This document shows, piece by piece, positions 1 to 64,000 of a stretch of 64,000 nt of DNA. Source of the DNA: Enemella evansiae (lineage in GTDB: Bacteria > Pseudomonadota > Alphaproteobacteria > Rhodobacterales > Rhodobacteraceae); NCBI GenBank assembly GCA_017255395.1, contig JAFKDC010000011.1, positions 62,001 through 126,000 of the forward strand. The letters are read 5' to 3'. The position numbers and the translations under genes are program-made. The first letter of the stretch is position 1. The number at the start of each line of letters is the position of its first letter. The notes beneath the pieces were generated by a model. That model saw only the letters and a list, made by a program, of their open reading frames with translations, made no database searches and was not told where the DNA came from.

Positions 1-238
1 CGACCGCCGCCTTGTCCCGCCAGACCACCCAGGCAAAGACGATCTTCTCGTCGGGCTCGCGCTTTACCGCCATCGGGAAAGAGGTCACCTCGCCCTCGGG
101 CACATCCTCTTCCCAGCACTCCCAATGGGCCAGCGCGCCGTATTCCTCGAACAACGGCCAGGCCTCTTCGGCGCTGTCGATATAGGCCTGTTTGTTGGCC
201 TCTGGCACAGCAGCGACGAAACCCTGTACGTAGGACAT
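1..238 (-). CDS. DUF1428 family protein, C-terminus cut by window edge
   Basis: About 79 codons are visible, starting MSYVQGFVAAVPEANKQAYI and containing W-E-C-W followed by DVPEGEVTSFPMAVK. This matches the N-terminal half of the small DUF1428 (E. coli YbaA-like) family, from memory of that family; its biochemical role is not known to me. The protein should be near 115-120 residues, so roughly the last third lies before base 1. The gene is divergent from the MarR regulator at 302, and the 63-bp spacer contains a perfect palindrome, which suggests that MarR protein controls this gene. Start chosen as the only ATG before the conserved N-terminus. Confidence 0.8.
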   Translation of the reverse strand, partial: MSYVQGFVAAVPEANKQAYIDSAEEAWPLFEEYGALAHWECWEEDVPEGEVTSFPMAVKREPDEKIVFAWVVWRDKAAV

Positions 239-289
239 GATGACACACTCCCTTTCCCATGTGTTGCCCCGAGCCTGCATCGGAAATAA

Positions 290-301
290 GTTGATATCAA
301 C
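290..301. promoter_or_regulatory. Perfect 12-bp palindrome, probable MarR operator
   Basis: GTTGATATCAAC reads the same on both strands and ends one base before the ATG at 302. It lies between divergently transcribed DUF1428 and MarR genes. TTGATATCAA-like dyads are typical of MarR-family operators, and regulators of this family usually control themselves and a divergent neighbour. The role as operator is inferred. Confidence 0.55.
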
Positions 302-760
302 ATGAATCTCGACATGCACCCCGATCTGCCGATTTCCGCCACCCTCGAGGTGCGCGACCGCTGCCTGTGTTTCCGGGCGCAACGCGCGGCGCGGGCCTTG
401 GCGCGGCGCTTCGATGCGGCGCTGAAGCCCTTTGGCCTGTCGAACGGGCAGTTCTCTATCCTGATGGCGATAAACCGGCCAGAGGCGCCGCGCATATCGG
501 AGCTTGCGCCCTTCCTTGCCATGGACCGCACGACACTGACCGCGGCGCTGAAGGTGCTGGAGCGGCGCGGACTGGCCGAGACCAGCCCCGACCCCGACGA
601 CAGGCGCGGTCGGCGGCTGCACCTGACCCGCGCGGGGCAGGAGCTGCTGATCGCGGCCCTGCCGGTCTGGCGCGACGCGCATGATGCGCTCGACGCCGAT
701 CTCGTGGGGAACGGGATCGACGTCGAAACGCTGGCGAAGGCTCTTCTCTCCCTCGCCTGA
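302..760 (+). CDS. MarR family transcriptional regulator
   Basis: A 152-residue protein with the MarR winged-helix layout: N-terminal dimerisation helix (about 15-45), recognition region ISELAPFLAMDRTTLTAALK (about 65-85), then the wing with the DPDDRRGRRLHLT signature typical of MarR proteins. It should be a cytoplasmic dimeric repressor responding to a small ligand or to oxidation. It is divergent from the DUF1428 gene. The ATG abuts the palindrome at 290-301 and no Shine-Dalgarno is visible, so translation may be leaderless or begin at Met5 (314). Three cysteines fall within the first 30 residues or so. The ligand cannot be predicted. Confidence 0.85.
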   Translation: MNLDMHPDLPISATLEVRDRCLCFRAQRAARALARRFDAALKPFGLSNGQFSILMAINRPEAPRISELAPFLAMDRTTLTAALKVLERRGLAETSPDPDDRRGRRLHLTRAGQELLIAALPVWRDAHDALDADLVGNGIDVETLAKALLSLA

Positions 761-862
761 GGGCCGGGCCTTTGGCACCGGCCTGTAACGCGCCCTGCCC
801 GGCGACAGGGCCACCCCGCAGGCGCCCGGGGCGCCGCTGGGCCATGCCAGGGTCCGGGCGCG

Positions 863-1702
863 TCAGTGCGCCATCAGCACCGGCACCTGCGTCTGTTCCA
901 GCATCGAGCGGGTGGCACCGCCAAGGATCGCCTCGCGGAACCGCGAATGGCCGTAGGCCCCCATGACCACCAGATCCGCATCGACATCCGTGACATGGCG
1001 CAGCAGCACATCCGCGACTCGCGGCATGGTCTTGGACAGCACGTCGACCTTGGGCCGCACCCCGTGCCGGGCAAGGAACTGCGACAGCAGGCCGCCGGGG
1101 TCGGAGCGGGTCGGCCCGTGCTGCGGCGGGTCGATGACGACCACATGCACCGCCTTGGCCTGCGTCAGCAGCGGCAGCGCGGCACGCACCGCGCGCATCG
1201 CCTCGCGGCTTTCGTTCCACGCGATCACCACGCGCTCGGGCTGCGGCTTCACCGTGACGCCATCGGGCACGATCATCACCGGCACCTGTCCTTCGAACAG
1301 CGCGCCCTCCGTCACCGGCTCCAGCTCTATGCCGCGCTCCTTGCCATAGGGCTGCGGCAGCACCACGAGGTCGGCGAACCGCGCATGCGCGGCGATTTGG
1401 CGCCCGATATCGGCAAGCTGCGCGACACGGTGATCCACCGCCCAGCGCAGATCCTCCCGCTGCAACCGCTCCTTGGCAAGGCCTGCAAGCTCTTCTGCCT
1501 CTGCGTTCGCGCGGCTCAGGGTTTCCTGAAGCACCATCGCGTTGGCACCGGCATAGTAATAGCCGGTCTGGGTCCGGTCGACGCCGAGGCATATGACCTC
1601 GAGATGCGCGTCGTGGCCTTGGGCAAAAGCTGCGGATTGGCTCAGGGTGCTGTCCAGCAGGCCGGTGTCGGTCAGCGCGGTCAGTACGCTCTTGTATGTC
1701 AT
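863..1702 (-). CDS. Universal stress protein (UspA family, tandem domain)
   Basis: 279 residues, about twice one Usp domain, with a degenerate N-terminal domain (about 1-145) and a C-terminal domain (about 155-279). The C-terminal domain keeps the ATP-binding pattern G-x2-G-x9-G-S/T, seen as GAYGHSRFREAILGG followed by A-T-R-S. Such proteins are cytoplasmic and linked to stress or low-oxygen survival. It is divergent from ccoN, and a perfect TTGA-N6-TCAA box is centred 64 bp upstream of its ATG, the distance expected of an FNR-activated promoter with a short leader. Usp genes beside cbb3 oxidase operons are common in Rhodobacteraceae. Confidence 0.9.
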   Translation of the reverse strand: MTYKSVLTALTDTGLLDSTLSQSAAFAQGHDAHLEVICLGVDRTQTGYYYAGANAMVLQETLSRANAEAEELAGLAKERLQREDLRWAVDHRVAQLADIGRQIAAHARFADLVVLPQPYGKERGIELEPVTEGALFEGQVPVMIVPDGVTVKPQPERVVIAWNESREAMRAVRAALPLLTQAKAVHVVVIDPPQHGPTRSDPGGLLSQFLARHGVRPKVDVLSKTMPRVADVLLRHVTDVDADLVVMGAYGHSRFREAILGGATRSMLEQTQVPVLMAH

Positions 1703-1759
1703 GACACACCTCCAGGTTGTCGATAGACATGAGGTTATCCGCCCGGCGCGGATGCCACC

Positions 1760-1773
1760 TTGACGCGTGTCAA
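1760..1773. promoter_or_regulatory. FNR/FnrL box 1 (usp-proximal)
   Basis: TTGACGCGTGTCAA fits TTGA-N6-TCAA exactly. It lies 64 bp (centre) upstream of the usp ATG and about 131 bp upstream of ccoN, so it probably serves usp. FnrL is the oxygen-sensing activator of cbb3 oxidase genes in Rhodobacteraceae. Confidence 0.8.
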
Positions 1774-1791
1774 AACGCAGGGCCCCATTGC

Positions 1792-1805
1792 TTGATGCAG
1801 ATCAA
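1792..1805. promoter_or_regulatory. FNR/FnrL box 2 (ccoN-proximal)
   Basis: TTGATGCAGATCAA is a perfect FNR consensus (TTGAT-N4-ATCAA). It is centred about 99 bp upstream of the ccoN ATG and 32 bp from box 1, suggesting each divergent promoter has its own box. Confidence 0.85.
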
Positions 1806-1897
1806 GGCTTTGTTGATGCCGACAGCGCAGTAACGGCACCAGTCAAAGAATGCCTGCGCGGCAGCGATTCTGTGCAGGACAGACGAAGGGACGAAAC

Positions 1898-3511
1898 ATG
1901 TTGAATTATCTCAAGCTCATCGTGCTTGGCCTGATCGCGATTTTCGCGATGATCGCGGCCAACTATGCACGCGATGTTGCTTACATGGTCCATGCGATCA
2001 TCATCCTGCTGATCTCCGCAGGGATGTTCGTCTGGGTCCTGCGCAACACGGATGAACCGGCGCCCCTGCCGGCCAATCAGAACGAATACATGGACGGGGT
2101 GATCCGCTACGGCGTCATCGCCACCGCCTTCTGGGGCGTGGTGGGCTTTCTCGCCGGTACTTTCATCGCCGCCCAGCTGGCCTTTCCGGCGCTCAATTTC
2201 GACTGGGCCGAGGGCTATGCCAACTTCGGGCGGCTGCGGCCACTGCACACCTCGGCGGTGATCTTCGCCTTTGGCGGCAACGCGCTGATCTGCACCTCGT
2301 TCTACGTGGTCCAGCGCACCAGCGCGGCGCGGCTCTGGGGCGGCAACCTCGCGTGGTTCGTCTTCTGGGGCTACCAGATCTTCATCGTGCTGGCGGCAAC
2401 CGGCTACCTGCTGGGCTCGACCCACGCCAAGGAATACGCCGAGCCGGAATGGTACGTCGACTGGTGGCTGACCATCATCTGGGTCGCCTATCTCGCCGTC
2501 TTCGTCGGCACCATCGTGAAGCGCAAAGAGCCGCACATCTACGTGGCCAACTGGTTCTACCTTGCCTTCATCCTGACCGTCGCCATGCTGCACGTGTTCA
2601 ACAACCTCGCCATTCCGGTCTCGATCTGGGGGTCGAAGTCCGTGCAGGTCTTCTCGGGCGTGCAGGACGCCATGGTGCAGTGGTGGTACGGCCATAACGC
2701 CGTGGGCTTCTTCCTGACCGCCGGCTTCCTGGGCATGATGTACTACTTCATCCCGAAACAGGCCGGTCGTCCGGTGTACAGCTACAAGCTATCGATCATC
2801 CACTTCTGGGCGCTGATCTTCCTGTATATCTGGGCCGGTCCGCACCACCTGCACTATACCGCCCTGCCCGACTGGGCCGCGACACTGGGCATGGTGTTCT
2901 CGATCATCCTGTGGATGCCGTCCTGGGGTGGCATGATCAACGGCCTGATGACGCTGTCCGGCGCATGGGACAAGCTGCGCACCGACCCGGTGCTGCGGAT
3001 GTTCGTGATCTCGCTCGGCTTCTACGGCATGTCGACCTTCGAAGGCCCGATGATGTCGATCCGCGCGGTCAACTCGCTGTCGCATTACACCGACTGGACG
3101 ATCGGCCACGTGCATTCCGGCGCGCTCGGCTGGAACGGCATGATCACCTTTGCCTGCCTCTACTTCCTGACGCCCAAGCTGTGGAACCGTCAGGGCCTCT
3201 ACTCGCAGGCCATGGTGTCCTGGCACTTCTGGCTCGCCACCATCGGCATCATCTTCTACGCGGCATCCATGTGGGTGACCGGCATCATGGAAGGCCTGAT
3301 GTGGCGCGAGGTGGATGCCAATGGCTTCCTCGTGAACAGCTTCGCCGACACGGTCAGCGCCAAGTTCCCGATGTATGTGGTGCGCGCCCTGGGCGGGGTG
3401 CTCTACGTCGCCGGTGGCCTGATCATGTGCTACAACCTGTGGATGACGGTGAAACGCGCCCCGGCCCTCGAGGCCGGCGCCGCGACCGCCCATGCCACCC
3501 CGGCCGAATAA
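1898..3511 (+). CDS. ccoN: cbb3-type cytochrome c oxidase subunit I
   Basis: Catalytic haem-copper subunit of the high-affinity cbb3 oxidase, reducing O2 to water in the inner membrane. 537 residues, normal for CcoN, with about a dozen membrane segments. The ligand histidines are visible: H117 (HTSAVIF), H266 (WYGHNAVG, CuB site), H316-H317 (AGPHHLHY) and H404/H406 (TIGHVHSG). Start chosen at MLNYLKL because GAAGGGA lies 7 bp upstream; a longer in-frame ATG at 1850 has no such signal. First gene of ccoNOQP, 12 bp before ccoO, and probably switched on by FnrL through the box at 1792. Confidence 0.97.
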
Positions 3512-3523
3512 GGAGGACCGGAC

Positions 3524-4342
3524 ATGGCTGATAACCCGAAAATCACCGATCCCGCCAAGGACCCCAAGGTCGACCAGCTGGGCGACGGCGTCCCCAACGA
3601 GTTGCCGCACCAGTCGTGGGTCTTCAAGCACCACTCGAAGCTGGAGCGGAACGTCACGCTTCTGGCGGTTCTGGCCTTCCTGACCGTGACCATCGGCGGG
3701 CTGGTGCAGATCGTGCCGCTCTTCTACCTCGAGAACACCATCGAGGACGTCGAGGGCATGCGTCCCTACACGCCGCTGGAACTGGCGGGCCGCGAGATCT
3801 ACCTGCGCGAGGGCTGCTACGTCTGCCACAGCCAGATGATCCGTCCGATGCGCGACGAGGTCGAACGCTACGGTCACTACTCGCTGGCGGTCGAATCCAA
3901 GTACGACCACCCGTTCCAGTGGGGATCGAAGCGCACCGGCCCGGACCTGGCCCGCGTGGGCGGCCGCTACTCGGACGAGTGGCACGTCGACCACCTGCGC
4001 GACCCGCAGTCGGTGGTGCCTGAATCGGTGATGCCCAAATACGGCTTCCTCGAGGATACGCTGCTCGACGGGCGCTACATGGGTGACCTGCTGCGCACCA
4101 ATGCCATGGTCGGCGTGCCCTACTCCGACGAGATGATCGCCGAGGCGCAGCGGGACTTTGTCGCGCAGGCCGACCCGGACAGCGATTACTACGACGGGCT
4201 GGTGGACCGCTACGGAGAGGTCAATATCCGCAACTTCGACGGGGCACCCGGTGTCTCGGAGGCGGATGCGCTGATCGCCTACCTGCAAATGCTGGGCACG
4301 CTGGTCGATTTCTCGACCTTCACGCCCGACGCCAGCCGGTAA
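3524..4342 (+). CDS. ccoO: cbb3-type cytochrome c oxidase subunit II (monohaem)
   Basis: Membrane-anchored c-type cytochrome passing electrons to CcoN. One membrane anchor (about 43-69) is followed by a periplasmic domain with the haem-binding CYVCH at 98-102 and the conserved SQMIRP after it. A distal methionine is likely in SVMPKYGF. At 272 residues it is somewhat longer than the roughly 200-245 residues I recall for many CcoO proteins; the extra length is an acidic stretch between the methionine region and the C-terminus. AGGAGG-type ribosome site just upstream. Confidence 0.96.
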
Positions 4343-4351
4343 GGGGCCAGG

Positions 4352-4537
4352 ATGGAGAACTACAGCTTTCTGAGACAGCTGGCGGACAGCTGGGGCTTGC
4401 TGGTCATGTTCCTGATCTTCGTGGGCATCATCTTCTGGGCCTTCCGGCCCGGAAGCCGAAAGACCCACGAGGACACGGCCAACATCCCTTTCCGCCACGA
4501 AGATCGACCCGCCACACGTGAGGAGGACGGGAAATGA
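4352..4537 (+). CDS. ccoQ: cbb3-type oxidase small subunit
   Basis: 61 residues with one membrane helix (about 14-34, [20 protein letters not shown]), a basic patch after it and a charged tail. This is the usual CcoQ form, a subunit thought to stabilise the complex or couple it to regulation. It lies between ccoO (9-bp gap) and ccoP (ATGA overlap), so position as well as sequence supports the call. Confidence 0.93.
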
Positions 4538-5436
4538 GCGACAAGAAACAGGACGACCTTGACTACGAGACCACCGGACACGAGTGGGACGGCATCAGGG
4601 AATACAACAAGCCCTTGCCCAAGTGGTGGCTGTGGACCTTCTACGCGACCATCGTCTGGGGCGTAGGCTACACCATCGCCTACCCGGCCTGGCCCATGGT
4701 CACCGGCGCGACCGCCGGTGTGCTGGGCTATTCCACCCGCGCCGAGGTCGCCGAGGAGATCGCCCGCGTCGAAGAGGCCAACGGCCCGATCAACGAAAAG
4801 CTCGCCTCTGTCGACCTGGCCGCCATCCAGGACGATCCCGAGCTTCTGAGCTATGCGGGCAATGCCGGGGGCGCGGTGTTCCGCTCGTGGTGCGCGCAAT
4901 GCCACGGCTCTGGCGCGGCGGGTTCCAGCCAGGCCGGATGGGCGGCGGGCTACCCGAACCTGCTGGACGACGACTGGCTCTGGGGTGGCTCGATCGAGGC
5001 GATCCACGAGACCATCAGCCACGGCATCCGCAACGAGACCGACCCCGACGCGCGCTTCTCGCAGATGCCCGCCTTTGGCCGGGACGAGTTGCTGAGCGGC
5101 GAAGAGGTCGATCAGGTCGTGAACCACGTCATGGTCCTGTCCGGGCAGGAACCCTTCGACCCCGCCGGGGCCGAAGCCGGGGCAGAGGTCTACGCGATCA
5201 ACTGTGCCTCGTGCCATGGCGACGACGGCACCGGCGACCGCGATCAGGGCGCCCCGAACCTGACCGACGCGATCTGGCTGTACGGCGGAGACTTCGCGTC
5301 CATCCGCGAGTCGGTCTGGAACGCGCGGTATGGCGTGATGCCCTCGTGGTCGGATCGCCTGTCCGAGGCAGAGGTCCGCGCCGTGGCGACCTATGTCCAC
5401 AGCCTTGGCGGCGGCGAGGCTTCCGAAGCGGAATGA
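4534..5436 (+). CDS. ccoP: cbb3-type oxidase dihaem subunit III
   Basis: 300 residues. An N-terminal stretch with the conserved D-G-I-R/K-E-Y-N-x-P-L-P-x-W-W motif (about 19-33) leads into one membrane helix (about 33-52), followed by two cytochrome c domains with haem sites C120-x2-C123-H124 and C224-x2-C227-H228. It receives electrons from soluble or membrane cytochrome c. The start overlaps the ccoQ stop (ATGA), indicating translational coupling. It ends the ccoNOQP operon, followed by two strong terminator hairpins. Confidence 0.96.
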
Positions 5437-5469
5437 CCCGGCAGGCCTGACCGGCCCCGCCGCCCCCAT

Positions 5470-5502
5470 GACGCCCCCGCCCTGCAAGGCGGGGGCGTCT
5501 TT
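5470..5502 (+). terminator. Rho-independent terminator after ccoP
   Basis: A 12-bp GC-rich stem (GACGCCCCCGCC at 5470-5481 pairing with GGCGGGGGCGTC at 5488-5499) closes a 6-base loop and is followed by TTT. It lies 34 bp after the ccoP stop. Confidence 0.85.
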
Positions 5503-5521
5503 GCATGTGCGCCCCCGGCGG

Positions 5522-5548
5522 CTGCTTGCCCGGGCAAGCAGGTTTTTT
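5522..5548 (+). terminator. Second terminator-like hairpin, 20-bp perfect palindrome
   Basis: CTGCTTGCCCGGGCAAGCAG (5522-5541) is a perfect palindrome followed by GG and six T residues. It can form an 8-bp stem with a CCGG loop. It sits 20 bp past the first terminator and about 87 bp before the next gene, so it could be a backup terminator or act in the leader of the downstream gene. Confidence 0.6.
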
Positions 5549-5634
5549 CCCCGCCCTTTCGATTGCGTGGAAAATTTTACGAAATCTCAAGATTGTTGGC
5601 CGATCACCGATGGATCACAGGATGAGAGCGTGCC

Positions 5635-7089
5635 ATGACCTCTTCGGATTACGGATTGCCCGACCAGCCAGACGCCATGGAAAGGCTGTGCGCGAGCCTT
5701 TGCAACCATGCCAACGACGCGGTGGTGCTGACCGATTCCGACCGCCGGATCCTGTGGTGCAACCGGGCTTTCGAAGAACTGACCGGCTACACCCTGGCAG
5801 AGCTGGCGGGGCGCGATAAGGATGCGCTTTACGACGCCGCGGGCGAAACCGCCCTGACCGGGCCGCGCTACGGCGGGCCCTCGGGCAGCGGTCTGTTCCC
5901 GATGCGTCTACGGCGCAAGGACGGCGCCTCTATCGCGACAGAAATGGCGACCTGGCCCTGGGCTATGTCCGACGGACGGCTCGCCGGACATTTCGCCATC
6001 TGCCGCGACACCACCGAGGAAGACCGCCAGCACCTGGCGCGCGACAGCTTTGTCGCGATCCTCACCGACCAGCGGCTGGACGAGCGGACAAAGATCGAGG
6101 CGATCCTCGCGCTGGCCTGCGACTACTTCAAGATGCCCGTGGCGCTGGTCTGCGCGCTGGAAGGCCAGACGATGAGCGTCGTGCACGCCAAGTCCTCGCT
6201 GATGACGGTCTCTCCCGGCACCCGTTTCGACCTTGGCCAGAGCATGTGCAGCACGACGCTGGCGGTGGACGGGCCGCATAACTTCGCCAATACGGTCGAG
6301 ATTGGCGAGAACCCGACCTTCCTGTCCTACGGGCTGCGGTCCTACATCGGCAAGAAGCTGTCGGTCGGCGGCCATACCTTCGGAACGCTCAGCCTGTGCA
6401 GCCCGCTGGACCGCCCGCATTTCACACGGCAGGATTCGGCGATGATCACGCTCCTGGCCTCGGGAATCGAGCAGCTTCTGGCGACGGAGATGCGGGTTCA
6501 GGCGCTGGAATCCGCCGCCACGCTGGACTGGCTGACCGGCGCCAGCACCAGCCGCCAGTTCCGCCAGCATCTGGAAGACACCTTCGCGCAGGTCCGGCGC
6601 AACGCCGCGACCGCCAGCCTGATCCTTTTCGACGTGGATCACTTCAAGTCGATCAACGACCAGTTCGGCCACGACATGGGCGACCGCGCCCTGACGGAAA
6701 TCGCCCGCCGCGCCCGCCGCGTCATCGGCCCCAACCGCAAGCTCTACCGCGTCGGTGGAGAGGAGTTTGCCGTGATCCTCGCGGGCACCGGCGCCGACAG
6801 TGCCGCGATCATGGCCGAACGCCTGCGCAAGAAGGTGTCAGAGCAGCAATTTAACGACGACCTGCCGCTGATCACCGCAAGTTTCGGCGTCGCCGAGCTG
6901 GACGAGGATCTGGGCAGCGCCGACGCCTGGCTGAAATGCGCGGACATCTCGCTGTATGCCTCCAAGAACAACGGGCGCAACCGGGTGACCAGCAACCGGT
7001 CGATCTCTGGCATCGACCTGCCGGACGAGGTGTCGCAGGCGCTTGGGCCCCGGCAGACGCCCGGGTCGAAACGTCCTTTGCGGGTTTGA
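5635..7089 (+). CDS. PAS-GAF-GGDEF sensor diguanylate cyclase
   Basis: 484 residues: PAS domain (about 20-125), GAF domain (about 145-288) and GGDEF domain (about 295-455), with no membrane segment, so a cytoplasmic sensor predicted to make cyclic di-GMP from GTP. The active-site GGEEF is intact at 374-378, and LFDVDHFKSIND (about 331-342) supplies the metal-binding aspartate. The inhibitory I-site RxxD expected just before it is absent (G-P-N-R instead), so I-site product inhibition is unlikely. No EAL domain. It sits between ccoNOQP and ccoGHIS, which suggests a response to oxygen or redox, but the ligand is unknown. Another FNR box overlaps its stop codon. Confidence 0.9.
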   Translation: MTSSDYGLPDQPDAMERLCASLCNHANDAVVLTDSDRRILWCNRAFEELTGYTLAELAGRDKDALYDAAGETALTGPRYGGPSGSGLFPMRLRRKDGASIATEMATWPWAMSDGRLAGHFAICRDTTEEDRQHLARDSFVAILTDQRLDERTKIEAILALACDYFKMPVALVCALEGQTMSVVHAKSSLMTVSPGTRFDLGQSMCSTTLAVDGPHNFANTVEIGENPTFLSYGLRSYIGKKLSVGGHTFGTLSLCSPLDRPHFTRQDSAMITLLASGIEQLLATEMRVQALESAATLDWLTGASTSRQFRQHLEDTFAQVRRNAATASLILFDVDHFKSINDQFGHDMGDRALTEIARRARRVIGPNRKLYRVGGEEFAVILAGTGADSAAIMAERLRKKVSEQQFNDDLPLITASFGVAELDEDLGSADAWLKCADISLYASKNNGRNRVTSNRSISGIDLPDEVSQALGPRQTPGSKRPLRV

Positions 7090-7099
7090 CACAGGTCAA
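7086..7099. promoter_or_regulatory. FNR/FnrL box 3, no obvious target
   Basis: TTGACACAGGTCAA matches TTGA-N6-TCAA and overlaps the stop codon of the GGDEF gene. With flanks it agrees at 16 of 17 positions with the box before ccoG (TTTGAyACAGGTCAAGG). The next rightward gene on the + strand, the LysR regulator, starts about 570 bp downstream. Confidence 0.65.
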
Positions 7100-7414
7100 G
7101 GTACACCGGAGCCAAGGCTGGCAATCTGTGCGGGCAAGACCGGGCGCCTTCCTCCCGGTCGCGAAACACCCCGCCGCAAGGAACGGGGCGTGATGCGCCG
7201 ATGCCCTGTCCTGTTCGCGCGTTTCCTGGGGCGTCGGCGCAGTTCCCTTCCGGGCAATCTCCCGGCCCGGGCGGACAGCGAAAGGGGCACCGCATCGCGA
7301 CGCCCCTTCACGGTTCTCCATCAGCCATGACGGCGGGGGCCTCCCTGACCGGGATCGCCTCGCAGGGCGGGCGCCTGCGGGGCGCAGCAGTGGTGCGGCA
7401 CAACGACCGCAGGC
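7100..7414. other. Intergenic stretch with no recognisable gene
   Basis: About 315 bases follow the FNR box. Several open frames cross it but none has recognisable composition plus a convincing ribosome site. A small hairpin (AAGGGGC at 7282-7288 with GCCCCTT at 7302-7308, inner CGC/GCG) is visible, without a U-tract. It could hold an FNR-controlled small RNA or simply be spacer. Confidence 0.4.
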
Positions 7415-7570
7415 TCAATCGTCGTAGCCCCGGCGCCCGGCTGCGGAATGCCGGAACGGCAGGTCTTCTTCCAGCCAGTTGAGCTTTGGCAGGTCGTGTC
7501 GCGTGGGCCAGCCGCCGCGGCCTTCGGTCCGGGTCGCCGTCATGAAACTTTTTGCAAAAATACCGAACAT
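7415..7570 (-). CDS. Small hypothetical protein (51 aa)
   Basis: The frame starting MFGIFAKSFMTATRTEG encodes 51 residues rich in Arg, Gly and Trp (LPKLNWLEEDLPF near the middle). AGGAAAGGAGA is placed 6 bp before the ATG, a strong ribosome site that separates it from the longer open frame running to 7672. It is divergent from the LysR gene with about 100 bp between them, the classic geometry of a LysR-controlled target. No cysteines, membrane helix or signal peptide are evident. I do not recognise the family; other Rhodobacteraceae may carry similar short proteins. Confidence 0.6.
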   Translation of the reverse strand: MFGIFAKSFMTATRTEGRGGWPTRHDLPKLNWLEEDLPFRHSAAGRRGYDD

Positions 7571-7670
7571 CTCGGTCTCCTTTCCTGTTCGCCGTGATGC
7601 CTTCATCTTGACGAAACGCGACGCGTCATGCGACTCAGCAATATAACCGTCATGTAAGTCAGGCTGACAC

Positions 7671-8543
7671 ATGGATTGGACGACCCTACCCTCTCTATCC
7701 GCCCTTCGCGCCTTTTCTGCCTACGCGGAAAGCCGTTCGGTGGCCAAGGCCGGGGTCGCCCTGAATGTCAGTCACGCTGCCATCAGCCAGCACCTGCGAA
7801 CACTGGAAAGCGATCTTGGCGTGGCGCTGCTGGACCGCAGCGGGCGCCGCATGGAACTGACCGCAGAGGGCGAAACACTGGCGCGCGCCCTTCTGGACGG
7901 TTTTGGCCAGATCGCCACCACCGTCGAGGCTCTGACCGGGGCGGACGCCACGCGACCGCTTCAGATCTCGACCACGCCGACCTTCGCCTCGGCCTGGCTG
8001 ATGCCGCGTCTCAGCCAGTTCCGAGAGAAACACCCCGAGATCAGCCTGACCATCGACCCCTCGGCCACCGTCCAGACCCTGGAACCCGGCGGCATCGACG
8101 TGGCGCTCCGCTACGGCCGGGGCGACTGGCCGGGGCTGGAGGCCGAGCTGCTGGTGCGCTCTCCGATCGTGGTGGTCGCGGCGCCGACGCTCGTCGGCAC
8201 CCGCGAGATCTCCAGCCCCGCCGACCTGCGCGAGTATCACTGGCTGCAGGAGCTGGGCACCAACGAGGCCACGGACTGGTTCGCCCTGCACGGCGTCGAC
8301 CGCGATGCCGGGCACGGCTATGCCTCGCTGCCCGGCAACCTGATGCTGGAGGCCGCCCGCGCCGGTCAGGGAATCGCCATCACCGCAGGGATTTTCGTCG
8401 CGCAGGACGTCGAGGCCGGGCGGCTGAGGATTCTCTTTGAAGACACGAGAAAGACAGGCTATTTTCTCGTCACCCGTCCCGGTGTCCTGCGCCCGCCGCT
8501 GAAGGCCTTCACCACCTGGCTGCGGCGAGAGGCCCGCCGCTGA
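7671..8543 (+). CDS. LysR family transcriptional regulator (GcvA-like)
   Basis: 290 residues, standard LysR length. The N-terminal winged helix (about 8-65) includes LNVSHAAISQHLRTLESDLG, and the C-terminal periplasmic-binding-like effector domain runs from about 92 to 288. The opening P-S-L-S-A-L-R-A-F and the substitution pattern resemble the GcvA subgroup. It is divergent from the 51-codon gene and upstream of ccoG in the same direction, but the FNR box before ccoG argues that ccoG has its own promoter. No good Shine-Dalgarno precedes the ATG. The effector and target are unknown. Confidence 0.88.
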   Translation: MDWTTLPSLSALRAFSAYAESRSVAKAGVALNVSHAAISQHLRTLESDLGVALLDRSGRRMELTAEGETLARALLDGFGQIATTVEALTGADATRPLQISTTPTFASAWLMPRLSQFREKHPEISLTIDPSATVQTLEPGGIDVALRYGRGDWPGLEAELLVRSPIVVVAAPTLVGTREISSPADLREYHWLQELGTNEATDWFALHGVDRDAGHGYASLPGNLMLEAARAGQGIAITAGIFVAQDVEAGRLRILFEDTRKTGYFLVTRPGVLRPPLKAFTTWLRREARR

Positions 8544-8582
8544 CGCAGCCGTGACCGAAAACCTGCCTCACAGAGTCAGAAT

Positions 8583-8596
8583 TTGATACAGGTCAA
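8583..8596. promoter_or_regulatory. FNR/FnrL box 4, upstream of ccoG
   Basis: TTGATACAGGTCAA is a good FNR site centred about 71 bp before the ccoG start. It argues that ccoGHIS is oxygen-controlled together with ccoNOQP, and that the open frame beginning inside the box is not the translated start. Confidence 0.8.
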
Positions 8597-8660
8597 GGCT
8601 GAGTGCGGGCCATGGCGCGACAAGGGCCCGAACGACCGACGTCAACGGAGCGAATCCACC

Positions 8661-10232
8661 GTGTCCGACAGCAATACCCCCGCCCCCTCGCTTTATGCCG
8701 CGCGAGAGCCGATCTTCCCGCGCCGCGTGTCCGGCAATTTCCGCACCCTGAAGTGGGTGCTGATGATCGTCACGCTGGGCATCTACTATATCACCCCATG
8801 GCTGCGCTGGGACCGGGGGCCGCAACTGCCCGACCAGGCGGTGCTGATCGACCTCGCCAACCGGCGGTTCTTCTTCTTCTGGATCGAGATCTGGCCGCAC
8901 GAGTTCTACTTTGTCGCGGGCCTGTTGATCATGGCGGGGCTGGGGCTGTTCCTCTTCACCTCGGCGCTGGGGCGGGTCTGGTGCGGCTATGCCTGCCCGC
9001 AGACCGTCTGGACCGACCTCTTCATCCTCGTCGAACGCTGGATCGAGGGCGACCGCAACGCCCGCCTGCGCCTGCACCGGCAAAAGAAGATGGACCTGCG
9101 CAAGGCTCGTCTGCGGGTCACCAAGTGGACCGCGTGGTTCCTGATCGGGCTGGCCACCGGCGGCGCATGGATCTTCTACTTCGCCGACGCCCCGACGCTG
9201 CTGCGCGACCTCGTGACGCTGAACGCCCACCCGGTCGCCTATACGACCATGCTGATCCTGACCGCGACGACCTTCTTCTTCGGCGGCTTCGCGCGCGAAC
9301 AGATCTGCATCTACGCCTGCCCCTGGCCGCGCATCCAGGCGGCGATGATGGACGAGGACACGCTGACCGTGGGCTATCGCGTCTGGCGTGGCGAGCCGCG
9401 CGGCAAGGGCAACGTCCGCCGCAAGAAACAGGCCGAGGCCATGGCGGCGGAACAGGCCGCGCAGGCCACCGGACAGGGGCCGGATCTGGCGCAATACGCC
9501 GCGACGCCCTACCCCGGGCTCTCGGACGCGCCCGCCGCCGCCCCGGTGGACACCACCGCCTTTCAGGACGGGCCGGGCGATTGCATCGACTGCATGGCCT
9601 GTGTCAACGTCTGCCCCATGGGGATCGACATCCGCGACGGCCAGCAGATGGAGTGCATCACCTGCGCGCTGTGCATCGACGCCTGCGACGACGTCATGGC
9701 CAAGCTGGGCAAGCCGCGCGGGCTGATCGACTACCTCGCCCTGTCCGACGAGCCGCGAGAGCGCGCCGGCCAAGCGCCGCGCCCGGTCTGGAAGCACATC
9801 TTCCGGCCGCGCACGGTGTTGTATACCGCGCTCTGGTCGCTGGTGGGCATCGGTCTGGTCTTCGCGCTGTTCATCCGACCCGAGATCGAAATGTCCGTGG
9901 CCCCGGTGCGCAACCCGACCTTCGTGACCTTGTCCGACGGGACCATCCGCAACACCTACGACGTGCGGCTGCTGAACAAGCACGGGGACGACCGGCCCTT
10001 CCGCATCTCGCTGGCCGGGAACGAATTCCTGCGCGTCCAGCTGGAGGGCACGCCCTACGAGACGGTGACCGTGCCGGCCAATGAAACCTACCTGCAAAAG
10101 GTCTATGTGCTGGCCCCGCGCGGCTCTGACCCGGCAGAATCCGAACGGACAGAGTTCCGGTTCTGGGTCGAGGACCTGACCAGCGGCGACCGCGCCCACA
10201 GCGACACCATCTTCAACGGAAGCGCCAACTGA
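8661..10232 (+). CDS. ccoG: Cytochrome c oxidase accessory protein CcoG (ferredoxin-like)
   Basis: Membrane-bound polyferredoxin-like protein implicated in copper reduction during cbb3 assembly. 523 residues from a GTG start with GGAG 10 bp upstream; an upstream in-frame ATG at 8583 lies within the FNR box and is rejected. Visible features: several membrane helices (about 30-50, 82-103, 155-175, 190-215), Cys-Pro motifs CGYACP and CIYACP, and two 4Fe-4S motifs, CIDCMACVNVCP (about 308-319) and CITCALCIDACD (about 332-343). The C-terminal domain is Ig-like. Followed one base later by ccoH. Confidence 0.95.
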   Translation: MSDSNTPAPSLYAAREPIFPRRVSGNFRTLKWVLMIVTLGIYYITPWLRWDRGPQLPDQAVLIDLANRRFFFFWIEIWPHEFYFVAGLLIMAGLGLFLFTSALGRVWCGYACPQTVWTDLFILVERWIEGDRNARLRLHRQKKMDLRKARLRVTKWTAWFLIGLATGGAWIFYFADAPTLLRDLVTLNAHPVAYTTMLILTATTFFFGGFAREQICIYACPWPRIQAAMMDEDTLTVGYRVWRGEPRGKGNVRRKKQAEAMAAEQAAQATGQGPDLAQYAATPYPGLSDAPAAAPVDTTAFQDGPGDCIDCMACVNVCPMGIDIRDGQQMECITCALCIDACDDVMAKLGKPRGLIDYLALSDEPRERAGQAPRPVWKHIFRPRTVLYTALWSLVGIGLVFALFIRPEIEMSVAPVRNPTFVTLSDGTIRNTYDVRLLNKHGDDRPFRISLAGNEFLRVQLEGTPYETVTVPANETYLQKVYVLAPRGSDPAESERTEFRFWVEDLTSGDRAHSDTIFNGSAN

Positions 10233-10233
10233 C

Positions 10234-10707
10234 ATGACGACACAAGCAAAACGCGAATTCCGCCTGACCGGCTGGCACGTACTGGGGATCTTCGGCGGCG
10301 CCTTCGCCGTCATCATCGGCGTCAACATCGCGCTGGCGGTGAATGCGGTCCGCACCTTTCCCGGGGTCGAGACCAAGAACTCCTACATCGCCAGCCAGAC
10401 CTTCGACGACCGCCGCGCCGCGCAGGAGGCGCTGGGATGGACCGTCCGCGCCGATGCCACGGGCGACCGGGTAGAGCTGGCCATCACAGACGCCGAGGGC
10501 AAGCCGGTGCAGGCCGGCCAGCTGACGGCCACGCTGGGCCGAGCCACCCATGTCCAGGACGACCGCACGCCCGATTTCACTTTCGACGGCCGGGCCTATG
10601 TGGCGCAAGAGGCGCTGGCGCCCGGCAACTGGAACATCCGCATGACCGCCACCGCCCTCGACGGCACGCCCTTCGAACAGCGGGTCGTGCTGCATATCCG
10701 TCCCTGA
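10234..10707 (+). CDS. ccoH: cbb3 oxidase assembly protein CcoH (FixH)
   Basis: 157 residues with one N-terminal membrane helix (about 14-36) and a periplasmic FixH domain containing the conserved F-P-G-V-E-x-K-N-S-Y region (about 45-55) and a Q-x-F-D-D-R-R-A-A-Q-E-x-L-G-W stretch. CcoH interacts with and stabilises the cbb3 complex during assembly. It begins one base after the ccoG stop and lies before ccoI, the normal ccoGHIS order. Confidence 0.94.
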   Translation: MTTQAKREFRLTGWHVLGIFGGAFAVIIGVNIALAVNAVRTFPGVETKNSYIASQTFDDRRAAQEALGWTVRADATGDRVELAITDAEGKPVQAGQLTATLGRATHVQDDRTPDFTFDGRAYVAQEALAPGNWNIRMTATALDGTPFEQRVVLHIRP

Positions 10708-10751
10708 CCACCGGGTGGGTCCGTGACCCACCGCCCCAAGGTTGCACATCC

Positions 10752-12935
10752 ATGACCGCCACGCTTCGCGCCCCCGTTTCCGCCTGCCCCGCCTGCTCTG
10801 CCGCGCCCGCCGCAGAGGCGCTGGCAGCGCGCCCCCCGGTGGACGCCCGCCTGACGCTGTCGCTGCCCACGATCCATTGCGCCGCCTGCATGTCCACGGT
10901 GGAACGCGCGCTGACCGCGCACCCGCAGGTGCGCGCGGCACGGGTCAACCTGACGCTGAAGCGCGCGACCGTGGATGCCGCGCCCGGCGTGACCGCCGCA
11001 GACCTGATCCCGCTGGTCGAGGGCGCGGGCTACGAGGCGCATGAGCTTGACGGCACGGCGCTGAAGGCCACCGCCACCGACCGCGCGGGCCGGGACCTGC
11101 TGATGCGCCTCGCCGTGGCGGGGTTTGCCGCGATGAACGTGATGTTGCTGTCGGTCGCGGTCTGGTCCGGGGCCGATGGGCCGACCCGCGACCTGTTCCA
11201 CTGGATCTCTGCCGCCATCGTCCTGCCCGCCGTGGGCTTTTCCGCGCAGCCCTTCTTTCGCAACGCCCTGACGGCGCTGCGGGCGCGGGCGCTGAACATG
11301 GACGTGCCGATCTCGCTGGCGATCCTGCTGGCGGTGGGCACCTCGCTCTGGGAAACCGCGCTGTCCGGCGAACACGCCTATTTCGACGCCGCCATCACGC
11401 TGACCTTCTTCCTGCTGACGGGCCGCTATCTGGATCACCGCACCCGCGCCACCGCCCGCTCCGCCGCAGAGGAACTGGCCGCGCTGGAGGTGCCGCGCGC
11501 GGTACGCCTCGGCGCCTCGGGCGACGAGACGGTGGCGGTGGCCGACCTGCGGGTGGGCGACCTGATCCGCCTGCGCCCCGGCGGGCGGATGCCCGTGGAC
11601 GGGGTGATCGAGGAAGGCACCTCGGAACTGGACCGCTCGCTTTTGACCGGAGAGACCCTGCCGGTTCTGGCCGAGCCGGGCCGCGCCATCAGCGCCGGAG
11701 AGGTCAACCTGACCGGCCCGCTGCTGGTGCGGGCGACGGCGGTGCGCCGCGACACCTCGCTGGCGCGCATGGCCGACCTTGTGGCGGTGGCCGAGTCGGG
11801 GCGGTCGCGCTACACCTCGCTGGCCGACCGCGCGGCCAAGCTCTATGCGCCGGGGGTGCATATTCTTTCGGCCCTCGCCTTCCTTGGCTGGCTGGCCTGG
11901 GCGGGCGACCTGCGGGTGGCGCTGAACATCGCCGCCGCGGTGCTGATCATCACCTGCCCCTGCGCGCTGGGTCTGGCCGTGCCCGCCGTGACCACCGCCG
12001 CCTCGGGGCGGCTGTTCCGGCGCGGGCTGCTGATCAAGGACGCCACCGCGCTGGAACGGCTGGCGCAGGTGGACACGGTGGTCTTCGACAAGACCGGCAC
12101 GCTGACCACCGGCACGCCGGAGCTGACCAACCTGGCAGACCTGCCCGAAGAGGCCCTGCGCGTGGCCATGGCGCTGGCGCTGGGGTCGGCGCATCCGCTG
12201 TCAAGCGCCATCACCACCGCCGCACAGGCCGCCGGGCTGCGCCCCGAGACCGTGAGCGACATCACCGAGGTGCCGGGCCACGGCACCGAAGGTCTGTGGC
12301 AGGGCCGCCGCGTGCGCCTTGGCCGCGCCGCCTGGACCGGGGGGCAGCCCACCGAACAGACCGCCGCATGGCTGGCGGTAGAGGGTGAGGCACCGCGCGC
12401 CTTCCTGTTCTCGGACCGGCTGCGCGAGGGCGCCGCCGAGGCGGTTGCCGCCCTGCGCGCCTCGGGCATGACGGTGCTGCTGATGTCCGGCGACACGCCC
12501 GCCGCCGTCGAAAGCCTGGCCCGCAGGCTGGAGATCCCGCAATGGGTGGCCGAGGCCCTGCCGCAGGACAAAGCCGCCCGCGTCGAGGCGCTGAGACGCG
12601 CGGGCGCCCATGTGCTGATGGTGGGCGACGGGCTGAACGACACCGCCGCGCTGACCGCCGCGCATGTCTCGATCTCGCCGGCCTCGGCGCTGGACGCGGC
12701 GCGGGTCGCCTCTGACATCGTGCTTCTGGGCCAGAGCCTTGCCCCCATCCCCGAGGCCCTGACGACGGCGCGCAAGGCGGTGAAGCGCATCCGCGAGAAC
12801 TTCACTGTGGCGACCTGGTACAATATTATCGCCGTGCCGCTGGCGGTGGCGGGCCTCTGCTCTCCGCTGATCGCGGCGCTGGCCATGTCCGTCAGCTCGA
12901 TCACCGTGTCGCTGAACGCGCTCAGGCTCCGATAG
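10752..12935 (+). CDS. ccoI: Copper-translocating P1B-type ATPase CcoI (FixI)
   Basis: Copper pump supplying the CuB site of cbb3 oxidase. 727 residues with an N-terminal heavy-metal domain (C43-A-A-C46), eight predicted membrane helices, CPC metal site at 402-404, phosphorylation motif DKTGT near 448, and hinge motif GDGLND near 628. An additional Cys pair (CPAC near 12-15) precedes the metal domain. Start chosen at ATG 10752 after the 44-bp gap from ccoH; the open frame extends upstream but overlaps ccoH. Third gene of ccoGHIS. Confidence 0.95.
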   Translation: MTATLRAPVSACPACSAAPAAEALAARPPVDARLTLSLPTIHCAACMSTVERALTAHPQVRAARVNLTLKRATVDAAPGVTAADLIPLVEGAGYEAHELDGTALKATATDRAGRDLLMRLAVAGFAAMNVMLLSVAVWSGADGPTRDLFHWISAAIVLPAVGFSAQPFFRNALTALRARALNMDVPISLAILLAVGTSLWETALSGEHAYFDAAITLTFFLLTGRYLDHRTRATARSAAEELAALEVPRAVRLGASGDETVAVADLRVGDLIRLRPGGRMPVDGVIEEGTSELDRSLLTGETLPVLAEPGRAISAGEVNLTGPLLVRATAVRRDTSLARMADLVAVAESGRSRYTSLADRAAKLYAPGVHILSALAFLGWLAWAGDLRVALNIAAAVLIITCPCALGLAVPAVTTAASGRLFRRGLLIKDATALERLAQVDTVVFDKTGTLTTGTPELTNLADLPEEALRVAMALALGSAHPLSSAITTAAQAAGLRPETVSDITEVPGHGTEGLWQGRRVRLGRAAWTGGQPTEQTAAWLAVEGEAPRAFLFSDRLREGAAEAVAALRASGMTVLLMSGDTPAAVESLARRLEIPQWVAEALPQDKAARVEALRRAGAHVLMVGDGLNDTAALTAAHVSISPASALDAARVASDIVLLGQSLAPIPEALTTARKAVKRIRENFTVATWYNIIAVPLAVAGLCSPLIAALAMSVSSITVSLNALRLR

Positions 12936-12943
12936 GAGGGTTC

Positions 12944-13105
12944 ATGAACATCCTCACCTACCTCATCCCGATCTCGCTGGTGCTGGGCGGCGCCGGGCTG
13001 GGGTTCTTCATCTACACGCTGCGGTCGAACCAGTACGACGACCCCGAGGGCGACGCCCGCCGCATCCTGTCCGGCGAATACGACGACCGGCCCAAGCAGG
13101 ATTGA
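12944..13105 (+). CDS. ccoS: cbb3 oxidase maturation protein CcoS
   Basis: 53-residue protein starting MNILTYLIPISLVLGGAGLG, with one membrane helix (about 4-26) and the conserved R-S-N-Q-Y-D-D-P-E-G-D-A segment that marks CcoS. It is needed for cofactor insertion into cbb3 oxidase. GGAGGG lies 4 bp upstream of the ATG and the gene follows ccoI by 8 bp. Confidence 0.95.
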   Translation: MNILTYLIPISLVLGGAGLGFFIYTLRSNQYDDPEGDARRILSGEYDDRPKQD

Positions 13106-13147
13106 GGGGGCGCAGGGGTCTGCCGCGGATTCCGGGGCGGGCCTTCC

Positions 13148-13203
13148 AGGGGGCTCTGCCCCCGCGCTGCGCGCCCCCCGGGATATTTCCGGACAGAAGA
13201 AGC
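13148..13203 (+). repeat. Dispersed intergenic repeat, copy A
   Basis: GGGGGCTCTGCCCCC hairpin core, then a C-rich run and GGGATATTT, then GGACAGAAGAAG. It matches copies at 20411, 24896 (inverted), 30752 and 62433 in order of elements. It sits between convergent ccoS and GMC genes. This REP-like form is common between Rhodobacteraceae genes, from memory; it has terminator-like secondary structure. Confidence 0.75.
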
Positions 13204-13216
13204 GGGCTGGGGCGCC

Positions 13217-14803
13217 TTATGTGCGCCCGAGGATCATGTCAGAGGCCTTTTCGGCGATCATGATGGTGGGCGCGTTGGTATTGCCGCTGCAAATGCGCGG
13301 CATGACGCTGGCATCCGCCAAGCGCAGGTTGTCCAGTCCGCGAAAGCGCAATGCGGCATCCAGCGGCGCCTCCGCGCCGCCCATGCGCACGGTCGAGACC
13401 GGGTGGAAGATCGTGGTGCCGATCTCTCCGGCGGCCCTTCCGAGGTCTTCCTCGGTCTCGAAGGACAGGCCCGGCCTAACCTCTTCGGGCGCATAACGGG
13501 CCATGGCGGACTGCGCCATGATCCGGCGCGTCAGGCGGATCGCATTGGCCGCCGTACGGCGGTCGCCCTCGGTCGAGAGGTAGTTGGGCGCGATCCGGGG
13601 CGCCGCGCGGAAGTCCGGTGAGGTCAGCTGCACCGTCCCCCGGCTTTCGGGGCGCAGGTTGCAGACGCTGGCGGTCAGCGCCGGATAGCTGTGCAGCGGT
13701 TCCCCGAAGGCACCGAGAGACAGGGGCTGGACGTGGTATTCCAGGTCCGCCGTGGCCACATCGGGGCGCGATTTCGCGAAGGCGCCCAGTTGCGAGGGCG
13801 CCATGGACATCGGGCCGCTGCGGCGCAGCGCGTATTCGGCGCCGATCATGGCCTTGCCCCAGAGCGAATTGGCCAGCGTGTTCAGCGTCTTGGCCCCGGT
13901 CAGCCGCCATGAGCAGCGCAGTTGCAGGTGATCCTGCAGCTCGGCCCCGACGCCGGGGGCATCGTGGCGCACGGCGATGCCGTGATCGCGCAGCAGATCC
14001 GCCGGGCCTATGCCCGAGAGTTGCAGGATATGCGGCGAGCCGATGGCGCCCGCAGACAGCACGACCTCACCCCCGCTGCGCACCTCGTGGCGCTGCCCGT
14101 CCTTCTGGTAGGCCACGCCGGTCACCCGCCTGCCGTCGAAGAGCAACCCCGCCACATGGGCGCCGGTCACCACCTGCACGCGGTCCTTGGGCGCGCTGCG
14201 CAGGAAGGCCCTGGCGGTGTTCATGCGCCAGCCATTGCGCTGGTTGACGCGGAAATAGCCCACACCCTCGTTGTCGCCGGTGTTGAAGTCGGTGACCTTG
14301 GGCAGGCCTTCGGCGGCGGCGGCCTCCATCCAGTCGTCGAGAACCTGCCAGCGCAGGCGCTGGTTCTCGACCCGCCACTCGCCCCCCGATCCGTGGAAAT
14401 CGGACGCGCCGTCGACGTAATCCTCTGACTTCAGGAAGTAGGGCAGCACGTCGTCCCAGCCCCAGCCGGTCAGACCCATCTGCCGCCAGCCGTCATAATC
14501 CGCCGCCTGCCCGCGCAGGTAGAGCATGCCGTTGATCGAGGAGCAGCCGCCCAGCACCTTGCCGCGCGGATAGAGCAGCGACCGCCCGTTCAGCCCCGGC
14601 TCCTCGGCGGTGCGGAAACACCAGTCGGTGCGCGGGTTGCCGATGCAGTAGAGGTACCCCATCGGGATGTGAATCCAGTGGTAATTGTCGCGCCCCCCGG
14701 CCTCGAGCAGCAGGACGCGGCGCCCGCCCTCGGCCAGCCGCTTGGCCAGCACGCACCCGGCGCTGCCCGCGCCCACAACGATGTGATCCCAGTCTCCCTT
14801 CAT
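13217..14803 (-). CDS. GMC family FAD-dependent oxidoreductase (choline dehydrogenase-like)
   Basis: 528 residues. N-terminal FAD-binding Rossmann fold (HIVVGAGSAGCVLAKRLAEGG, about 6-25), GMC signature 1 around GGCSSINGMLYLRG (about 85-98), signature 2 around GAIGSPHILQLSGIGP (about 255-270), and C-terminal D-N-L-R-L-A-D-A-S-V-M-P with a catalytic-type His/Asn region. Oxidises an alcohol to an aldehyde; choline, polyethylene glycol or another alcohol cannot be told apart here. No betaine aldehyde dehydrogenase or transporter gene is adjacent. Start ATG 14803 is preceded by GGAGG and is preferred to the frame extending to 14971. Confidence 0.88.
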   Translation of the reverse strand: MKGDWDHIVVGAGSAGCVLAKRLAEGGRRVLLLEAGGRDNYHWIHIPMGYLYCIGNPRTDWCFRTAEEPGLNGRSLLYPRGKVLGGCSSINGMLYLRGQAADYDGWRQMGLTGWGWDDVLPYFLKSEDYVDGASDFHGSGGEWRVENQRLRWQVLDDWMEAAAAEGLPKVTDFNTGDNEGVGYFRVNQRNGWRMNTARAFLRSAPKDRVQVVTGAHVAGLLFDGRRVTGVAYQKDGQRHEVRSGGEVVLSAGAIGSPHILQLSGIGPADLLRDHGIAVRHDAPGVGAELQDHLQLRCSWRLTGAKTLNTLANSLWGKAMIGAEYALRRSGPMSMAPSQLGAFAKSRPDVATADLEYHVQPLSLGAFGEPLHSYPALTASVCNLRPESRGTVQLTSPDFRAAPRIAPNYLSTEGDRRTAANAIRLTRRIMAQSAMARYAPEEVRPGLSFETEEDLGRAAGEIGTTIFHPVSTVRMGGAEAPLDAALRFRGLDNLRLADASVMPRICSGNTNAPTIMIAEKASDMILGRT

Positions 14804-15042
14804 GCCCGGCCTCCGTTCCCTTGCCACGATACCTTGGCCCAGCCCCGCGCCGAGGTCCATGTCACTCCGGCGCCCTTTCACGATCCGGCGGACGGTGACA
14901 CCGCATGCCGGAGGGGCGCTTGCGGGGGCAGGCAGGCGGAGACCGGGGCATCCGCCGTCCGAGGGGGCCATTCCGAAGACCGTCAGCCATCACGCCGCCC
15001 GGACAACCGCCCCCGGCGCCAGGGTGCGGCGGAAGCCCCCTG

Positions 15043-15501
15043 TCACACCGGCAGGGCGGTGGTCTTGAACACGGTTCGAAGCGCGAAAGAGGATTGCATC
15101 TGCGCCACCCCCGGCAGCCGGGTCAGGTACTGGCGGTGGATGCGGGCGAAATCCTCTGTGTCGGCGGCCACGATCTTCAGGATGTAATCCGCCGTCCCCG
15201 CCATCAGGTGGCATTCCAGCACGTCCGGCACCCGGGCGACGGCGGTCTCGAAGGCCTCCAGCACCTCGTCGGCCTGCGCATTGAGCGTGATCTCGACAAA
15301 GACCGTGGTCGGCATCCCCAGCCGCCGGGCATCCAGAAGGGCGACGTAGTCGCGCACGTAGCCCTCGGTCTCAAGCCGCTGCACGCGGCGGTGGCAGGAG
15401 GAGGCCGACAGGTTCACCGCGCCCGACAGGTCGGCATTGGAAATGCGTCCGCGCGTCTGAAGCACGCGCAGGATACGCCGATCCGTCTCGTCGAGGCTCA
15501 T
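15043..15501 (-). CDS. Lrp/AsnC family transcriptional regulator (probable ald regulator)
   Basis: 152 residues with an N-terminal helix-turn-helix (about 5-60, I-S-N-A-D-L-S-G-A-V-N-L-S-A-S-S-C-H-R-R-V) and C-terminal RAM ligand-binding domain (about 68-145). Lrp-type regulators bind amino acids. It is divergent from alanine dehydrogenase with 137 bp between starts, so by family precedent (AldR-type regulators) it probably activates ald in response to alanine. Start chosen at MSLDETDRRIL, with AAGGAC about 9 bp upstream; a longer in-frame start lacks support. Confidence 0.88.
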   Translation of the reverse strand: MSLDETDRRILRVLQTRGRISNADLSGAVNLSASSCHRRVQRLETEGYVRDYVALLDARRLGMPTTVFVEITLNAQADEVLEAFETAVARVPDVLECHLMAGTADYILKIVAADTEDFARIHRQYLTRLPGVAQMQSSFALRTVFKTTALPV

Positions 15502-15638
15502 ATCGCGAAGGGTCCTTTCATCACACCCGAATACAGGCGAAGATTCCACCGCCTCGCCGCGCGACTCTGCACAAATTCGGCATCCATTTGCAAGCAATCC
15601 GTGCCATACCGCGCTTTATCAACAGGGAGGACATTTAC

Positions 15639-16757
15639 ATGATCATCGGCTGCCCGAAGGAAATCAAACCGCAGGAATTTCGCGTCGGCCTCACGCCCAA
15701 TACCGCGCGTGAGGCCGTCTCTCATGGCCACAAGGTTGTGGTCCAGTCCGGCGCGGGGGCCGGGTCCGGCTTTCCCGATGCGGATTACACCGCCGCCGGT
15801 GCGGGTATCGTGGATACCGCCGAAGAGGTCTTTGCCACCGCCGACATGATCGTCAAGGTCAAGGAACCGCAGGCCGTCGAGCGCGCGATGCTGCGCGAGG
15901 GCCAGCTGCTGTTCACCTACCTGCACCTTGCGCCCGATCCCGAGCAGACCAAGGACCTGCTGGCCTCTGGCTGTACCGCCATCGCCTATGAGACGGTGAC
16001 GGACGCGCGCGGCGGCCTGCCGCTGCTGGCGCCGATGTCCGAGGTCGCGGGCCGTCTGGCGCCGCAGGTCGGCGCATGGTCGTTGCAGAAGGCCAACGGC
16101 GGGCGCGGCGTGCTGATGGGCGGCGTGCCGGGCGTGGGCCCGGCCAATGTCGCGGTGATCGGCGGCGGCGTTGTCGGCACCCATGCGGCCCGCATCGCGG
16201 CGGGCATGGGCGCGGATGTCACCGTGCTGGACCGTTCGCTGCCGCGGATGCGCTACCTGGACGACCTCTACGGCGGCACCTTCAAGACCCGCTACGCCAG
16301 CGCCGGGAACACCGCCGAGCTGGTGGAACAGGCCGATATGGTGATCGGCGCGGTGCTGATCCCCGGCGCCGCCGCCCCCAAGCTGGTGTCCAAGGCGCAG
16401 CTGTCGGACATGCGCCCCGGCGCGGTGATCGTCGATGTCGCCATCGACCAGGGCGGCTGCTTCGAGACCTCGAAGGCCACCACCCATCAGGACCCGATCT
16501 ACGAGGTCGACGGCATCGTGCATTACTGCGTCGCCAACATGCCCGGCGCCGTGGCCCGCACCTCGACCATCGCGCTGACCAACGCGACGATGCCCTTCCT
16601 GCTGGACCTCGCCGACAAGGGCTGGCGGCAGGCCTGCGCCGACGATCCGCACCTGCTGGAGGGCCTGAACGTCCACGCCGGCAAGCTGACCTATTACGCC
16701 GTGGGCAAGGCGCTTGGGATCGACGTCATGTCGCCGCAGCTTGTCCTGAAGGGCTGA
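15639..16757 (+). CDS. ald: Alanine dehydrogenase
   Basis: 372 residues, the normal length. Catalyses NAD-dependent interconversion of L-alanine with pyruvate and ammonium in the cytoplasm. Visible: the N-terminal [10 protein letters not shown] with substrate residues, R15 in FRVGL, K in VKVKEPQ (about 74-79), His in TYLHLAPD (about 96), and the NAD-binding fold [21 protein letters not shown] (about 170-190). AGGGAGG precedes the ATG. Divergent from the Lrp-type regulator. The strong hairpin downstream has its U-tract on the opposite strand. Confidence 0.95.
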
Positions 16758-16816
16758 GACCACCCCCGCGCATAGTCCCTCCGCCAGCAGCGCAGGCACC
16801 GGACCGGAGGACAGGC

Positions 16817-16853
16817 GAAAAAAGGCCCCGGATCGCAGCGACGGTCCGGGGCC
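16817..16853 (-). terminator. Rho-independent terminator of the 81-aa secreted protein gene
   Basis: Stem GGCCCCGGA (16824-16832) pairs with TCCGGGGCC (16845-16853) over a 12-base loop. On the - strand it runs into TTTTTT, so it terminates leftward transcription from 17115; on the + strand no T-run follows. Confidence 0.85.
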
Positions 16854-16869
16854 AGCCCTGTCGGTGGGG

Positions 16870-17115
16870 TCAGCGGAATGCGGGCAGCACGACCGCGCCC
16901 TGATCGACAGGCACACCCGGGCAGGACAGGCAGCCCGGCGTGGGGATCTTGATCTTCAGTTTCGGCTTGGGGTGCAGGATATGGTCCGGCACCTGATGCA
17001 GCACCCTTTTGCGGGGCAAGGGGAAGCCGCCCTTGAATTCGGCGGCGGTGGGGTCGGCAAGGGCGCCGGTTGCGCCAAGCCCCAGGGCGAGGGTCATCGG
17101 GATCAGGGTCTTCAT
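16870..17115 (-). CDS. Small exported hypothetical protein (81 aa)
   Basis: 81 residues beginning MKTLIPMTLALGLGATGALA, a clear Sec signal peptide with likely cleavage after ALA (about 20). The mature part is short, basic and proline-rich (PKPKLKIKIPTPGCLSCPG) with a C-x-x-C pair that could be a disulfide or metal/haem site, although no histidine follows for haem c. AAGGA lies before the ATG and a strong terminator follows, supporting a real monocistronic gene. Family not recognised. Confidence 0.7.
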   Translation of the reverse strand: MKTLIPMTLALGLGATGALADPTAAEFKGGFPLPRKRVLHQVPDHILHPKPKLKIKIPTPGCLSCPGVPVDQGAVVLPAFR

Positions 17116-17343
17116 GGCAACGTCCTTTTCTCTATGTCTTGGTATCGAAGGTTTTTTTATCGAATGCGCCGGAAGCGGCGTGCCCTCACCTGGCGCCAGG
17201 TGGCGGTGACATTCCAAATCCAGGCGGCGTTATCCGATGACCGCATCGCAACCCACGGGCCTCACCGGGTTTTCCCGAGGGGCTTGGCCGCGCGTGCAAT
17301 CAGGTTAGGGTGCCGCCCGACAGAGAAGAGGAAGGGAATCGCC

Positions 17344-17793
17344 ATGGGACTGACAGTCTACCTGTCCGGAGAGATCCACACCGACTGGCGCGAGCGCGTC
17401 ATCGAGGGCGCCGAGGGGCTGGATGTGACATTCACCGCGCCGGTCACCGACCACGCCGCCAGCGACGATTGCGGCGTAACGATCCTTGGCGCCGAGCCGG
17501 ACAAGTTCTGGCACGACCGCAAGGGCGCGCTGGTGAACGCGATCCGCACCCGCAAGGGGCTGGAGGACGCCGATGTGGTCGTGGTGCGCTTCGGCACGCA
17601 GTACAAGCAGTGGAACGCGGCCTTCGACGCGGGCTTTGCCGCCGCGCTTGGGAAGTCGCTGATCGTCCTGCAACCGCCGGAACACGACCACGCCCTGAAA
17701 GAGGTCAACGCCGCCGCCATGGCGGTTGCGCGCGAACCCGAAGAGGTGGTGCAGATCCTGCGCTACGTCCTGACCGGCACGCTGCCGGGCTGA
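17344..17793 (+). CDS. YtoQ family protein
   Basis: 149 residues beginning MGLTVYLSGEIHTDWRE, with internal PVTDHAASDDCG, FWHDRKGALVNAIRT and DVVVVRFGTQYKQWNAAFD, a pattern I recall from the YtoQ family (nucleoside 2-deoxyribosyltransferase-like fold). No biochemical role is established to my knowledge. GAAGGGAA precedes the ATG. It is convergent with the GST gene, with a hairpin in the 52-bp gap. Confidence 0.8.
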   Translation: MGLTVYLSGEIHTDWRERVIEGAEGLDVTFTAPVTDHAASDDCGVTILGAEPDKFWHDRKGALVNAIRTRKGLEDADVVVVRFGTQYKQWNAAFDAGFAAALGKSLIVLQPPEHDHALKEVNAAAMAVAREPEEVVQILRYVLTGTLPG

Positions 17794-17809
17794 GCCCTGC
17801 GGGCCGGGT

Positions 17810-17839
17810 GCGAAGGGGCAAGCAGGCCCGCCCCTTCGC
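17810..17839. terminator. Bidirectional hairpin between convergent genes
   Basis: GCGAAGGGGC (17810-17819) pairs with GCCCCTTCGC (17830-17839) over a 10-base loop, between the YtoQ and GST stop codons. There is no clear U-tract on either side, so its termination role is inferred from position. Confidence 0.5.
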
Positions 17840-17845
17840 GCCGGT

Positions 17846-18547
17846 TCAGGAACCTTCCGCAGGGATTTTCATCCCACGCTGCACGGCGGGCCGCGCCATG
17901 AAGCTCTCTACATAGGCCACGGCGCGCGGGTGATCGGCCCAGCCCACCGCCTCTTTCACGCCGTAGAAATCCAGCGCGTTCAGCCAGGGCGCCAGCGCCA
18001 TATCGGCGATGGAGTAATCCCCGGCAATCCAGTCGCGCCCCTCCAGCCGCGTCTCGATCACGTTCAGCAGGCGCCTGGCCTCGGTGACGTAGCGCTCTCG
18101 CGGGCGCGGGTCCTCGATCTCTTTCCCGGCGAACTTGCTGAAGTAGCCAAGCTGCCCGAACATCGGCCCGACGCCGCCCATCTGGAACATCAGCCATTGC
18201 GTGACATGGTGACGCTCCGCCGCCGTCGCGCCGCCGAACTGCCCGGTCTTCTCGGCGAGATACAGCAGGATGGCGCCGGATTCGAACAATGCAAGCGGCG
18301 CGCCGTCCGGCCCGTCCGGGTCGATGATCGCCGGGATCTTGTTGTTCGGGTTGAGGCTCAGGAATTCGGGGCTTCGGACGTCCGCGTCCGACAGCCGGAC
18401 GCGGTGCGGCTCGTAGGGCAGGCCCGTCTCTTCCAGCATGATCGCGATCTTCACGCCGTTTGGCGTGGGGAAGGAATAGAGCTGCAACCGGTCGGGATGC
18501 CGCGCGGGCCAGCGGGCGTTGATGGGATGCGAGGTAACGTCGAGCAT
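17846..18547 (-). CDS. Glutathione S-transferase family protein (YghU/YfcG-like)
   Basis: 233 residues. N-terminal thioredoxin-like domain (about 20-105) with LYSFPTPNGVKIAIMLEE and the cis-proline/glutathione region NKIPAIIDPDG then LFESGAILLYLAEKTG; C-terminal helical domain (about 110-225). The T-P-N-G motif is typical of the Nu-class disulfide-bond oxidoreductase-like GSTs, which bind glutathione and reduce disulfides rather than classic xenobiotic conjugation. Convergent with YtoQ. Substrate unknown. Confidence 0.9.
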   Translation of the reverse strand: MLDVTSHPINARWPARHPDRLQLYSFPTPNGVKIAIMLEETGLPYEPHRVRLSDADVRSPEFLSLNPNNKIPAIIDPDGPDGAPLALFESGAILLYLAEKTGQFGGATAAERHHVTQWLMFQMGGVGPMFGQLGYFSKFAGKEIEDPRPRERYVTEARRLLNVIETRLEGRDWIAGDYSIADMALAPWLNALDFYGVKEAVGWADHPRAVAYVESFMARPAVQRGMKIPAEGS

Positions 18548-18699
18548 GAAGGTATTCCTTTCGGGAGGCGTTCGACGGGAAATCTAGGCCCCCTTTCCCG
18601 TTTTTGCACTTGCCGGATTGTGCGAAGGCGCAGGCCACGTGTTAATGAAACCGGGCGCCGCGTCAAAAGGACGGTGCAGGGGACTTTGGGAAAAGCGAC

Positions 18700-19122
18700 A
18701 TGATTCAGGAATTCAAGGACTTCATCGCCAAGGGCAATGTCATGGACATGGCCGTCGGCATCATCATCGGCGCGGCCTTTACCGCGATCGTGACGTCTTT
18801 GGTCGGGGATATCATCAACCCGATCATCGCGCTGTTCACCGGCGGGATCGACTTCTCGGGCTGGTTCTACCCGCTCGACGGCAACGAATACGCCTCGCTG
18901 GAGGCGGCCGCCGAAGCCGGGGCGCCGGTCTTTGCCGTCGGCAGCTTCATCATGGCGGTGATCAACTTCTTCATCATCGCCTTTGTCGTCTTCATGCTGG
19001 TGAAGATGGTGAACCGTGTGAAGGCCGCGGCGGAAAAACCCGACGAGGTCGCACCCGAGGTCAAGACCGGCCCGTCGGAGCTGGATGTGCTGCTGGAAAT
19101 CCGCGACGCGCTGAAACGCTGA
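18700..19122 (+). CDS. mscL: Large-conductance mechanosensitive channel
   Basis: 140 residues with the MscL layout: N-terminal [20 protein letters not shown], pore-lining helix 1 (about 15-45), a periplasmic loop, helix 2 (about 80-105) and a charged C-terminal coiled coil ([12 protein letters not shown]). The inner-membrane pentamer opens under hypo-osmotic stress. Slightly longer than E. coli MscL through the periplasmic loop. Monocistronic, followed by a textbook terminator. Confidence 0.97.
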
Positions 19123-19149
19123 GCTTCGGGCATCTTTCACGACCATCAG

Positions 19150-19176
19150 GCCCCGCCCCTTCGGCGGGGCTTTTTT
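19150..19176 (+). terminator. Rho-independent terminator after mscL
   Basis: GCCCCGCC (19150-19157) pairs with GGCGGGGC (19163-19170) over a 5-base loop and is followed by six T residues. Confidence 0.92.
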
Positions 19177-19344
19177 GTGGAACGGACAGCCCCGGCGCCG
19201 CCTCGCGCAAAGCCCTGGCGCGTGCTGTCCCGGACCAGCCCTGACTGCATGGCGGCAATGCGCGGTTTTGGCGCCATGCGCGGGTTGCGGGCCTGTGCCC
19301 GCGGCGCTATGACCCGCGCACGTCACCGACTGCCGGGGGATCGG

Positions 19345-20232
19345 ATGCCCAAAGCCCTGAAACTGGCCATCGGAAGCCTTGCCGTGGGCCTCCTCGTCCT
19401 CCTGATCAAGACGCTGGCCTGGTGGCTGACCGGCTCTGTCGCGCTGTTGTCGGACGCGCTGGAAAGCATCGTCAATGTGGCGACCGCCGTGGCCGCGCTG
19501 GTCGCGCTGCGCATCGCCGCGGCGCCCGCCGATGCCGACCACCCCTTCGGCCACCACAAGGCGGAGTATTTCAGCGCCGTCATGGAAGGCGTGCTGATCG
19601 TCATCGCCGCCATCCTCATCCTGCGCGAGGCCTGGGGCGCATGGCAGGCGCCACAACCGATGACCGAACCCGGGCTGGGGCTGGCGCTGGTTGCGGTGGC
19701 AAGCCTGCTCAATGGCGCATGGGCCTTCGTGCTGATCCGGCGCGGGCGGGCGCTGCGCTCTCCGGCGCTGGTCGCGGACGGCCAGCATCTCTGGGCGGAC
19801 GTCGTTACCTCTGCCGGGGTCACGGCGGGGCTTCTGGGGGCGCTGGTCACCGGCTGGCACTGGCTGGACCCGCTGATGGCCGCAGCGGTCGCGGTGCATA
19901 TCCTCTGGTCGGGCTGGCAGGTGGTGCGCGGGTCGGTCGGCGGGCTGATGGACGAAAGCGTGCCTGAAACAGACCTGGAACAGATGCGCGCGGTGATCTC
20001 GGAGCATGCCGATGGCGCGGTCGAGGCCCACGACCTGCGGGCAAGGCACGCCGGTCAGGCGACCTTCGTGGAGTTTCACCTGGTGGTGCCGGGCGAGATG
20101 TCGGTCGACAGCGCGCATGACATCTGCGACCGGGTCGAGGCGGCGCTGAAGGCGGCCTTCGAGGGCTGCCGGATCACCATCCACGTCGAGCCCGAGCACA
20201 AGGCAAAGCACAGCGGCATCGTGGTGCTCTGA
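19345..20232 (+). CDS. Cation diffusion facilitator family transporter (FieF/CzcD-like)
   Basis: 295 residues with six membrane helices followed by a cytoplasmic metal-binding domain (about 205-290). Metal-site motifs are visible: SDALESIVN in helix 2, HPFGHHKAEY, and D-G-Q-H-L-W-A-D-V in helix 5, corresponding to the D/H-x3-D sites of Zn/Fe/Mn exporters. Exports divalent metal by proton antiport; the metal cannot be assigned. Start chosen at MPKALKLAIG with CGGGGGA about 4-10 bp upstream; the open frame extends about 56 codons further without support. Confidence 0.88.
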   Translation: MPKALKLAIGSLAVGLLVLLIKTLAWWLTGSVALLSDALESIVNVATAVAALVALRIAAAPADADHPFGHHKAEYFSAVMEGVLIVIAAILILREAWGAWQAPQPMTEPGLGLALVAVASLLNGAWAFVLIRRGRALRSPALVADGQHLWADVVTSAGVTAGLLGALVTGWHWLDPLMAAAVAVHILWSGWQVVRGSVGGLMDESVPETDLEQMRAVISEHADGAVEAHDLRARHAGQATFVEFHLVVPGEMSVDSAHDICDRVEAALKAAFEGCRITIHVEPEHKAKHSGIVVL

Positions 20233-20698
20233 AGCGCCCGCCTTGCCCCGCAGCCTGCCGCCGAACGGCTGGCGCGATGCGGGACGCCGATGTTTCGGGA
20301 CGCGGCAGGCCTGTCAGGGGTGCGATGTCACGAGGTGGTGACGCAACATTGCAGGAGCCTGCGCGGCGCCGTTTCGCCAGGGTGACGACCGGGCGCCACT
20401 GGCGAGGATGGAGGGGGCGCTGCCCCCGCTGCGCTCCCCCGAGAGTATTTGGCCCAAGAAGAAACACAGGGGTGGCGGCAGGTCTGGGCCGCGCGACGGG
20501 CGCCGGCAGGCGAAGATCCTTTCTTGCGTATGGGCTGCGCCGGGGGGCTCCGGGGCGGTGGGTCCGGCGCGGGTGAGAGGGCCCGTGCCGGGTCAGGTGG
20601 CTGTGCCCGGTGTCATCGATGATCTGCGCGGGCCGGGGCGTCGGCCCTGATCATCCGGGCAGAGAGGGGCGGCCCCGCGCGGGACCGCCCCGGTTTGT
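20233..20698. other. Intergenic region with repeat copy B
   Basis: 466 bases between the cation transporter and the stop of the DMGDH-like gene. It contains the dispersed repeat at 20411-20465. I see no convincing gene, tRNA or terminator beyond the repeat hairpin. Confidence 0.5.
20411..20465 (+). repeat. Dispersed intergenic repeat, copy B
   Basis: GAGGGGGCGCTGCCCCC then GCTGCGCTCCCCCGAG, AGTATTTGG, CCAAGAAGAA. Same order of elements as copy A: GC hairpin, C-run, TATTT, purine-rich AAGAAG end. Confidence 0.75.
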
Positions 20699-23203
20699 TC
20701 AGCCGTCCTTGCGGATGGTTTCGTTCTTCGGATCGTAGGGGCTGTCCTCGGTGATCTCGGCATTCCAGAGCGCGTCGAGGATCTTCACCTTCAGCCTGGT
20801 GCCGACGACGGCCTGCTCGGGCTTGACGTAGCCCATGCCGATGGACTTGCCGAAGGCCACCGAGTAGCCGCCCGAGGTCAGGCGACCGACGCGCGCGCCT
20901 TCCGGCGTATACAGCACCTCGCGGCCCCAGGGATCGGCGTCGTCCGGGCCGTCGATCAGCATGGTGACGCATTTGGAGCGGATGCCGGTGGCCTCCATCG
21001 CCTCTTTGCCGTGGAAGTCCTTGGACAGGTCGACGAAGCGCGGCAGATCGGCCTCGAGCGGGGTGGCGTCGCGGCCAAGCTCGTTGCCGAAGGCGCGGTA
21101 GCTCTTTTCCTGCCGCAGCCAGTTCTGCGCGCGGGCGCCGACCGGCCTGATGCCGTGCTTCTCGCCCGCCGCCATGAGCTGATCCCAGAGGTAGGCGCCC
21201 ATCTCGACAGGGAAGTGCAGTTCCCAGCCAAGCTCGCCCGTATAGGCCACGCGGATCGCATTGACCGGGCACATGCCCAGTTCGATCCGGCGCGCCGAGA
21301 GCCAGGGGAAGCGCTTGTTCGACAGCGCGGTTTCCGGCTCTGCGTCGCGGATAAGCTCTGCCAGAACGGCGCGCGACTTCGGCCCGGCGATGGCGTAGAC
21401 GCCCCACTGCGTGGTCACGTCCTGCACGATGACCAGCTTGCCGGTCTCGGCCATGAAGTCCTCGACCGCCTTTTGCAGGAAGTCGCTGTCATAGGCCTGC
21501 CATGCGCCCGCCGAGACGAGGTAATAGTCGTTCTCGCCGTTGCGGACGATAGTGTATTCCGTGCGCGTCGTGCCCTTGGACGTCAGAGCATAGGTCAGGT
21601 TGATGCGGCCCACCTTGGGCAGCCTGTTGCAGGTGAAGAGGTCGAGGAACTCGGTCGCGCCGGGGCCCTTCACCGTATGCTTGGTGAAGGCGGTGGCGTC
21701 GATCAGGCCCACGCCCTCGCGGATCGCCCTGGCCTCTTCGACGGCATACTGCCACCAGCCGCCACGGCGGAAGGACCGCGCGTCGTGGTCGAAGTTCTCA
21801 TCCGCATCGAGCGGACCGTAGTAGTTCGGACGCTCCCAGCCGTTCACGCAGCCGAACTGCGCGCCAAGCGCCTTCTGCCGGTCGTAGGCGGGGGCGGTGC
21901 GCAGCGGGCGGGCTGCCGGGCGCTCTTCGTCCGGGTGGTGCAGGACATAGACGTGGTCGTAAGCCTCTTCGTTCTTCTTCACCGCCCATTCGGTCGTCTG
22001 CCAGGCGCCGAAGCGCTTGGGGTCCAGCGAGGCCATGTCGATCTCGGCCTCGCCGTCCACCATCATCTGGGCGAGGTAGTAGCCCGCGCCACCGGCGGCG
22101 GTGATCCCGAAGGAGAAACCCTCGGCCAGCCACATGTTGCGCAGGCCCGGCGCCGGGCCGATCAGCGGGTTGCCGTCGGGCGTGTAGCAGATCGGGCCGT
22201 TGAAGTCGTCCTTCAGGCCCACCTCTTCGGACGAGGGGATGCGGTGGATGAAGGACATGTATTCCTCTTCGATCCGCTCCAGATCGAGCGGGAAGAGGTC
22301 GGCCCGGAAGCTGTCGGGCACACCGTACTGGAAGCGCGCGGGGGCGCCCCGCTCATAGGGGCCGAGGATCCAGCCGCCGCGCTCTTCGCGGACGTACCAC
22401 TTGGCGTCGGCGTCGCGGATCACCGGGTGCTGTTCGTTGCTCTTGCGGAACTCGACCAGCGCCGGGTCGGGCTCGGTCACGATGAACTGGTGTTCGACCG
22501 GGATGGCCGGCGTGCGGATGCCCAGAAGCTTCGCGGTCTTCTGCGCGTGGTTGCCGGTGGCGGTGACGACATGCTCTGCGGTGATGACGATCTGCTCTTC
22601 CGAAGGCACGAGGTTGCCACCCTTCTCGACCATCTTGGTGCAGGTCACCTGCCACTCCGAGCCGGTCCAGTGGTAACCGTCCACCTGCCACTTGCGCTCG
22701 ATCGTGACGCCGCGCTGGCGGGCGCCCTTGGCCATGGCCATGGTCACGTCCGCCGGGTTGATGTAGCCGTCGGTCGGGTGGTAGATCGCGCCCTTCAGAT
22801 CCTCGGTGTTGATCAGCGGCCAGCGCTGCTTGATCTCGTCGGGGGTCATCCACTCGTAGGGCACGCCGCAGGTCTCTGCGGTGGTGGCGTAGACGCGATA
22901 CTCGTCCATGCGCGCATCGGTCTGCGCCATGCGCAGGTTGCCCACCACGAAGAAGCCCGCGTCCAGCCCGGTCTCTTCCTCGAGCGTCTTGTAGAACTTG
23001 ATCGAGTAGTCGTGGATGTGGGTCGTCGCATAGGACATGTTGAAGTAGGGCAAGAGGCCCGCGGCATGCCAGGTGCTGCCGCTCGTCAGCTCGTCACGCT
23101 CCAACAGCATGACATCCTGCCACCCGGCCTTGGCGAGGTGGTAGGCAATAGAGGTGCCGACGGCGCCACCACCGACAACAAGGGCTTTGACATGGGTCTT
23201 CAT
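20699..23203 (-). CDS. Dimethylglycine/sarcosine dehydrogenase-like flavoprotein with GcvT domain
   Basis: 834 residues. N-terminal FAD-dependent oxidoreductase domain (about 1-390; dinucleotide motif VVGGGAVGTSIAYHLAKAG, flavin attachment region G-S-T-W-H-A-A-G-L), FAO-middle domain (about 390-450), then GcvT-type aminomethyltransferase domain with C-terminal barrel (about 455-830). This is the architecture of dimethylglycine and sarcosine dehydrogenases, which demethylate N-methylated glycines and pass one-carbon units to tetrahydrofolate. Roseobacters carry several paralogues, so the exact substrate is open. No partner genes are adjacent. The ATG at 23203 begins a standard N-terminus. Confidence 0.88.
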   Translation of the reverse strand: MKTHVKALVVGGGAVGTSIAYHLAKAGWQDVMLLERDELTSGSTWHAAGLLPYFNMSYATTHIHDYSIKFYKTLEEETGLDAGFFVVGNLRMAQTDARMDEYRVYATTAETCGVPYEWMTPDEIKQRWPLINTEDLKGAIYHPTDGYINPADVTMAMAKGARQRGVTIERKWQVDGYHWTGSEWQVTCTKMVEKGGNLVPSEEQIVITAEHVVTATGNHAQKTAKLLGIRTPAIPVEHQFIVTEPDPALVEFRKSNEQHPVIRDADAKWYVREERGGWILGPYERGAPARFQYGVPDSFRADLFPLDLERIEEEYMSFIHRIPSSEEVGLKDDFNGPICYTPDGNPLIGPAPGLRNMWLAEGFSFGITAAGGAGYYLAQMMVDGEAEIDMASLDPKRFGAWQTTEWAVKKNEEAYDHVYVLHHPDEERPAARPLRTAPAYDRQKALGAQFGCVNGWERPNYYGPLDADENFDHDARSFRRGGWWQYAVEEARAIREGVGLIDATAFTKHTVKGPGATEFLDLFTCNRLPKVGRINLTYALTSKGTTRTEYTIVRNGENDYYLVSAGAWQAYDSDFLQKAVEDFMAETGKLVIVQDVTTQWGVYAIAGPKSRAVLAELIRDAEPETALSNKRFPWLSARRIELGMCPVNAIRVAYTGELGWELHFPVEMGAYLWDQLMAAGEKHGIRPVGARAQNWLRQEKSYRAFGNELGRDATPLEADLPRFVDLSKDFHGKEAMEATGIRSKCVTMLIDGPDDADPWGREVLYTPEGARVGRLTSGGYSVAFGKSIGMGYVKPEQAVVGTRLKVKILDALWNAEITEDSPYDPKNETIRKDG

Positions 23204-24834
<1,631 letters not shown>

Positions 24835-24895
24835 GCGCTATCCGCGCGTCGACCGGCGGCGCGCCCTCTGCACCGGCGCCACGGCGCGGCGACGC

Positions 24896-24955
24896 CTCTT
24901 CTTCTTCTGTCCGAAAATATCCCGGAGGGGTTCGGGGAGGCAGCGCCTTCCCCGG
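24896..24955 (-). repeat. Dispersed intergenic repeat, copy C (inverted)
   Basis: Read on the - strand: GGAAGGCGCTGCCTCCCC, then CCCCTCCGGGATATTTTC, then GGACAGAAGAAGAAG. It matches copy A closely (GGGATATTT, GGACAGAAGAAG) but is inserted between mreB and mreC, inside what would otherwise be one operon. Confidence 0.72.
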
Positions 24956-25107
24956 CCGGTCGCCTGCGCAGCGCGCAGGCGAACCCCCGGAATGCGCAAC
25001 TCTCCACCGATCCCGCCCCAGGCGCGCTTTGGCGCATTGCACCGGCGTGTAAACTGTACCAACTGCCCCGAACGCGGTAAAACGCGCGAATCCAGCACCG
25101 GAGCCCG

Positions 25108-26025
25108 ATGGCCAGCGACCGCAGCAACCCGGACGATTTCACCGCCCCGCTGAAGCGTCTGCTTCTGGCGATCCTAGTGCTTTGCCTCGGCGGCATCTTT
25201 CTCGTCTGGCGCATCGACAGCCCGCGGGTCGAACGGTTCCGCGCCCATGTGATCGACGCCGTCGTGCCGCGCATGGACTGGGCCATGGCTCCGGTCACCG
25301 GCAGCGTGCGGCTGTTCCGCGACTTCCAGTCCTACCAGCGCCTGCACGAGCAGAACCAGGAGCTGCGCCGCGAGTTGCGCCAGATGACCGCCTGGAAAGA
25401 GGCCGCCCTGCAGCTGGAGCAGGAAAACGCCCGGCTGCGCGACCTCAACAACGTTCAGCTGGACCCGCGCCTGACCTATATCACCGCCGTGGTGCTGGCG
25501 GATTCGGGCTCGCCCTTCCGGCAGTCGGCGCTGATCAATGTCGGCTCGCGCGACGGCATCGTCGATGGCTGGGCGACGATGGACGGCATCGGTCTCGTCG
25601 GCCGGATTTCTGGCGTCGGCAACAACACCAGCCGGGTGATCCTGCTGACCGATGCCAGCAGCCGCATCCCGGCGGAAATCCAGCCCTCGGGGCAGCGCGC
25701 GCTGGTGGTCGGCGACAATACCGCCGCGCCCCCCATCGACTTTCTGGAAAACCCCGACCTCGTGCGCCCCGGCGACCGCATCGTCACCTCGGGCGACGGC
25801 GAGGTCTTCCCCCCCGGCCTGCTGATCGGACAGGTGGCACAGGACCCGGGCGGGCGCCTGCGCGTGCGCCTGTCGGCGGATTACGAACGGCTGGAATTCC
25901 TGCGCGTGCTGCGCGACCATGGCGCCCATCGCGTCTCCGGCCCCTCGTCGCTGATCCTGCCAGAGGTGCCCCCCGCCCCCCTGACCGAAGCGGAAGCACC
26001 TCCCGCCGCCCGCGGAGGCCGCTAA
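25108..26025 (+). CDS. mreC: Rod-shape-determining protein MreC
   Basis: 305 residues: cytoplasmic N-terminus, one membrane helix (about 16-33, LLLAILVLCLGGIFLVW), a coiled coil (about 70-115, HEQNQELRRELRQMTAWKEA) and two beta-barrel periplasmic domains (about 120-275). MreC links cytoplasmic MreB to PBP2 and RodA in the elongasome. The proline-rich C-terminal tail is variable. 4 bp precede mreD. Confidence 0.94.
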   Translation: MASDRSNPDDFTAPLKRLLLAILVLCLGGIFLVWRIDSPRVERFRAHVIDAVVPRMDWAMAPVTGSVRLFRDFQSYQRLHEQNQELRRELRQMTAWKEAALQLEQENARLRDLNNVQLDPRLTYITAVVLADSGSPFRQSALINVGSRDGIVDGWATMDGIGLVGRISGVGNNTSRVILLTDASSRIPAEIQPSGQRALVVGDNTAAPPIDFLENPDLVRPGDRIVTSGDGEVFPPGLLIGQVAQDPGGRLRVRLSADYERLEFLRVLRDHGAHRVSGPSSLILPEVPPAPLTEAEAPPAARGGR

Positions 26026-26029
26026 CGCC

Positions 26030-26569
26030 ATGGCAGAGAACAGCCCCGCCCGGCTCTGGTCCATGCGCCTTGTCTATCTCGCGCTGGCGCTGCTGATCGC
26101 CTTTGTCCACCTGCTGCCGATGCAGACCCTGCCCGGGCGCATCGCCGGGCCGGACGTGCTGACGGCGCTGACCTTCGCATGGGCCCTGCGGCGCCCTGCC
26201 TACGTACCCGCGCTGCTGATCGCGCTGGTCATGCTGCTGGCGGATTTCCTGTTCCAGCGCCCACCGGGGCTTTGGGCGCTGCTGGTCCTGCTGGCGACCG
26301 AGTGGCTGAAGAACCGTGCCCGCACCGTGCGCGAAAATACTTTCGTGGCCGAATGGCTGACCGCCGCCGGGGCGCTGTTGTGCATCACCCTGATCTACCG
26401 GCTGACTCTCGGGATCTTGATCGTGGCGCCGGGAATGTTCTCCCTTGCGCTCATGCAGTATGGTATGACCGTCCTCGCCTATCCGCTGGTGGCCGCCGCC
26501 AGTTTCGTCGTCTTCGGGGTGCGCCGCACGACCCCGGGCGAATTCGACCACACGGGACGCACGCTATGA
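26030..26569 (+). CDS. mreD: Rod-shape-determining protein MreD
   Basis: 179 residues with five or six predicted membrane helices and little soluble part, the usual form of MreD, an inner-membrane elongasome component. Sequence conservation in this family is low; the assignment rests on topology and position between mreC and mrdA. Its stop overlaps the mrdA start (ATGA). Confidence 0.9.
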   Translation: MAENSPARLWSMRLVYLALALLIAFVHLLPMQTLPGRIAGPDVLTALTFAWALRRPAYVPALLIALVMLLADFLFQRPPGLWALLVLLATEWLKNRARTVRENTFVAEWLTAAGALLCITLIYRLTLGILIVAPGMFSLALMQYGMTVLAYPLVAAASFVVFGVRRTTPGEFDHTGRTL

Positions 26570-28509
26570 GACGAAGCCCCCGCGAGACCGCCGAAAGCGC
26601 CCGCCGCATCAGCCGCCGCGCGCTGATCCTTGGCGGCAGCCAGATCGCCTTTGCCTCCGTTCTGGGCCTGCGGATGCGTCACATGCAGGTCGACCAGGCC
26701 GACGAGTTCCGCCTGCTGGCCGAGGAGAACCGCATCAACATGCGGCTGATCCCGCCCGCGCGGGGCCGGATCTTCGACCGCAACGGGCGGGTGATCGCTG
26801 AGAACGAACCGACCTACCGCATCACCATCGTGCGCGAGGATGCGGGCGACGTCGACGACGTCATCGACCGGCTGTCCAAGCTGGTGGCGCTGGACCCCGA
26901 CGACGTGCAGGGCGCGCGCGACGAGATGAAGCGCACCCCGCCCTTCATCCCCGTCACCATCGCCGACCGCGTGTCATGGGCCGACATCAGCCGCGTCGCG
27001 GTGAACGCCCCCGCCCTGCCCGGCGTGGTGACAGAGGTCGGCCTGTCGCGCTACTATCCGCAGCGCGAGCTTTACGCCCATGTCGCGGGCTACGTCGGCC
27101 CAGTTTCCGAACGCGATCTCAAGCGCTACGAGGACCCGCCGCCGGTGCTGCGCATCCCGCGCTTCCAGATCGGCAAAGTCGGCGTCGAATCAAACCACGA
27201 GGAAATCCTGCGTGGCAGCGCCGGTGCCAAGCGGGTCGAGGTCAATGCCGTGGGCCGCGTCATGCGCGAGCTCGACCGCCGCGAAGGCGAGGCCGGCTCC
27301 GACCTGCAACTGACCGTGGACAACCGGCTTCAGGACTACGTGCAGGCGCGGCTGGGCACGGAAAGCGCCTCTGTCGTGGTGATGGACGTGGAAAAGGGCG
27401 ACCTGCTGGCCATCGCCTCGGCGCCCTCCTACGATCCCAACAAGTTCGTGCGGGGGATCTCGACCGGCGACTACGGAGAGCTGCGCGACAACGACCACCG
27501 CCCCTTGGCCTCGAAGACCGTGCAGGACGCCTATCCGCCCGGGTCGACCTTCAAGATGGTCGTGGTGCTGGCGGCGCTGGAATCGGGCATGGTCTCGCCC
27601 GACGACACGGTCTGGTGTCCCGGCCACCTCGAAGTCGGCGGGCGCCGCTTCCACTGCTGGAAGCGCCGGGGCCACGGCTACGCCGACCTCGAAAAGTCGC
27701 TGCGCGAAAGCTGCGACGTCTACTACTACGAGATGGCGATGAAGATCGGCATCGAGCGCATCGCCGAGATGGCGCGGAAGCTGGGGCTGGGGGTGTCGCA
27801 CGATATCCCGATGTCCGCGGTCACCGCCGGGCTGATGCCCGACAAGGGCTGGAAGCTGCGCGAGCGCAACGCCGAATGGGTCATCGGCGATTCCGTGAAC
27901 GCCTCTATCGGGCAGGGCTTCGTGCTGTCCTCGCCGCTGCAGCTGGCGGTGATGACCGCGCGCATCGCGACCGGGCGCGAGATCATGCCGCGCCTGCTGA
28001 AAAGCATCGACGGGGTCGAAACCCCGATCGTCGGCGGCGAAAGCCTTGGCCTGAACGAGAACAACCTGCGGCACGTCCGGCGCGGCATGTATGCCGTGTC
28101 CAACGACAGGCGCGGCACCGGCTACCGCTCGCGCGTCATCGCCGACGGCCTGCGCATGGCGGGAAAATCAGGCACCAGTCAGGTCCGCAATATCACCGCG
28201 GCAGAGCGCGCGCGGGGCGTGATCTCCAACGCCGACCTGCCGTGGAACCGGCGCGACCACGCGCTCTGGGTCAACTACGCCCCCTTCGACGCGCCGAAGG
28301 TCGCGGTGGCGGTCGTGGTGGAACACGGCGGCGGCGGGTCGACCGTGGCGGCCCCGATCGCGCGGGACGTCACGCTGCAGGCCCTTTACGGCGAGGACCC
28401 GCCGCTGGACGCCTACCCGACATCCGACCGCTCTCGCATCGAGGCGCAGCAGGACCGCATCTCGCGTGAGCGCGAGGAACGCGAGGCACAGCGGAGCAGC
28501 CGCGCGTGA
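26566..28509 (+). CDS. mrdA: Penicillin-binding protein 2 (elongation transpeptidase)
   Basis: 647 residues. Crosslinks lateral-wall peptidoglycan. An N-terminal membrane helix (about 20-38) leads to the pedestal domain (R-G-R-I-F-D-R-N-G-x-V-I-A near 65-77) and the transpeptidase domain (about 255-610), with catalytic S327-T-F-K330, the S-C-D motif near 385, and K534-S-G. Start chosen at the ATGA overlap with mreD; the open frame reaches further upstream inside mreD. Overlaps rodA at its end (GTGA). Confidence 0.96.
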   Translation: MRRSPRETAESARRISRRALILGGSQIAFASVLGLRMRHMQVDQADEFRLLAEENRINMRLIPPARGRIFDRNGRVIAENEPTYRITIVREDAGDVDDVIDRLSKLVALDPDDVQGARDEMKRTPPFIPVTIADRVSWADISRVAVNAPALPGVVTEVGLSRYYPQRELYAHVAGYVGPVSERDLKRYEDPPPVLRIPRFQIGKVGVESNHEEILRGSAGAKRVEVNAVGRVMRELDRREGEAGSDLQLTVDNRLQDYVQARLGTESASVVVMDVEKGDLLAIASAPSYDPNKFVRGISTGDYGELRDNDHRPLASKTVQDAYPPGSTFKMVVVLAALESGMVSPDDTVWCPGHLEVGGRRFHCWKRRGHGYADLEKSLRESCDVYYYEMAMKIGIERIAEMARKLGLGVSHDIPMSAVTAGLMPDKGWKLRERNAEWVIGDSVNASIGQGFVLSSPLQLAVMTARIATGREIMPRLLKSIDGVETPIVGGESLGLNENNLRHVRRGMYAVSNDRRGTGYRSRVIADGLRMAGKSGTSQVRNITAAERARGVISNADLPWNRRDHALWVNYAPFDAPKVAVAVVVEHGGGGSTVAAPIARDVTLQALYGEDPPLDAYPTSDRSRIEAQQDRISREREEREAQRSSRA

Positions 28510-29645
28510 CCTACCTTGAATACAACGTCAAGACGGTCCCCTCGGGCTGGCGCAAGGTTCTGTACCTGAACTGGCCGCTGGTGATCCTGCTGTCGACGGT
28601 GGCGGCGGTGGGGTTCCTGATGCTCTATTCCGTCGCGGGCGGGTCCTGGAGCCCATGGGCCGAACCGCAGATGAAACGCTATGCGCTGGGGCTGAGCGCG
28701 ATGTTCGTGGTCGCCATGGTGCCGATCTGGTTCTGGCGCGGGATGTCGCTGATCGTCTATGCCGTCGCGCTGGGTCTGCTGGTCATGGTCGAGTTCTTCG
28801 GCGCCGTGGGCATGGGCGCGCAGCGCTGGATCGACCTCGGTTTCATGCGGCTTCAGCCCTCGGAGCTGATGAAGCTGGCCATGGTGGTGCTGCTGGCGGC
28901 CTATTACGACTGGCTGCCGATGAGCCGGACCTCGCGGCCCTTCTGGGTGCTTCTGCCGATCCTGATCATCATCACGCCCACCATGCTGGTGCTGACCCAG
29001 CCCGACCTCGGCACCGCGATCCTCCTGCTGACGGCGGGCGCCCTGATGATGTTCCTTGCGGGCGTGCACTGGCTGTATTTCGCCACGGTGGGCACGGCGG
29101 CGGCGGGTGGCCTCTGGGCGGTATTCCAGAGCCGCGGCACCGACTGGCAGATGCTGAAGGACTACCAGTTCCGGCGCATCGACACCTTCCTCGACCCCTC
29201 CACCGATCCGCTGGGCGCGGGCTACCACATCACGCAGGCCAAGATCGCCATGGGGTCCGGCGGCTGGACCGGCCGGGGCTTCATGCAGGGCACCCAGTCG
29301 CGGCTGAACTTCCTGCCGGAAAAGCACACCGACTTCATCTTCAACACGCTGGCGGAAGAATTCGGCTTTGTCGGCGGCGTGTCGCTTCTGCTACTCTACG
29401 TGCTGATCCTGATCTTCTGCGTGATCGCCGCCATGCAGAACCGCGACCGCTTTTCCTCGCTGGTGATCCTTGGCGTCGGGCTGACCTTCTTCCTGTTCTT
29501 CGCGGTCAACATGTCGATGGTCATGGGGCTGGCGCCCGTCGTGGGGGTGCCGCTGCCGCTGGTCAGCTACGGCGGGTCGGCGATGCTGGTGCTGATGATC
29601 GGCTTTGGTCTCGTGCAAAGCGCGCATATCCACCGCCCGCGTTGA
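28506..29645 (+). CDS. rodA: Peptidoglycan glycosyltransferase RodA
   Basis: 379 residues with about ten membrane helices; SEDS-family glycosyltransferase that polymerises lipid II with PBP2. Family motifs: G-A-Q-R-W-I-D-L-G (about 101-109), Q-P-S-E-L-M-K (about 115-121), Q-P-D-L-G-T-A (about 165-171), and the C-terminal LPLVSYGGSAMLVLMIGFGL. The GTG start overlaps the mrdA stop. A GC-rich hairpin (29633-29656) spans its stop codon and may end the operon. Confidence 0.95.
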   Translation: MTYLEYNVKTVPSGWRKVLYLNWPLVILLSTVAAVGFLMLYSVAGGSWSPWAEPQMKRYALGLSAMFVVAMVPIWFWRGMSLIVYAVALGLLVMVEFFGAVGMGAQRWIDLGFMRLQPSELMKLAMVVLLAAYYDWLPMSRTSRPFWVLLPILIIITPTMLVLTQPDLGTAILLLTAGALMMFLAGVHWLYFATVGTAAAGGLWAVFQSRGTDWQMLKDYQFRRIDTFLDPSTDPLGAGYHITQAKIAMGSGGWTGRGFMQGTQSRLNFLPEKHTDFIFNTLAEEFGFVGGVSLLLLYVLILIFCVIAAMQNRDRFSSLVILGVGLTFFLFFAVNMSMVMGLAPVVGVPLPLVSYGGSAMLVLMIGFGLVQSAHIHRPR

Positions 29646-29706
29646 AGCGCGGGCGGGTTGGGGCTAGACCAACGCCCGACGAGTGCAGACGACCGGGACA
29701 GACGCC

Positions 29707-30642
29707 ATGCCGACGAATATCCTCTTTGCCGCCACGACAGACCGCTGGGCGGACTACGAGACACCGCTGACCGCCGCGCTGGACGCCACCGGCCTGGACT
29801 ACCGGCTGGCAACCGAAATGCCGCCCGAGACGGTGGATTACATCGTCTACGCGCCCAATTCCGCCGTGCAGGACTTTACCCCCTACACCCGGCTGAAGGC
29901 GGTGCTGAACCTCTGGGCCGGGGTCGAGAACGTCACCGGAAACGAGACGCTGACCGTGCCGCTGGCGCGCATGGTCGACGACGAGGGCCTGGGTCAGGGC
30001 ATGGTGGAATGGGTGACGGGGCATGTGCTGCGCCATCACCTTGGCATGGACGCGCATATCGTGAACCCCGGGCGGACATGGGACGACACCGCCCCGCCGC
30101 TGTCGAAGGACCGGCCCGTGACGATCCTCGGGCTGGGCACGCTGGGGCAGGCCTGCGCCACGGCGCTGAGGGGGCTGGGGTTCCCGGTCACCGGCTGGAG
30201 CCGCTCTGCCAAGCAGGTGCCCGGGGTGCGCTGCCTGAACGGCGCAGAGGGGCTGGGCGCGGCGCTGGAGGGCGCCCGGATCGTGGTGCTGCTGCTGCCC
30301 GATACCGCCGCGACAGAGAACACGCTGGATGCCGGCGCGCTGGCGCGGCTGGCGCCGGAGGCCGTGGTGCTGAACCCGGGCCGCGGGCCGCTGATCGACG
30401 ACGCGGCCCTGCTGGCGGCCCTGGACTCCGGTCAGGTCGGCCATGCCACGCTGGACGTCTTCCGGGTGGAGCCCCTGCCCGGGGATCACCCCTACTGGGC
30501 GCATCCGAAGGTCACCGTGACGCCGCATATCGCCTCGGCCACCCGGCCCGAGAGCGCGGCGCGGGTCATCGCCGAGAACATCCGGCGCGGTGAGGCCGGG
30601 GAGCCGCTGTTGCATCTGGTCGACCGCGCCGCCGGATACTGA
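29707..30642 (+). CDS. D-isomer 2-hydroxyacid dehydrogenase (GhrA-like glyoxylate/hydroxypyruvate reductase)
   Basis: 311 residues. NAD(P)-binding fold with TILGLGTLGQACATALRGLGF (about 138-158), the conserved R-G in NPGRGPLIDDAALLAAL (about 227-243), and acid and histidine in D-V-F-x-x-E-P-L-P and TPHIAS. The substitution pattern resembles GhrA, which reduces glyoxylate and hydroxypyruvate. Start at the second Met (29707), since the residues before it are not conserved and MPTNILFAATT begins the fold. Follows rodA by 61 bp in the same direction. Confidence 0.85.
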   Translation: MPTNILFAATTDRWADYETPLTAALDATGLDYRLATEMPPETVDYIVYAPNSAVQDFTPYTRLKAVLNLWAGVENVTGNETLTVPLARMVDDEGLGQGMVEWVTGHVLRHHLGMDAHIVNPGRTWDDTAPPLSKDRPVTILGLGTLGQACATALRGLGFPVTGWSRSAKQVPGVRCLNGAEGLGAALEGARIVVLLLPDTAATENTLDAGALARLAPEAVVLNPGRGPLIDDAALLAALDSGQVGHATLDVFRVEPLPGDHPYWAHPKVTVTPHIASATRPESAARVIAENIRRGEAGEPLLHLVDRAAGY

Positions 30643-30751
30643 GGGCGAAAGCGCCCCGGCCCGATCGTTGCCCGGGTGCCCCCGGTGTGGGGCGCGGCTG
30701 TCTGCCGGGGCAGCGGCCGGTTTGCGGCAAGGCAGGGCAATCGGAATTGTC

Positions 30752-30803
30752 GGAAGGGGCTCTGCCCCCGCGCTGCACGCCCCCCGAGGGCATTTGACGA
30801 ACG
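30752..30803 (+). repeat. Dispersed intergenic repeat, copy D
   Basis: GGAAGGGGCTCTGCCCCCGC then GCTGCACGCCCCCCGAGGG, CATTTGACGAACGGGAC. The hairpin and C-run are well kept and the 3' end is degenerate compared with copy A. It lies between convergent genes. Confidence 0.65.
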
Positions 30804-30863
30804 GGACAGTGGCCGGGCGCTGTGCCCGGCTGTGACAGTGGGCACCTGCCGGGACCGGGGCTC

Positions 30864-31130
30864 TCAGTCCGTCGCGCCGCCGCCCGCCACCCGGCCCGGG
30901 CGGCACCAGTAGCGGCGGTCGTTCTCCGGCTGCGCCTCGAGCAGGCCCGCCACGGTCAGGCAGGTTTCCGAGTTCGCCTCTGCACCCTGACGGGTGTCGA
31001 AGGTCGCCACATGTTCCGCCGCCAGCCGGTCCACGGGGTTGGAGCGATAGAGCGTGTAGATCTCGACCTCTTGCGCCGTGGCAGGCGCCGCGAGGCCGGT
31101 CAGGGCCGCAAGGATCGCCGCCCCCCTCAT
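30864..31130 (-). CDS. Small exported hypothetical protein (88 aa)
   Basis: 88 residues starting MRGAAILAALTGLAAPATAQ, a signal peptide with A-x-A cleavage near 19. The mature part holds VEIYTLYRSNPVDRLAAEHVATFDT and two cysteines (C61 and C75 region) that could form a disulfide, ending in a Gly-rich tail. Its ATG overlaps the stop of the MaoC gene (ATGA), so it is translated from the ligase-MaoC operon. I have seen similar small exported proteins in roseobacters but know no function. Confidence 0.7.
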   Translation of the reverse strand: MRGAAILAALTGLAAPATAQEVEIYTLYRSNPVDRLAAEHVATFDTRQGAEANSETCLTVAGLLEAQPENDRRYWCRPGRVAGGGATD

Positions 31131-31564
31131 GACAGGAAGACCCGGGTGATCCAGTTGGCCACCAGAGCGGGGCGCTCCTGCCCCTCGACCTCGACCTCTA
31201 CGTCCCAATGCACGCCCAGCCATCCCTCTCCCTCGTCCACATGGGCCACCGAAAAGCGCCCGCGCACCCGGCTGCCGACCCGCACCGGCGACACGAAGCG
31301 CACCCTGTCGAAGCCGTAGTTCACCGAAGCCTCCATCCCCGAGATCGCCGCCGTCACCTGGTAGGACATGGCCGAGAGCATCGACAGCGTCAGGAAGCCA
31401 TGCGCGATGGTCCCGCCGAAGCGGGTCTGCGCGGCGCGGTCCTCGTCGAGGTGGATGAACTGGCGGTCCTCGGTCGCCTCGGCGAAGGCGCGGACGCGGG
31501 CGGCGTCCAGCGCGAACCAGTCGGTGGTGTGCGGGGCCATGCCCCGGATGTCGTCAGCCAGCAT
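31127..31564 (-). CDS. MaoC family dehydratase (R-specific enoyl-CoA hydratase-like)
   Basis: 145 residues, a single hotdog domain with the hydratase-2 motif: D-R-Q-F-I-H-L-D-E-D-R-A then F-G-G-T-I-A-H-G-F (Asp and His of the catalytic dyad at about 40 and 55). It would hydrate enoyl-CoA thioesters to (R)-3-hydroxyacyl-CoA. The start at 31564 overlaps the acyl-CoA ligase stop by 11 bases; Met9 (31540) is an alternative. The operon with the ligase suggests a joint role in fatty or organic acid activation and oxidation. Confidence 0.87.
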   Translation of the reverse strand: MLADDIRGMAPHTTDWFALDAARVRAFAEATEDRQFIHLDEDRAAQTRFGGTIAHGFLTLSMLSAMSYQVTAAISGMEASVNYGFDRVRFVSPVRVGSRVRGRFSVAHVDEGEGWLGVHWDVEVEVEGQERPALVANWITRVFLS

Positions 31565-33176
31565 CGGGCAGCGTGTATCCTTCGAACTGTCGTCTCAGGG
31601 TCAGTTTCGAGACCTTGCCGGTGGCGGTCAATGGCAGGGCCTCGACGAATTCCATCGCGTCGGGCAATTGCCACTTCGCCATGTGTTCCAGCATCATATC
31701 GTGCATCTCGTCCAGCGTCGGGCGGGCGTCGCCCCTTGGCACCACCACCAGCAGCGGGCGTTCCTCCCACTTTGGATGGGGAATCGCGATGACCGCGCAA
31801 TTGGCGACGGCGGGATGGCCCATGGCGATGTTTTCGAGGTCGATCGAGCTGATCCACTCGCCGCCGGACTTGATCAGGTCCTTGCTGCGGTCCTGCACCG
31901 ACAGGAAGCCCCTGGGGTCGACGGTGGCCACGTCGCCGGTGCCGAACCAGCCCTCGGAGTCGAAGGCGCTGGTGTCGTCATTGGCGAAATACCCCGAAAT
32001 CACCGCATTGCCGCGCACGTACAGCTCGCCCGCGGCCTTGCCGTCATGGGGCAGCGGCGCGCCGTCCTCGCCGACGATCTTCAGGTCGACCCCGAAGACG
32101 CGCCGCCCCTGTTTGGCCTTCAGGCTCAGGGCCGTATCGGAATCGACCCGCATCCCCTTCGACAGCTGCGCATGGGTGCCCACCGGGCTCATCTCTGTCA
32201 TGCCCCAGGCGTGGCAGACATCGACCCCCTGCCCTTCGAAGAAGGCGATCATCGAGCGCGGCGCCGCCGATCCGCCGATCACCAGTTGGTCGAGCGTGGC
32301 GGGGGTGCGGCCGCGGGTCTCGATCTCGGCCCGGAGGCCCAGCCAGACCGTCGGCACGCCCCAAGAGGCGGTCACGGACTCGGTCTCCATCAGGTCGTGC
32401 AGCGCGGCGCCGTCCAGCTTCGGCCCCGGCATGACCAGCGAGGCGCCCACCAGCGGCGCGGCATAGGGCAGGCCCCAGGCGTTGACGTGGAACATCGGCA
32501 CCACCGGCAGGATGCGCGCGCCCTCATGCAGCGACCGGGCGATGGTGATCGAGAGGAAAAGCGCGTGCAGCACCGTCGAGCGATGCGAGTAGAGCGCCCC
32601 TTTCGGGTTTCCGGTCGTGCCCGAGGTGTAGCACAGGCTCGCGGCAGCGGTTTCGTCCATCCCGGGCCAGTCGAAGGTTTCCGGCTGGTCCGCCAGCAGG
32701 TCTTCGTAGCACAGCAGGTCCAGCGCGGAGTCGGGCATATGGGCGCGGTCGGTCATGACCACCAGCCGCAGCCCCTCGGGCAGTTGGGCGCCCAGGGCCT
32801 CGACCAGCGGCACGAAGGTCAGGTCGAGGAAAAGCAGCCTGTCCCCGGCGTGGGTCAGGATATACAGCATCTGTTCCGCCGAGAGGCGCGGGTTGATGGT
32901 GTGGCAGACCGCCCCCATCCCCGAGATGCCGTAGTAGAGTTCGACATGCCGATAGCCGTTCCATGCCAGCGTCGCGACGCGGTCCCCGGCGCCGATCCCC
33001 AGACCCGCAAGCCCATGCGCCAGTTGCGCCGCGCGGGCGTAGGCCTGCGCATAACTCTCGCGGTGGATGTCGCCTTCGCAGCGCACCGACACGATCCCGG
33101 CGCCCTCGTGCGTCTCTGCCGCGTAGCGGAGGATCTCAATGATCCTCAGCGGCATGTGCATCATCTGTCCCTGCAT
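31554..33176 (-). CDS. AMP-dependent acyl-CoA ligase (fatty acid / methylmercaptopropionate CoA ligase-like)
   Basis: 540 residues of the ANL adenylate-forming family: P-loop YTSGTTGNPKGALYSHRS (about 175-192), aromatic motif WGMTEMSP (about 325-332), GWFGTGDVATVDPRG (about 415-429) and hinge/lysine region DRSKDLIKSGGEWIS plus the C-terminal K in TATGKVSKLTLR. It activates a carboxylic acid to its CoA thioester. The N-terminus (MQGQMMHMPLRI) and length resemble DmdB-type ligases of DMSP degradation as well as medium-chain fatty acid ligases; the sequence alone cannot decide. AGGGAGGG precedes ATG 33176; the open frame reaches 33524 without support. Confidence 0.88.
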   Translation of the reverse strand: MQGQMMHMPLRIIEILRYAAETHEGAGIVSVRCEGDIHRESYAQAYARAAQLAHGLAGLGIGAGDRVATLAWNGYRHVELYYGISGMGAVCHTINPRLSAEQMLYILTHAGDRLLFLDLTFVPLVEALGAQLPEGLRLVVMTDRAHMPDSALDLLCYEDLLADQPETFDWPGMDETAAASLCYTSGTTGNPKGALYSHRSTVLHALFLSITIARSLHEGARILPVVPMFHVNAWGLPYAAPLVGASLVMPGPKLDGAALHDLMETESVTASWGVPTVWLGLRAEIETRGRTPATLDQLVIGGSAAPRSMIAFFEGQGVDVCHAWGMTEMSPVGTHAQLSKGMRVDSDTALSLKAKQGRRVFGVDLKIVGEDGAPLPHDGKAAGELYVRGNAVISGYFANDDTSAFDSEGWFGTGDVATVDPRGFLSVQDRSKDLIKSGGEWISSIDLENIAMGHPAVANCAVIAIPHPKWEERPLLVVVPRGDARPTLDEMHDMMLEHMAKWQLPDAMEFVEALPLTATGKVSKLTLRRQFEGYTLPDAG

Positions 33177-33611
33177 CCGGCCCTCCCTTGCCCTCTGCCT
33201 TGTCCCCCCCAGACTGACCGAGGCGCCCCGCAGGGCGCAACCGCAATCGAAGAAACCTGCCATGTGCCGTGCATCCACCCGCGCCGGTGCCCAAGGGGCG
33301 GCGGGGCTGAAACGGGCGGGCGGCCCGCATCCACCGAGGGCGCGGCGCACGGTCCGCGTCTGTCGCTGGCCCGCTACATAGGTGGTCGGATGGCAGAGCC
33401 AGTCGGGACCGGGCTGGTCAGGGTCTCGGGCGCATGGTGGAACGCGGCGCCGAGGGCGGGAACGGGGCGCCCTTTGGGCCGATAAGACCCGAGATGCCGG
33501 GCCGAAGGGGCGCGATACCGGCAAACAGCCCTTCCCGGGTGCCCATGCACAGGACGCAAATGCAGCCGGACCTGTCCCGCCCGTCAGCCTGCCAACCGCC
33601 CCAGAACCCTC
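33177..33611. other. Intergenic region, no gene seen
   Basis: 435 bases between the helicase stop and the ligase start, both on the - strand. Frames crossing it have no family resemblance or ribosome sites. It presumably contains the ligase promoter. I see no RNA gene or clear operator. Confidence 0.4.
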
Positions 33612-35147
33612 TCAGAGGTCGAGGCCGGGCTCGCTTTCGAGGGCCAGAGGCGCGGGCGCCCCGCGAAGATCGTCCACGGTCAGCGCCCCCGAGGGTTTCG
33701 CCAGCCGGTTGCGCACCACCCAGTACAGCCGTTCCGAGGCGCGGGTGATCGCGACATAGGCAAGGCGCTTCCACAGGGGCTGGCCCGCTTCGGTCCGGCC
33801 CATGCGGGCGGCGGCGTAGAGATCGGGCGCAAAGACCTGCACGTTCTCCCATTGCGACCCCTGCGCCTTGTGGATCGTCACCGCGGCACCGTGCAGGAAG
33901 GTCGCCCCCATGCGGGCGGCGTAGGGGATGAAGGGTTCTTCCTCGTCGGGCTTCTCGATCTTCACGATCGAGGCGGCAGAGACCTGCGGCTCTATGGCGC
34001 CGACGACGTGCAGCTTGGAAAACCCCGGCTTGCGCCCGGGGCCGAGGTAGATCACCTGCGCGCCCTTGATCAATCCGCGCGCCTCCAGGTCCAGCCGCTT
34101 CTTGCGGTGCTTCAGCGGCAGTTCCAGCCCGTCGCAGATCAGCGGCTCGCCGGGCAGCAGCGCGGTTTCGGGCGCGCCATGCACGGCGCGGAAGGCATTG
34201 ATCAGCCGGATGCGCGTGGCATTGCGCCAGACCAGCACCGGAGAGCGGGCCATCAGGTCGACCTCGACCCGCTGGGCATAGACAACCCGGTCGTCGCGCC
34301 GGGCCGCCTGTTCGACCAGCCGCTCGAAGTCCTCGAAGCCCACGTCCGGGTCGGACAGGGCATGCGCGAGGTCCAGAATGGGGTTGTCTGCCTCCTGCCG
34401 GTGAATGCGGCTGAGTTCCAGCTTCTGGCCCTCGGCCAGCCCGTCGAAGACCATCTTGCCGGACTGGTTCACCGGTGCCAGCTGGGCCGGGTCGCCGAAC
34501 AGCATCAGGTTCGGGAAGATCTCGCGCAGGTCCTCGAACTGGCGGTCGTCCAGCATCGAGGCCTCGTCGACCAGTCCGATGTCCAGCGGCTCTTCGCGGC
34601 GCTTCCATCCGGTGATGAAATCCGAGCCGCGCAGGCCCGCGGCGGCCAGCGCAGCAGGCACCGAACCATGCTGCTGATAGCTGGTCTGGGCGCGGGTCAG
34701 CGCCTCTTCGGACAGCTCCTCGATCTCGGGGCGGTCGCCGTTGCCCATCAGCCATTCGGCGATGCGCTCGTATTCGGGATCGTAGACCGGCGTGTAGATG
34801 ATGCGGTGGATCGTGGTGGCAGGCACGCCGCGCATGCGCAGCACGCTGGCCGCCTTGTTGGTCGGCGCAAGGATGGCCAGCGTGCGGCGGTCCTTGCGGG
34901 GGCGGCCCTCGTAATCGCCGGACACGGTTTCCACGCCCGCCGCTTCCAGCGCCTTCACCAGTTCCGCCAGAAGCAGGGTCTTGCCGCTGCCGGCCTTGCC
35001 CATCACCGCAAGGACCTTTGTCTTGCCCTCCTTGGCGGGCAGGCAGAAGCCATCGTGCAGGTCGACGCCCGCCTCGCTCAGAAGATCGGCGACACGGTCA
35101 TAGGCAAGCGCCTGATCGTCGGAGAATTTGAGGGCCGGCACGGTCAT
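33612..35147 (-). CDS. ATP-dependent RecD-like DNA helicase
   Basis: 511 residues, superfamily 1B. Walker A GKAGSGKT at 50-57, motif Ia ILAPTNKAASVLR (about 92-104), Walker B/DEAD-like LVDEASMLDD (about 190-200), motif III LFGDPAQLAPV (about 215-225) and motifs V/VI AVTIHKAQGSQWENV and YVAITRASERLYW near the C-terminus. It resembles the short RecD/Dda-type helicases without the RecB/RecC partners, so a RecBCD role is not implied. It appears monocistronic. Confidence 0.88.
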   Translation of the reverse strand: MTVPALKFSDDQALAYDRVADLLSEAGVDLHDGFCLPAKEGKTKVLAVMGKAGSGKTLLLAELVKALEAAGVETVSGDYEGRPRKDRRTLAILAPTNKAASVLRMRGVPATTIHRIIYTPVYDPEYERIAEWLMGNGDRPEIEELSEEALTRAQTSYQQHGSVPAALAAAGLRGSDFITGWKRREEPLDIGLVDEASMLDDRQFEDLREIFPNLMLFGDPAQLAPVNQSGKMVFDGLAEGQKLELSRIHRQEADNPILDLAHALSDPDVGFEDFERLVEQAARRDDRVVYAQRVEVDLMARSPVLVWRNATRIRLINAFRAVHGAPETALLPGEPLICDGLELPLKHRKKRLDLEARGLIKGAQVIYLGPGRKPGFSKLHVVGAIEPQVSAASIVKIEKPDEEEPFIPYAARMGATFLHGAAVTIHKAQGSQWENVQVFAPDLYAAARMGRTEAGQPLWKRLAYVAITRASERLYWVVRNRLAKPSGALTVDDLRGAPAPLALESEPGLDL

Positions 35148-35430
35148 GCGCGCACCCTATCCCGGCCCCCGCGCGGGGACCAGCGGCCTTGCGCAGGGGC
35201 GCGTCGTTTTTGCATCGGCCAGGGCCCGCGCCTTGGCCTGCGCCCCCCGTCGCCGGATGGCATCGCGCACCCGCGCCCTATGCCCCCGGTGCCGCCCCCT
35301 GCACCGGCTCCTGCCGCACCCCTCCCGAAGCGCAAAACCGGGGCAAGGCGGGGTGGACAGCCCGGCCCCGAGCGGCTTCAGTGCCCCGAAAGGCGCGCCC
35401 AAAGGCCCGCCACACCAAGAGGAGACCGCC

Positions 35431-36273
35431 ATGCCACCGCCCCCCGACGCCGAAGCCCGCCGCGCCGTCCGCCCGGTGATCTGCTACCCGACCGACACGC
35501 TGCCCGTGCCGGACATGGCGCTCTACGGCGCGGCGCTGGAGACCGCCGGGGTTACCGCGACGCATATCGCCGCCCCGCGCGAGGCCTGCTGTTTCGAGGT
35601 CCCCGCCGGGCAGTTCTTTCGCATCACCTGCACCGGGGGGTCGCAGGTCGGGGACCTGAACCTGTGGAACGCTGCCGATCTGTCCGAACGCTTCTATTCC
35701 GGTAAGACGCGCGCCCTGCACGGCAGTCATGTCAGCACCGGCGACCGGCTGTGGAGCAGCTTTCCCGCCCTGCGTCCGCTGGCGACGGTGGTGCGCGACG
35801 ACCTAGACTGGTACGGCATCGATGCCTTCGGCGGCTCTGTCCATGACGTGATCGGCACGCGCTGCGATCCCTACACGGGCCGCCTGCTGTCGGGCAGCGA
35901 TTACCACCACTGCTGCCACTCGAACCTGACCCGCGCGCTGGCCGACCACCTTGGCGTGCCGCTGGCCGAGGCCGAGCCGCATGTGCACGATGTCCTGAAC
36001 GTCTTCATGTGTACGGGCTTCACCCGCGACACCGGCCAGTATTTCATGAAATCCAGCCCGGTGCGCCCCGGCGATGCGCTGACGTTCCTTGCAGAGATCG
36101 ACCTGCTGGGCGCGCTCAGCGCCTGTCCGGGCGGGGATTGCGGCGCCGAGCATACCTCGGACAGCGCGTCCTGCTTTCCGCTGCGAGTAGAGGTCCTGCG
36201 CCCCGCCCCCGATGCGTTGGACGGCTGGGTGTCGCCGTCGCGGAATGCCTACGACCGCAGTCACGGGGGGTAG
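35431..36273 (+). CDS. DUF1989 (urea carboxylase-associated) family protein
   Basis: 280 residues. The DUF1989 core is visible: PAGQFFRITCTGGSQVGDLNLWN (about 60-82), then H-G-S-H-V-S-T-G-D-R-L-W-S, and D-Y-H-H-C-C-H-S-N-L (about 154-163), a cluster of His and Cys suggesting metal binding. Members often lie near urea carboxylase/allophanate hydrolase or one-carbon amine genes and are thought to act on guanidine or urea-related compounds; no such partner is adjacent here. AGAGGAGA precedes the ATG. Convergent with deoD. Confidence 0.82.
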   Translation: MPPPPDAEARRAVRPVICYPTDTLPVPDMALYGAALETAGVTATHIAAPREACCFEVPAGQFFRITCTGGSQVGDLNLWNAADLSERFYSGKTRALHGSHVSTGDRLWSSFPALRPLATVVRDDLDWYGIDAFGGSVHDVIGTRCDPYTGRLLSGSDYHHCCHSNLTRALADHLGVPLAEAEPHVHDVLNVFMCTGFTRDTGQYFMKSSPVRPGDALTFLAEIDLLGALSACPGGDCGAEHTSDSASCFPLRVEVLRPAPDALDGWVSPSRNAYDRSHGG

Positions 36274-36292
36274 GGTGGGTTTGCACCCACCC
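36273..36292. terminator. Hairpin between convergent DUF1989 and deoD genes
   Basis: GGGTGGGT (36273-36280) pairs with ACCCACCC (36285-36292) over a TTGC loop, immediately after the TAG stop. The GTAGGGTGGGTTTGCACCCACC form is, from memory, frequent at gene ends in roseobacters. Likely bidirectional terminator. Confidence 0.65.
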
Positions 36293-36299
36293 CGTGCCG

Positions 36300-37004
36300 T
36301 CAGGCGAAGGCCGCCTCCAGCGCGATTTCGACCATGTCGCCGAAGGACCGCTCTCGCTGGTCCGACGGCAGGGCCTCGTGGGTCAGCAGGTGGTCCGAAA
36401 CGGTGAGGACCGCCAGCGCCCGGGCGCCGTGCCGGGCGGCGAGGATATAAAGCTCTGCCGCTTCCATCTCGACCCCCAGAATGCCGTGGCGAACCATCTG
36501 GTCATTCAGATCCGGTCGCTCGTCATAGAAAACGTCCGAGGAATAGATGCCGCCGACATGGACTCCGACATCGCGGGTACGCGCGGCGGCCACTGCGGCC
36601 TCCAGCAGGGCGTAATCGGCGCAGGGCGCGTAATTCAATTCGCGAAAGATACCCCGCGACGGAGTCGACAGGGTCGAGGCCGTCATGGCCACGATCACGT
36701 CGCGAATGGCAATCCTTTCCTGCATCGCCCCGCAAGAGCCAATACGGATCAGCGTCTTCGCCCCGTAATCCCGAAGCAATTCGTTGGCATAGATCGAAAG
36801 GCTGGGCATCCCCATTCCCGACCCCTGGATCGTCACCCTGTGACCCTTCCAGGTGCCGGTATATCCCAGCATGCCCCGGACCCGGTTCACGCAGACCGCA
36901 TCGTCGAGAAAGGTCTGCGCCGCCCATTCCGCCCGCAGGGGATCGCCCGGCATGAGAACCGTTTCGGCAATCTCCCCCGGCTTGGCTCCGATATGAACCG
37001 TCAC
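36300..37004 (-). CDS. deoD: Purine nucleoside phosphorylase, DeoD type
   Basis: 234 residues, standard for the hexameric DeoD class. Cleaves purine (deoxy)ribonucleosides with phosphate. Visible: N-terminal [23 protein letters not shown] with phosphate-binding G20/R24, GSGMGMPS (about 62-69), RIGSCGAMQ (about 87-95), and the ribose/base site V-E-M-E-A-A-E-L and S-D-H. The GTG start lies one base after the H-NS-like gene's stop, with no room for separate initiation signals beyond those in the upstream gene, so the two are likely translationally linked. Confidence 0.94.
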
Positions 37005-37005
37005 C

Positions 37006-37314
37006 TCAGAGCGCCAGATCGTCCATGGACTTGCCCTGGTCGAGCGCCTCGATCACCCAATTGGGCTTTCGGCCCCGACCGGTCCATGTCTGCGAGGGGT
37101 CTGCGGGATTGGCAAAGCGCGGCGCGCCCTTGCTGCCTTTCGGTCCGGCCTCCATCACCTCGTCAAGCGAGAAGCCGAATTCCTTCGCGGCGTTTTCAGC
37201 CGCGCGTTTCGCCTCTGCCCGGCGGCGTTGATCCACGGATTTCAGAGCTTTCTGCGCATCGGAAATCAGCTTTTTCAGTTCGTCGCTGGACATGCCGTCA
37301 AGATCGATATTCAT
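37006..37314 (-). CDS. H-NS family nucleoid-associated protein (HvrA/Spb-like)
   Basis: 102 residues. An N-terminal coiled-coil oligomerisation segment (about 8-48) and a C-terminal H-NS DNA-binding core with [11 protein letters not shown] (about 76-86), matching the W-T-G-x-G-R-x-P motif that contacts AT-rich minor grooves. In Rhodobacter the homologues HvrA and Spb influence photosynthesis or nitrogen genes; target genes here are unknown. Start chosen at [24 protein letters not shown] upstream provides the ribosome site. Directly upstream of deoD. Confidence 0.9.
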
Positions 37315-37669
37315 TTGTGTTCTCCATTTATTTTTCACCCATCTTCTAAAATAAACTTTCTTACAAGATGTTGCTTTGGGTCACACGGGGAATTGCCCCG
37401 GAAAGCGGGTCGAATCTGACGCTGATCAGCGAAAGATTGCTCCTCTTACAGGCATAAGCGGGGCATCCGCAGCTTTACGGCGAGTCGCCCTTTCGGAAAA
37501 TCCGAATCAGTAAAGTGGTCCGCTGCTGCGCATCGGACCGTCAGATTTCCTATAGACGGGCAGGTGAACTGCCCTGGCGGACTGTCGGGATTCCCTGCAC
37601 CCCTGTTGCAAAGGCCGGGCCGCAGGGGCGGACCGGATGGCGGGCGCGCCATCCGGCGAAACTCGGTCC
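37315..37669. other. Intergenic region upstream of the H-NS-like gene
   Basis: 355 bases between the ecm stop and the H-NS-like start, both on the - strand. It is AT-richer near 37320-37375 than its surroundings. It contains a 10-bp palindrome GCTGATCAGC (37421-37430), a GGGG-AATTG-CCCC hairpin (37387-37399) and the ecm hairpin at 37633-37656. No gene seen. Confidence 0.45.
37633..37656 (-). terminator. Strong hairpin downstream of ecm
   Basis: CCGGATGGCG (37633-37642) pairs with CGCCATCCGG (37647-37656) over a 4-base loop, 13 bp past the ecm stop. There is no U-tract, so Rho-independent termination is uncertain; it may protect the 3' end. Confidence 0.5.
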
Positions 37670-39637
37670 CTATTCCGCCGCGACCGATTTCGGATCGGCG
37701 AGCGTCACGATATCGCGCATGATGGTATTCAGCTCGAAATCCTTCGGCGTATAGACCCGCGCCACGCCCATCGCCAGAAGGCGGCGGGCGTCCTCCTCGG
37801 GAATGATCCCGCCAACGATCAGCGAAACCTCCGTCAGCCCCGCCTCGCGCATCCGCGCCACGACCTCCTCGACCAGCGGGATATGTGAGCCCGAGAGGAT
37901 CGAAAGTCCGACCACATGCGCGCCTTCCTTCGCGGCCTCGACGATCTGTTCGGGGGTCAGGCGGATGCCCTCGTAGTCGATCTCCATCCCGCAATCGCGA
38001 GCGCGGAAGGCGATCTGCTCGGCGCCGTTGGAATGGCCGTCGAGACCCGGCTTGCCCACGAGGAAGCGCAGGCGGCGGCCCAGCCGGTCGCTGACCGCAT
38101 CGACGGCCTCGCGGATGTCCTCCAGCCCCTCGGTCTTGTTCGAAACGGATCTGGAAACCCCGGTCGGGCCGCGATACTCGCCATGGGCGGCGCGCATCTC
38201 TCCGGCCCATTCGCCGGTCGTCACCCCCGCCTTCGCGCAGGCGACAGAGGCCGGCATGACGTTCTCGCCAGCCGCGGCGGCGGCGCGCAGGGCGCTCAGG
38301 GCCTCGGCGACGGCGGCGCTGTCACGCTCTGCCTTCCAGGCGGTCAGGCGCGCCACCTGATCGGCCTCGACGCCCGGATCGACCGTCATGATGCCGCCGT
38401 CCTCGCCCACCAGCGGCGAGCGTTCGCTTTCGGTCCAGCGGTTCACCCCGACGACCACCGTCTCGCCGCGTTCGACCTTGTTGACACGGTCGGCGTTGGA
38501 TTCCACCAGGCGGCCCTTCATGTAGTCGATCGCCCCGATGGCGCCGCCCATACCCTCGATATTGGCCAGTTCCGCCCGCGCGCCCTCTTTCAGCGCCGCG
38601 ACCTTGCGGTCTACCGCCGGGTTGCCGTCGAAGAGGTCGTCGTATTCCAGAAGGTCGGTTTCGTAGGCCAGGATCTGCTGCATGCGCATCGACCATTGCT
38701 GGTCCCAGGGGCGCGGCAGGCCAAGCGCCTCGTTCCATGCGGGCAACTGGACGGCCCGGGCGCGGGCATTCTTGGACAGGGTGACCGCCAGCGCCTCGAT
38801 CAGGATACGGTAGACGTTGTTCTCGGGCTGCTGTTCCGTCAGGCCGAGAGAGTTCACCTGCACGCCATAGCGGAAGCGCCGGAACCTGGCCTCTTCGACG
38901 CCGTAGCGCTCCAGCAGGATCTCGTCCCAGAGATCGACGAAGGCGCGCATCTTGCACAGCTCGGTGACAAAGCGGATGCCCGCGTTGACGAAGAACGAGA
39001 TGCGTCCGCAAAGCGCCGGGAAATCCTCTGCCGCGACGCGCGGCTTCAGCTCGTCCAGCACCGCGACGGCGGTGGCCAGGGCAAAGGCCAGTTCCTGCTC
39101 GGGCGTCGCGCCCGCCTCTTGCAGGTGGTAGGAACAGACGTTCATCGGGTTCCACTTGGGAACGTGGTGATAGCAATACTCGGCCACGTCCCCGATCATC
39201 TTCAGCGAGGGCTTCGGCGGGCAGATATAGGTGCCGCGCGACAGGTATTCCTTGATCAGGTCGTTCTGCACCGTGCCGTTCAGCTTGGTGATATCGGCGC
39301 CCTGCTCTTCCGCCACCGCGATATAAAGCGACAGCAGCCAGGGCGCCGTGGCGTTGATCGTCATCGAGGTGTTCATCTGCTCAAGCGGAATATCCTGAAA
39401 CAGCGCGCGCATGTCGCCCAGGTGACAGACCGGGACGCCGACCTTGCCGACCTCGCCACGAGCCAGAATGTGGTCGCTGTCATAGCCGGTCTGCGTCGGC
39501 AGGTCGAAGGCGACAGAGAGGCCGGTCTGACCCTTGGCAAGGTTAGAGCGATACAGCGCATTGGACTTTTCGGCCGTGGAATGCCCCGCATAGGTGCGGA
39601 TGAGCCAGGGTTTGTCTCGGGAAGGGGTCTCGGTCAT
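37670..39637 (-). CDS. ecm: Ethylmalonyl-CoA mutase (B12-dependent)
   Basis: 655 residues. Rearranges (2R)-ethylmalonyl-CoA to methylsuccinyl-CoA in the EMC pathway. Substrate barrel domain (about 1-500; R-T-Y-A-G-H-S-T near 14-21, T-Q-T-G-Y-D-S-D, N-T-S-M-T-I-N-A-T-A) and C-terminal B12 domain with D-G-H-S-N-G near 540 and the G-L-S-I-L-S-G-S-H and G-G-I-I-P cobalamin motifs. Length, single-polypeptide form and the adjacent ccr favour ethylmalonyl- over methylmalonyl-CoA mutase. Start at MTETPSRDKPW; the frame extends 38 codons further without support. Confidence 0.92.
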   Translation of the reverse strand: MTETPSRDKPWLIRTYAGHSTAEKSNALYRSNLAKGQTGLSVAFDLPTQTGYDSDHILARGEVGKVGVPVCHLGDMRALFQDIPLEQMNTSMTINATAPWLLSLYIAVAEEQGADITKLNGTVQNDLIKEYLSRGTYICPPKPSLKMIGDVAEYCYHHVPKWNPMNVCSYHLQEAGATPEQELAFALATAVAVLDELKPRVAAEDFPALCGRISFFVNAGIRFVTELCKMRAFVDLWDEILLERYGVEEARFRRFRYGVQVNSLGLTEQQPENNVYRILIEALAVTLSKNARARAVQLPAWNEALGLPRPWDQQWSMRMQQILAYETDLLEYDDLFDGNPAVDRKVAALKEGARAELANIEGMGGAIGAIDYMKGRLVESNADRVNKVERGETVVVGVNRWTESERSPLVGEDGGIMTVDPGVEADQVARLTAWKAERDSAAVAEALSALRAAAAAGENVMPASVACAKAGVTTGEWAGEMRAAHGEYRGPTGVSRSVSNKTEGLEDIREAVDAVSDRLGRRLRFLVGKPGLDGHSNGAEQIAFRARDCGMEIDYEGIRLTPEQIVEAAKEGAHVVGLSILSGSHIPLVEEVVARMREAGLTEVSLIVGGIIPEEDARRLLAMGVARVYTPKDFELNTIMRDIVTLADPKSVAAE

Positions 39638-39666
39638 TCGGGCCTCCAACGGCGGGATTCTCGCCA

Positions 39667-39679
39667 GCAACCTTATTGC
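39667..39679. promoter_or_regulatory. GCAA-N5-TTGC inverted repeat upstream of ecm
   Basis: GCAACCTTATTGC, centred 36 bp before the ecm ATG. The same spacing and most of the sequence (GCAACnnTATTGCG) recur directly upstream of mcl2 at 53448-53460. It is a candidate operator for an EMC-pathway regulator. Confidence 0.45.
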
Positions 39680-39952
39680 GTTTGAACTGGCATATTCGAA
39701 ACAATATGACCCTGTCAATCCGCCGCAATGCAGCGAGTGCAGGCGCAGCATAGGCCCGCCGCGACGCGTTGCACAGCGGCTCTTTGGTCCTGCAAGGCCG
39801 AACGCGTCAGTCCTGCCCGCGTTTGCAGCGGGCGCACGCCACCAAGCGCAGAGCGCGTCACGCGGATGTGCCGCCGGTATTATACAGGCAACATGCCCGG
39901 GACACGCCGCCCTGCCTTGCGCGGCCCCGGCCAGCCTGCCACGGTCCGCGCC

Positions 39953-41317
39953 ATGGTCACCGTCACGCTACCGCTCTGGCTTTTGCTGCTGATCCTGCTT
40001 TTCGCGGCGATCAGCTTTGTCACGCACTTCTTCTTTCCCTCTGTCCGCTGGTTCTTTCGCCGCCGGGCAGAGCGTCTGGTGCGGCGCCTGAACAGCCGCC
40101 TTCAGCGCCCCATCGAACCCTTCAAGCTGCTCAGGCGCTACGACCTGATCCAGCGCGTCCTCTACCACCCGGACGTCACGCGGGCGATCCTTGACCATGC
40201 CGGGCAGGAAGGCGTCCGCGAGGACGTGGCCTTTGAACGCGCCCGGCGCTACGCGCAGGAAATCGTGCCGTCCTTCTCGGCCTTCGCCTATTTCGGCTGG
40301 GGTGTGCGCGGCGCGCGCTGGCTGTCGAACGCGCTGTACCGGGTGCGGCTGGGCCATCACGACCCGCAGGAACTGGCCGGGATCGACCCCGAGGCGACGC
40401 TGATCTTCGTCATCAACCACCGGTCCAACATGGATTACGTGCTGGTCACGCATCTGGCCGCGGACCGCTCTGCCCTGTCCTACGCGGTGGGCGAATGGGC
40501 GCAGGTCTGGCCGCTGTCGCGGCTGATCCGCTCCATGGGGGCCTATTTCATCCGGCGGCGGTCGCGCGATGACCTCTATCGGCGAGTGTTGCGGCGCTAC
40601 GTCCAGATGTCCACCAGCGGCGGCGTCACGCAGGCGATCTTTCCCGAGGGCGGGCTGTCGCTGGACGGCGGTCTTCAGCCCCCGAAGCTTGGACTGCTGC
40701 GCTACATCACCGACGATCTCGACCTTGCCGCGCGGGACGTGGTCTTTGTGCCGGTGGCGCTGAACTACGACCGGGTTCTGGAAGACACCGTACTGATCGG
40801 CGCCGGGGAAAGCGGCACGCGGCGGTTCGAGGCCTCGATCACCCATGTCACGCTGGCCACGCTGAAGCAGCTCTGGCTGCGGGTGACGGGACGGTTTCAC
40901 CGCTTCGGCTATGCGGCGGTCAGCTTTGGCCGCCCGCTGTCGCTGCGCGCGGACCCGGCGCTGGCGGCGGATGCCGGTGCCCTCGCCGAGCGCCTGCTGG
41001 CAGAGATCGCCCGCAATGTGCCGGTGCTTCCGGTGCCGCTGGTGGCGCATCTGCTGCTGGAAAAGCCGCGCCGGGCCGAGGACCTGCCCGGTGCCTTCGC
41101 CGGGGCCTGCGCCCAGCTGGAGGGTTGCCACATCCATCTGCCGCGCGCCGACAATGCCTATGCCGCACAGGTCGGCCTGCGGATGCTGACAGAACGCGGC
41201 ATCGTCGTGGAAAACGGCGGTGTGCTGACGGTCGCCCCTGAAAAACAGGCGCTTGCAGGATATTACGCGCGGTCCATCGCACATCTCTTCCCGGCCCAGC
41301 GGTCGCCCGAAGCGTAA
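39953..41317 (+). CDS. Glycerol-3-phosphate acyltransferase-like protein (PlsB/PlsC superfamily)
   Basis: 454 residues. An N-terminal membrane helix (about 6-28, PLWLLLLILLFAAISFVTHF) and an acyltransferase domain with the H-x4-D motif as NHRSNMDYV (about 157-165), block 2 S-M-G-A-Y-F-I-R-R (about 195-203), block 3 FPEGGLSLDGG (about 230-240), and block 4 VFVPVALNYDRVLED. This pattern fits glycerol-3-phosphate 1-acyltransferase, the first step of phospholipid synthesis at the inner membrane. Start 39953 begins the helix; an alternative ATG lies at 39893. It sits between divergent ecm and codirectional ccr without obvious pathway link. Confidence 0.8.
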   Translation: MVTVTLPLWLLLLILLFAAISFVTHFFFPSVRWFFRRRAERLVRRLNSRLQRPIEPFKLLRRYDLIQRVLYHPDVTRAILDHAGQEGVREDVAFERARRYAQEIVPSFSAFAYFGWGVRGARWLSNALYRVRLGHHDPQELAGIDPEATLIFVINHRSNMDYVLVTHLAADRSALSYAVGEWAQVWPLSRLIRSMGAYFIRRRSRDDLYRRVLRRYVQMSTSGGVTQAIFPEGGLSLDGGLQPPKLGLLRYITDDLDLAARDVVFVPVALNYDRVLEDTVLIGAGESGTRRFEASITHVTLATLKQLWLRVTGRFHRFGYAAVSFGRPLSLRADPALAADAGALAERLLAEIARNVPVLPVPLVAHLLLEKPRRAEDLPGAFAGACAQLEGCHIHLPRADNAYAAQVGLRMLTERGIVVENGGVLTVAPEKQALAGYYARSIAHLFPAQRSPEA

Positions 41318-41347
41318 TACTTGCTGCGGGCGCAAAGTACTTTCTGC
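41318..41347 (+). promoter_or_regulatory. Direct repeat and palindrome upstream of ccr
   Basis: TACTTGCTGC (41318-41327) and TACTTTCTGC (41338-41347) are direct repeats exactly 20 bp apart, two helical turns, and the second includes the palindrome AAAGTACTTT (41334-41343). Only the first base or two overlap the upstream gene region, so this is ccr leader or promoter DNA. A regulator-binding role is inferred. Confidence 0.4.
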
Positions 41348-41388
41348 ATCCGCTCGGTCATAAAATTACAAACTAGACGTTCGGATGG

Positions 41389-41404
41389 TTGCAATGTTGC
41401 GCAA
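41389..41404. promoter_or_regulatory. TTGC/GCAA cluster upstream of ccr
   Basis: TTGCAATGTTGCGCAA holds two overlapping palindromes (TTGCAA, TTGCGCAA) and a GCAA-N2-TTGC arrangement. On the opposite strand GCGCAACATTGC resembles GCGCAACAATATTGC before mcl2. About 85 bp upstream of the ccr ATG. Confidence 0.4.
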
Positions 41405-41488
41405 GCCCGCGTATTCGATGGGTCAACCCGCGAATCCGCGCTGCGGAGCCGCATCACATCCAAAGGTTGGTTCAAGCAGGAGGCCGCC

Positions 41489-42775
41489 ATGGCACTGGAC
41501 ACGCAAACGGGCATCGCCCAGTACGACGCGCCGGAAAAAGACCTCTACGAGATCGGTGAAATGCCGCCCATGGGCTACGTGCCCAAGAAGATGTACGCTT
41601 GGGCGATCCGCCGCGAGCGTCACGGCGACCCCGAGACCTCGTTCCAGCAGGAAGTCGTCGACACCTGGGAGATCGACAGCCACGAGGTTCTGGTTCTGGT
41701 GATGGCCGCCGGCGTGAACTACAACGGCGTCTGGGCCGGCAAGGGGGTGCCGATCAGCCCCTTCGACGTGCACGGGCAGGATTTCCACATTGCCGGTTCC
41801 GATGCCTCGGGCATCGTCTGGGCGGTCGGTGACAAGGTGAAGAACTGGAAAGTGGGCGACGAGGTCGTGATCCACTGCAACCAGGACGACGGCGACGACG
41901 AGCACTGCAACGGCGGCGACCCGATGTTCTCGCCCAGCCAGCGGATCTGGGGCTATGAGACCGGCGACGGCTCTTTCGCGCAGTTCACCAAGGTGCAGGC
42001 GCAGCAGCTGATGCCGCGCCCCAAGCACCTGACCTGGGAAGAGGCCGCCTGCTACACGCTGACGCTGGCCACCGCCTACCGGATGCTCTTCGGACACCAG
42101 CCGCACGAACTGCGGCCCGGTCAGAACGTGCTGGTCTGGGGCGCCTCCGGCGGCCTCGGTTCCTACGCGATCCAGCTGGCGAACACGGCGGGCGCCAATG
42201 CGATCGGCGTGATCTCGGACGAGAGCAAGCGCCAGTTCGTCATGGATCAGGGCGCCAAGGGCGTCATCAACCGCAAGGACTTCAACTGCTGGGGCCAGCT
42301 GCCTACCGTGAACTCACCCGAATACAATGCGTGGCTGAAAGAGGCGCGCAAGTTCGGCAAGGCGATCTGGGACATCACCGGCAAGGGCAACAACGTCGAC
42401 ATGGTCTTCGAACACCCGGGCGAAGCGACCTTCCCGGTCTCTGCCCTCGTGGTGAAGAAGGGCGGCATGGTCGTGATCTGCGCGGGCACCAGCGGCTTCA
42501 ACTGTACCTTCGACGTGCGCTACATGTGGATGCACCAGAAGCGCCTGCAGGGCTCGCACTTCGCCAACCTTCAGCAGGCGGCTTCGGCCAACCGGCTGAT
42601 GATCGAGCGGCGCCTCGACCCCTGCATGTCCGAGGTCTTCCCCTGGGCAGAGATTCCGGCGGCGCACACCAAAATGCTGAACAACGAGCACAAGCCCGGC
42701 AATATGGCGGTGCTGGTGCAGGCCCCGAGGACCGGCCTGCGCACGCTGGAAGATGCGCTGGACGCGAAGAAGTAA
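41489..42775 (+). CDS. ccr: Crotonyl-CoA carboxylase/reductase
   Basis: 428 residues, medium-chain dehydrogenase/reductase family. Catalyses NADPH-dependent reductive carboxylation of crotonyl-CoA to (2S)-ethylmalonyl-CoA, the key step of the EMC pathway. Visible: M-A-A-G-V-N-Y-N-G-V-W-A-G-K-G (about 71-85), NADPH fold VLVWGASGGLGSYAIQLA (about 214-231), and the YMWMHQKRLQGSHFAN segment near 345-360 with a histidine matching the CO2-binding site of characterised CCRs. GCAGGAGG precedes the ATG. Divergent ecm lies one gene upstream; a terminator follows. Confidence 0.96.
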   Translation: MALDTQTGIAQYDAPEKDLYEIGEMPPMGYVPKKMYAWAIRRERHGDPETSFQQEVVDTWEIDSHEVLVLVMAAGVNYNGVWAGKGVPISPFDVHGQDFHIAGSDASGIVWAVGDKVKNWKVGDEVVIHCNQDDGDDEHCNGGDPMFSPSQRIWGYETGDGSFAQFTKVQAQQLMPRPKHLTWEEAACYTLTLATAYRMLFGHQPHELRPGQNVLVWGASGGLGSYAIQLANTAGANAIGVISDESKRQFVMDQGAKGVINRKDFNCWGQLPTVNSPEYNAWLKEARKFGKAIWDITGKGNNVDMVFEHPGEATFPVSALVVKKGGMVVICAGTSGFNCTFDVRYMWMHQKRLQGSHFANLQQAASANRLMIERRLDPCMSEVFPWAEIPAAHTKMLNNEHKPGNMAVLVQAPRTGLRTLEDALDAKK

Positions 42776-42809
42776 GACGCGACGAAGTAAACTGTCGCGA
42801 CACTCATGG

Positions 42810-42846
42810 ACGCCCGCGAATCGCCCCCAAGCGACGCGGGCGTTTT
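42810..42846 (+). terminator. Rho-independent terminator after ccr
   Basis: ACGCCCGCG (42810-42818) pairs with CGCGGGCGT (42835-42843), with an inner TCGC/GCGA stem, followed by TTTT. Confidence 0.85.
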
Positions 42847-42903
42847 CATGTCCGGGGGTGGGCAAAGCCCTTTCAGAGACTTGCCGGGTCGCCCCCCCGC
42901 CAT

Positions 42904-42940
42904 TTTTGGGGAGTAAGATTCCGCGAATATTACCCCAAAA
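42904..42940. promoter_or_regulatory. Spaced inverted repeat upstream of the quorum-sensing genes
   Basis: TTTTGGGG (42904-42911) and CCCCAAAA (42933-42940) are perfect 8-bp inverted repeats 21 bp apart. They lie 58 bp before the small ORF at 42998. No U-tract follows on either strand, so an operator is more likely than a terminator. Confidence 0.4.
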
Positions 42941-42997
42941 GCCCGCATGCTATAGTTGATTTAATGGATCGTTAACCATCTGTAGACGAGGCTTGCC

Positions 42998-43204
42998 ATG
43001 GGACATGACTGGATACTGGACGTACTGGCGGATCTGAAGACCTTCGCGCGGTCCAACGGACTGCCGTCCCTGGCGGCACAACTGGACGATGCGGGCTTGG
43101 TTGCTCAGGCCGAGCTTGCGTCTCTGGCGGAGGGTAAGCGGCTTGGGCTTGTTGGGGACGGCAATTCGCCTGGACGGGCTGATCGAGCGGCTGGAGTCCG
43201 CTGA
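42998..43204 (+). CDS. Small conserved protein upstream of and overlapping luxR-type gene (68 aa)
   Basis: 68 residues beginning MGHDWILDVLADLKTFARSN and continuing GLPSLAAQLDDAGLVAQAEL. I recall closely similar short proteins encoded immediately upstream of LuxR-type regulators in other roseobacters, which supports a real gene. It is mostly helical by composition, with no cysteine, signal or membrane segment. ACGAGG lies 7 bp before the ATG. Its 3' end overlaps the luxR-type gene by about 60 bases in another frame. Function unknown; translational coupling or modulation of the LuxR protein are possibilities. Confidence 0.7.
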   Translation: MGHDWILDVLADLKTFARSNGLPSLAAQLDDAGLVAQAELASLAEGKRLGLVGDGNSPGRADRAAGVR

Positions 43205-43871
43205 AAGCCTGAGCGACCTTCAAGGCGCCATCGAGGATCTGCGCGACCGGCTGGGCGTCAACAATATCGTCTACCACTGGGTCAATGCAAACGGAGAGCA
43301 ATACGGCTGCGGCACCTATGACATCGAATGGGTCAACCGCTACGTCGAAAAGGGATACCTGCGCATCGACCCGGTGGTGATCGGCTGCTACCAGCGTTTT
43401 CACCCGGTCGACTGGAAGCGATTGGACTGGTCGGGACGGGCCGCGCGGGCCTTCATACAGGATGCAATCGCGCACGGTGTCGGCAACCAAGGGTATTCCA
43501 TTCCCATCCGGGGGCCGAACGGGCAATTCGCCATGTTCTCGCTCAACCACTCCTGCGACGACGACGCCTGGCAGGGTTTCACGGAACGGAACCGCCGCGA
43601 CCTGATCCTGCTGGCGCATTTCTTCAACCAGAAGGCGCTGGAGTTCGAGCCCGGCCGCAGGCCCGAGGCCGCGCAGCCGCTGTCTCCGCGAGAGATCGAG
43701 GCGATGACCCTGCTGGCGGTGGGCTACAGCCGCGCGCAAGCGGCCGAGACGCTCTCGATTTCCGAGCATACGCTGCGGGTCTACGTCGAAAGCGCGCGGC
43801 ACAAGCTGGGGGCCTTGAACACGACACATGCCGTCGCGCGGGCGCTGAGCCGGGGCGTGATCGTGGTCTGA
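43143..43871 (+). CDS. LuxR family autoinducer-binding transcriptional regulator
   Basis: 242 residues from a TTG at 43143 with GGAGGG 8 bp upstream; the frame also has an ATG at 43089 without a ribosome site. Autoinducer-binding domain (about 5-160) with conserved Trp/Tyr/Asp/Pro residues (Y in IVYHW, Y and W in TYDIEWV, D-P in LRIDPVV, W in PVDWKRLDW), then a GerE helix-turn-helix (about 175-235, L-S-P-R-E-I-E-A then E-H-T-L-R-V-Y-V). Expected to bind an acyl-homoserine lactone made by the adjacent synthase and to regulate it. The N-terminus overlaps the small ORF. Confidence 0.9.
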   Translation: MGLLGTAIRLDGLIERLESAESLSDLQGAIEDLRDRLGVNNIVYHWVNANGEQYGCGTYDIEWVNRYVEKGYLRIDPVVIGCYQRFHPVDWKRLDWSGRAARAFIQDAIAHGVGNQGYSIPIRGPNGQFAMFSLNHSCDDDAWQGFTERNRRDLILLAHFFNQKALEFEPGRRPEAAQPLSPREIEAMTLLAVGYSRAQAAETLSISEHTLRVYVESARHKLGALNTTHAVARALSRGVIVV

Positions 43872-43980
43872 GCCCCGCGAGGTAAACCCCCGGTAGGACC
43901 AGCGCGCGCCCGGCTTCGGTTCCGTTAACCGTCGGGGCGAAAATCTGGACCCGTCACATATCCACTGACGGGAGCCCCCC

Positions 43981-44619
43981 ATGATCCGCTATATCTACGG
44001 ACACGACCTGCCCCTCTTTCCGCATCTGCGCGACAGCATGTTTCGCGACCGCGCCGACCAGTTCAAGACCCGCCTCGGCTGGGCCGTCACGATCGACGAG
44101 GCCGGGTTCGAGCGCGACGAATACGACGACGAGGACCCGTTGTATGTGATCTGGGAAGAGGCCGACGGCACGCATGGCGGGTCGATGCGGCTGCTGCCCA
44201 CGACGGGGCGGACCATGGTCAACGACCACTTTCCGCACCTGACGGACGGCGTCCATGTCTCCAGCCCGGTGATCTGGGAATGCACGCGCTTCTGCCTTGC
44301 CCGGGGCGCGAAGCCCGGCGTCGCGGCGGCGCTGATGCTGGCGGGGGGCGAGGTCATGCAGCAATTCGGCGTGGCGCATTACGTCGGCGTCTTCGACGCG
44401 CGCATGGTGCGGATCTACCGCCGCATCGGCTCGTCGCCCGAGGTCCTGGGCAGCGAGGGCGCAGGCCGCGAGCAGATCAGCGTCGGTCTGTGGGAGTTCA
44501 GCGCCGAGGCGCAGGCCAGGGTGGCGCAGGCTGCCGGGATCACGCCCGACATGTCGCGCCGCTGGTTCGAGCGCTCCTTCGGCTCGGTCATCTCTGCAAG
44601 GCAGGTGGCGGCCGCCTGA
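43981..44619 (+). CDS. Acyl-homoserine-lactone synthase (LuxI family)
   Basis: 212 residues. Joins S-adenosylmethionine with an acyl-carrier-protein thioester to make an AHL signal. The conserved LuxI residues are present: R24, F28, W34, acidic residues near 46-51, R70, F84, E100 and R103. The acyl chain specificity cannot be read. GGAG lies 6 bp before the ATG. It follows the luxR-type gene by 109 bp; that gap holds CGGTT-N5-AACCG (43917-43931), a possible regulator site. No terminator is obvious downstream. Confidence 0.93.
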   Translation: MIRYIYGHDLPLFPHLRDSMFRDRADQFKTRLGWAVTIDEAGFERDEYDDEDPLYVIWEEADGTHGGSMRLLPTTGRTMVNDHFPHLTDGVHVSSPVIWECTRFCLARGAKPGVAAALMLAGGEVMQQFGVAHYVGVFDARMVRIYRRIGSSPEVLGSEGAGREQISVGLWEFSAEAQARVAQAAGITPDMSRRWFERSFGSVISARQVAAA

Positions 44620-44668
44620 GGCCCGACCGTTCAGGGCGCGCTCTGGCGCGTCTTGCCCCGCAGCGGCC

Positions 44669-44860
44669 TCAGCCGTCGTTTCGAAAGCAGGCGTCGGGCG
44701 GGGTGGCCTTCTGGCCATCGACACGCGCGCCGCAATGGATGCACATCCACTGGCTGCCGCTCTCACCCCTCTGCTCGCGCCAGCGGCACAAGCGGGTCCG
44801 GCGATTGGAAAACACCGCCACGAGGATGAAGGCCGCGATCAGCCCGACAAGTACTAACAT
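44669..44860 (-). CDS. Small membrane protein with cysteine pair (63 aa)
   Basis: 63 residues beginning MLVLVGLIAAFILVAVFSNR: one N-terminal membrane helix, then the basic R-T-R-L-C-R-W-R-E motif and C-I-H-C-G-A, a possible zinc ribbon half-site, with another cysteine near the end. I recall similar short proteins in Rhodobacteraceae, but no function. An ATG six codons upstream (44878) is an alternative start; CAGG lies about 8 bp before the chosen one. Convergent with luxI. Confidence 0.6.
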   Translation of the reverse strand: MLVLVGLIAAFILVAVFSNRRTRLCRWREQRGESGSQWMCIHCGARVDGQKATPPDACFRNDG

Positions 44861-44930
44861 AGCGCAGACCTGTCGCATGCGCCGGGACTGACAAGTCCCG
44901 GCCAGCGTATCCGGTCCGTCGGCAAGGCCC

Positions 44931-45062
44931 TCAGGCGGCGACGGGCAGGTCTTCGTAGACCGGCGCGGTCGAGGGCTTGCGGGCTTCGGGTGTGAAATAG
45001 GACAGGCTGTCTTCGAGAATCCGAAGGGCTTCCTGCGCGGTGATTTTCTTTTGCTCTTGCAT
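44931..45062 (-). CDS. Very small hypothetical protein (43 aa)
   Basis: 43 residues, MQEQKKITAQEALRILEDSL then S-Y-F-T-P and a short tail with V-Y-E-D-L-P. Amphipathic helix likely in the first half, no membrane segment. GGAAAGG about 8 bp upstream supports initiation at this ATG. Not recognised; the composition is unlike the surrounding non-coding frames, which argues that it is real. Confidence 0.5.
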   Translation of the reverse strand: MQEQKKITAQEALRILEDSLSYFTPEARKPSTAPVYEDLPVAA

Positions 45063-45402
45063 CGGGGTGCCTTTCCGTCTGGCGTCTCCCCTCCCTGCCA
45101 GACAGATAGTCCCGGCTCTCTTTCGCTGCACCGCAGAAAGACGCAATCTCGCCTTGCGCGCAGTGCAAAGCGGACGCAGCGTCACCCCTTCGGAAGACGC
45201 CCGGCGCGCAGGTCAGGACGCCCCCCCCTGCCCGCGTCGCATGCACCCCGATCCCGACCTGCGTTGCCAGAGGCTCCGCGTACGACCAGACGTCTGTGCA
45301 TTCGCCCGGTGCCGCACGCGCGATGTGATGCATCCACGCACGAAAAACCCGGAGACGCTTTCAGCGCCTCCGGGCTCTTGCAGGCGCATTGATCGTCCCG
45401 TG
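45063..45402. other. Intergenic region between a small ORF and sdhB
   Basis: 340 bases. Contains the sdhB terminator at 45343-45374 and presumably the promoter of the 43-codon gene. No further gene seen. Confidence 0.45.
45343..45374 (-). terminator. Rho-independent terminator of the sdh operon
   Basis: CCCGGAGACGCT (45348-45359) pairs with AGCGCCTCCGGG (45363-45374; one G-U in RNA) over a 3-base loop, running into TTTTT on the - strand, 28 bp past the sdhB stop. Confidence 0.9.
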
Positions 45403-46185
45403 TCAGTGCGCGCGTTCCACCAGCATCTGCTTGATGTTCGCGATCGCCTCTGCGGGGTTCAGACCCTTCGGGCAGGTCTTGGCGCAGTTCATAATGGTGT
45501 GGCAGCGGTACAGCTTGAACGGGTCTTCGACGTTGTCCAGCCGCTCACCCGTCGCCTCGTCACGCGAATCGATGATCCAGCGGTAGGCGTGCAGCAGGGC
45601 TGCGGGTCCAAGGTAGCGGTCGCCGTTCCACCAGTAGCTGGGGCAAGCGGTCGAGCAGGATGCGCACATCACGCATTCATACAGGCCGTCCAGCTTCTTG
45701 CGGTCCTCGATGGACTGCTTCCACTCTTTCGCCGGGCGGTTGGTCTTGGTTTCCAGCCAGGGCATGATGCTGGCGTGCTGGGCATAGAAATGCGTCAGGT
45801 CCGGGATCAGGTCCTTGACCACCGGCATGTGCGGCAGCGGGTAGATCTTGACGGTCTCGGTCTCGACCTCGTCGAGGCCGTAGATGCAGGCCAGCGTGTT
45901 GATCCCGTCGATGTTCATCGCGCAGGACCCGCAGATCCCCTCGCGGCAGGACCGGCGGAAGGTCAGCGTCGGGTCGACCTCGTTCTTGATCTTGATAAGC
46001 GCGTCCAGAACCATCGGGCCGCAGGCGTCCATGTCGAGGAAATAGGTATCCACCCGTGGGTTGTCGCCGTCGTCGGGGTTCCAGCGATAGATCTGGAACT
46101 TGCGGATGTTGGTCGCGCCGTCCGGCTTCGGCCAGGTCTTGCCCGTGCGGATGCGGGAATTCTTGGGGAGAGTGAATTGGACCAT
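45403..46185 (-). CDS. sdhB: Succinate dehydrogenase iron-sulfur subunit
   Basis: 260 residues. Carries electrons from SdhA flavin to quinone through three iron-sulfur clusters. The 2Fe-2S site is C-R-E-G-I-C-G-S-C with a later C (about 80-104), and the 4Fe-4S/3Fe-4S sites are [12 protein letters not shown] (about 171-182) and [12 protein letters not shown] (about 228-239). GGAGG-type ribosome site before the ATG. Separated from sdhA by three unrelated genes. Confidence 0.97.
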
Positions 46186-46245
46186 GAGTCTACCTCCTGG
46201 CTGGGGTGTTCTTGACGAAACGGGCTGGGGCGGGGGTCGAAGGGG

Positions 46246-46566
46246 TCACCGGAGCGCCCCCTGAAGCAGCGCGGGCAACCCGCGATTGGCAAGGCAGGAC
46301 AGCGTCTCGGGCCGGGCCGCGATCTCGGAAACGATCTGGATCGAGCTTTCCGTGGGCCCGCCGACGGTATCCACGGCCAGCGCATAGATCTGCTGGGCCG
46401 AGGCATTGTCGATCACGCAGTCGATGGCGGGCTGGACCGGCACGCCGGGGAAGCGCTCGACCACCACACGCGACACGGTGGACCGTGCCGCCTCGCGGGC
46501 GATGGTATCCTGCGACTGGGCCGTACAGGCGCCAAGCGCGAGCATCAGAAGAAGGGCTTTTTTCAT
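46246..46566 (-). CDS. Small putative lipoprotein inside the sdh operon (106 aa)
   Basis: 106 residues starting MKKALLLMLALGACTAQSQD, with a lipobox L-A-L-G-A-C (C15). The mature part contains D-C-V-I-D-N-A-S (about 50) and another cysteine in TLSCLANRGLP, suggesting a disulfide. AAGGTGG precedes the ATG, which overlaps the stop of the FkbM gene (ATGA). Lies 60 bp before sdhB. I do not know a function; its place in the operon may imply co-expression with respiration. Confidence 0.72.
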   Translation of the reverse strand: MKKALLLMLALGACTAQSQDTIAREAARSTVSRVVVERFPGVPVQPAIDCVIDNASAQQIYALAVDTVGGPTESSIQIVSEIAARPETLSCLANRGLPALLQGALR

Positions 46567-47252
46567 GAAGGCCACCTTGCAAACAGAGCATCGACGTAAC
46601 GCGGTGCGGCACCGCCGCGCCCGTCCCCGGGCAGCGACAGGACATCGCGGAATTCCAGCCCCGCCGCGGCAAGGGCCGCAATCACCCGGCTGGGCGGCGC
46701 CACCCCTTCGAACCGCTGGCTGAGCGACAGTTCGAGAATGGCAAACTCGGTCCGGGCAAGCGTCTCGGGCGCGCCCTGAAGGACATCCAGTTCGAAGCCT
46801 TCGGTGTCGATCTTCAGACCGACACGGCCCGGGTAGGCCTGCATGATCTGGTCCAAAGTCCGCACCTCGACCGAGCGGGTTTCGACCGATTGCACCCGCC
46901 GCGCCATCGGGCCGGCGATCTCGCGGAAGCCCGCCATGGCGCCGTCGGTGCCGTGTTTCGTCACCGGTATCCGCAAGTCCATCCGGCCCGGCGCGGGACC
47001 GGCGGCGCAGGCATGAAAGTCATAGTCGGCGGGCGCGGCTGACAGGTCTTCCGCCACCTCCGCCCGGGGATCGACCAGCACGAATTTCGTGTTCGGAAAG
47101 GCATCGTAGAGATGCGGCGTGCCCCTGTGGACACCCACATCTGCGACGACATCGGGCGCAAAGCCGTAGCCGCGAAGATGGTCCGCCCCTTCGCGGTTGC
47201 GCACCGCGACCAGTCCTTCACGCCGCAGGGCGCGGCGAAGCTCGGGGGTCAT
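46563..47252 (-). CDS. FkbM family methyltransferase inside the sdh operon
   Basis: 229 residues from Met at 47252 (an alternative start is 47291). S-adenosylmethionine fold: motif I VVADVGVHRGTPHLYDAFP (about 36-54), FVLVDPRAEVAEDL (about 57-70), and the FkbM hallmark VGLKIDTEGFELDVLQGAPE (about 144-163). FkbM proteins O-methylate sugars or other small molecules. No glycan cluster is near, and the gene is embedded between sdhA and sdhB with overlapping starts and stops, so the substrate is unclear. Confidence 0.82.
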   Translation of the reverse strand: MTPELRRALRREGLVAVRNREGADHLRGYGFAPDVVADVGVHRGTPHLYDAFPNTKFVLVDPRAEVAEDLSAAPADYDFHACAAGPAPGRMDLRIPVTKHGTDGAMAGFREIAGPMARRVQSVETRSVEVRTLDQIMQAYPGRVGLKIDTEGFELDVLQGAPETLARTEFAILELSLSQRFEGVAPPSRVIAALAAAGLEFRDVLSLPGDGRGGAAPRYVDALFARWPS

Positions 47253-47295
47253 GTGGATGCCCCCCGGCGCCCCGGGCAGGCCCTGTGGCATGCGG

Positions 47296-47595
47296 TCAGT
47301 CCAAGCAATAGAGCGTGCCCCTGTACATCTTCGGCGCGCCCGGCACGCAGCCGGGCAGCGGAACGTGGACGAGGTTCACGGGCTTCTGCCGCCCCGGCGC
47401 GCGGTAGGTGCCGCGCGCCATGCAGTCCTGAAGGATCTGATTGTAGCGCGCCTGATAACCGTATTTCGACCCGCTGTAGGCATTGGCCTCGGCCTCTGCG
47501 TAGCAGGTCTGGGATACGGTGCCATAGCCGTTCGCCAGTGCCGGAAGGGCAGAGGCGGCGGTCAGGGCGGCGGCTGCAATCAGGGTCTTCGTCAT
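47296..47595 (-). CDS. Small exported protein following sdhA (99 aa)
   Basis: 99 residues with a signal peptide ([21 protein letters not shown], cleavage near 21). The mature part has Tyr/Gly-rich NGYGTVSQTCYAEAEANAYS and four cysteines, probably two disulfides. Its ATG overlaps the sdhA stop (ATGA), so it is translated with sdhA. The family is not recognised beyond a vague memory of small proteins at this position in related genomes. Confidence 0.75.
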   Translation of the reverse strand: MTKTLIAAAALTAASALPALANGYGTVSQTCYAEAEANAYSGSKYGYQARYNQILQDCMARGTYRAPGRQKPVNLVHVPLPGCVPGAPKMYRGTLYCLD

Positions 47596-49400
47596 CAGAA
47601 AGTCCTCGCTTTCGGGGCGATCTTCTGCAACGAAATCCCGCCCTGTTCCTCGTTCGTCAACGGATCGACGATGACAGGACGATAGCTCAGCGCGACGGTG
47701 TTTCCATCGACACGGGCAACGGTGTGGACACGCCAGTTCTCGTCGTCCCGCTCCGAGAAGTCCTCGTGCGCATGGGCGCCGCGCGATTCCTTGCGCGCCT
47801 CGGCGCCGACGATGGTCGCCAGGGCGTTGGGCATCAGGTTCGTCAGTTCCAGCGTTTCCATCAGGTCCGAGTTCCAGACGAGGCTGCGGTCGGTGACCTT
47901 CAGGTCGTCCAGCTTGGCGGCAATGGCGGTCATCGCCTCAACACCCTCGGCCATGGTCTCGGCGGTGCGGAAGACGGCGGCATCGCGCTGCATGGTCTTC
48001 TGCATTTCCAGCCGCAGCTCTGCCGTGGGCACGCCGCCATCCGCATGGCGCAGACCGTCGAAGCGGGCGAAGGCCTTGTCGATCTCGCCCTTGGGCGCCA
48101 CCGGCACCGCGCCTTCGCGGTCAACCACCTGACCGGCGCGGATCGCGGCGGCGCGACCGAAGACCACGAGGTCGATCAGCGAGTTCGATCCCAGACGGTT
48201 TGCACCATGCACCGAGGCACAGCCCGCCTCGCCCACGGCCATAAGGCCGGGGACCACGGCGGTCGGGTTGTCCTCGGTCGGGTTCAGCACCTCGCCCCAG
48301 TAGTTCGTCGGGATGCCGCCCATGTTGTAGTGCACGGTGGGCAGGACCGGGATCGGTTCCTTGGTCACGTCCACACCAGCGAAGATCTTGGCCGACTCCG
48401 AGATACCCGGCAGGCGCTCTGCCAGCGCCTCGGCGGGCAGGTGCGAGAGGTTCAGGTGGATGTGGTCGCCGTCCTTGCCGACGCCCCGGCCCTCGCGGAT
48501 TTCCATGGTCATGGAGCGGCTGACGTAGTCGCGCGGCGCAAGGTCCTTGTAGGTCGGCGCGTAGCGTTCCATGAAGCGCTCGCCCTCGGAGTTCGTCAGA
48601 TAGCCGCCCTCGCCCCGTGCGCCCTCGGTGATCAGGCAGCCAGAGCCGTAGATGCCGGTCGGGTGGAACTGCACGAACTCCATGTCCTGAAGCGGCAGAC
48701 CGGCGCGGGCCACCATGCCGCCGCCGTCGCCGGTGCATGTGTGGGCCGAGGTGGCGGAGAAATAGGCGCGCCCGTAACCGCCGGTGGCCAGAACGACCAT
48801 CTTGGCGTTGAAGACGTGCATCGTGCCGTCGTCCAGCTTCCAGCAGAGAACGCCCTTGCAGACGCCGTCCTCCATCAGCAGGTCGATGGCGAAATACTCG
48901 ACGTAGAATTCGGCCTGCTGCTTCAGCGACTGGCCATACAGCGTGTGCAGGATGGCGTGGCCGGTGCGGTCGGCGGCGGCGCAGGTGCGCTGCACCGGGG
49001 GGCCTTCGCCGAACTCGGTGGTGTGGCCGCCGAAGGGCCGCTGGTAGATCTTGCCCTCTTCGGTGCGCGAAAACGGCACGCCGTAGTGCTCCAGCTCGTA
49101 GACCGCCTTGGGCGCCTCGCGGGCGAGGTATTCCATCGCGTCGGTGTCGCCCAGCCAGTCGGAGCCTTTGACGGTGTCGTACATGTGCCACTGCCAGTTA
49201 TCGGGCCCCATGTTCGACAGCGAGGCGGCGATGCCGCCCTGTGCCGCCACGGTGTGCGAGCGCGTCGGGAAGACCTTGGTCACGCAGGCCGTGCGCAGGC
49301 CCTGCTCGGCCATGCCCAGCGTCGCACGCAGCCCGGCGCCGCCGGCACCCACGACCACGACGTCATAATCATGCGTCTCGTATTCGTATGAAGCAGTCAT
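47595..49400 (-). CDS. sdhA: Succinate dehydrogenase flavoprotein subunit
   Basis: 601 residues. Oxidises succinate to fumarate with covalently bound FAD. Dinucleotide motif [20 protein letters not shown] (about 13-32), FAD-linking histidine in [12 protein letters not shown] (H near 50), substrate/catalytic regions [21 protein letters not shown] and R-P-x-x-x... near the C-terminus, and H in [11 protein letters not shown]. Normal length. Follows sdhD by 22 bp. Confidence 0.97.
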
Positions 49401-49422
49401 AGTGGTTCTTTCCTGTCGCGCG

Positions 49423-49794
49423 TCAGAGGGCGATTTTCACGAGGGCGAACAGCCCCATGGCCATCAGCGTATAGGTCAGCGCCGAGGTGGCGATCAGAGC
49501 GAAGCGCTCTGCCATGCCGTGGACGTAGTCCTCGATCGCCTCATGCGCCTCGTTCTTCACGTGGTTGAGGATCACGATCATGCCGAGGCCGGTGACGATG
49601 GCGGGCCAGGGGCGCGAGAAGTAGGCGATGACCTCTTCGCGGGTCCCGCCCATGCCGGCGCCGAAGGTGAAGACGAAGAGCGGCACGACCACGACCATCA
49701 GGATCGACGAGATCAGCATCTGGTAGTGGTGATGGGTGCCCTGCCCCGAGGCGCCAAGGCCGGTGGCCCGCTTGCGGTCTGTCAGATAACGCAT
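49423..49794 (-). CDS. sdhD: Succinate dehydrogenase membrane anchor subunit D
   Basis: 123 residues with three membrane helices (about 22-44, 53-75, 95-117). Typical SdhD: N-terminal [20 protein letters not shown] with the G-S/A-G-x-G-T-x-H-H segment, and [17 protein letters not shown] with the haem/quinone-site histidine and D-Y. Anchors SdhAB with SdhC. Start at ATG 49794, 10 bp after sdhC; the open frame continues upstream in sdhC without support. Confidence 0.93.
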
Positions 49795-49804
49795 GATGAC
49801 CCCC

Positions 49805-50194
49805 TCAGATCGCGATTGCCGTGAAGAGCGCCAGCAGCGTGGCGCCGATGAACATGCCCCAGCCCATGTACTCGGAGGTCTGGACGTCGAGGCAATAACC
49901 GAAGTCCCAGATGACGTGCCGCAGCCGTCCGAGCATGTGGTACCAGATCGCCCACGACCCGACGAACAGCACGAGGTTGCCGAGGATGCTGAGCAGCAGA
50001 CCGTCGACCAGCGCGAAGGCCTCGTCCGAGGAGGCCGCCGCAAGCAACCAGATTGCCAGCAGCACGGCGATGCCCAGCGTGATCAGCCCGGTGATGCGCA
50101 CCATGATAGAGGACATGGAGGTCATCTGCGGGCGGTAGTACTGCCCGATCATGAAGGGAGAAAGCGGGCGATTGCCCCGGTTCACATCAGCCAT
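49805..50194 (-). CDS. sdhC: Succinate dehydrogenase cytochrome b subunit
   Basis: 129 residues with three membrane helices (about 28-52, 62-86, 107-129). The N-terminal R-P-L-S-P-F/H motif and S-I-x-x-R-I-T-G, and WYHMLGRLRHVIWDFG with the haem b histidine, identify SdhC. First gene of sdhCDA-x-x-x-B. Two TGTGATCACA palindromes lie 118-148 bp upstream of its ATG. Confidence 0.94.
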   Translation of the reverse strand: MADVNRGNRPLSPFMIGQYYRPQMTSMSSIMVRITGLITLGIAVLLAIWLLAAASSDEAFALVDGLLLSILGNLVLFVGSWAIWYHMLGRLRHVIWDFGYCLDVQTSEYMGWGMFIGATLLALFTAIAI

Positions 50195-50311
50195 GGGGAT
50201 ATCCTGGGTTGGGGTCCGTTGGTGCCGTTCTATCGCTTTTTACACCGCTGTCACCCGTGGGTGCGGCACTGCGGCGCGGTTTTTTGGCGCATTTCGCGAA
50301 AATCGTCGCGA

Positions 50312-50343
50312 TGTGATCACAGCTTTTATCGGTGTGATCACAC
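50312..50343. promoter_or_regulatory. Tandem TGTGATCACA palindromes upstream of sdhC
   Basis: TGTGATCACA occurs at 50312-50321 and 50333-50342, exactly 21 bp apart, so both sit on the same face of the helix; the second extends to GTGTGATCACAC (50332-50343). They lie in the 236-bp gap upstream of sdhC. The half-site TGTGA with no spacer resembles GntR/FadR-type or CRP-like half-sites, but the regulator is unknown. Confidence 0.6.
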
Positions 50344-50354
50344 ATTTGACGCTA

Positions 50355-50391
50355 ACGCAAACGCCCTGCCGGTTTGCGACCAGCAGGGCGT
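50355..50391 (-). terminator. Probable terminator of the 67-aa gene
   Basis: ACGCCCTGC (50361-50369) pairs with GCAGGGCGT (50383-50391), running into TTTGCGTT on the - strand, about 40 bp past the stop at 50431. The U-tract is imperfect. Confidence 0.6.
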
Positions 50392-50430
50392 GAACGTGAC
50401 GGATTCGGTCGGGCAAAGACCCGGTGACGC

Positions 50431-50634
50431 TCAGTCTTCCGGGAAACCCATCTTGCGCAGCGCGGCCTTGGCCTTGCGTTTCAGGGTATCGTCCTGCGAG
50501 CCGAGATCGCGGTGCAGCTTTCCCATAAGTCCCGAGAGCGCGCGGCGGTCGGCCAGAGAACGGATGGTGTTCGGAATTTCCCCATCGGGAAGACCGAGGA
50601 CCTCGTCGGAGGTCTGCGGCAGGTTCAGGCTCAT
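50431..50634 (-). CDS. Small hypothetical protein (67 aa)
   Basis: 67 residues starting MSLNLPQTSDEVLGLPDGEI. Charged, helical, with no membrane or signal segment (DTLKRKAKAALRKMGFPED at the end). GGGGGTG lies upstream of the ATG. I recall similar short proteins in Rhodobacteraceae; no function known. It lies upstream of sdhC in the same direction but is separated by a terminator-like hairpin and the tandem palindromes, so is probably a separate unit. Confidence 0.65.
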   Translation of the reverse strand: MSLNLPQTSDEVLGLPDGEIPNTIRSLADRRALSGLMGKLHRDLGSQDDTLKRKAKAALRKMGFPED

Positions 50635-50758
50635 AGAGAGCACCCCCAGATTAGTAAGCGTCGAATCTCTCTCCCTGTCGCATATCCTACGCAAAGGTTA
50701 ACGAACGGACCACGGAAATGTGACGCATCCGGGCATGCCCCTTGCGCAACCGCCCGGC

Positions 50759-51784
50759 CTACAGCGGCATCAGCGCCCAATAGTCGAGATCCAGCAGCAC
50801 GTCGGGGCTGTAGCGTCCATCGTCGCCCTTCAGGACAAAGGGCTCTCCGCCCTTCGTGGCCACCAGCCGCAGACGGATTGCCCCGACACCGGGCGCCGCA
50901 GTCTCGGCCTTGTCCAGCACCTCTGTCCAGGCCTTCACCGTGTCGCCCGCGAAGCAGGGATTGGCATGGGCGCCGCCGTTCAGACCGACGATCATCTGCG
51001 CATTGGCCAGCCCATTGAACGACAGCGCGCGCGCCATCGAGATCACGTGCCCGCCGTAGATCAGCCGCCCCTCGGGCCGGAAGGTCAGGTCGAAGTGCAC
51101 CTTGGCGGTGTTCTGCCAGAGCCGCGTGGCGAGCATGTGCTCGGCCTCCTCGATGGTCACGCCGTCGACGTGGTCGATGGTCTCGCCAATCTCGTAATCT
51201 CCCCAGCGGTGCGTCTCTCCGGCCAGCGTGAAGTCGTAGCCGGTGAAATCCAGCCCCTCGGGGATCACCAGATCCTCCGGCGCCAGCACCGTCTTCAGAT
51301 CCGGCACCACCGTCTCGGGCGCGGGGGCGTCCGCGTCCTTCTTGCGGACCATCACCCAGCGGCAATATTCCATCACCACTTCGTCGCGCTGGTTAAGACC
51401 CTTCGTGCGGACCCAGACCACCCCGGTCTTGCCGTTCGAGTTCTGCTTCAGTCCAATCACCTCGGACACCGACCGCAGCGTGTCCCCCGGCCAGACCGGT
51501 GCCAGCCAGCGCCCCTCGGCATAGCCGAGGTTGGCCACCGCGTTCAGGGACACATCCGGCACGGTCTTGCCGAAGACGACGTGGAAGGCCGCGAGATCGT
51601 CGATCGGCGCGGCCTTCAGACCGCAGGCCTGCGCAAAGGCATCCGAGGAATAGAGCGCATGCCGGGCCGGGTAGAGCGCGTGATAGAGCGCGCGCTCCCC
51701 GCCCGAGACGGTGCGCGGCACCGCGTGCTCCAGCACCTGACCGACGCTGTAATCCTCGAAGAAGCGGCCCGCGTTGGTCTTCAT
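50759..51784 (-). CDS. mch: Mesaconyl-CoA hydratase (EMC pathway)
   Basis: 341 residues: a double-hotdog MaoC-type hydratase. Converts mesaconyl-C1-CoA to (2R,3S)-beta-methylmalyl-CoA. N-terminal G-R-F-F-E-D-Y (about 6-12), HAVPRTVSGGERALYHALYP (about 20-39), and the long H-V-x-G-x-T-I/V-E-E-A-E-H-M and RLIYGGHVISMARALSFNGL segments match the Rhodobacter sphaeroides enzyme as I remember it. The ATG at 51784 overlaps the DUF1737 stop (TGATG), preferred over GTG at 51787. Operon with mcl2 and nnrU. Confidence 0.92.
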   Translation of the reverse strand: MKTNAGRFFEDYSVGQVLEHAVPRTVSGGERALYHALYPARHALYSSDAFAQACGLKAAPIDDLAAFHVVFGKTVPDVSLNAVANLGYAEGRWLAPVWPGDTLRSVSEVIGLKQNSNGKTGVVWVRTKGLNQRDEVVMEYCRWVMVRKKDADAPAPETVVPDLKTVLAPEDLVIPEGLDFTGYDFTLAGETHRWGDYEIGETIDHVDGVTIEEAEHMLATRLWQNTAKVHFDLTFRPEGRLIYGGHVISMARALSFNGLANAQMIVGLNGGAHANPCFAGDTVKAWTEVLDKAETAAPGVGAIRLRLVATKGGEPFVLKGDDGRYSPDVLLDLDYWALMPL

Positions 51785-51987
51785 CACTGCTCTCCCAGCT
51801 TGGTCTCGGGGGTGTAGGTGCCCTCGACCTCTTTCACCACGGCCTGCCCGCAGCGCATCACGCCGTTGGCGGCGTCAAAGGCGTAGGTGGGCTCTCCGTA
51901 GAGGGTCCAGCCCTTGTTCAGCGCCGCGGTGACCTTGTGACAGAAGGCCGAGGTGTCGTCCTCGGTGAGGAAGCGGTAGAGTTTCAT
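51784..51987 (-). CDS. DUF1737 family protein (67 aa)
   Basis: 67 residues, MKLYRFLTEDDTSAFCHKVT then ALNKGWTLYGEPTYAFD and MRCGQAVVKEVEG, the DUF1737 pattern (small alpha/beta domain, unknown function). Stop overlaps the mch start and it follows nnrU by 15 bp, so it is co-transcribed and probably coupled to mesaconyl-CoA hydratase. Two cysteines are present; no export signal. Confidence 0.85.
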   Translation of the reverse strand: MKLYRFLTEDDTSAFCHKVTAALNKGWTLYGEPTYAFDAANGVMRCGQAVVKEVEGTYTPETKLGEQ

Positions 51988-52002
51988 GGTGTCTCCAGTC
52001 GT

Positions 52003-52548
52003 TTAGCCGAATGTCGAATAGCCAAGCCAGGTGTGGATCATACCGATCACGAAGAGCAGCACGACAGAGGCGGCAAGGAAGATCGCATCCTTCTTGACCG
52101 CGCCCCTGGCGGGCGGCACCCAGCCGGGTTCGGCGCGGTTGATCACCGCCATCTCGACCACGGCCCAAAGGCCCAGCCCACCGAACAGGACGAAGGCCGG
52201 CACGTCGCCGTTCACCAGCAGGTGCGCCAGCGTCCAGATCAGGAAGCCGGTCAGCATCGGGTGGCGCATCCGGTAGAACAGCGCACCCTTTTTCGGCCCC
52301 GGCGAGGTGAAATAGAGCGCGGCCACCATCATCAGGTTGTTGATGCCCACGGTTGCGGGGTGCCGGCCCCAGAAAAAGGCGCCATCGGCCATGCGGTAGC
52401 CGAAGATCATCATCAGGACGGAGGCCACAAGCGCCAGCGCCACCACACCTTTACCCTTGTCGCCCATCGGCTGGCGAAGGCCCGGGGCAACCCGTTTGAA
52501 CAGATGCGCCGCCCACCAGAGCGCGACGCCGAGAATCAGAAGCAGCAT
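52003..52548 (-). CDS. NnrU family membrane protein
   Basis: 181 residues with five or six membrane helices, the NnrU domain (R-M-R-H-P-M-L-T-G near 93-101 and H-L-L-V-N-G-D in the helix after). NnrU was named from nitric-oxide metabolism in Rhodobacter, and relatives resemble isoprenylcysteine methyltransferase-like membrane proteins; no denitrification gene is near here. GAGGGATC precedes the ATG. It sits between mcl2 and mch in one operon, so a link to EMC metabolism is possible but only by position. Confidence 0.85.
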   Translation of the reverse strand: MLLLILGVALWWAAHLFKRVAPGLRQPMGDKGKGVVALALVASVLMMIFGYRMADGAFFWGRHPATVGINNLMMVAALYFTSPGPKKGALFYRMRHPMLTGFLIWTLAHLLVNGDVPAFVLFGGLGLWAVVEMAVINRAEPGWVPPARGAVKKDAIFLAASVVLLFVIGMIHTWLGYSTFG

Positions 52549-52584
52549 TGGCGATCCCTCATGTTAACCCCGTCCACAAAGACC

Positions 52585-53433
52585 CTATTGCGCAAGCGCG
52601 GCAATGGCCTCTGCCTTGGATAGCATCCTGCGGGCGGTCTCGACATGCAGGTTCTCGACGATCTTGCCATCGACGACGGCGACCCCCTGCCCCTCCCTCT
52701 CGGCGGTCTCGAACGCCGCGATCTGGCGGCGGGCGAGGTCGATTTCTGCCCCGGACGGCGCGAAGGCCGCGTTGGCCACCTCGACCTGCGCCGGGTGGAT
52801 CAGCGTCTTGCCGTCCATGCCCATGTCGCGGCCCTGTTCACATTCGGCGCGCAGACCCTCGGCATCCTTGAAGGCGTTGTAGACACCGTCGACGATGACC
52901 ACGCCATGCGCCTTGGCGGCCAGCAGGCAAAGGCCGATCCCCGGCATCATCGGCAGGCGGTCGGCGCGGAAGCGCGCGTTCAGCTCTTTCGCAAGGTCAT
53001 TGGTGCCCATGACGAAGCCCGCAAGCCTCGGGTGGGCGGCGATCTCGGCGGCGGCAAGCATGCCCTTCGGCGTCTCCATCATCGCCCAGAGCGGCTTCGA
53101 GGTCAGCGCGGCCAGCGCATCGAGGTCCGCGGCGCTTTCGACCTTGGGCAGCAGCACGGCATCGCAGTCCATGGCGTCGGCGGCACGGGCATCGGCCTCG
53201 CCCCATTCGGTGTCCAGCCCGTTGATCCGCACGATCCGCACCCGGTTGCCATAGGGCTGCGCCAGCGCCGCCTTCAGCGTGTCCCGCGCGACAGGCTTTT
53301 CCGCAGGGGCAACCGCGTCTTCAAGGTCGAAGATCACCGCGTCCACGGGCAGCGCGCGCGCCTTTTCCAGCGCCCGCTCTCGCGAGCCGGGGATGTAGAG
53401 AACGGAACGGTAGGGGCGGGTGGCCATGTCCAT
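52585..53433 (-). CDS. mcl2: (3S)-Malyl-CoA thioesterase / CitE-like protein
   Basis: 282 residues of the HpcH/CitE family. Motifs: R-S-V-L-Y-I-P-G-S (about 8-16), D-A-V-I-F-D-L-E-D-A-V (about 30-40), V-R-I-N-G-L-D (about 65-71), LLPKVESAADL (about 92-102), M-M-E-T-P-K-G (about 117-123). The small size, operon with mch and presence of other EMC genes favour Mcl2, which hydrolyses (3S)-malyl-CoA, rather than the malyl/methylmalyl-CoA lyase Mcl1. Start at ATG 53433, which has GGAG 6 bp upstream. Confidence 0.87.
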   Translation of the reverse strand: MDMATRPYRSVLYIPGSRERALEKARALPVDAVIFDLEDAVAPAEKPVARDTLKAALAQPYGNRVRIVRINGLDTEWGEADARAADAMDCDAVLLPKVESAADLDALAALTSKPLWAMMETPKGMLAAAEIAAHPRLAGFVMGTNDLAKELNARFRADRLPMMPGIGLCLLAAKAHGVVIVDGVYNAFKDAEGLRAECEQGRDMGMDGKTLIHPAQVEVANAAFAPSGAEIDLARRQIAAFETAEREGQGVAVVDGKIVENLHVETARRMLSKAEAIAALAQ

Positions 53434-53795
53434 GCGAGTCTCCATGCGCAACAATATTGCGCCTGAATGCACATTTCTTGCCGGAAAGTTCAAGCCAAAA
53501 TTGCCGCAGCGCAGAAGAATCGTTCGGGTGCGGGGGACCCGCGCAGGGTGTCAGCGCCTTTCGCCCGGCTTCGGGCACCAATGAAGAGGGTGAATAGTGC
53601 GAATTTTAGGCACCGCACGCGGCGTTAACCGGCTGGAAGGCGGCCCGGCATGAGGATGTTCTCATGGCTCAGAACGGGCCGGGGCGCGGGGCCTGACAAC
53701 AAGGCCGACGTCCGGGGATCTGAGAGGACCCAATCCGTACCGGACCGGCCCGCAAAGCGGCGCATCGACCGGTACAAGCCGAAAAGGTGACGACG
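53434..53795. other. Intergenic region between divergent mcl2 and an exported-protein gene
   Basis: 362 bases with promoters for both sides. Contains the GCAA-N5-TTGC element next to mcl2 (53448-53460). No gene or RNA seen in the rest. Confidence 0.45.
53448..53460. promoter_or_regulatory. GCAA-N5-TTGC inverted repeat upstream of mcl2
   Basis: GCAACAATATTGC, part of a longer perfect repeat GCGCAA-N5-TTGCGC (53446-53462), ends 15 bp before the mcl2 ATG. It shares GCAACnnTATTGCG with the ecm upstream site. A protein bound here would block the ribosome site region or transcription start. Confidence 0.5.
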
Positions 53796-54119
53796 ATGAC
53801 GGACAAGCTGGTGAAACTGGGTATGCTCTCGGCCGGTATCCTGCTGGGCGCCGCAACCCTTGTGGAGGCGCAACAGACGATGCGCCACTGCGCCCCGCGC
53901 GACAAGGTGGTGGAGCGTCTGGCCACGAAATACGGCGAGACGCGGCAAAGCATGGGGCTGGGCTCCAACAATGCGGTGATGGAGGTTTTCGCCTCTCCCG
54001 ACTCGGGGTCCTGGACCATCACGGTGACGATGACCAACGGCGTTACCTGTCTTGTCGCCAGCGGGCAGGCCTTTGAAGAACTGGCCGAGGCACTGCCGCC
54101 CAAGGGCGACGACGCGTGA
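53796..54119 (+). CDS. Small exported hypothetical protein (107 aa)
   Basis: 107 residues. N-terminal signal-type segment (MTDKLVKLGMLSAGILLGAA then TLVEAQQ, cleavage near 25), then RHCAPRDKVVERLATKYGETRQSMGLGSNNAVMEVFAS and a second cysteine in VTCLVASG, so probably one disulfide. I recall this as a common periplasmic protein type in roseobacters, without function. AAAAGG is 9 bp before the ATG. Confidence 0.75.
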   Translation: MTDKLVKLGMLSAGILLGAATLVEAQQTMRHCAPRDKVVERLATKYGETRQSMGLGSNNAVMEVFASPDSGSWTITVTMTNGVTCLVASGQAFEELAEALPPKGDDA

Positions 54120-54412
54120 CCCCGGCGCGGGCTGCGGCCCGCCGTCCAGTCTACTGCCGCAAGCCGGGCTGGCGCCGAAGCGCGAGGGCCCGGCTTTTCC
54201 ATTTCCCCATATCCCGGGGCCACGCCGCCCCGGGCCGGAACGGGCCGTCCGCCCCCGCGCATTCCTGACAGGCCGCTCCGCGGACAGGAGCCCCGCCACG
54301 CCACCCGGCCGTCTGGCATCCCTGCCGCACCCCGGGCCGGATCGGCGCCGTCCCCCTTGGCCTGCCCGCCTCCGCCGTGGCAGTAATCCCGGGACCAGCG
54401 GAAAGGGCGCCC

Positions 54413-55672
54413 ATGAAGATCCTCCTGATCCACCAGAATTTCCCCGGCCAATACAAGCATCTGGCGCCCGCGCTTGTGGCCCTTGGCCACCAGGTCGTGG
54501 CCCTCACCTGCAAGGTCAAGGAACCGCAACACTGGAAAGGCGTGCAGATCGTGCCCTACGCCATTCGCGGCTCCAGCACGCAGGGCATCCACCCCTTGCT
54601 GTCGGATTTCGAGACAAAACTCTTGCGCGGCACCTCCTGCTACCAGGGCGCCATGGCGCTGAAAAAGCAGGGGTTCGAGCCGGATGTCATCTGCGCGCAC
54701 CACGGCTGGGGCGAAAGCCTGTTTCTGAAGGACGTCTGGCCCAAGGCGCGGCTGGGTCTGTACTGCGAGCTTTATCACCTGTCGCAACAGCCCTTCCTGA
54801 ACTTCGACCCCGAGTTTCCCAGCCGCACGCCGGACACCGACGGGCTGCGCATCCGGCTGAAGAACCTCAACAACCGCCTGCACGAAGAGGTCATGGACGC
54901 GGGCATCTCGCCCACCCGCTTCCAGGCCTCGACCTTCCCGGCGGAATGGCAGGAACGAATCACCGTCGCCCATGACGGCATCGACACCGATCTGGTGCGC
55001 CCCGATCCGCAGGCCCGCCTCGGGCTCGACGACGGCAGGGTGCTGACCCGCGACGACGAGGTCATCACCTTCATCAACCGCAACCTCGAACCCTACCGCG
55101 GCTACCACATCTTCATGCGGGCGCTGCCCGGCATCCTGAAGCGGCGGCCAAACGCGCATGTTGTGCTTCTGGGCGGGGACGACACCTCTTACGGGGCGCG
55201 TCCGCCGAAGGGGCAGACGTGGAAGCAGATCTTCATCGACGAGGTGCGGGGCCGAATCCCCACGCCGCACTGGAACCGCGTGCATTTCCTGGGCCGCGTG
55301 CCCTACGAGCGGTTCCTCGCGATGATGCAGATCAGCACCGCGCATGTCTACCTGACCTATCCCTTCGTGCTGTCGTGGTCCCTGCTGGAGGCGATGAGCG
55401 CGGGCTGCGCGATCCTCGCCAGCGATACGGACCCGGTGCGCGAGGTCATGACAGAGGGTGAAACCGGCTGGATGGTCGATTTCTTCGACACCGAGGCCCT
55501 GACCGAGCGTCTGTGCGCGCTGCTTGACGATTCAGAGGCGCGCGCAAGGCTTGGCCGAACGGCCCGCGCCTTCGCGCAGGAACACTACGACCTGCAGCGC
55601 CTCTGCCTGCCGAAGCACGTCGAGTGGGTCATGAAACTGGCCGACATGCCCCCGCGCCCACCGCGCGACTGA
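54413..55672 (+). CDS. Glycosyltransferase family 4 protein
   Basis: 419 residues, GT-B fold. N-terminal MKILLIHQNFPGQYKHLAPA with the nucleotide-sugar acceptor domain and H-H-G-W-G-E; C-terminal GT1/GT4 domain (about 215-400) with N-R-N-L-E-P-Y-R-G-Y-H (about 230-240), VHFLGRVPYERFLAMM, and the E-x7-E-like LLEAMSAGCAILASDTDPVREV. Retaining transferase using a nucleotide sugar; acceptor unknown. Start at ATG 54413 with GAAAGGG upstream. Isolated, not part of a polysaccharide cluster. Confidence 0.88.
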   Translation: MKILLIHQNFPGQYKHLAPALVALGHQVVALTCKVKEPQHWKGVQIVPYAIRGSSTQGIHPLLSDFETKLLRGTSCYQGAMALKKQGFEPDVICAHHGWGESLFLKDVWPKARLGLYCELYHLSQQPFLNFDPEFPSRTPDTDGLRIRLKNLNNRLHEEVMDAGISPTRFQASTFPAEWQERITVAHDGIDTDLVRPDPQARLGLDDGRVLTRDDEVITFINRNLEPYRGYHIFMRALPGILKRRPNAHVVLLGGDDTSYGARPPKGQTWKQIFIDEVRGRIPTPHWNRVHFLGRVPYERFLAMMQISTAHVYLTYPFVLSWSLLEAMSAGCAILASDTDPVREVMTEGETGWMVDFFDTEALTERLCALLDDSEARARLGRTARAFAQEHYDLQRLCLPKHVEWVMKLADMPPRPPRD

Positions 55673-55682
55673 TAAAGCGGGG

Positions 55683-55727
55683 CGTTTTCCTGCAAGGAAA
55701 ACGAAACGAATTCTTTCAAAGAATTCG
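55683..55727. repeat. Pair of adjacent perfect hairpins at a convergent junction
   Basis: CGTTTTCCT (55683-55691) with AGGAAAACG (55695-55703), loop GCA; then CGAATTCTTT (55707-55716) with AAAGAATTCG (55718-55727), one central base. Both lie between the convergent GT4 and DUF3576 genes and may be a bidirectional terminator or a REP-like element. AT-rich stems are unusual in this genome. Confidence 0.65.
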
Positions 55728-55732
55728 GCGCC

Positions 55733-56233
55733 TCAGATCCGGCTGTCCTGTGCGCGCAATTGGCGGGCGCGTGTCAGGATGGCATCCTCGATGGCGCGCA
55801 CCGTCGCTTCCGGCGCGGGGCCGGAATTGGTCATCAGCGCAATGTTCAGAGAGCGTGCATCCAGCGCCGGGTCGCTGACGTAGATCGTCGCGCGATAGGC
55901 CCGGCCCCCGCCCGGAGGCGTGCCATAGCCGGTGGTGATGACTCCGGTGAAGGGATCGACCGACTGTACCGGCAGGAAATCGAGCGTCTCCAGCGAGGCA
56001 TTCCAGATGTATTTGTTGACCGCGCCGACCTGTCCGGCGTCGTCGCGCGGCCGGAAGAGATCCCAGATCGTGGAACGCGAGCGCGCGCGGCGGCCCTTCT
56101 CGAGGTCGAGTTCATCGAGGATCTGATTGGCGCTCGGGGTCTCCACGGGCTGCCCAGCCCGGTTTCCGCAGCCCGCCGTCACCGCCAGCACCACCACCAG
56201 CGCCGTGCCGGTTACGAGTCGCGAAATGCGCAT
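55733..56233 (-). CDS. DUF3576 domain lipoprotein
   Basis: 166 residues starting MRISRLVTGTALVVVLAVTA with lipobox T-A-G-C (C23). The body includes S-T-I-W-D-L-F-R (about 55-62), V-N-K-Y-I-W-N-A-S-L-E-T-L-D-F-L-P (about 72-88) and D-P-F-T-G-V-I-T-T-G-Y-G, characteristic of the alphaproteobacterial DUF3576 family. Outer-membrane or periplasmic, function unknown. Start at ATG 56233; the frame extends 40 codons further without support. Confidence 0.85.
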   Translation of the reverse strand: MRISRLVTGTALVVVLAVTAGCGNRAGQPVETPSANQILDELDLEKGRRARSRSTIWDLFRPRDDAGQVGAVNKYIWNASLETLDFLPVQSVDPFTGVITTGYGTPPGGGRAYRATIYVSDPALDARSLNIALMTNSGPAPEATVRAIEDAILTRARQLRAQDSRI

Positions 56234-56502
56234 GTCACCCTCTCCCACCTCGGATCGTTCGGAACCCTGCATACAAGCGGGGCGCCATGGCGGCAAGAGA
56301 CCATTGACCGCCGTATTCCCGCGGGAATCCCCGGTAAAAGCGCCGCCAGGCAAAGGCCTTGTGACAATTGCGCATCACTGATCCGGATGTTGAGGCACGG
56401 ATTTTCGGACGGGTTGCAAAGGCGGGGCCGTGAAGCGCATAGAAACCGCATCAAGGTCGGAACACCGGCTTGGTACGTGCCTTTGAACACATGAGGGAAA
56501 CA

Positions 56503-57495
56503 ATGAAAAACATCCTGTTTGCGACCACCGCACTGGTTGCCGTCGCGGGTGCAGCAGCTGCCGAAGTGACCATCACCGGCTCCGCCGAGCTGGGCCTTGT
56601 CCAGAACGAAAACGGCTCCGGCGACTTCTACACCGGTGACCTGTCCGAAACCCAGGTCTTCACCGACATCGACGTGACCTTCACGATGACCGGCGAAGCC
56701 GACAACGGCCTGACCTTCGGCGCCACCATCGACCTGGACGAAGTCAACGACGAGTGCGGCCCCACCACCTGTGACGCCGACACCAACAACTCGTCGCGCC
56801 TGCCCGACGCCAACATGTTCCTGGCATATGGCGCAGCTCGCCTGACCGTCGGTGACACCGACTCCGCGTTCGACGCACGCCTGACCGAAACCAACCTGGC
56901 CGGCGGCACCCTGAACGACGACGAAACCGTGCACCCGGGCTGGAACGGCCACTCGTCCTTCGACGAGTTCTACGGTGGTCAGGAAATCCGCTTCGACTAC
57001 ACCTTCGACGCGTTCACCATGTCGGTCTCGACCTCGCCGGACAGCAGCAAGACGTTTGACCCGTCCTATGCAGTCGGTGTGTCCTACAACGCCGACCTGG
57101 CAGGTCTGAACCTGGCCCTGGGCCTGGGTTACATCCAGGTTGACGAAGCAGCGGCTGGCTACGACAGCGAGCTGGGTGTCAGCGTTGCAACCACCTTCGA
57201 CAACGGCCTGCAGGCTGTGCTGAACTACTCCAAAATGTCCGACGACTCGTCGGGCGGCCTGGATGACGGCAACCACTGGGGTGTCGGCGTTGCATACACC
57301 ATGAACGCCCTGACCCTCGCCGCCAACTACGGTGAGTACGACTTCGACGGTGGTGACTCCTCGGGTTACGGCCTGGTCGCCAACTACGACTTCGGCGGCG
57401 GTCTCGTCGGTCAGTTCGGCTACGGCGCTGGCGAATTCTCCGGCCCCGCAACCTACGAAGACACCTGGTCGCTGGGTCTGTCGATGTCCTTCTAA
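56503..57495 (+). CDS. Outer-membrane porin
   Basis: 330 residues: signal peptide (MKNILFATTALVAVAGAAAA, about 1-20), then an acidic beta-barrel with alternating hydrophobic strands and terminal W-S-L-G-L-S-M-S-F ending in phenylalanine, the outer-membrane assembly signal. Rhodobacter-type general porin. Codon use is strongly biased (AAC, GAC, CTG, CCG), as expected of a very highly expressed gene. GAGGGAAACA precedes the ATG and a strong terminator follows. Divergent from the DUF3576 gene. Confidence 0.93.
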   Translation: MKNILFATTALVAVAGAAAAEVTITGSAELGLVQNENGSGDFYTGDLSETQVFTDIDVTFTMTGEADNGLTFGATIDLDEVNDECGPTTCDADTNNSSRLPDANMFLAYGAARLTVGDTDSAFDARLTETNLAGGTLNDDETVHPGWNGHSSFDEFYGGQEIRFDYTFDAFTMSVSTSPDSSKTFDPSYAVGVSYNADLAGLNLALGLGYIQVDEAAAGYDSELGVSVATTFDNGLQAVLNYSKMSDDSSGGLDDGNHWGVGVAYTMNALTLAANYGEYDFDGGDSSGYGLVANYDFGGGLVGQFGYGAGEFSGPATYEDTWSLGLSMSF

Positions 57496-57520
57496 GGACA
57501 TCAGCCATTCGGCTTAGGGA

Positions 57521-57549
57521 AGAGCGGGCGCTTGCGTCCGCTCTTTTCT
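57521..57549 (+). terminator. Rho-independent terminator after the porin gene
   Basis: AGAGCGGGCG (57521-57530) pairs with CGTCCGCTCT (57535-57544, one G-U in RNA) over a 4-base loop, followed by TTTCTTTT. Confidence 0.92.
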
Positions 57550-57585
57550 TTTGGTTCAACGGCCCGGCACTTGCCCGAGGCCGCC

Positions 57586-59046
57586 ATGACCCCCCAGGAA
57601 ATCCGCGCAGCGTTTCAGAAGGCCCTGGCCTTCCTGCAATCCGGCCAGCCCGACCGGGCAGAGCCGCTGCTGACCACGCTGCTGGAAGCGACTCAGGGCG
57701 CCGCCGAGGTGCATTTCCACCTCTCGCGCGTGGCCGAGATGCGCGGCGAGACAGAGGCCCAGATCGCCGCCCTGACCGAAGCCCTGCACAAGAAGCCCGA
57801 TGAGCCCGCCGTGCTGACGGCGGCAATCACCGCGCACAGCCGTCGCGGCGACACGGCAGAGGTTGTCGCGCTTTACGACCGGCTCATCGCGCTGACCCCC
57901 AGGGACATCGGCCCCCGGGCGGACAAGGCGCTGTATCTTCAGAACACCGGCGATTTCGAGGGCGCCGAGAAGATCCTGCGCAGGCTGATCCGCCAGAACC
58001 CGCAGGCGCTGGAGCTTTACCGCATGCTCTCGACCGTCACCAAGCTGCCCAGGGGCGATGCGCTGGTGCGGCAGATGCGCGCCTTCTGGCCCGACAAGCG
58101 GCTGAACGATCACGGGCGCATGCATCTGGGCTTTGCCCTGGCCAAGGTGTCCGAGGATTCGGGTCAGACCGACAAGGTCTTTGCCTTCCTCCGCCCCGCC
58201 AACGCCGCGCAGGGGCGCCTTGCGCCCTTCGATGCCCCTGCCCGCGACGCGGAATGGCGGGCCTTCCGGGCGGCGCAGGACGCCCCCGACTACAGCAGCC
58301 CCGTTACCCCCCTGCCCCAGCGTCCCGTCTTCGTCACCGGCCTGCCACGGTCGGGCACCACGCTGGTGGAACAGATCATCGCCGCCCACAGCGGCGCCCG
58401 CGCGGGCGGAGAGATGGGGCACGCTCTGTCGCAGGCCGTCGCCGCCTTCGGCCCCGCCGCACGGGCGAAGCCGCTGGCCAGCCTCGGCGCGGAAGAGCTG
58501 GGCGCCTATGCAGAACGCTATACCCGCCTCGTGCGCCGCGACACCGGCAGCGCGCCCGGCGTCGTCACCGACAAGTCGATCCAGTCGCATCTGGTCTACG
58601 GCTACATCGCCCGCGCCATGCCAGAGGCGCGGCTGATCGTCGTCCACCGCGATCCGCGCGACATCGCGCTGTCGATCTACCGCAACCATTTCGCCCTTGG
58701 CACGCACCGTTACGCCACCGACCTCGCCGCCATCGCGGGCACCATCAAGCGATTCCGCGAGAACATCGACTGGTGGCGCCCGCGGCTTGGCGATCGCCTG
58801 TTCGAGATTCGCTACGAGGTTCTCGTCGGCGATCCCGAATCGCAGGCCCGTGCCCTGATCGCCGCCGCCGGGTTGAAGTGGGAGGACGCCTGTCTCGACT
58901 TCCACAAGGCCAGGGGCGCGGTGAAGACGCTGAGCCTGGCGCAGGTGCGCCAGCCTATTCATGCCGGACGCCGCGAGGCCTGGCGCAAGTACGAGGCCGA
59001 CCTGGCCCCCTTCATCGCAGCATGGGGAGACGACCCTTGGGACTGA
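57586..59046 (+). CDS. TPR-repeat sulfotransferase family protein
   Basis: 486 residues: TPR-like helical repeats (about 5-190; QSGQPDRAEPLLTTLLEATQ, then NTGDFEGAEKILRRLIRQNP), then a sulfotransferase domain (about 235-470) with the 5'-PSB motif F-V-T-G-L-P-R-S-G-T-T-L-V (about 248-260) and 3'-PB region V-H-R-D-P-R-D-I-A-L-S-I-Y-R-N. It would transfer sulfate from PAPS; acceptor unknown. CCCGAGG precedes the ATG. Its last bases overlap the PLPBP gene start, so the two are probably one operon. Confidence 0.87.
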   Translation: MTPQEIRAAFQKALAFLQSGQPDRAEPLLTTLLEATQGAAEVHFHLSRVAEMRGETEAQIAALTEALHKKPDEPAVLTAAITAHSRRGDTAEVVALYDRLIALTPRDIGPRADKALYLQNTGDFEGAEKILRRLIRQNPQALELYRMLSTVTKLPRGDALVRQMRAFWPDKRLNDHGRMHLGFALAKVSEDSGQTDKVFAFLRPANAAQGRLAPFDAPARDAEWRAFRAAQDAPDYSSPVTPLPQRPVFVTGLPRSGTTLVEQIIAAHSGARAGGEMGHALSQAVAAFGPAARAKPLASLGAEELGAYAERYTRLVRRDTGSAPGVVTDKSIQSHLVYGYIARAMPEARLIVVHRDPRDIALSIYRNHFALGTHRYATDLAAIAGTIKRFRENIDWWRPRLGDRLFEIRYEVLVGDPESQARALIAAAGLKWEDACLDFHKARGAVKTLSLAQVRQPIHAGRREAWRKYEADLAPFIAAWGDDPWD

Positions 59047-59690
59047 CCGACATCCGCACCCGTATCGAAAAGGCCTGCAAGGAGGCGGACCGCGATCCGT
59101 CCGACGTGACGCTGGTGGCGATCAGCAAGGTCCAGCCGCTGGAGCGGGTCGAGGCGGTGCTGGCCGAGGGGCAGCGCGTCTTCGGCGAGAATCGCGTGCA
59201 GGAGGCGGCGGGCAAGTGGCCCGATTTCAAGGCGCGCTTCGATGGCGTCGCGCTGCATCTGGTCGGTCCCCTGCAATCGAACAAGGCCCGTCAGGCGATG
59301 GAGCTGTTCGACGTGATCCACTCGGTCGACCGGCCCAAGCTGGCGCAGGCCATCGCGCGACTCGCACAGGAACTGGGCAGCTGCCCCGACCTCTTCATTC
59401 AGGTGAACACCGGCGAAGAGGATCAGAAGGCCGGTATCCTGCCCGCCGAGGCGGATGATTTCATCGCAGAATGCCGCGGGCTCGATCTGCCGGTCAGGGG
59501 GCTGATGTGCATTCCCCCGGTCGAAGAGACGCCCTCGCTGCACTTTGCCCTGCTGGGCAAGATCGCCGCGCGCAACGGGCTGGAGGGCCTGTCGATGGGG
59601 ATGAGCGGCGATTTCGAAGAGGCCATCGCGCTGGGGGCGACCCATGTGCGCGTCGGCTCCGCCATCTTCGGAGAGCGCGTGAAGACCTGA
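59037..59690 (+). CDS. Pyridoxal phosphate homeostasis protein (YggS/PLPBP family)
   Basis: 217 residues from a TTG start with GGGAG 8 bp upstream; an ATG at 59022 in the same frame lacks a ribosome site. Single-domain TIM barrel binding PLP through K31 in VAISKVQP, with FGENRVQEA (about 59-67), H-L-V-G-P-L-Q-S-N-K (about 81-90) and G-L-S-M-G-M-S-G-D-F. Balances free PLP and keto-acid metabolism, with no catalytic reaction known. It overlaps the sulfotransferase end by 10 bases. Confidence 0.92.
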   Translation: MGLTDIRTRIEKACKEADRDPSDVTLVAISKVQPLERVEAVLAEGQRVFGENRVQEAAGKWPDFKARFDGVALHLVGPLQSNKARQAMELFDVIHSVDRPKLAQAIARLAQELGSCPDLFIQVNTGEEDQKAGILPAEADDFIAECRGLDLPVRGLMCIPPVEETPSLHFALLGKIAARNGLEGLSMGMSGDFEEAIALGATHVRVGSAIFGERVKT

Positions 59691-59732
59691 AGGCGCCTTG
59701 CGGCCCGTGCCCGTCCAAGCTAATCCGCTGCC

Positions 59733-60665
59733 ATGCGCATCGTTCGAGACTATCAGTACGTCAGGCCCGAGGATCGGGGCGCCAGCGTCGCCATCGGCAA
59801 CTTCGACGGCGTGCACCTCGGCCATCAGGCGGTCATCGACCTTGCCCGCAACGCGGCCCCCGCCGCCCCGCTGGGCGTGCTGACCTTCGAGCCGCACCCG
59901 CGCGAATATTTCGCCCCCGAGGCCCCCGCCTTCCGCCTGATGAGCGCCGAGGCCCGCGCCGCGCGCCTTGAAAAGCTGGGCGTCGAGCACCTGTATCAGC
60001 TGAACTTCAACACCGCGCTGGCCTCTCTGACGCCGCGCGAGTTTGCCGCCAATGTCATTCGCGACGGCCTTGGGCTGGTGCATGTGGTCGTGGGCGCCGA
60101 CTTCTGTTTCGGCAAGGGCCGCGCCGGGACCGTGGCGGACCTTCAGGCCTTCGGCGAAGAGATGGGGTTCGGCGTGACCGTGGCGGACTTGCTGGAGACC
60201 GGCGGGCAAGAGGTCTCTTCGACCGCGATCCGCGAGGCACTGTCTGCCGGACGCCCCTGCGACGCCGCCCTGCAACTGGGCCACTGGCACCGCATCGACG
60301 GGCAAGTGATCGGCGGCGAACAACGCGGGCGCGTGCTGGGCTATCCCACCGCGAACATGTCCATCGACGGGCTGCACCCGCCGAAGCTGGGCGTCTACGC
60401 GGTGCTGGTCGAGGTTCGCGACGGCCCGCACAAGGGCAGCTACCACGGCGCCGCCTCGATCGGCGTGCGGCCCATGTTCGGCGAGAACACCGCGAATATC
60501 GAGACGTTCCTCTTCGATTTCACCGGCGACCTCTACGGCGCGACCCTCTCGGTTGGGCTGGTGGACTACCTGCGGCCCGAAGAGAAGTTCGACAGCCTCG
60601 ACGCGCTGATCGTCCAGATGGATGCCGATTGCACCCGCGCCCGAGAGATCCTGTCGGCGCTCTGA
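59733..60665 (+). CDS. ribF: Bifunctional riboflavin kinase / FAD synthetase
   Basis: 310 residues. N-terminal FMN adenylyltransferase domain (about 10-170; I-G-N-F-D-G-V-H-L-G-H-Q near 21-32, T-F-E-P-H-P, G-A-D-F-C-F-G, S-S-T-A-I-R) and C-terminal riboflavin kinase domain (about 185-305; G-R-V-L-G-Y-P-T-A-N near 206-215, and the E-T-F-L-F-D-F region). Makes FMN and FAD for the many flavoproteins of this window. 42 bp after the PLPBP gene, same direction. Confidence 0.95.
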   Translation: MRIVRDYQYVRPEDRGASVAIGNFDGVHLGHQAVIDLARNAAPAAPLGVLTFEPHPREYFAPEAPAFRLMSAEARAARLEKLGVEHLYQLNFNTALASLTPREFAANVIRDGLGLVHVVVGADFCFGKGRAGTVADLQAFGEEMGFGVTVADLLETGGQEVSSTAIREALSAGRPCDAALQLGHWHRIDGQVIGGEQRGRVLGYPTANMSIDGLHPPKLGVYAVLVEVRDGPHKGSYHGAASIGVRPMFGENTANIETFLFDFTGDLYGATLSVGLVDYLRPEEKFDSLDALIVQMDADCTRAREILSAL

Positions 60666-60877
60666 ATCCGTCCCGGTCGCCTTTCCCCGGCAAGGGCTGC
60701 CTCTTCACCGGAACGCTTCCCCCGTGCGGGCCTTCAGATTGCGCCGCGCGTTGCCAGAGAAACGCTGCACCCTGATGACCGGCCCGGCCCGCCCGCGCCG
60801 CCCGGTCCCCGCCCCTCTCGATGCTCTGATCGTGCCACGCATTGTCCTTCGGGCGCGGCTTCGCTAAGGCTCGGGGC

Positions 60878-61354
60878 ATGAGTTCCGACCCCATCCCCCG
60901 CGACGGTCTCGCCCCCCGCTTCTGGGAAAAGAAGCCCCTGACGAAGATGTCGCACCCGGAATGGGAGGCGCTCTGCGACGGCTGCGGCAAGTGCTGCCTG
61001 AACAAGCTGGAGGACGAGGAGACCGGCGAAGTCGCCCTGACCCGCGTCGCCTGCCGGCTGTTCGACGACACCACCTGCCGCTGCGCGCAATACCCGATCC
61101 GTCACCAGTTCGTGCCCGAATGCATCGTGCTGAAGCCCTCGAACATCGCCGACAACCTCTACTGGATGCCCGAGACCTGCGCCTACAAACGGCTCTGGAC
61201 CGGGCAGAGCCTGCCCGGCTGGCACCCGCTTCTGACCGGGCGTCAGGACAGCGTCCACGAGGCGGGCGTGTCCATGCTGCACCGCACGGTGGCGGAATTC
61301 GAGGTCGACGATGACGACTGGGAAGATCACATCATAGAGGAGCCCACGGGATGA
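60878..61354 (+). CDS. YcgN-type cysteine cluster protein (UPF0260)
   Basis: 158 residues with the C-x2-C-x2-C-C cluster (C33-D-G-C-G-K-C39-C40) and further C's in VACRLFDDTTCRCAQYPIRH and ETCAYK, the YkgJ/YcgN pattern thought to bind zinc or an iron-sulfur cluster. N-terminal W-E-K-K-P-L-T-K-M-S-H-P-E-W-E-A-L-C is family-typical. The reaction is unknown. Its stop overlaps the threonine aldolase start (ATGA). Confidence 0.88.
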   Translation: MSSDPIPRDGLAPRFWEKKPLTKMSHPEWEALCDGCGKCCLNKLEDEETGEVALTRVACRLFDDTTCRCAQYPIRHQFVPECIVLKPSNIADNLYWMPETCAYKRLWTGQSLPGWHPLLTGRQDSVHEAGVSMLHRTVAEFEVDDDDWEDHIIEEPTG

Positions 61355-62391
61355 GCCTGTCCTTCGCATCCGACAATTGCGCCCCGGTGCCGCAACAGAT
61401 CCTCGACGCGGTCGCCCGCGTGAACAGCGGCGCCATGCCCAGCTATGGGGCCGACCCCGAGACCGCCGCTGTCGAGGCGCGCTTTCGCGAGATCTTCGGC
61501 TGGCCCGGGGCGCGGGTCTTCCTCGTGGCCTCCGGCACGGCGGCCAATGCGCTGGCGCTCTCGGTGCTCTGCCCGCCCTACGGCACGGTCTTCTGCTCCG
61601 AGGTGGCGCATGTGCACGAGGACGAATGCAACGCGCCCGAGTTCTACACCGGCGGCGCGCGGCTGACACTGGTGCGCGGCGGCGACATGATGACGCCCGA
61701 AGCCCTGCGGACCGCTTTGGCCGCCGAGGGCAACCGCGGCGTTCATGGGCCGAAGCGCGCGGCGGTCTCCGTGACCAACGTGACCGAGATGGGCAACGTC
61801 TACACGCTGGACGAACTGTCGGCGCTTGGCGCGGTGGCGCGCGAGCATGGCCTGCCGGTGCATCTGGACGGCGCGCGCCTGGCCATGGCCTGCGCAAAGC
61901 TGAGCTGCACCCCCAAGGCCATGGCAGAGGCACTGGGGGCCGAGGTGGTCGTCTTCGGCGGCACGAAGGTGGGCGCCATGGATGTCGAGGCGGTAGTGCT
62001 GCGCGACGGCAGCCGTGCCGACGAGATGGCCTATCGGATCAAGCGCGGCGGGCATCTCTATTCCAAGGGCCGCTACATGGCCGCGCAGATGGCCGCGCTG
62101 CTGGAGGACGACCTGTGGCGCGTCCTCGCCACCCACGCCAACGCACGCTGCGACAGGCTGCGCGCCGGGATCGAGGATCTGGGCGTCGAGGTGATCAACC
62201 CGACCCATGCCAATATGTTGTTCATCCGCCTGCCGGTGCGCGTGCACGAAGCGCTGAAGGCGCGCGGCGTGGTGCATTTCTTCGACAGCGGCGCGCCCGG
62301 GGACGTGGTGGCCGGGCGGCTGGTCTGCGACTGGTCAACGTCTGAGGAGCAGATCGCGGGGTTTCTGGACGCCCTGCGGATCGCTCTCTAG
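61351..62391 (+). CDS. Low-specificity L-threonine aldolase (beta-eliminating lyase family)
   Basis: 346 residues. PLP enzyme cleaving threonine or related beta-hydroxy amino acids to glycine and an aldehyde. Visible: N-terminal F-A-S-D-N-C-A-P-V (about 5-13), H-V-H-E-D-E-C-N-A-P (about 87-97), H-L-D-G-A-R-L-A-M-A (about 171-180) and the PLP lysine K206 in GGTKVGAM. Translationally coupled to the YcgN-type gene. Confidence 0.9.
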   Translation: MSLSFASDNCAPVPQQILDAVARVNSGAMPSYGADPETAAVEARFREIFGWPGARVFLVASGTAANALALSVLCPPYGTVFCSEVAHVHEDECNAPEFYTGGARLTLVRGGDMMTPEALRTALAAEGNRGVHGPKRAAVSVTNVTEMGNVYTLDELSALGAVAREHGLPVHLDGARLAMACAKLSCTPKAMAEALGAEVVVFGGTKVGAMDVEAVVLRDGSRADEMAYRIKRGGHLYSKGRYMAAQMAALLEDDLWRVLATHANARCDRLRAGIEDLGVEVINPTHANMLFIRLPVRVHEALKARGVVHFFDSGAPGDVVAGRLVCDWSTSEEQIAGFLDALRIAL

Positions 62392-62432
62392 CCGGTTCCT
62401 GCGGTTTTCGCCTGCCTGTGGCAGACGACCGG

Positions 62433-62493
62433 CTGGGGGCTTTGCCCCCGCTCGCTGCGGTCGCCCTCCAAGGTATCTGGAGACCAAAGAAGA
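62433..62493 (+). repeat. Dispersed intergenic repeat, copy E
   Basis: CTGGGGGCTTTGCCCCCGCT then CGCTGCGGTCGCCCTCCAAGG, TATCTGGAGACC, AAAGAAGAGC. Same layout as the other copies, with TATCT in place of TATTT. Between convergent aldolase and hspQ genes. Confidence 0.7.
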
Positions 62494-62667
62494 GCGGGCG
62501 CGGGGCCCCTCTCTGGTTTCGAAATACCTCGGAGAGCACGAGAGGCACAGCCTCTCGTACGAACGCCTGTCGACCGTTCCCGCGCCGCTGGCGGACCGGT
62601 TCGAATGTCTTCTTGACCGCGATCATGCCAGCCTGCCCTGTTCGGGCCGGGGCGAGTCGGGGCCGGC

Positions 62668-62994
62668 TCAGTTCATCTGGAAGTGAAGCGCGTAGCTGCC
62701 GTCCTCGAAGGCGCCGAACAGGTCGGGTATGTCCGGGTGATCCACCGGTTCGCCGGAATAATCCGCCACGAGGTTCTGCTCGGACACATAGGCCACGTAG
62801 AAGCTCTGCTCGTTTTCCGCCAGCAGATGGTAGAAGGGCTGGTCCTTGATCGGGCGGCTGTCCTCGGGGATCGCCTCGTACCATTCCTCGGTGTTGTTGA
62901 ATTCCGGATCCACGTCGAAGACCACCCCCCGGAAGGGGTGTTTGCGGTGCCGGACAACCTGGCCCAGATGATATTTTGCGCGCGTACGAAGCAT
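62668..62994 (-). CDS. hspQ: Heat shock protein HspQ
   Basis: 108 residues, MLRTRAKYHLGQVVRHRKHP then FRGVVFDVDPEFNNTEEWY, P-F-Y-H-L-L-A-E-N and Y-V-A-Y-V-S-E-Q-N-L, the HspQ (hemimethylated-DNA-binding YccV-like) fold. In enterobacteria HspQ is heat-induced and acts as an adaptor or specificity factor for Lon. AAAGGGAA is placed 5 bp before the ATG and directly beside a long inverted repeat, hinting at RNA-level or operator control. Confidence 0.93.
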   Translation of the reverse strand: MLRTRAKYHLGQVVRHRKHPFRGVVFDVDPEFNNTEEWYEAIPEDSRPIKDQPFYHLLAENEQSFYVAYVSEQNLVADYSGEPVDHPDIPDLFGAFEDGSYALHFQMN

Positions 62995-63006
62995 GTACTT
63001 TCCCTT

Positions 63007-63042
63007 TTACAGTCCCGATCTTACCGTCGATCGGGGCTGTAA
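63007..63042 (-). promoter_or_regulatory. 14-bp inverted repeat in the hspQ leader
   Basis: TTACAGTCCCGATC (63007-63020) and GATCGGGGCTGTAA (63029-63042) pair over 14 positions (one G-U in one orientation) with an 8-base loop. The repeat ends 12 bp before the hspQ ATG and immediately precedes the ribosome site. It could be a repressor operator, similar in layout to CIRCE (TTA...TAA ends), or an mRNA hairpin. Confidence 0.55.
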
Positions 63043-63236
63043 GTCCAACTTTTGCCCTATTTTCGCCGGAAACACTCTGTGAAGCGCTTTCCAACAGTGC
63101 TTTCGGCGTTTGTGTCGCAGGGCGGCCCGACCGTCAATGCGGGTTTCCGCCTGCCCCGGAAATGTGATTTCCACATGGCGCGGGATCGGTTAAAATAGTC
63201 GGAAAGATATAACAAAACAACAGACGCGAGAGGCAT

Positions 63237-63833
63237 ATGAGCAGACTCCTTCGCGCCATGGCGATCCTATTTCTGGCCGGTTCCTGCGGGGGCGGCGGCG
63301 GAGGCTCTGGCACGTCACCAGACAACCTCGACAACGCCTGTTCGATCCTGCAGCAGCGTCCCGGATACTACCGGGCGTTCCGCGGAACCGAACGCAAGTG
63401 GGGCGTCCCGGTGCATGTGCAGATGGCCACCATCTACCAGGAAAGCAAATTCATCAGCGACGCGCGCACCCCCCTGCGCTTCTCGCTTGGCGTGATTCCG
63501 CAGGGCCGGCAAAGCTCGGCCTTCGGCTACAGTCAGGCGCTCGACGGGACCTGGAAGGAATACCTCGCCTCCGAGGGCCAGCGCCGGGCGCGGCGGGACA
63601 ACATCCGGGACGCGACCGATTTCATGGGCTGGTACATGGCGCAGTCGAACCGTGAGCTTGGCATCCCGATGGCGGACGCGCGCAATCACTACCTCGCCTA
63701 TCACGAGGGGCGGACGGGCTTCCGGCGCGGCAGCTACAATTCCAAGGCATGGCTCCTGCGCGTATCCTCGGAAGTCGGCAACCGCGCGCTGGTTTACGAG
63801 CAGCAGTTGAAAAGCTGTCGGCACGCGCGCTGA
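63237..63833 (+). CDS. Transglycosylase SLT domain lipoprotein
   Basis: 198 residues. Signal with lipobox L-A-G-S-C (C17) followed by a glycine-rich linker, then a lysozyme-like SLT domain with V-Q-M-A-T-I-Y-Q-E-S-K (catalytic E69), S-A-F-G-Y-S-Q-A-L-D-G-T-W (about 97-109), and N-H-Y-L-A-Y-H-E-G (about 146-154). Lytic transglycosylase cleaving peptidoglycan from the outer-membrane side. It is short, without other domains. Divergent from hspQ. Confidence 0.85.
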   Translation: MSRLLRAMAILFLAGSCGGGGGGSGTSPDNLDNACSILQQRPGYYRAFRGTERKWGVPVHVQMATIYQESKFISDARTPLRFSLGVIPQGRQSSAFGYSQALDGTWKEYLASEGQRRARRDNIRDATDFMGWYMAQSNRELGIPMADARNHYLAYHEGRTGFRRGSYNSKAWLLRVSSEVGNRALVYEQQLKSCRHAR

Positions 63834-63968
63834 GGCGCTGTGCTGTCGATTGCGAGCGGGGGGCCTTAGCCCCTCTCTTCGTCTTTGGCGGCCTCAGGAA
63901 CCGCCTGCCTAGCCCTATGGGCGTCTCCAGAACCTCGGCCCAGCCGGGTCTGCCCGAGCCTGCCAATA

Positions 63969-63998
63969 GAAAAGCGCCCGGCACAGGCCGGGCGCTTT
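63969..63998. terminator. Strong hairpin at the window end
   Basis: AAAGCGCCCGGC (63971-63982) pairs with GCCGGGCGCTTT (63987-63998, approximately) over a 4-base loop, with A-run on the left and T-run on the right, so it can terminate in both directions. It is 136 bp past the SLT gene and may serve a gene entering from the right. Confidence 0.75.
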
Positions 63999-64000
63999 CC

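Follow-up and report, generated by a model that had tools for sequence, protein, structure and literature searches.

A twin palindrome upstream of sdhC and sucC in the Rhodobacteraceae and its probable regulator, AkgR

The sdh locus and its twin palindrome

The window analyzed here is a stretch of 64,000 nucleotides (contig JAFKDC010000011.1, positions 62,001 to 126,000 of the forward strand) from GenBank assembly GCA_017255395.1, which is named Enemella evansiae and assigned to the Rhodobacteraceae in GTDB. The window carries an sdh operon on the minus strand with the following features, given in the direction of transcription.

50333..50342, no strand: promoter-distal palindrome TGTGATCACA, half of the putative twin operator, kept in 65/70 sdhC upstreams
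50322..50332, no strand: 11-bp spacer with an A/T tract, between the palindromes
50312..50321, no strand: promoter-proximal palindrome TGTGATCACA, half of the putative twin operator, kept in 65/70 sdhC upstreams
50280..50303, minus strand: three A/T islands (50299-50303, 50291-50294 and 50280-50285), phased ~10 bp apart after the operator
50249..50254, minus strand: predicted -35 box GTGACA of the sdhC promoter, 57 bp from the operator
50227..50232, minus strand: predicted -10 box TAGAAC of the sdhC promoter, 16 bp after the -35
49805..50194, minus strand: sdhC, succinate dehydrogenase cytochrome b556 subunit (Pfam Sdh_cyt and NCBIfam TIGR02970)
49423..49794, minus strand: probable sdhD, by position and hydrophobic sequence
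47595..49400, minus strand: sdhA, succinate dehydrogenase flavoprotein subunit (NCBIfam TIGR01816)
45403..46185, minus strand: probable sdhB, iron-sulfur subunit, by sequence

The twin site consists of two perfect 10-bp palindromes, 21 bp apart start to start, located between sdhC, whose minus-strand start is at 50194, and a small upstream ORF, with 117 bp between the operator and the sdhC start. An earlier note on this DNA had placed two identical palindromes at 50312-50343; both were found there, with the true end at 50342. The pair had also been called improbable by chance, in agreement with an expectation of 0.07 copies of TGTGATCACA in the window and with 0 shuffles containing two copies. 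Functionless chance palindromes are ruled out by conservation, since the pair gave 0 control matches across 296 genomes and is present in 65 of 70 sdhC upstreams; nothing was found in favor of a chance origin, and its probability is vanishingly small.

The small ORF (P0003, 67 aa, 50431-50634, minus strand) immediately precedes the operator and is co-oriented with sdhC, and no Pfam family was matched by its product. Three extra ORFs (99, 242 and 109 aa; 46246-47595, minus strand) are located between sdhA and the probable sdhB, and the sdh operon is split by these apparently unrelated genes.

The half-sites had been likened in the earlier note to CRP/FNR and GntR elements lacking a spacer. The half-site TGTGA/TCACA is indeed the CRP half-site, and the lack of a spacer was confirmed, but CRP and FNR need half-site spacings of 6 and 4 bp, respectively, and zero bases separate the half-sites in every copy. 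A CRP- or FNR-type site is contradicted by these spacer-free palindromes and is very improbable; of the two resemblances the GntR-type one held up, with a GntR-type protein as the likely partner.

Occurrence in this genome and across the family

In the 4.83-Mb genome, exact TGTGATCACA occurs in only five copies, four of which make up the two pairs in front of sdhC and sucC; a reversed-pattern control gave 0 matches in the whole genome. Random sites thus seldom carry an exact copy, and the second pair bears out the earlier guess that the element is found at suc genes too. This pair (contig C23) has a 10-bp spacer and lies 112 bp before sucC, which is followed by long ORFs resembling sucD, sucA, sucB and lpd by sequence. 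The core GTGATCAC alone, with 150 copies in the genome, occurs too often for a regulon to be defined by it, and the signal resides in the outer T/A and the pairing rather than in this core alone. The fifth and sole unpaired exact copy of TGTGATCACA (L001 1501-1510; G000:C1:276677-276686) lies close to the beginning of an ORF whose product is probably a membrane protein and which adjoins leuD.

The exact pair, with spacers of 8-14 bp permitted, was sought in an order-level sample of 296 genomes, every one of them listed under a single family. The exact pair was present in 205 of these genomes, with 0 control matches and with spacers of nearly always 11 bp and in a few cases 10 bp. When the outer bases were freed (GTGATCACN12-13GTGATCAC), the relaxed pair was recovered in 291/296 family genomes, mostly as exactly two pairs per genome and again with 0 control matches, and in 1/187 genomes outside the family in a class-wide draw from the Alphaproteobacteria. 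In a scan of named genomes, the matches listed were almost only from Rhodobacterales. Within the fetched loci, every pair that could be assigned stands in front of sucC (119 pairs, median distance 108 bp) or sdhC (30 pairs, median 136 bp) and before no other gene; the few unassigned pairs are mostly near locus ends, and one of these, in Brachybacterium, probably has no relation to the operator. Two sucC loci with the twin operator carry labels from elsewhere, L153 (labelled Nocardioides marinus) and L092 (a MAG labelled Robiginitomaculum); their sucC genes are 88% and 94% identical, respectively, to the sucC of this genome, and the labels probably reflect contamination or mislabelling.

Conservation at sdhC itself was determined from an unbiased set of orthologs, in which 65/70 upstreams contain the pair at ≥17/20 positions, i.e. 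at least 17 of its 20 bases; orthologous sdhC promoters therefore do not, as a rule, lack it. Among 95 sdhC pairs the spacer is 11 bp in 86 and 10 bp in 8. The earlier description of the site as a cooperative operator for sdh stands as regards an operator-like element; cooperativity between the twin sites is plausible because they share a helical face and their spacing is conserved.

AkgR as the candidate regulator

The names RSP_0981 and AkgR are taken here to denote the same protein of R. sphaeroides. In R. sphaeroides, the GntR-family regulator RSP_0981 has sucCD, sdh and odhAB as predicted targets (PMC4344238), and a second report (PMC6365646) gives GTGATCAC among the binding sites of the activator AkgR of this organism. 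The operator described here contains the GTGATCAC core, it precedes sdh and suc, and a GntR-family ortholog is encoded in the genome. This agreement with the published AkgR regulon (PMC4344238 and PMC6365646) supersedes the earlier view that no cognate protein was obvious.

The candidate akgR ortholog (G000:C35:24535-25176) encodes GntR and FCD domains and its product is 70-73% identical to counterparts in Rhodobacter ruber, Defluviimonas and Tabrizicola. GntR genes were absent inside the first pair loci, one MAG excepted; the distance between the GntR gene and sucC is ~13 kb in Rhodobacter ruber and ~10 kb in Defluviimonas. Conservation, the autoregulatory site and co-occurrence served as criteria for the ortholog group. 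An akgR ortholog (E below 1e-70) was found in 291/296 genomes. Only one of these, G233, misses the relaxed pattern, and there a degraded pair persists before sucC. Five genomes are without a clear ortholog (G023, G110, G141, G229 and G234), four of them also without the pair, and the co-occurrence of pair and akgR has a Fisher p of 8e-8, uncorrected for shared ancestry.

The promoter of akgR bears the motif as well. Among the 30 closest orthologs, 28 loci have a single site just before the akgR start codon, which in this genome reads CGTGATCACA. A TTGA(C/T) -35 begins 16-18 bp before this site (17 bp in 24/28), so that the end of the promoter spacer and part of the -10 lie within the site. The single site is retained in G110 and G229, where the akgR homologs are diverged (48-49% identical) and no pair precedes sucC; together with the 28/30 akgR loci, this gives independent support for matching the protein family to the motif. 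In the corresponding loci of these two genomes (L344 and L345), which belong to one genus, a single TGTGATCACA lies over the promoter of the diverged homolog, and the regulon of this genus may have shrunk to autoregulation.

Two points count against AkgR. In Rhodobacter ruber the GntR gene is downstream of sucC, whereas the RSP numbering suggests an upstream position in R. sphaeroides, and the ortholog search found no akgR in G023 despite its two pairs. Its congener G020 has one, and an assembly gap or a recent loss may account for the case. Retention of the pair in G023 would also fit a main user of the site other than AkgR, either another GntR-family protein, for which ~40 GntR matches in the genome offer candidates, or an unrelated regulator. 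In PMC6365646, GTGATCAC moreover serves a second GntR regulator, PS417_07240 of the deoxyribonate cluster in Pseudomonas simiae, which is 32% identical to AkgR; this same 8-bp core palindrome lies there at -47 to -40 of the catabolic cluster, and a twin sdh/suc site is not described there. Against another regulator stand the co-occurrence of pair and akgR and the presence of the motif in the akgR promoter itself, even in diverged homologs without a sucC pair, and such a regulator is rather improbable. As judged from these sequence comparisons, the cognate protein of the twin site is almost certainly AkgR.

Promoter spacing and direction of control

Downstream of the operator, a conserved GTGACA/GTGACT -35 is followed, usually 16 bp further, by a TA-rich -10. 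In 93 distinct sdhC upstreams, in which all GTGAC[AT] within 120 bp were counted, this -35 occurs only at 35-36, 46-48, 56-59, 67-69 and 78-79 bp from the operator. These offsets correspond to whole helical turns, and a mirror motif used as control was rare and scattered. With the main class omitted, the other offsets are in phase with it (p ~5e-5 vs uniform, the genomes being related and not independent). At sucC the best -35 candidates are most frequent at 45-47 bp, nearer by one turn than those of sdhC, and this signal is weak.

The DNA between operator and promoter, surveyed in ~120 sucC and ~30 sdhC upstream loci, contains A/T islands with a period of ~10 bp whose register is locked to the operator. 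A and T interchange freely in these islands, and positions 9 and 10 are 99% A/T at sucC. Such conservation of A-or-T suggests minor-groove contact or DNA curvature.

The following mechanism is proposed. One AkgR dimer would bind each palindrome, as expected from the family, and the two dimers would lie on the same helix face, two turns apart, with the predicted transcription start some 95 and 116 bp downstream of them. From there they would activate the sdh promoter, either by face-specific contact with RNA polymerase or via curved intervening DNA, and the operon beginning with sucC would be controlled by the same twin site. Activation of sdh and suc is proposed because of this geometry and the published designation of AkgR as an activator. 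The single copy over the akgR -10 would lead to autorepression, which is proposed because the operator overlaps this element. Overall, the twin palindrome is very probably an AkgR operator activating sdh and the sucC operon, with the single site repressing akgR.

The opposite sign of control is unlikely. GntR/FCD regulators are often repressors, and AkgR on the twin site might repress sdh and suc, e.g. by looping, for which whole-turn spacing would likewise be expected, or by blocking an upstream activator. However, AkgR is termed an activator in PMC6365646, and the operator, rather than covering the promoter, precedes the -35 by 35-79 bp, in contrast to the single site over the akgR -10. Activation by AkgR at the twin site is therefore preferred to repression. 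Geometry may even set the sign, and we offer this tentatively, at somewhat less than even confidence: AkgR would be a dual regulator, repressing akgR from a single site at the -10 and activating sdh and suc, via phased A/T, from a twin site whole turns upstream (~35 to 79 bp), with the promoter having been moved during evolution by full-turn steps only.

Class I activators, CRP among them, act from sites that lie upstream by whole helical turns. The twin site is similarly placed, and a like mechanism is what we infer here; the protein family is different, and the palindromes have zero spacer. The closest known system is the AkgR regulon of R. sphaeroides, which shares the sdh, sucCD and odhAB targets (PMC4344238), the GTGATCAC core (PMC6365646) and a GntR-family regulator; the present site comes from a different genus of this family. 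The regulator, its targets and the motif core have already been published, and the site is an addition to the AkgR regulon. The strict twin layout, the single akgR -10 site and the whole-turn spacing were measured here. A literature search for the literal TGTGATCACA gave unrelated matches only. Neither the twin layout across the family nor the overlap with the akgR promoter nor the whole-turn spacing was met in the literature searched, to which the 2015 AkgR paper did not belong, and no priority is claimed.

If AkgR is the regulator, sdh and suc, which encode neighbouring steps of the TCA cycle, would be tied to one dedicated regulator across nearly the whole family. The sdhC upstreams form a natural data set of the permitted shifts of a regulator site relative to its promoter, in which whole-turn spacing would be an evolutionary readout of face-specific regulation.
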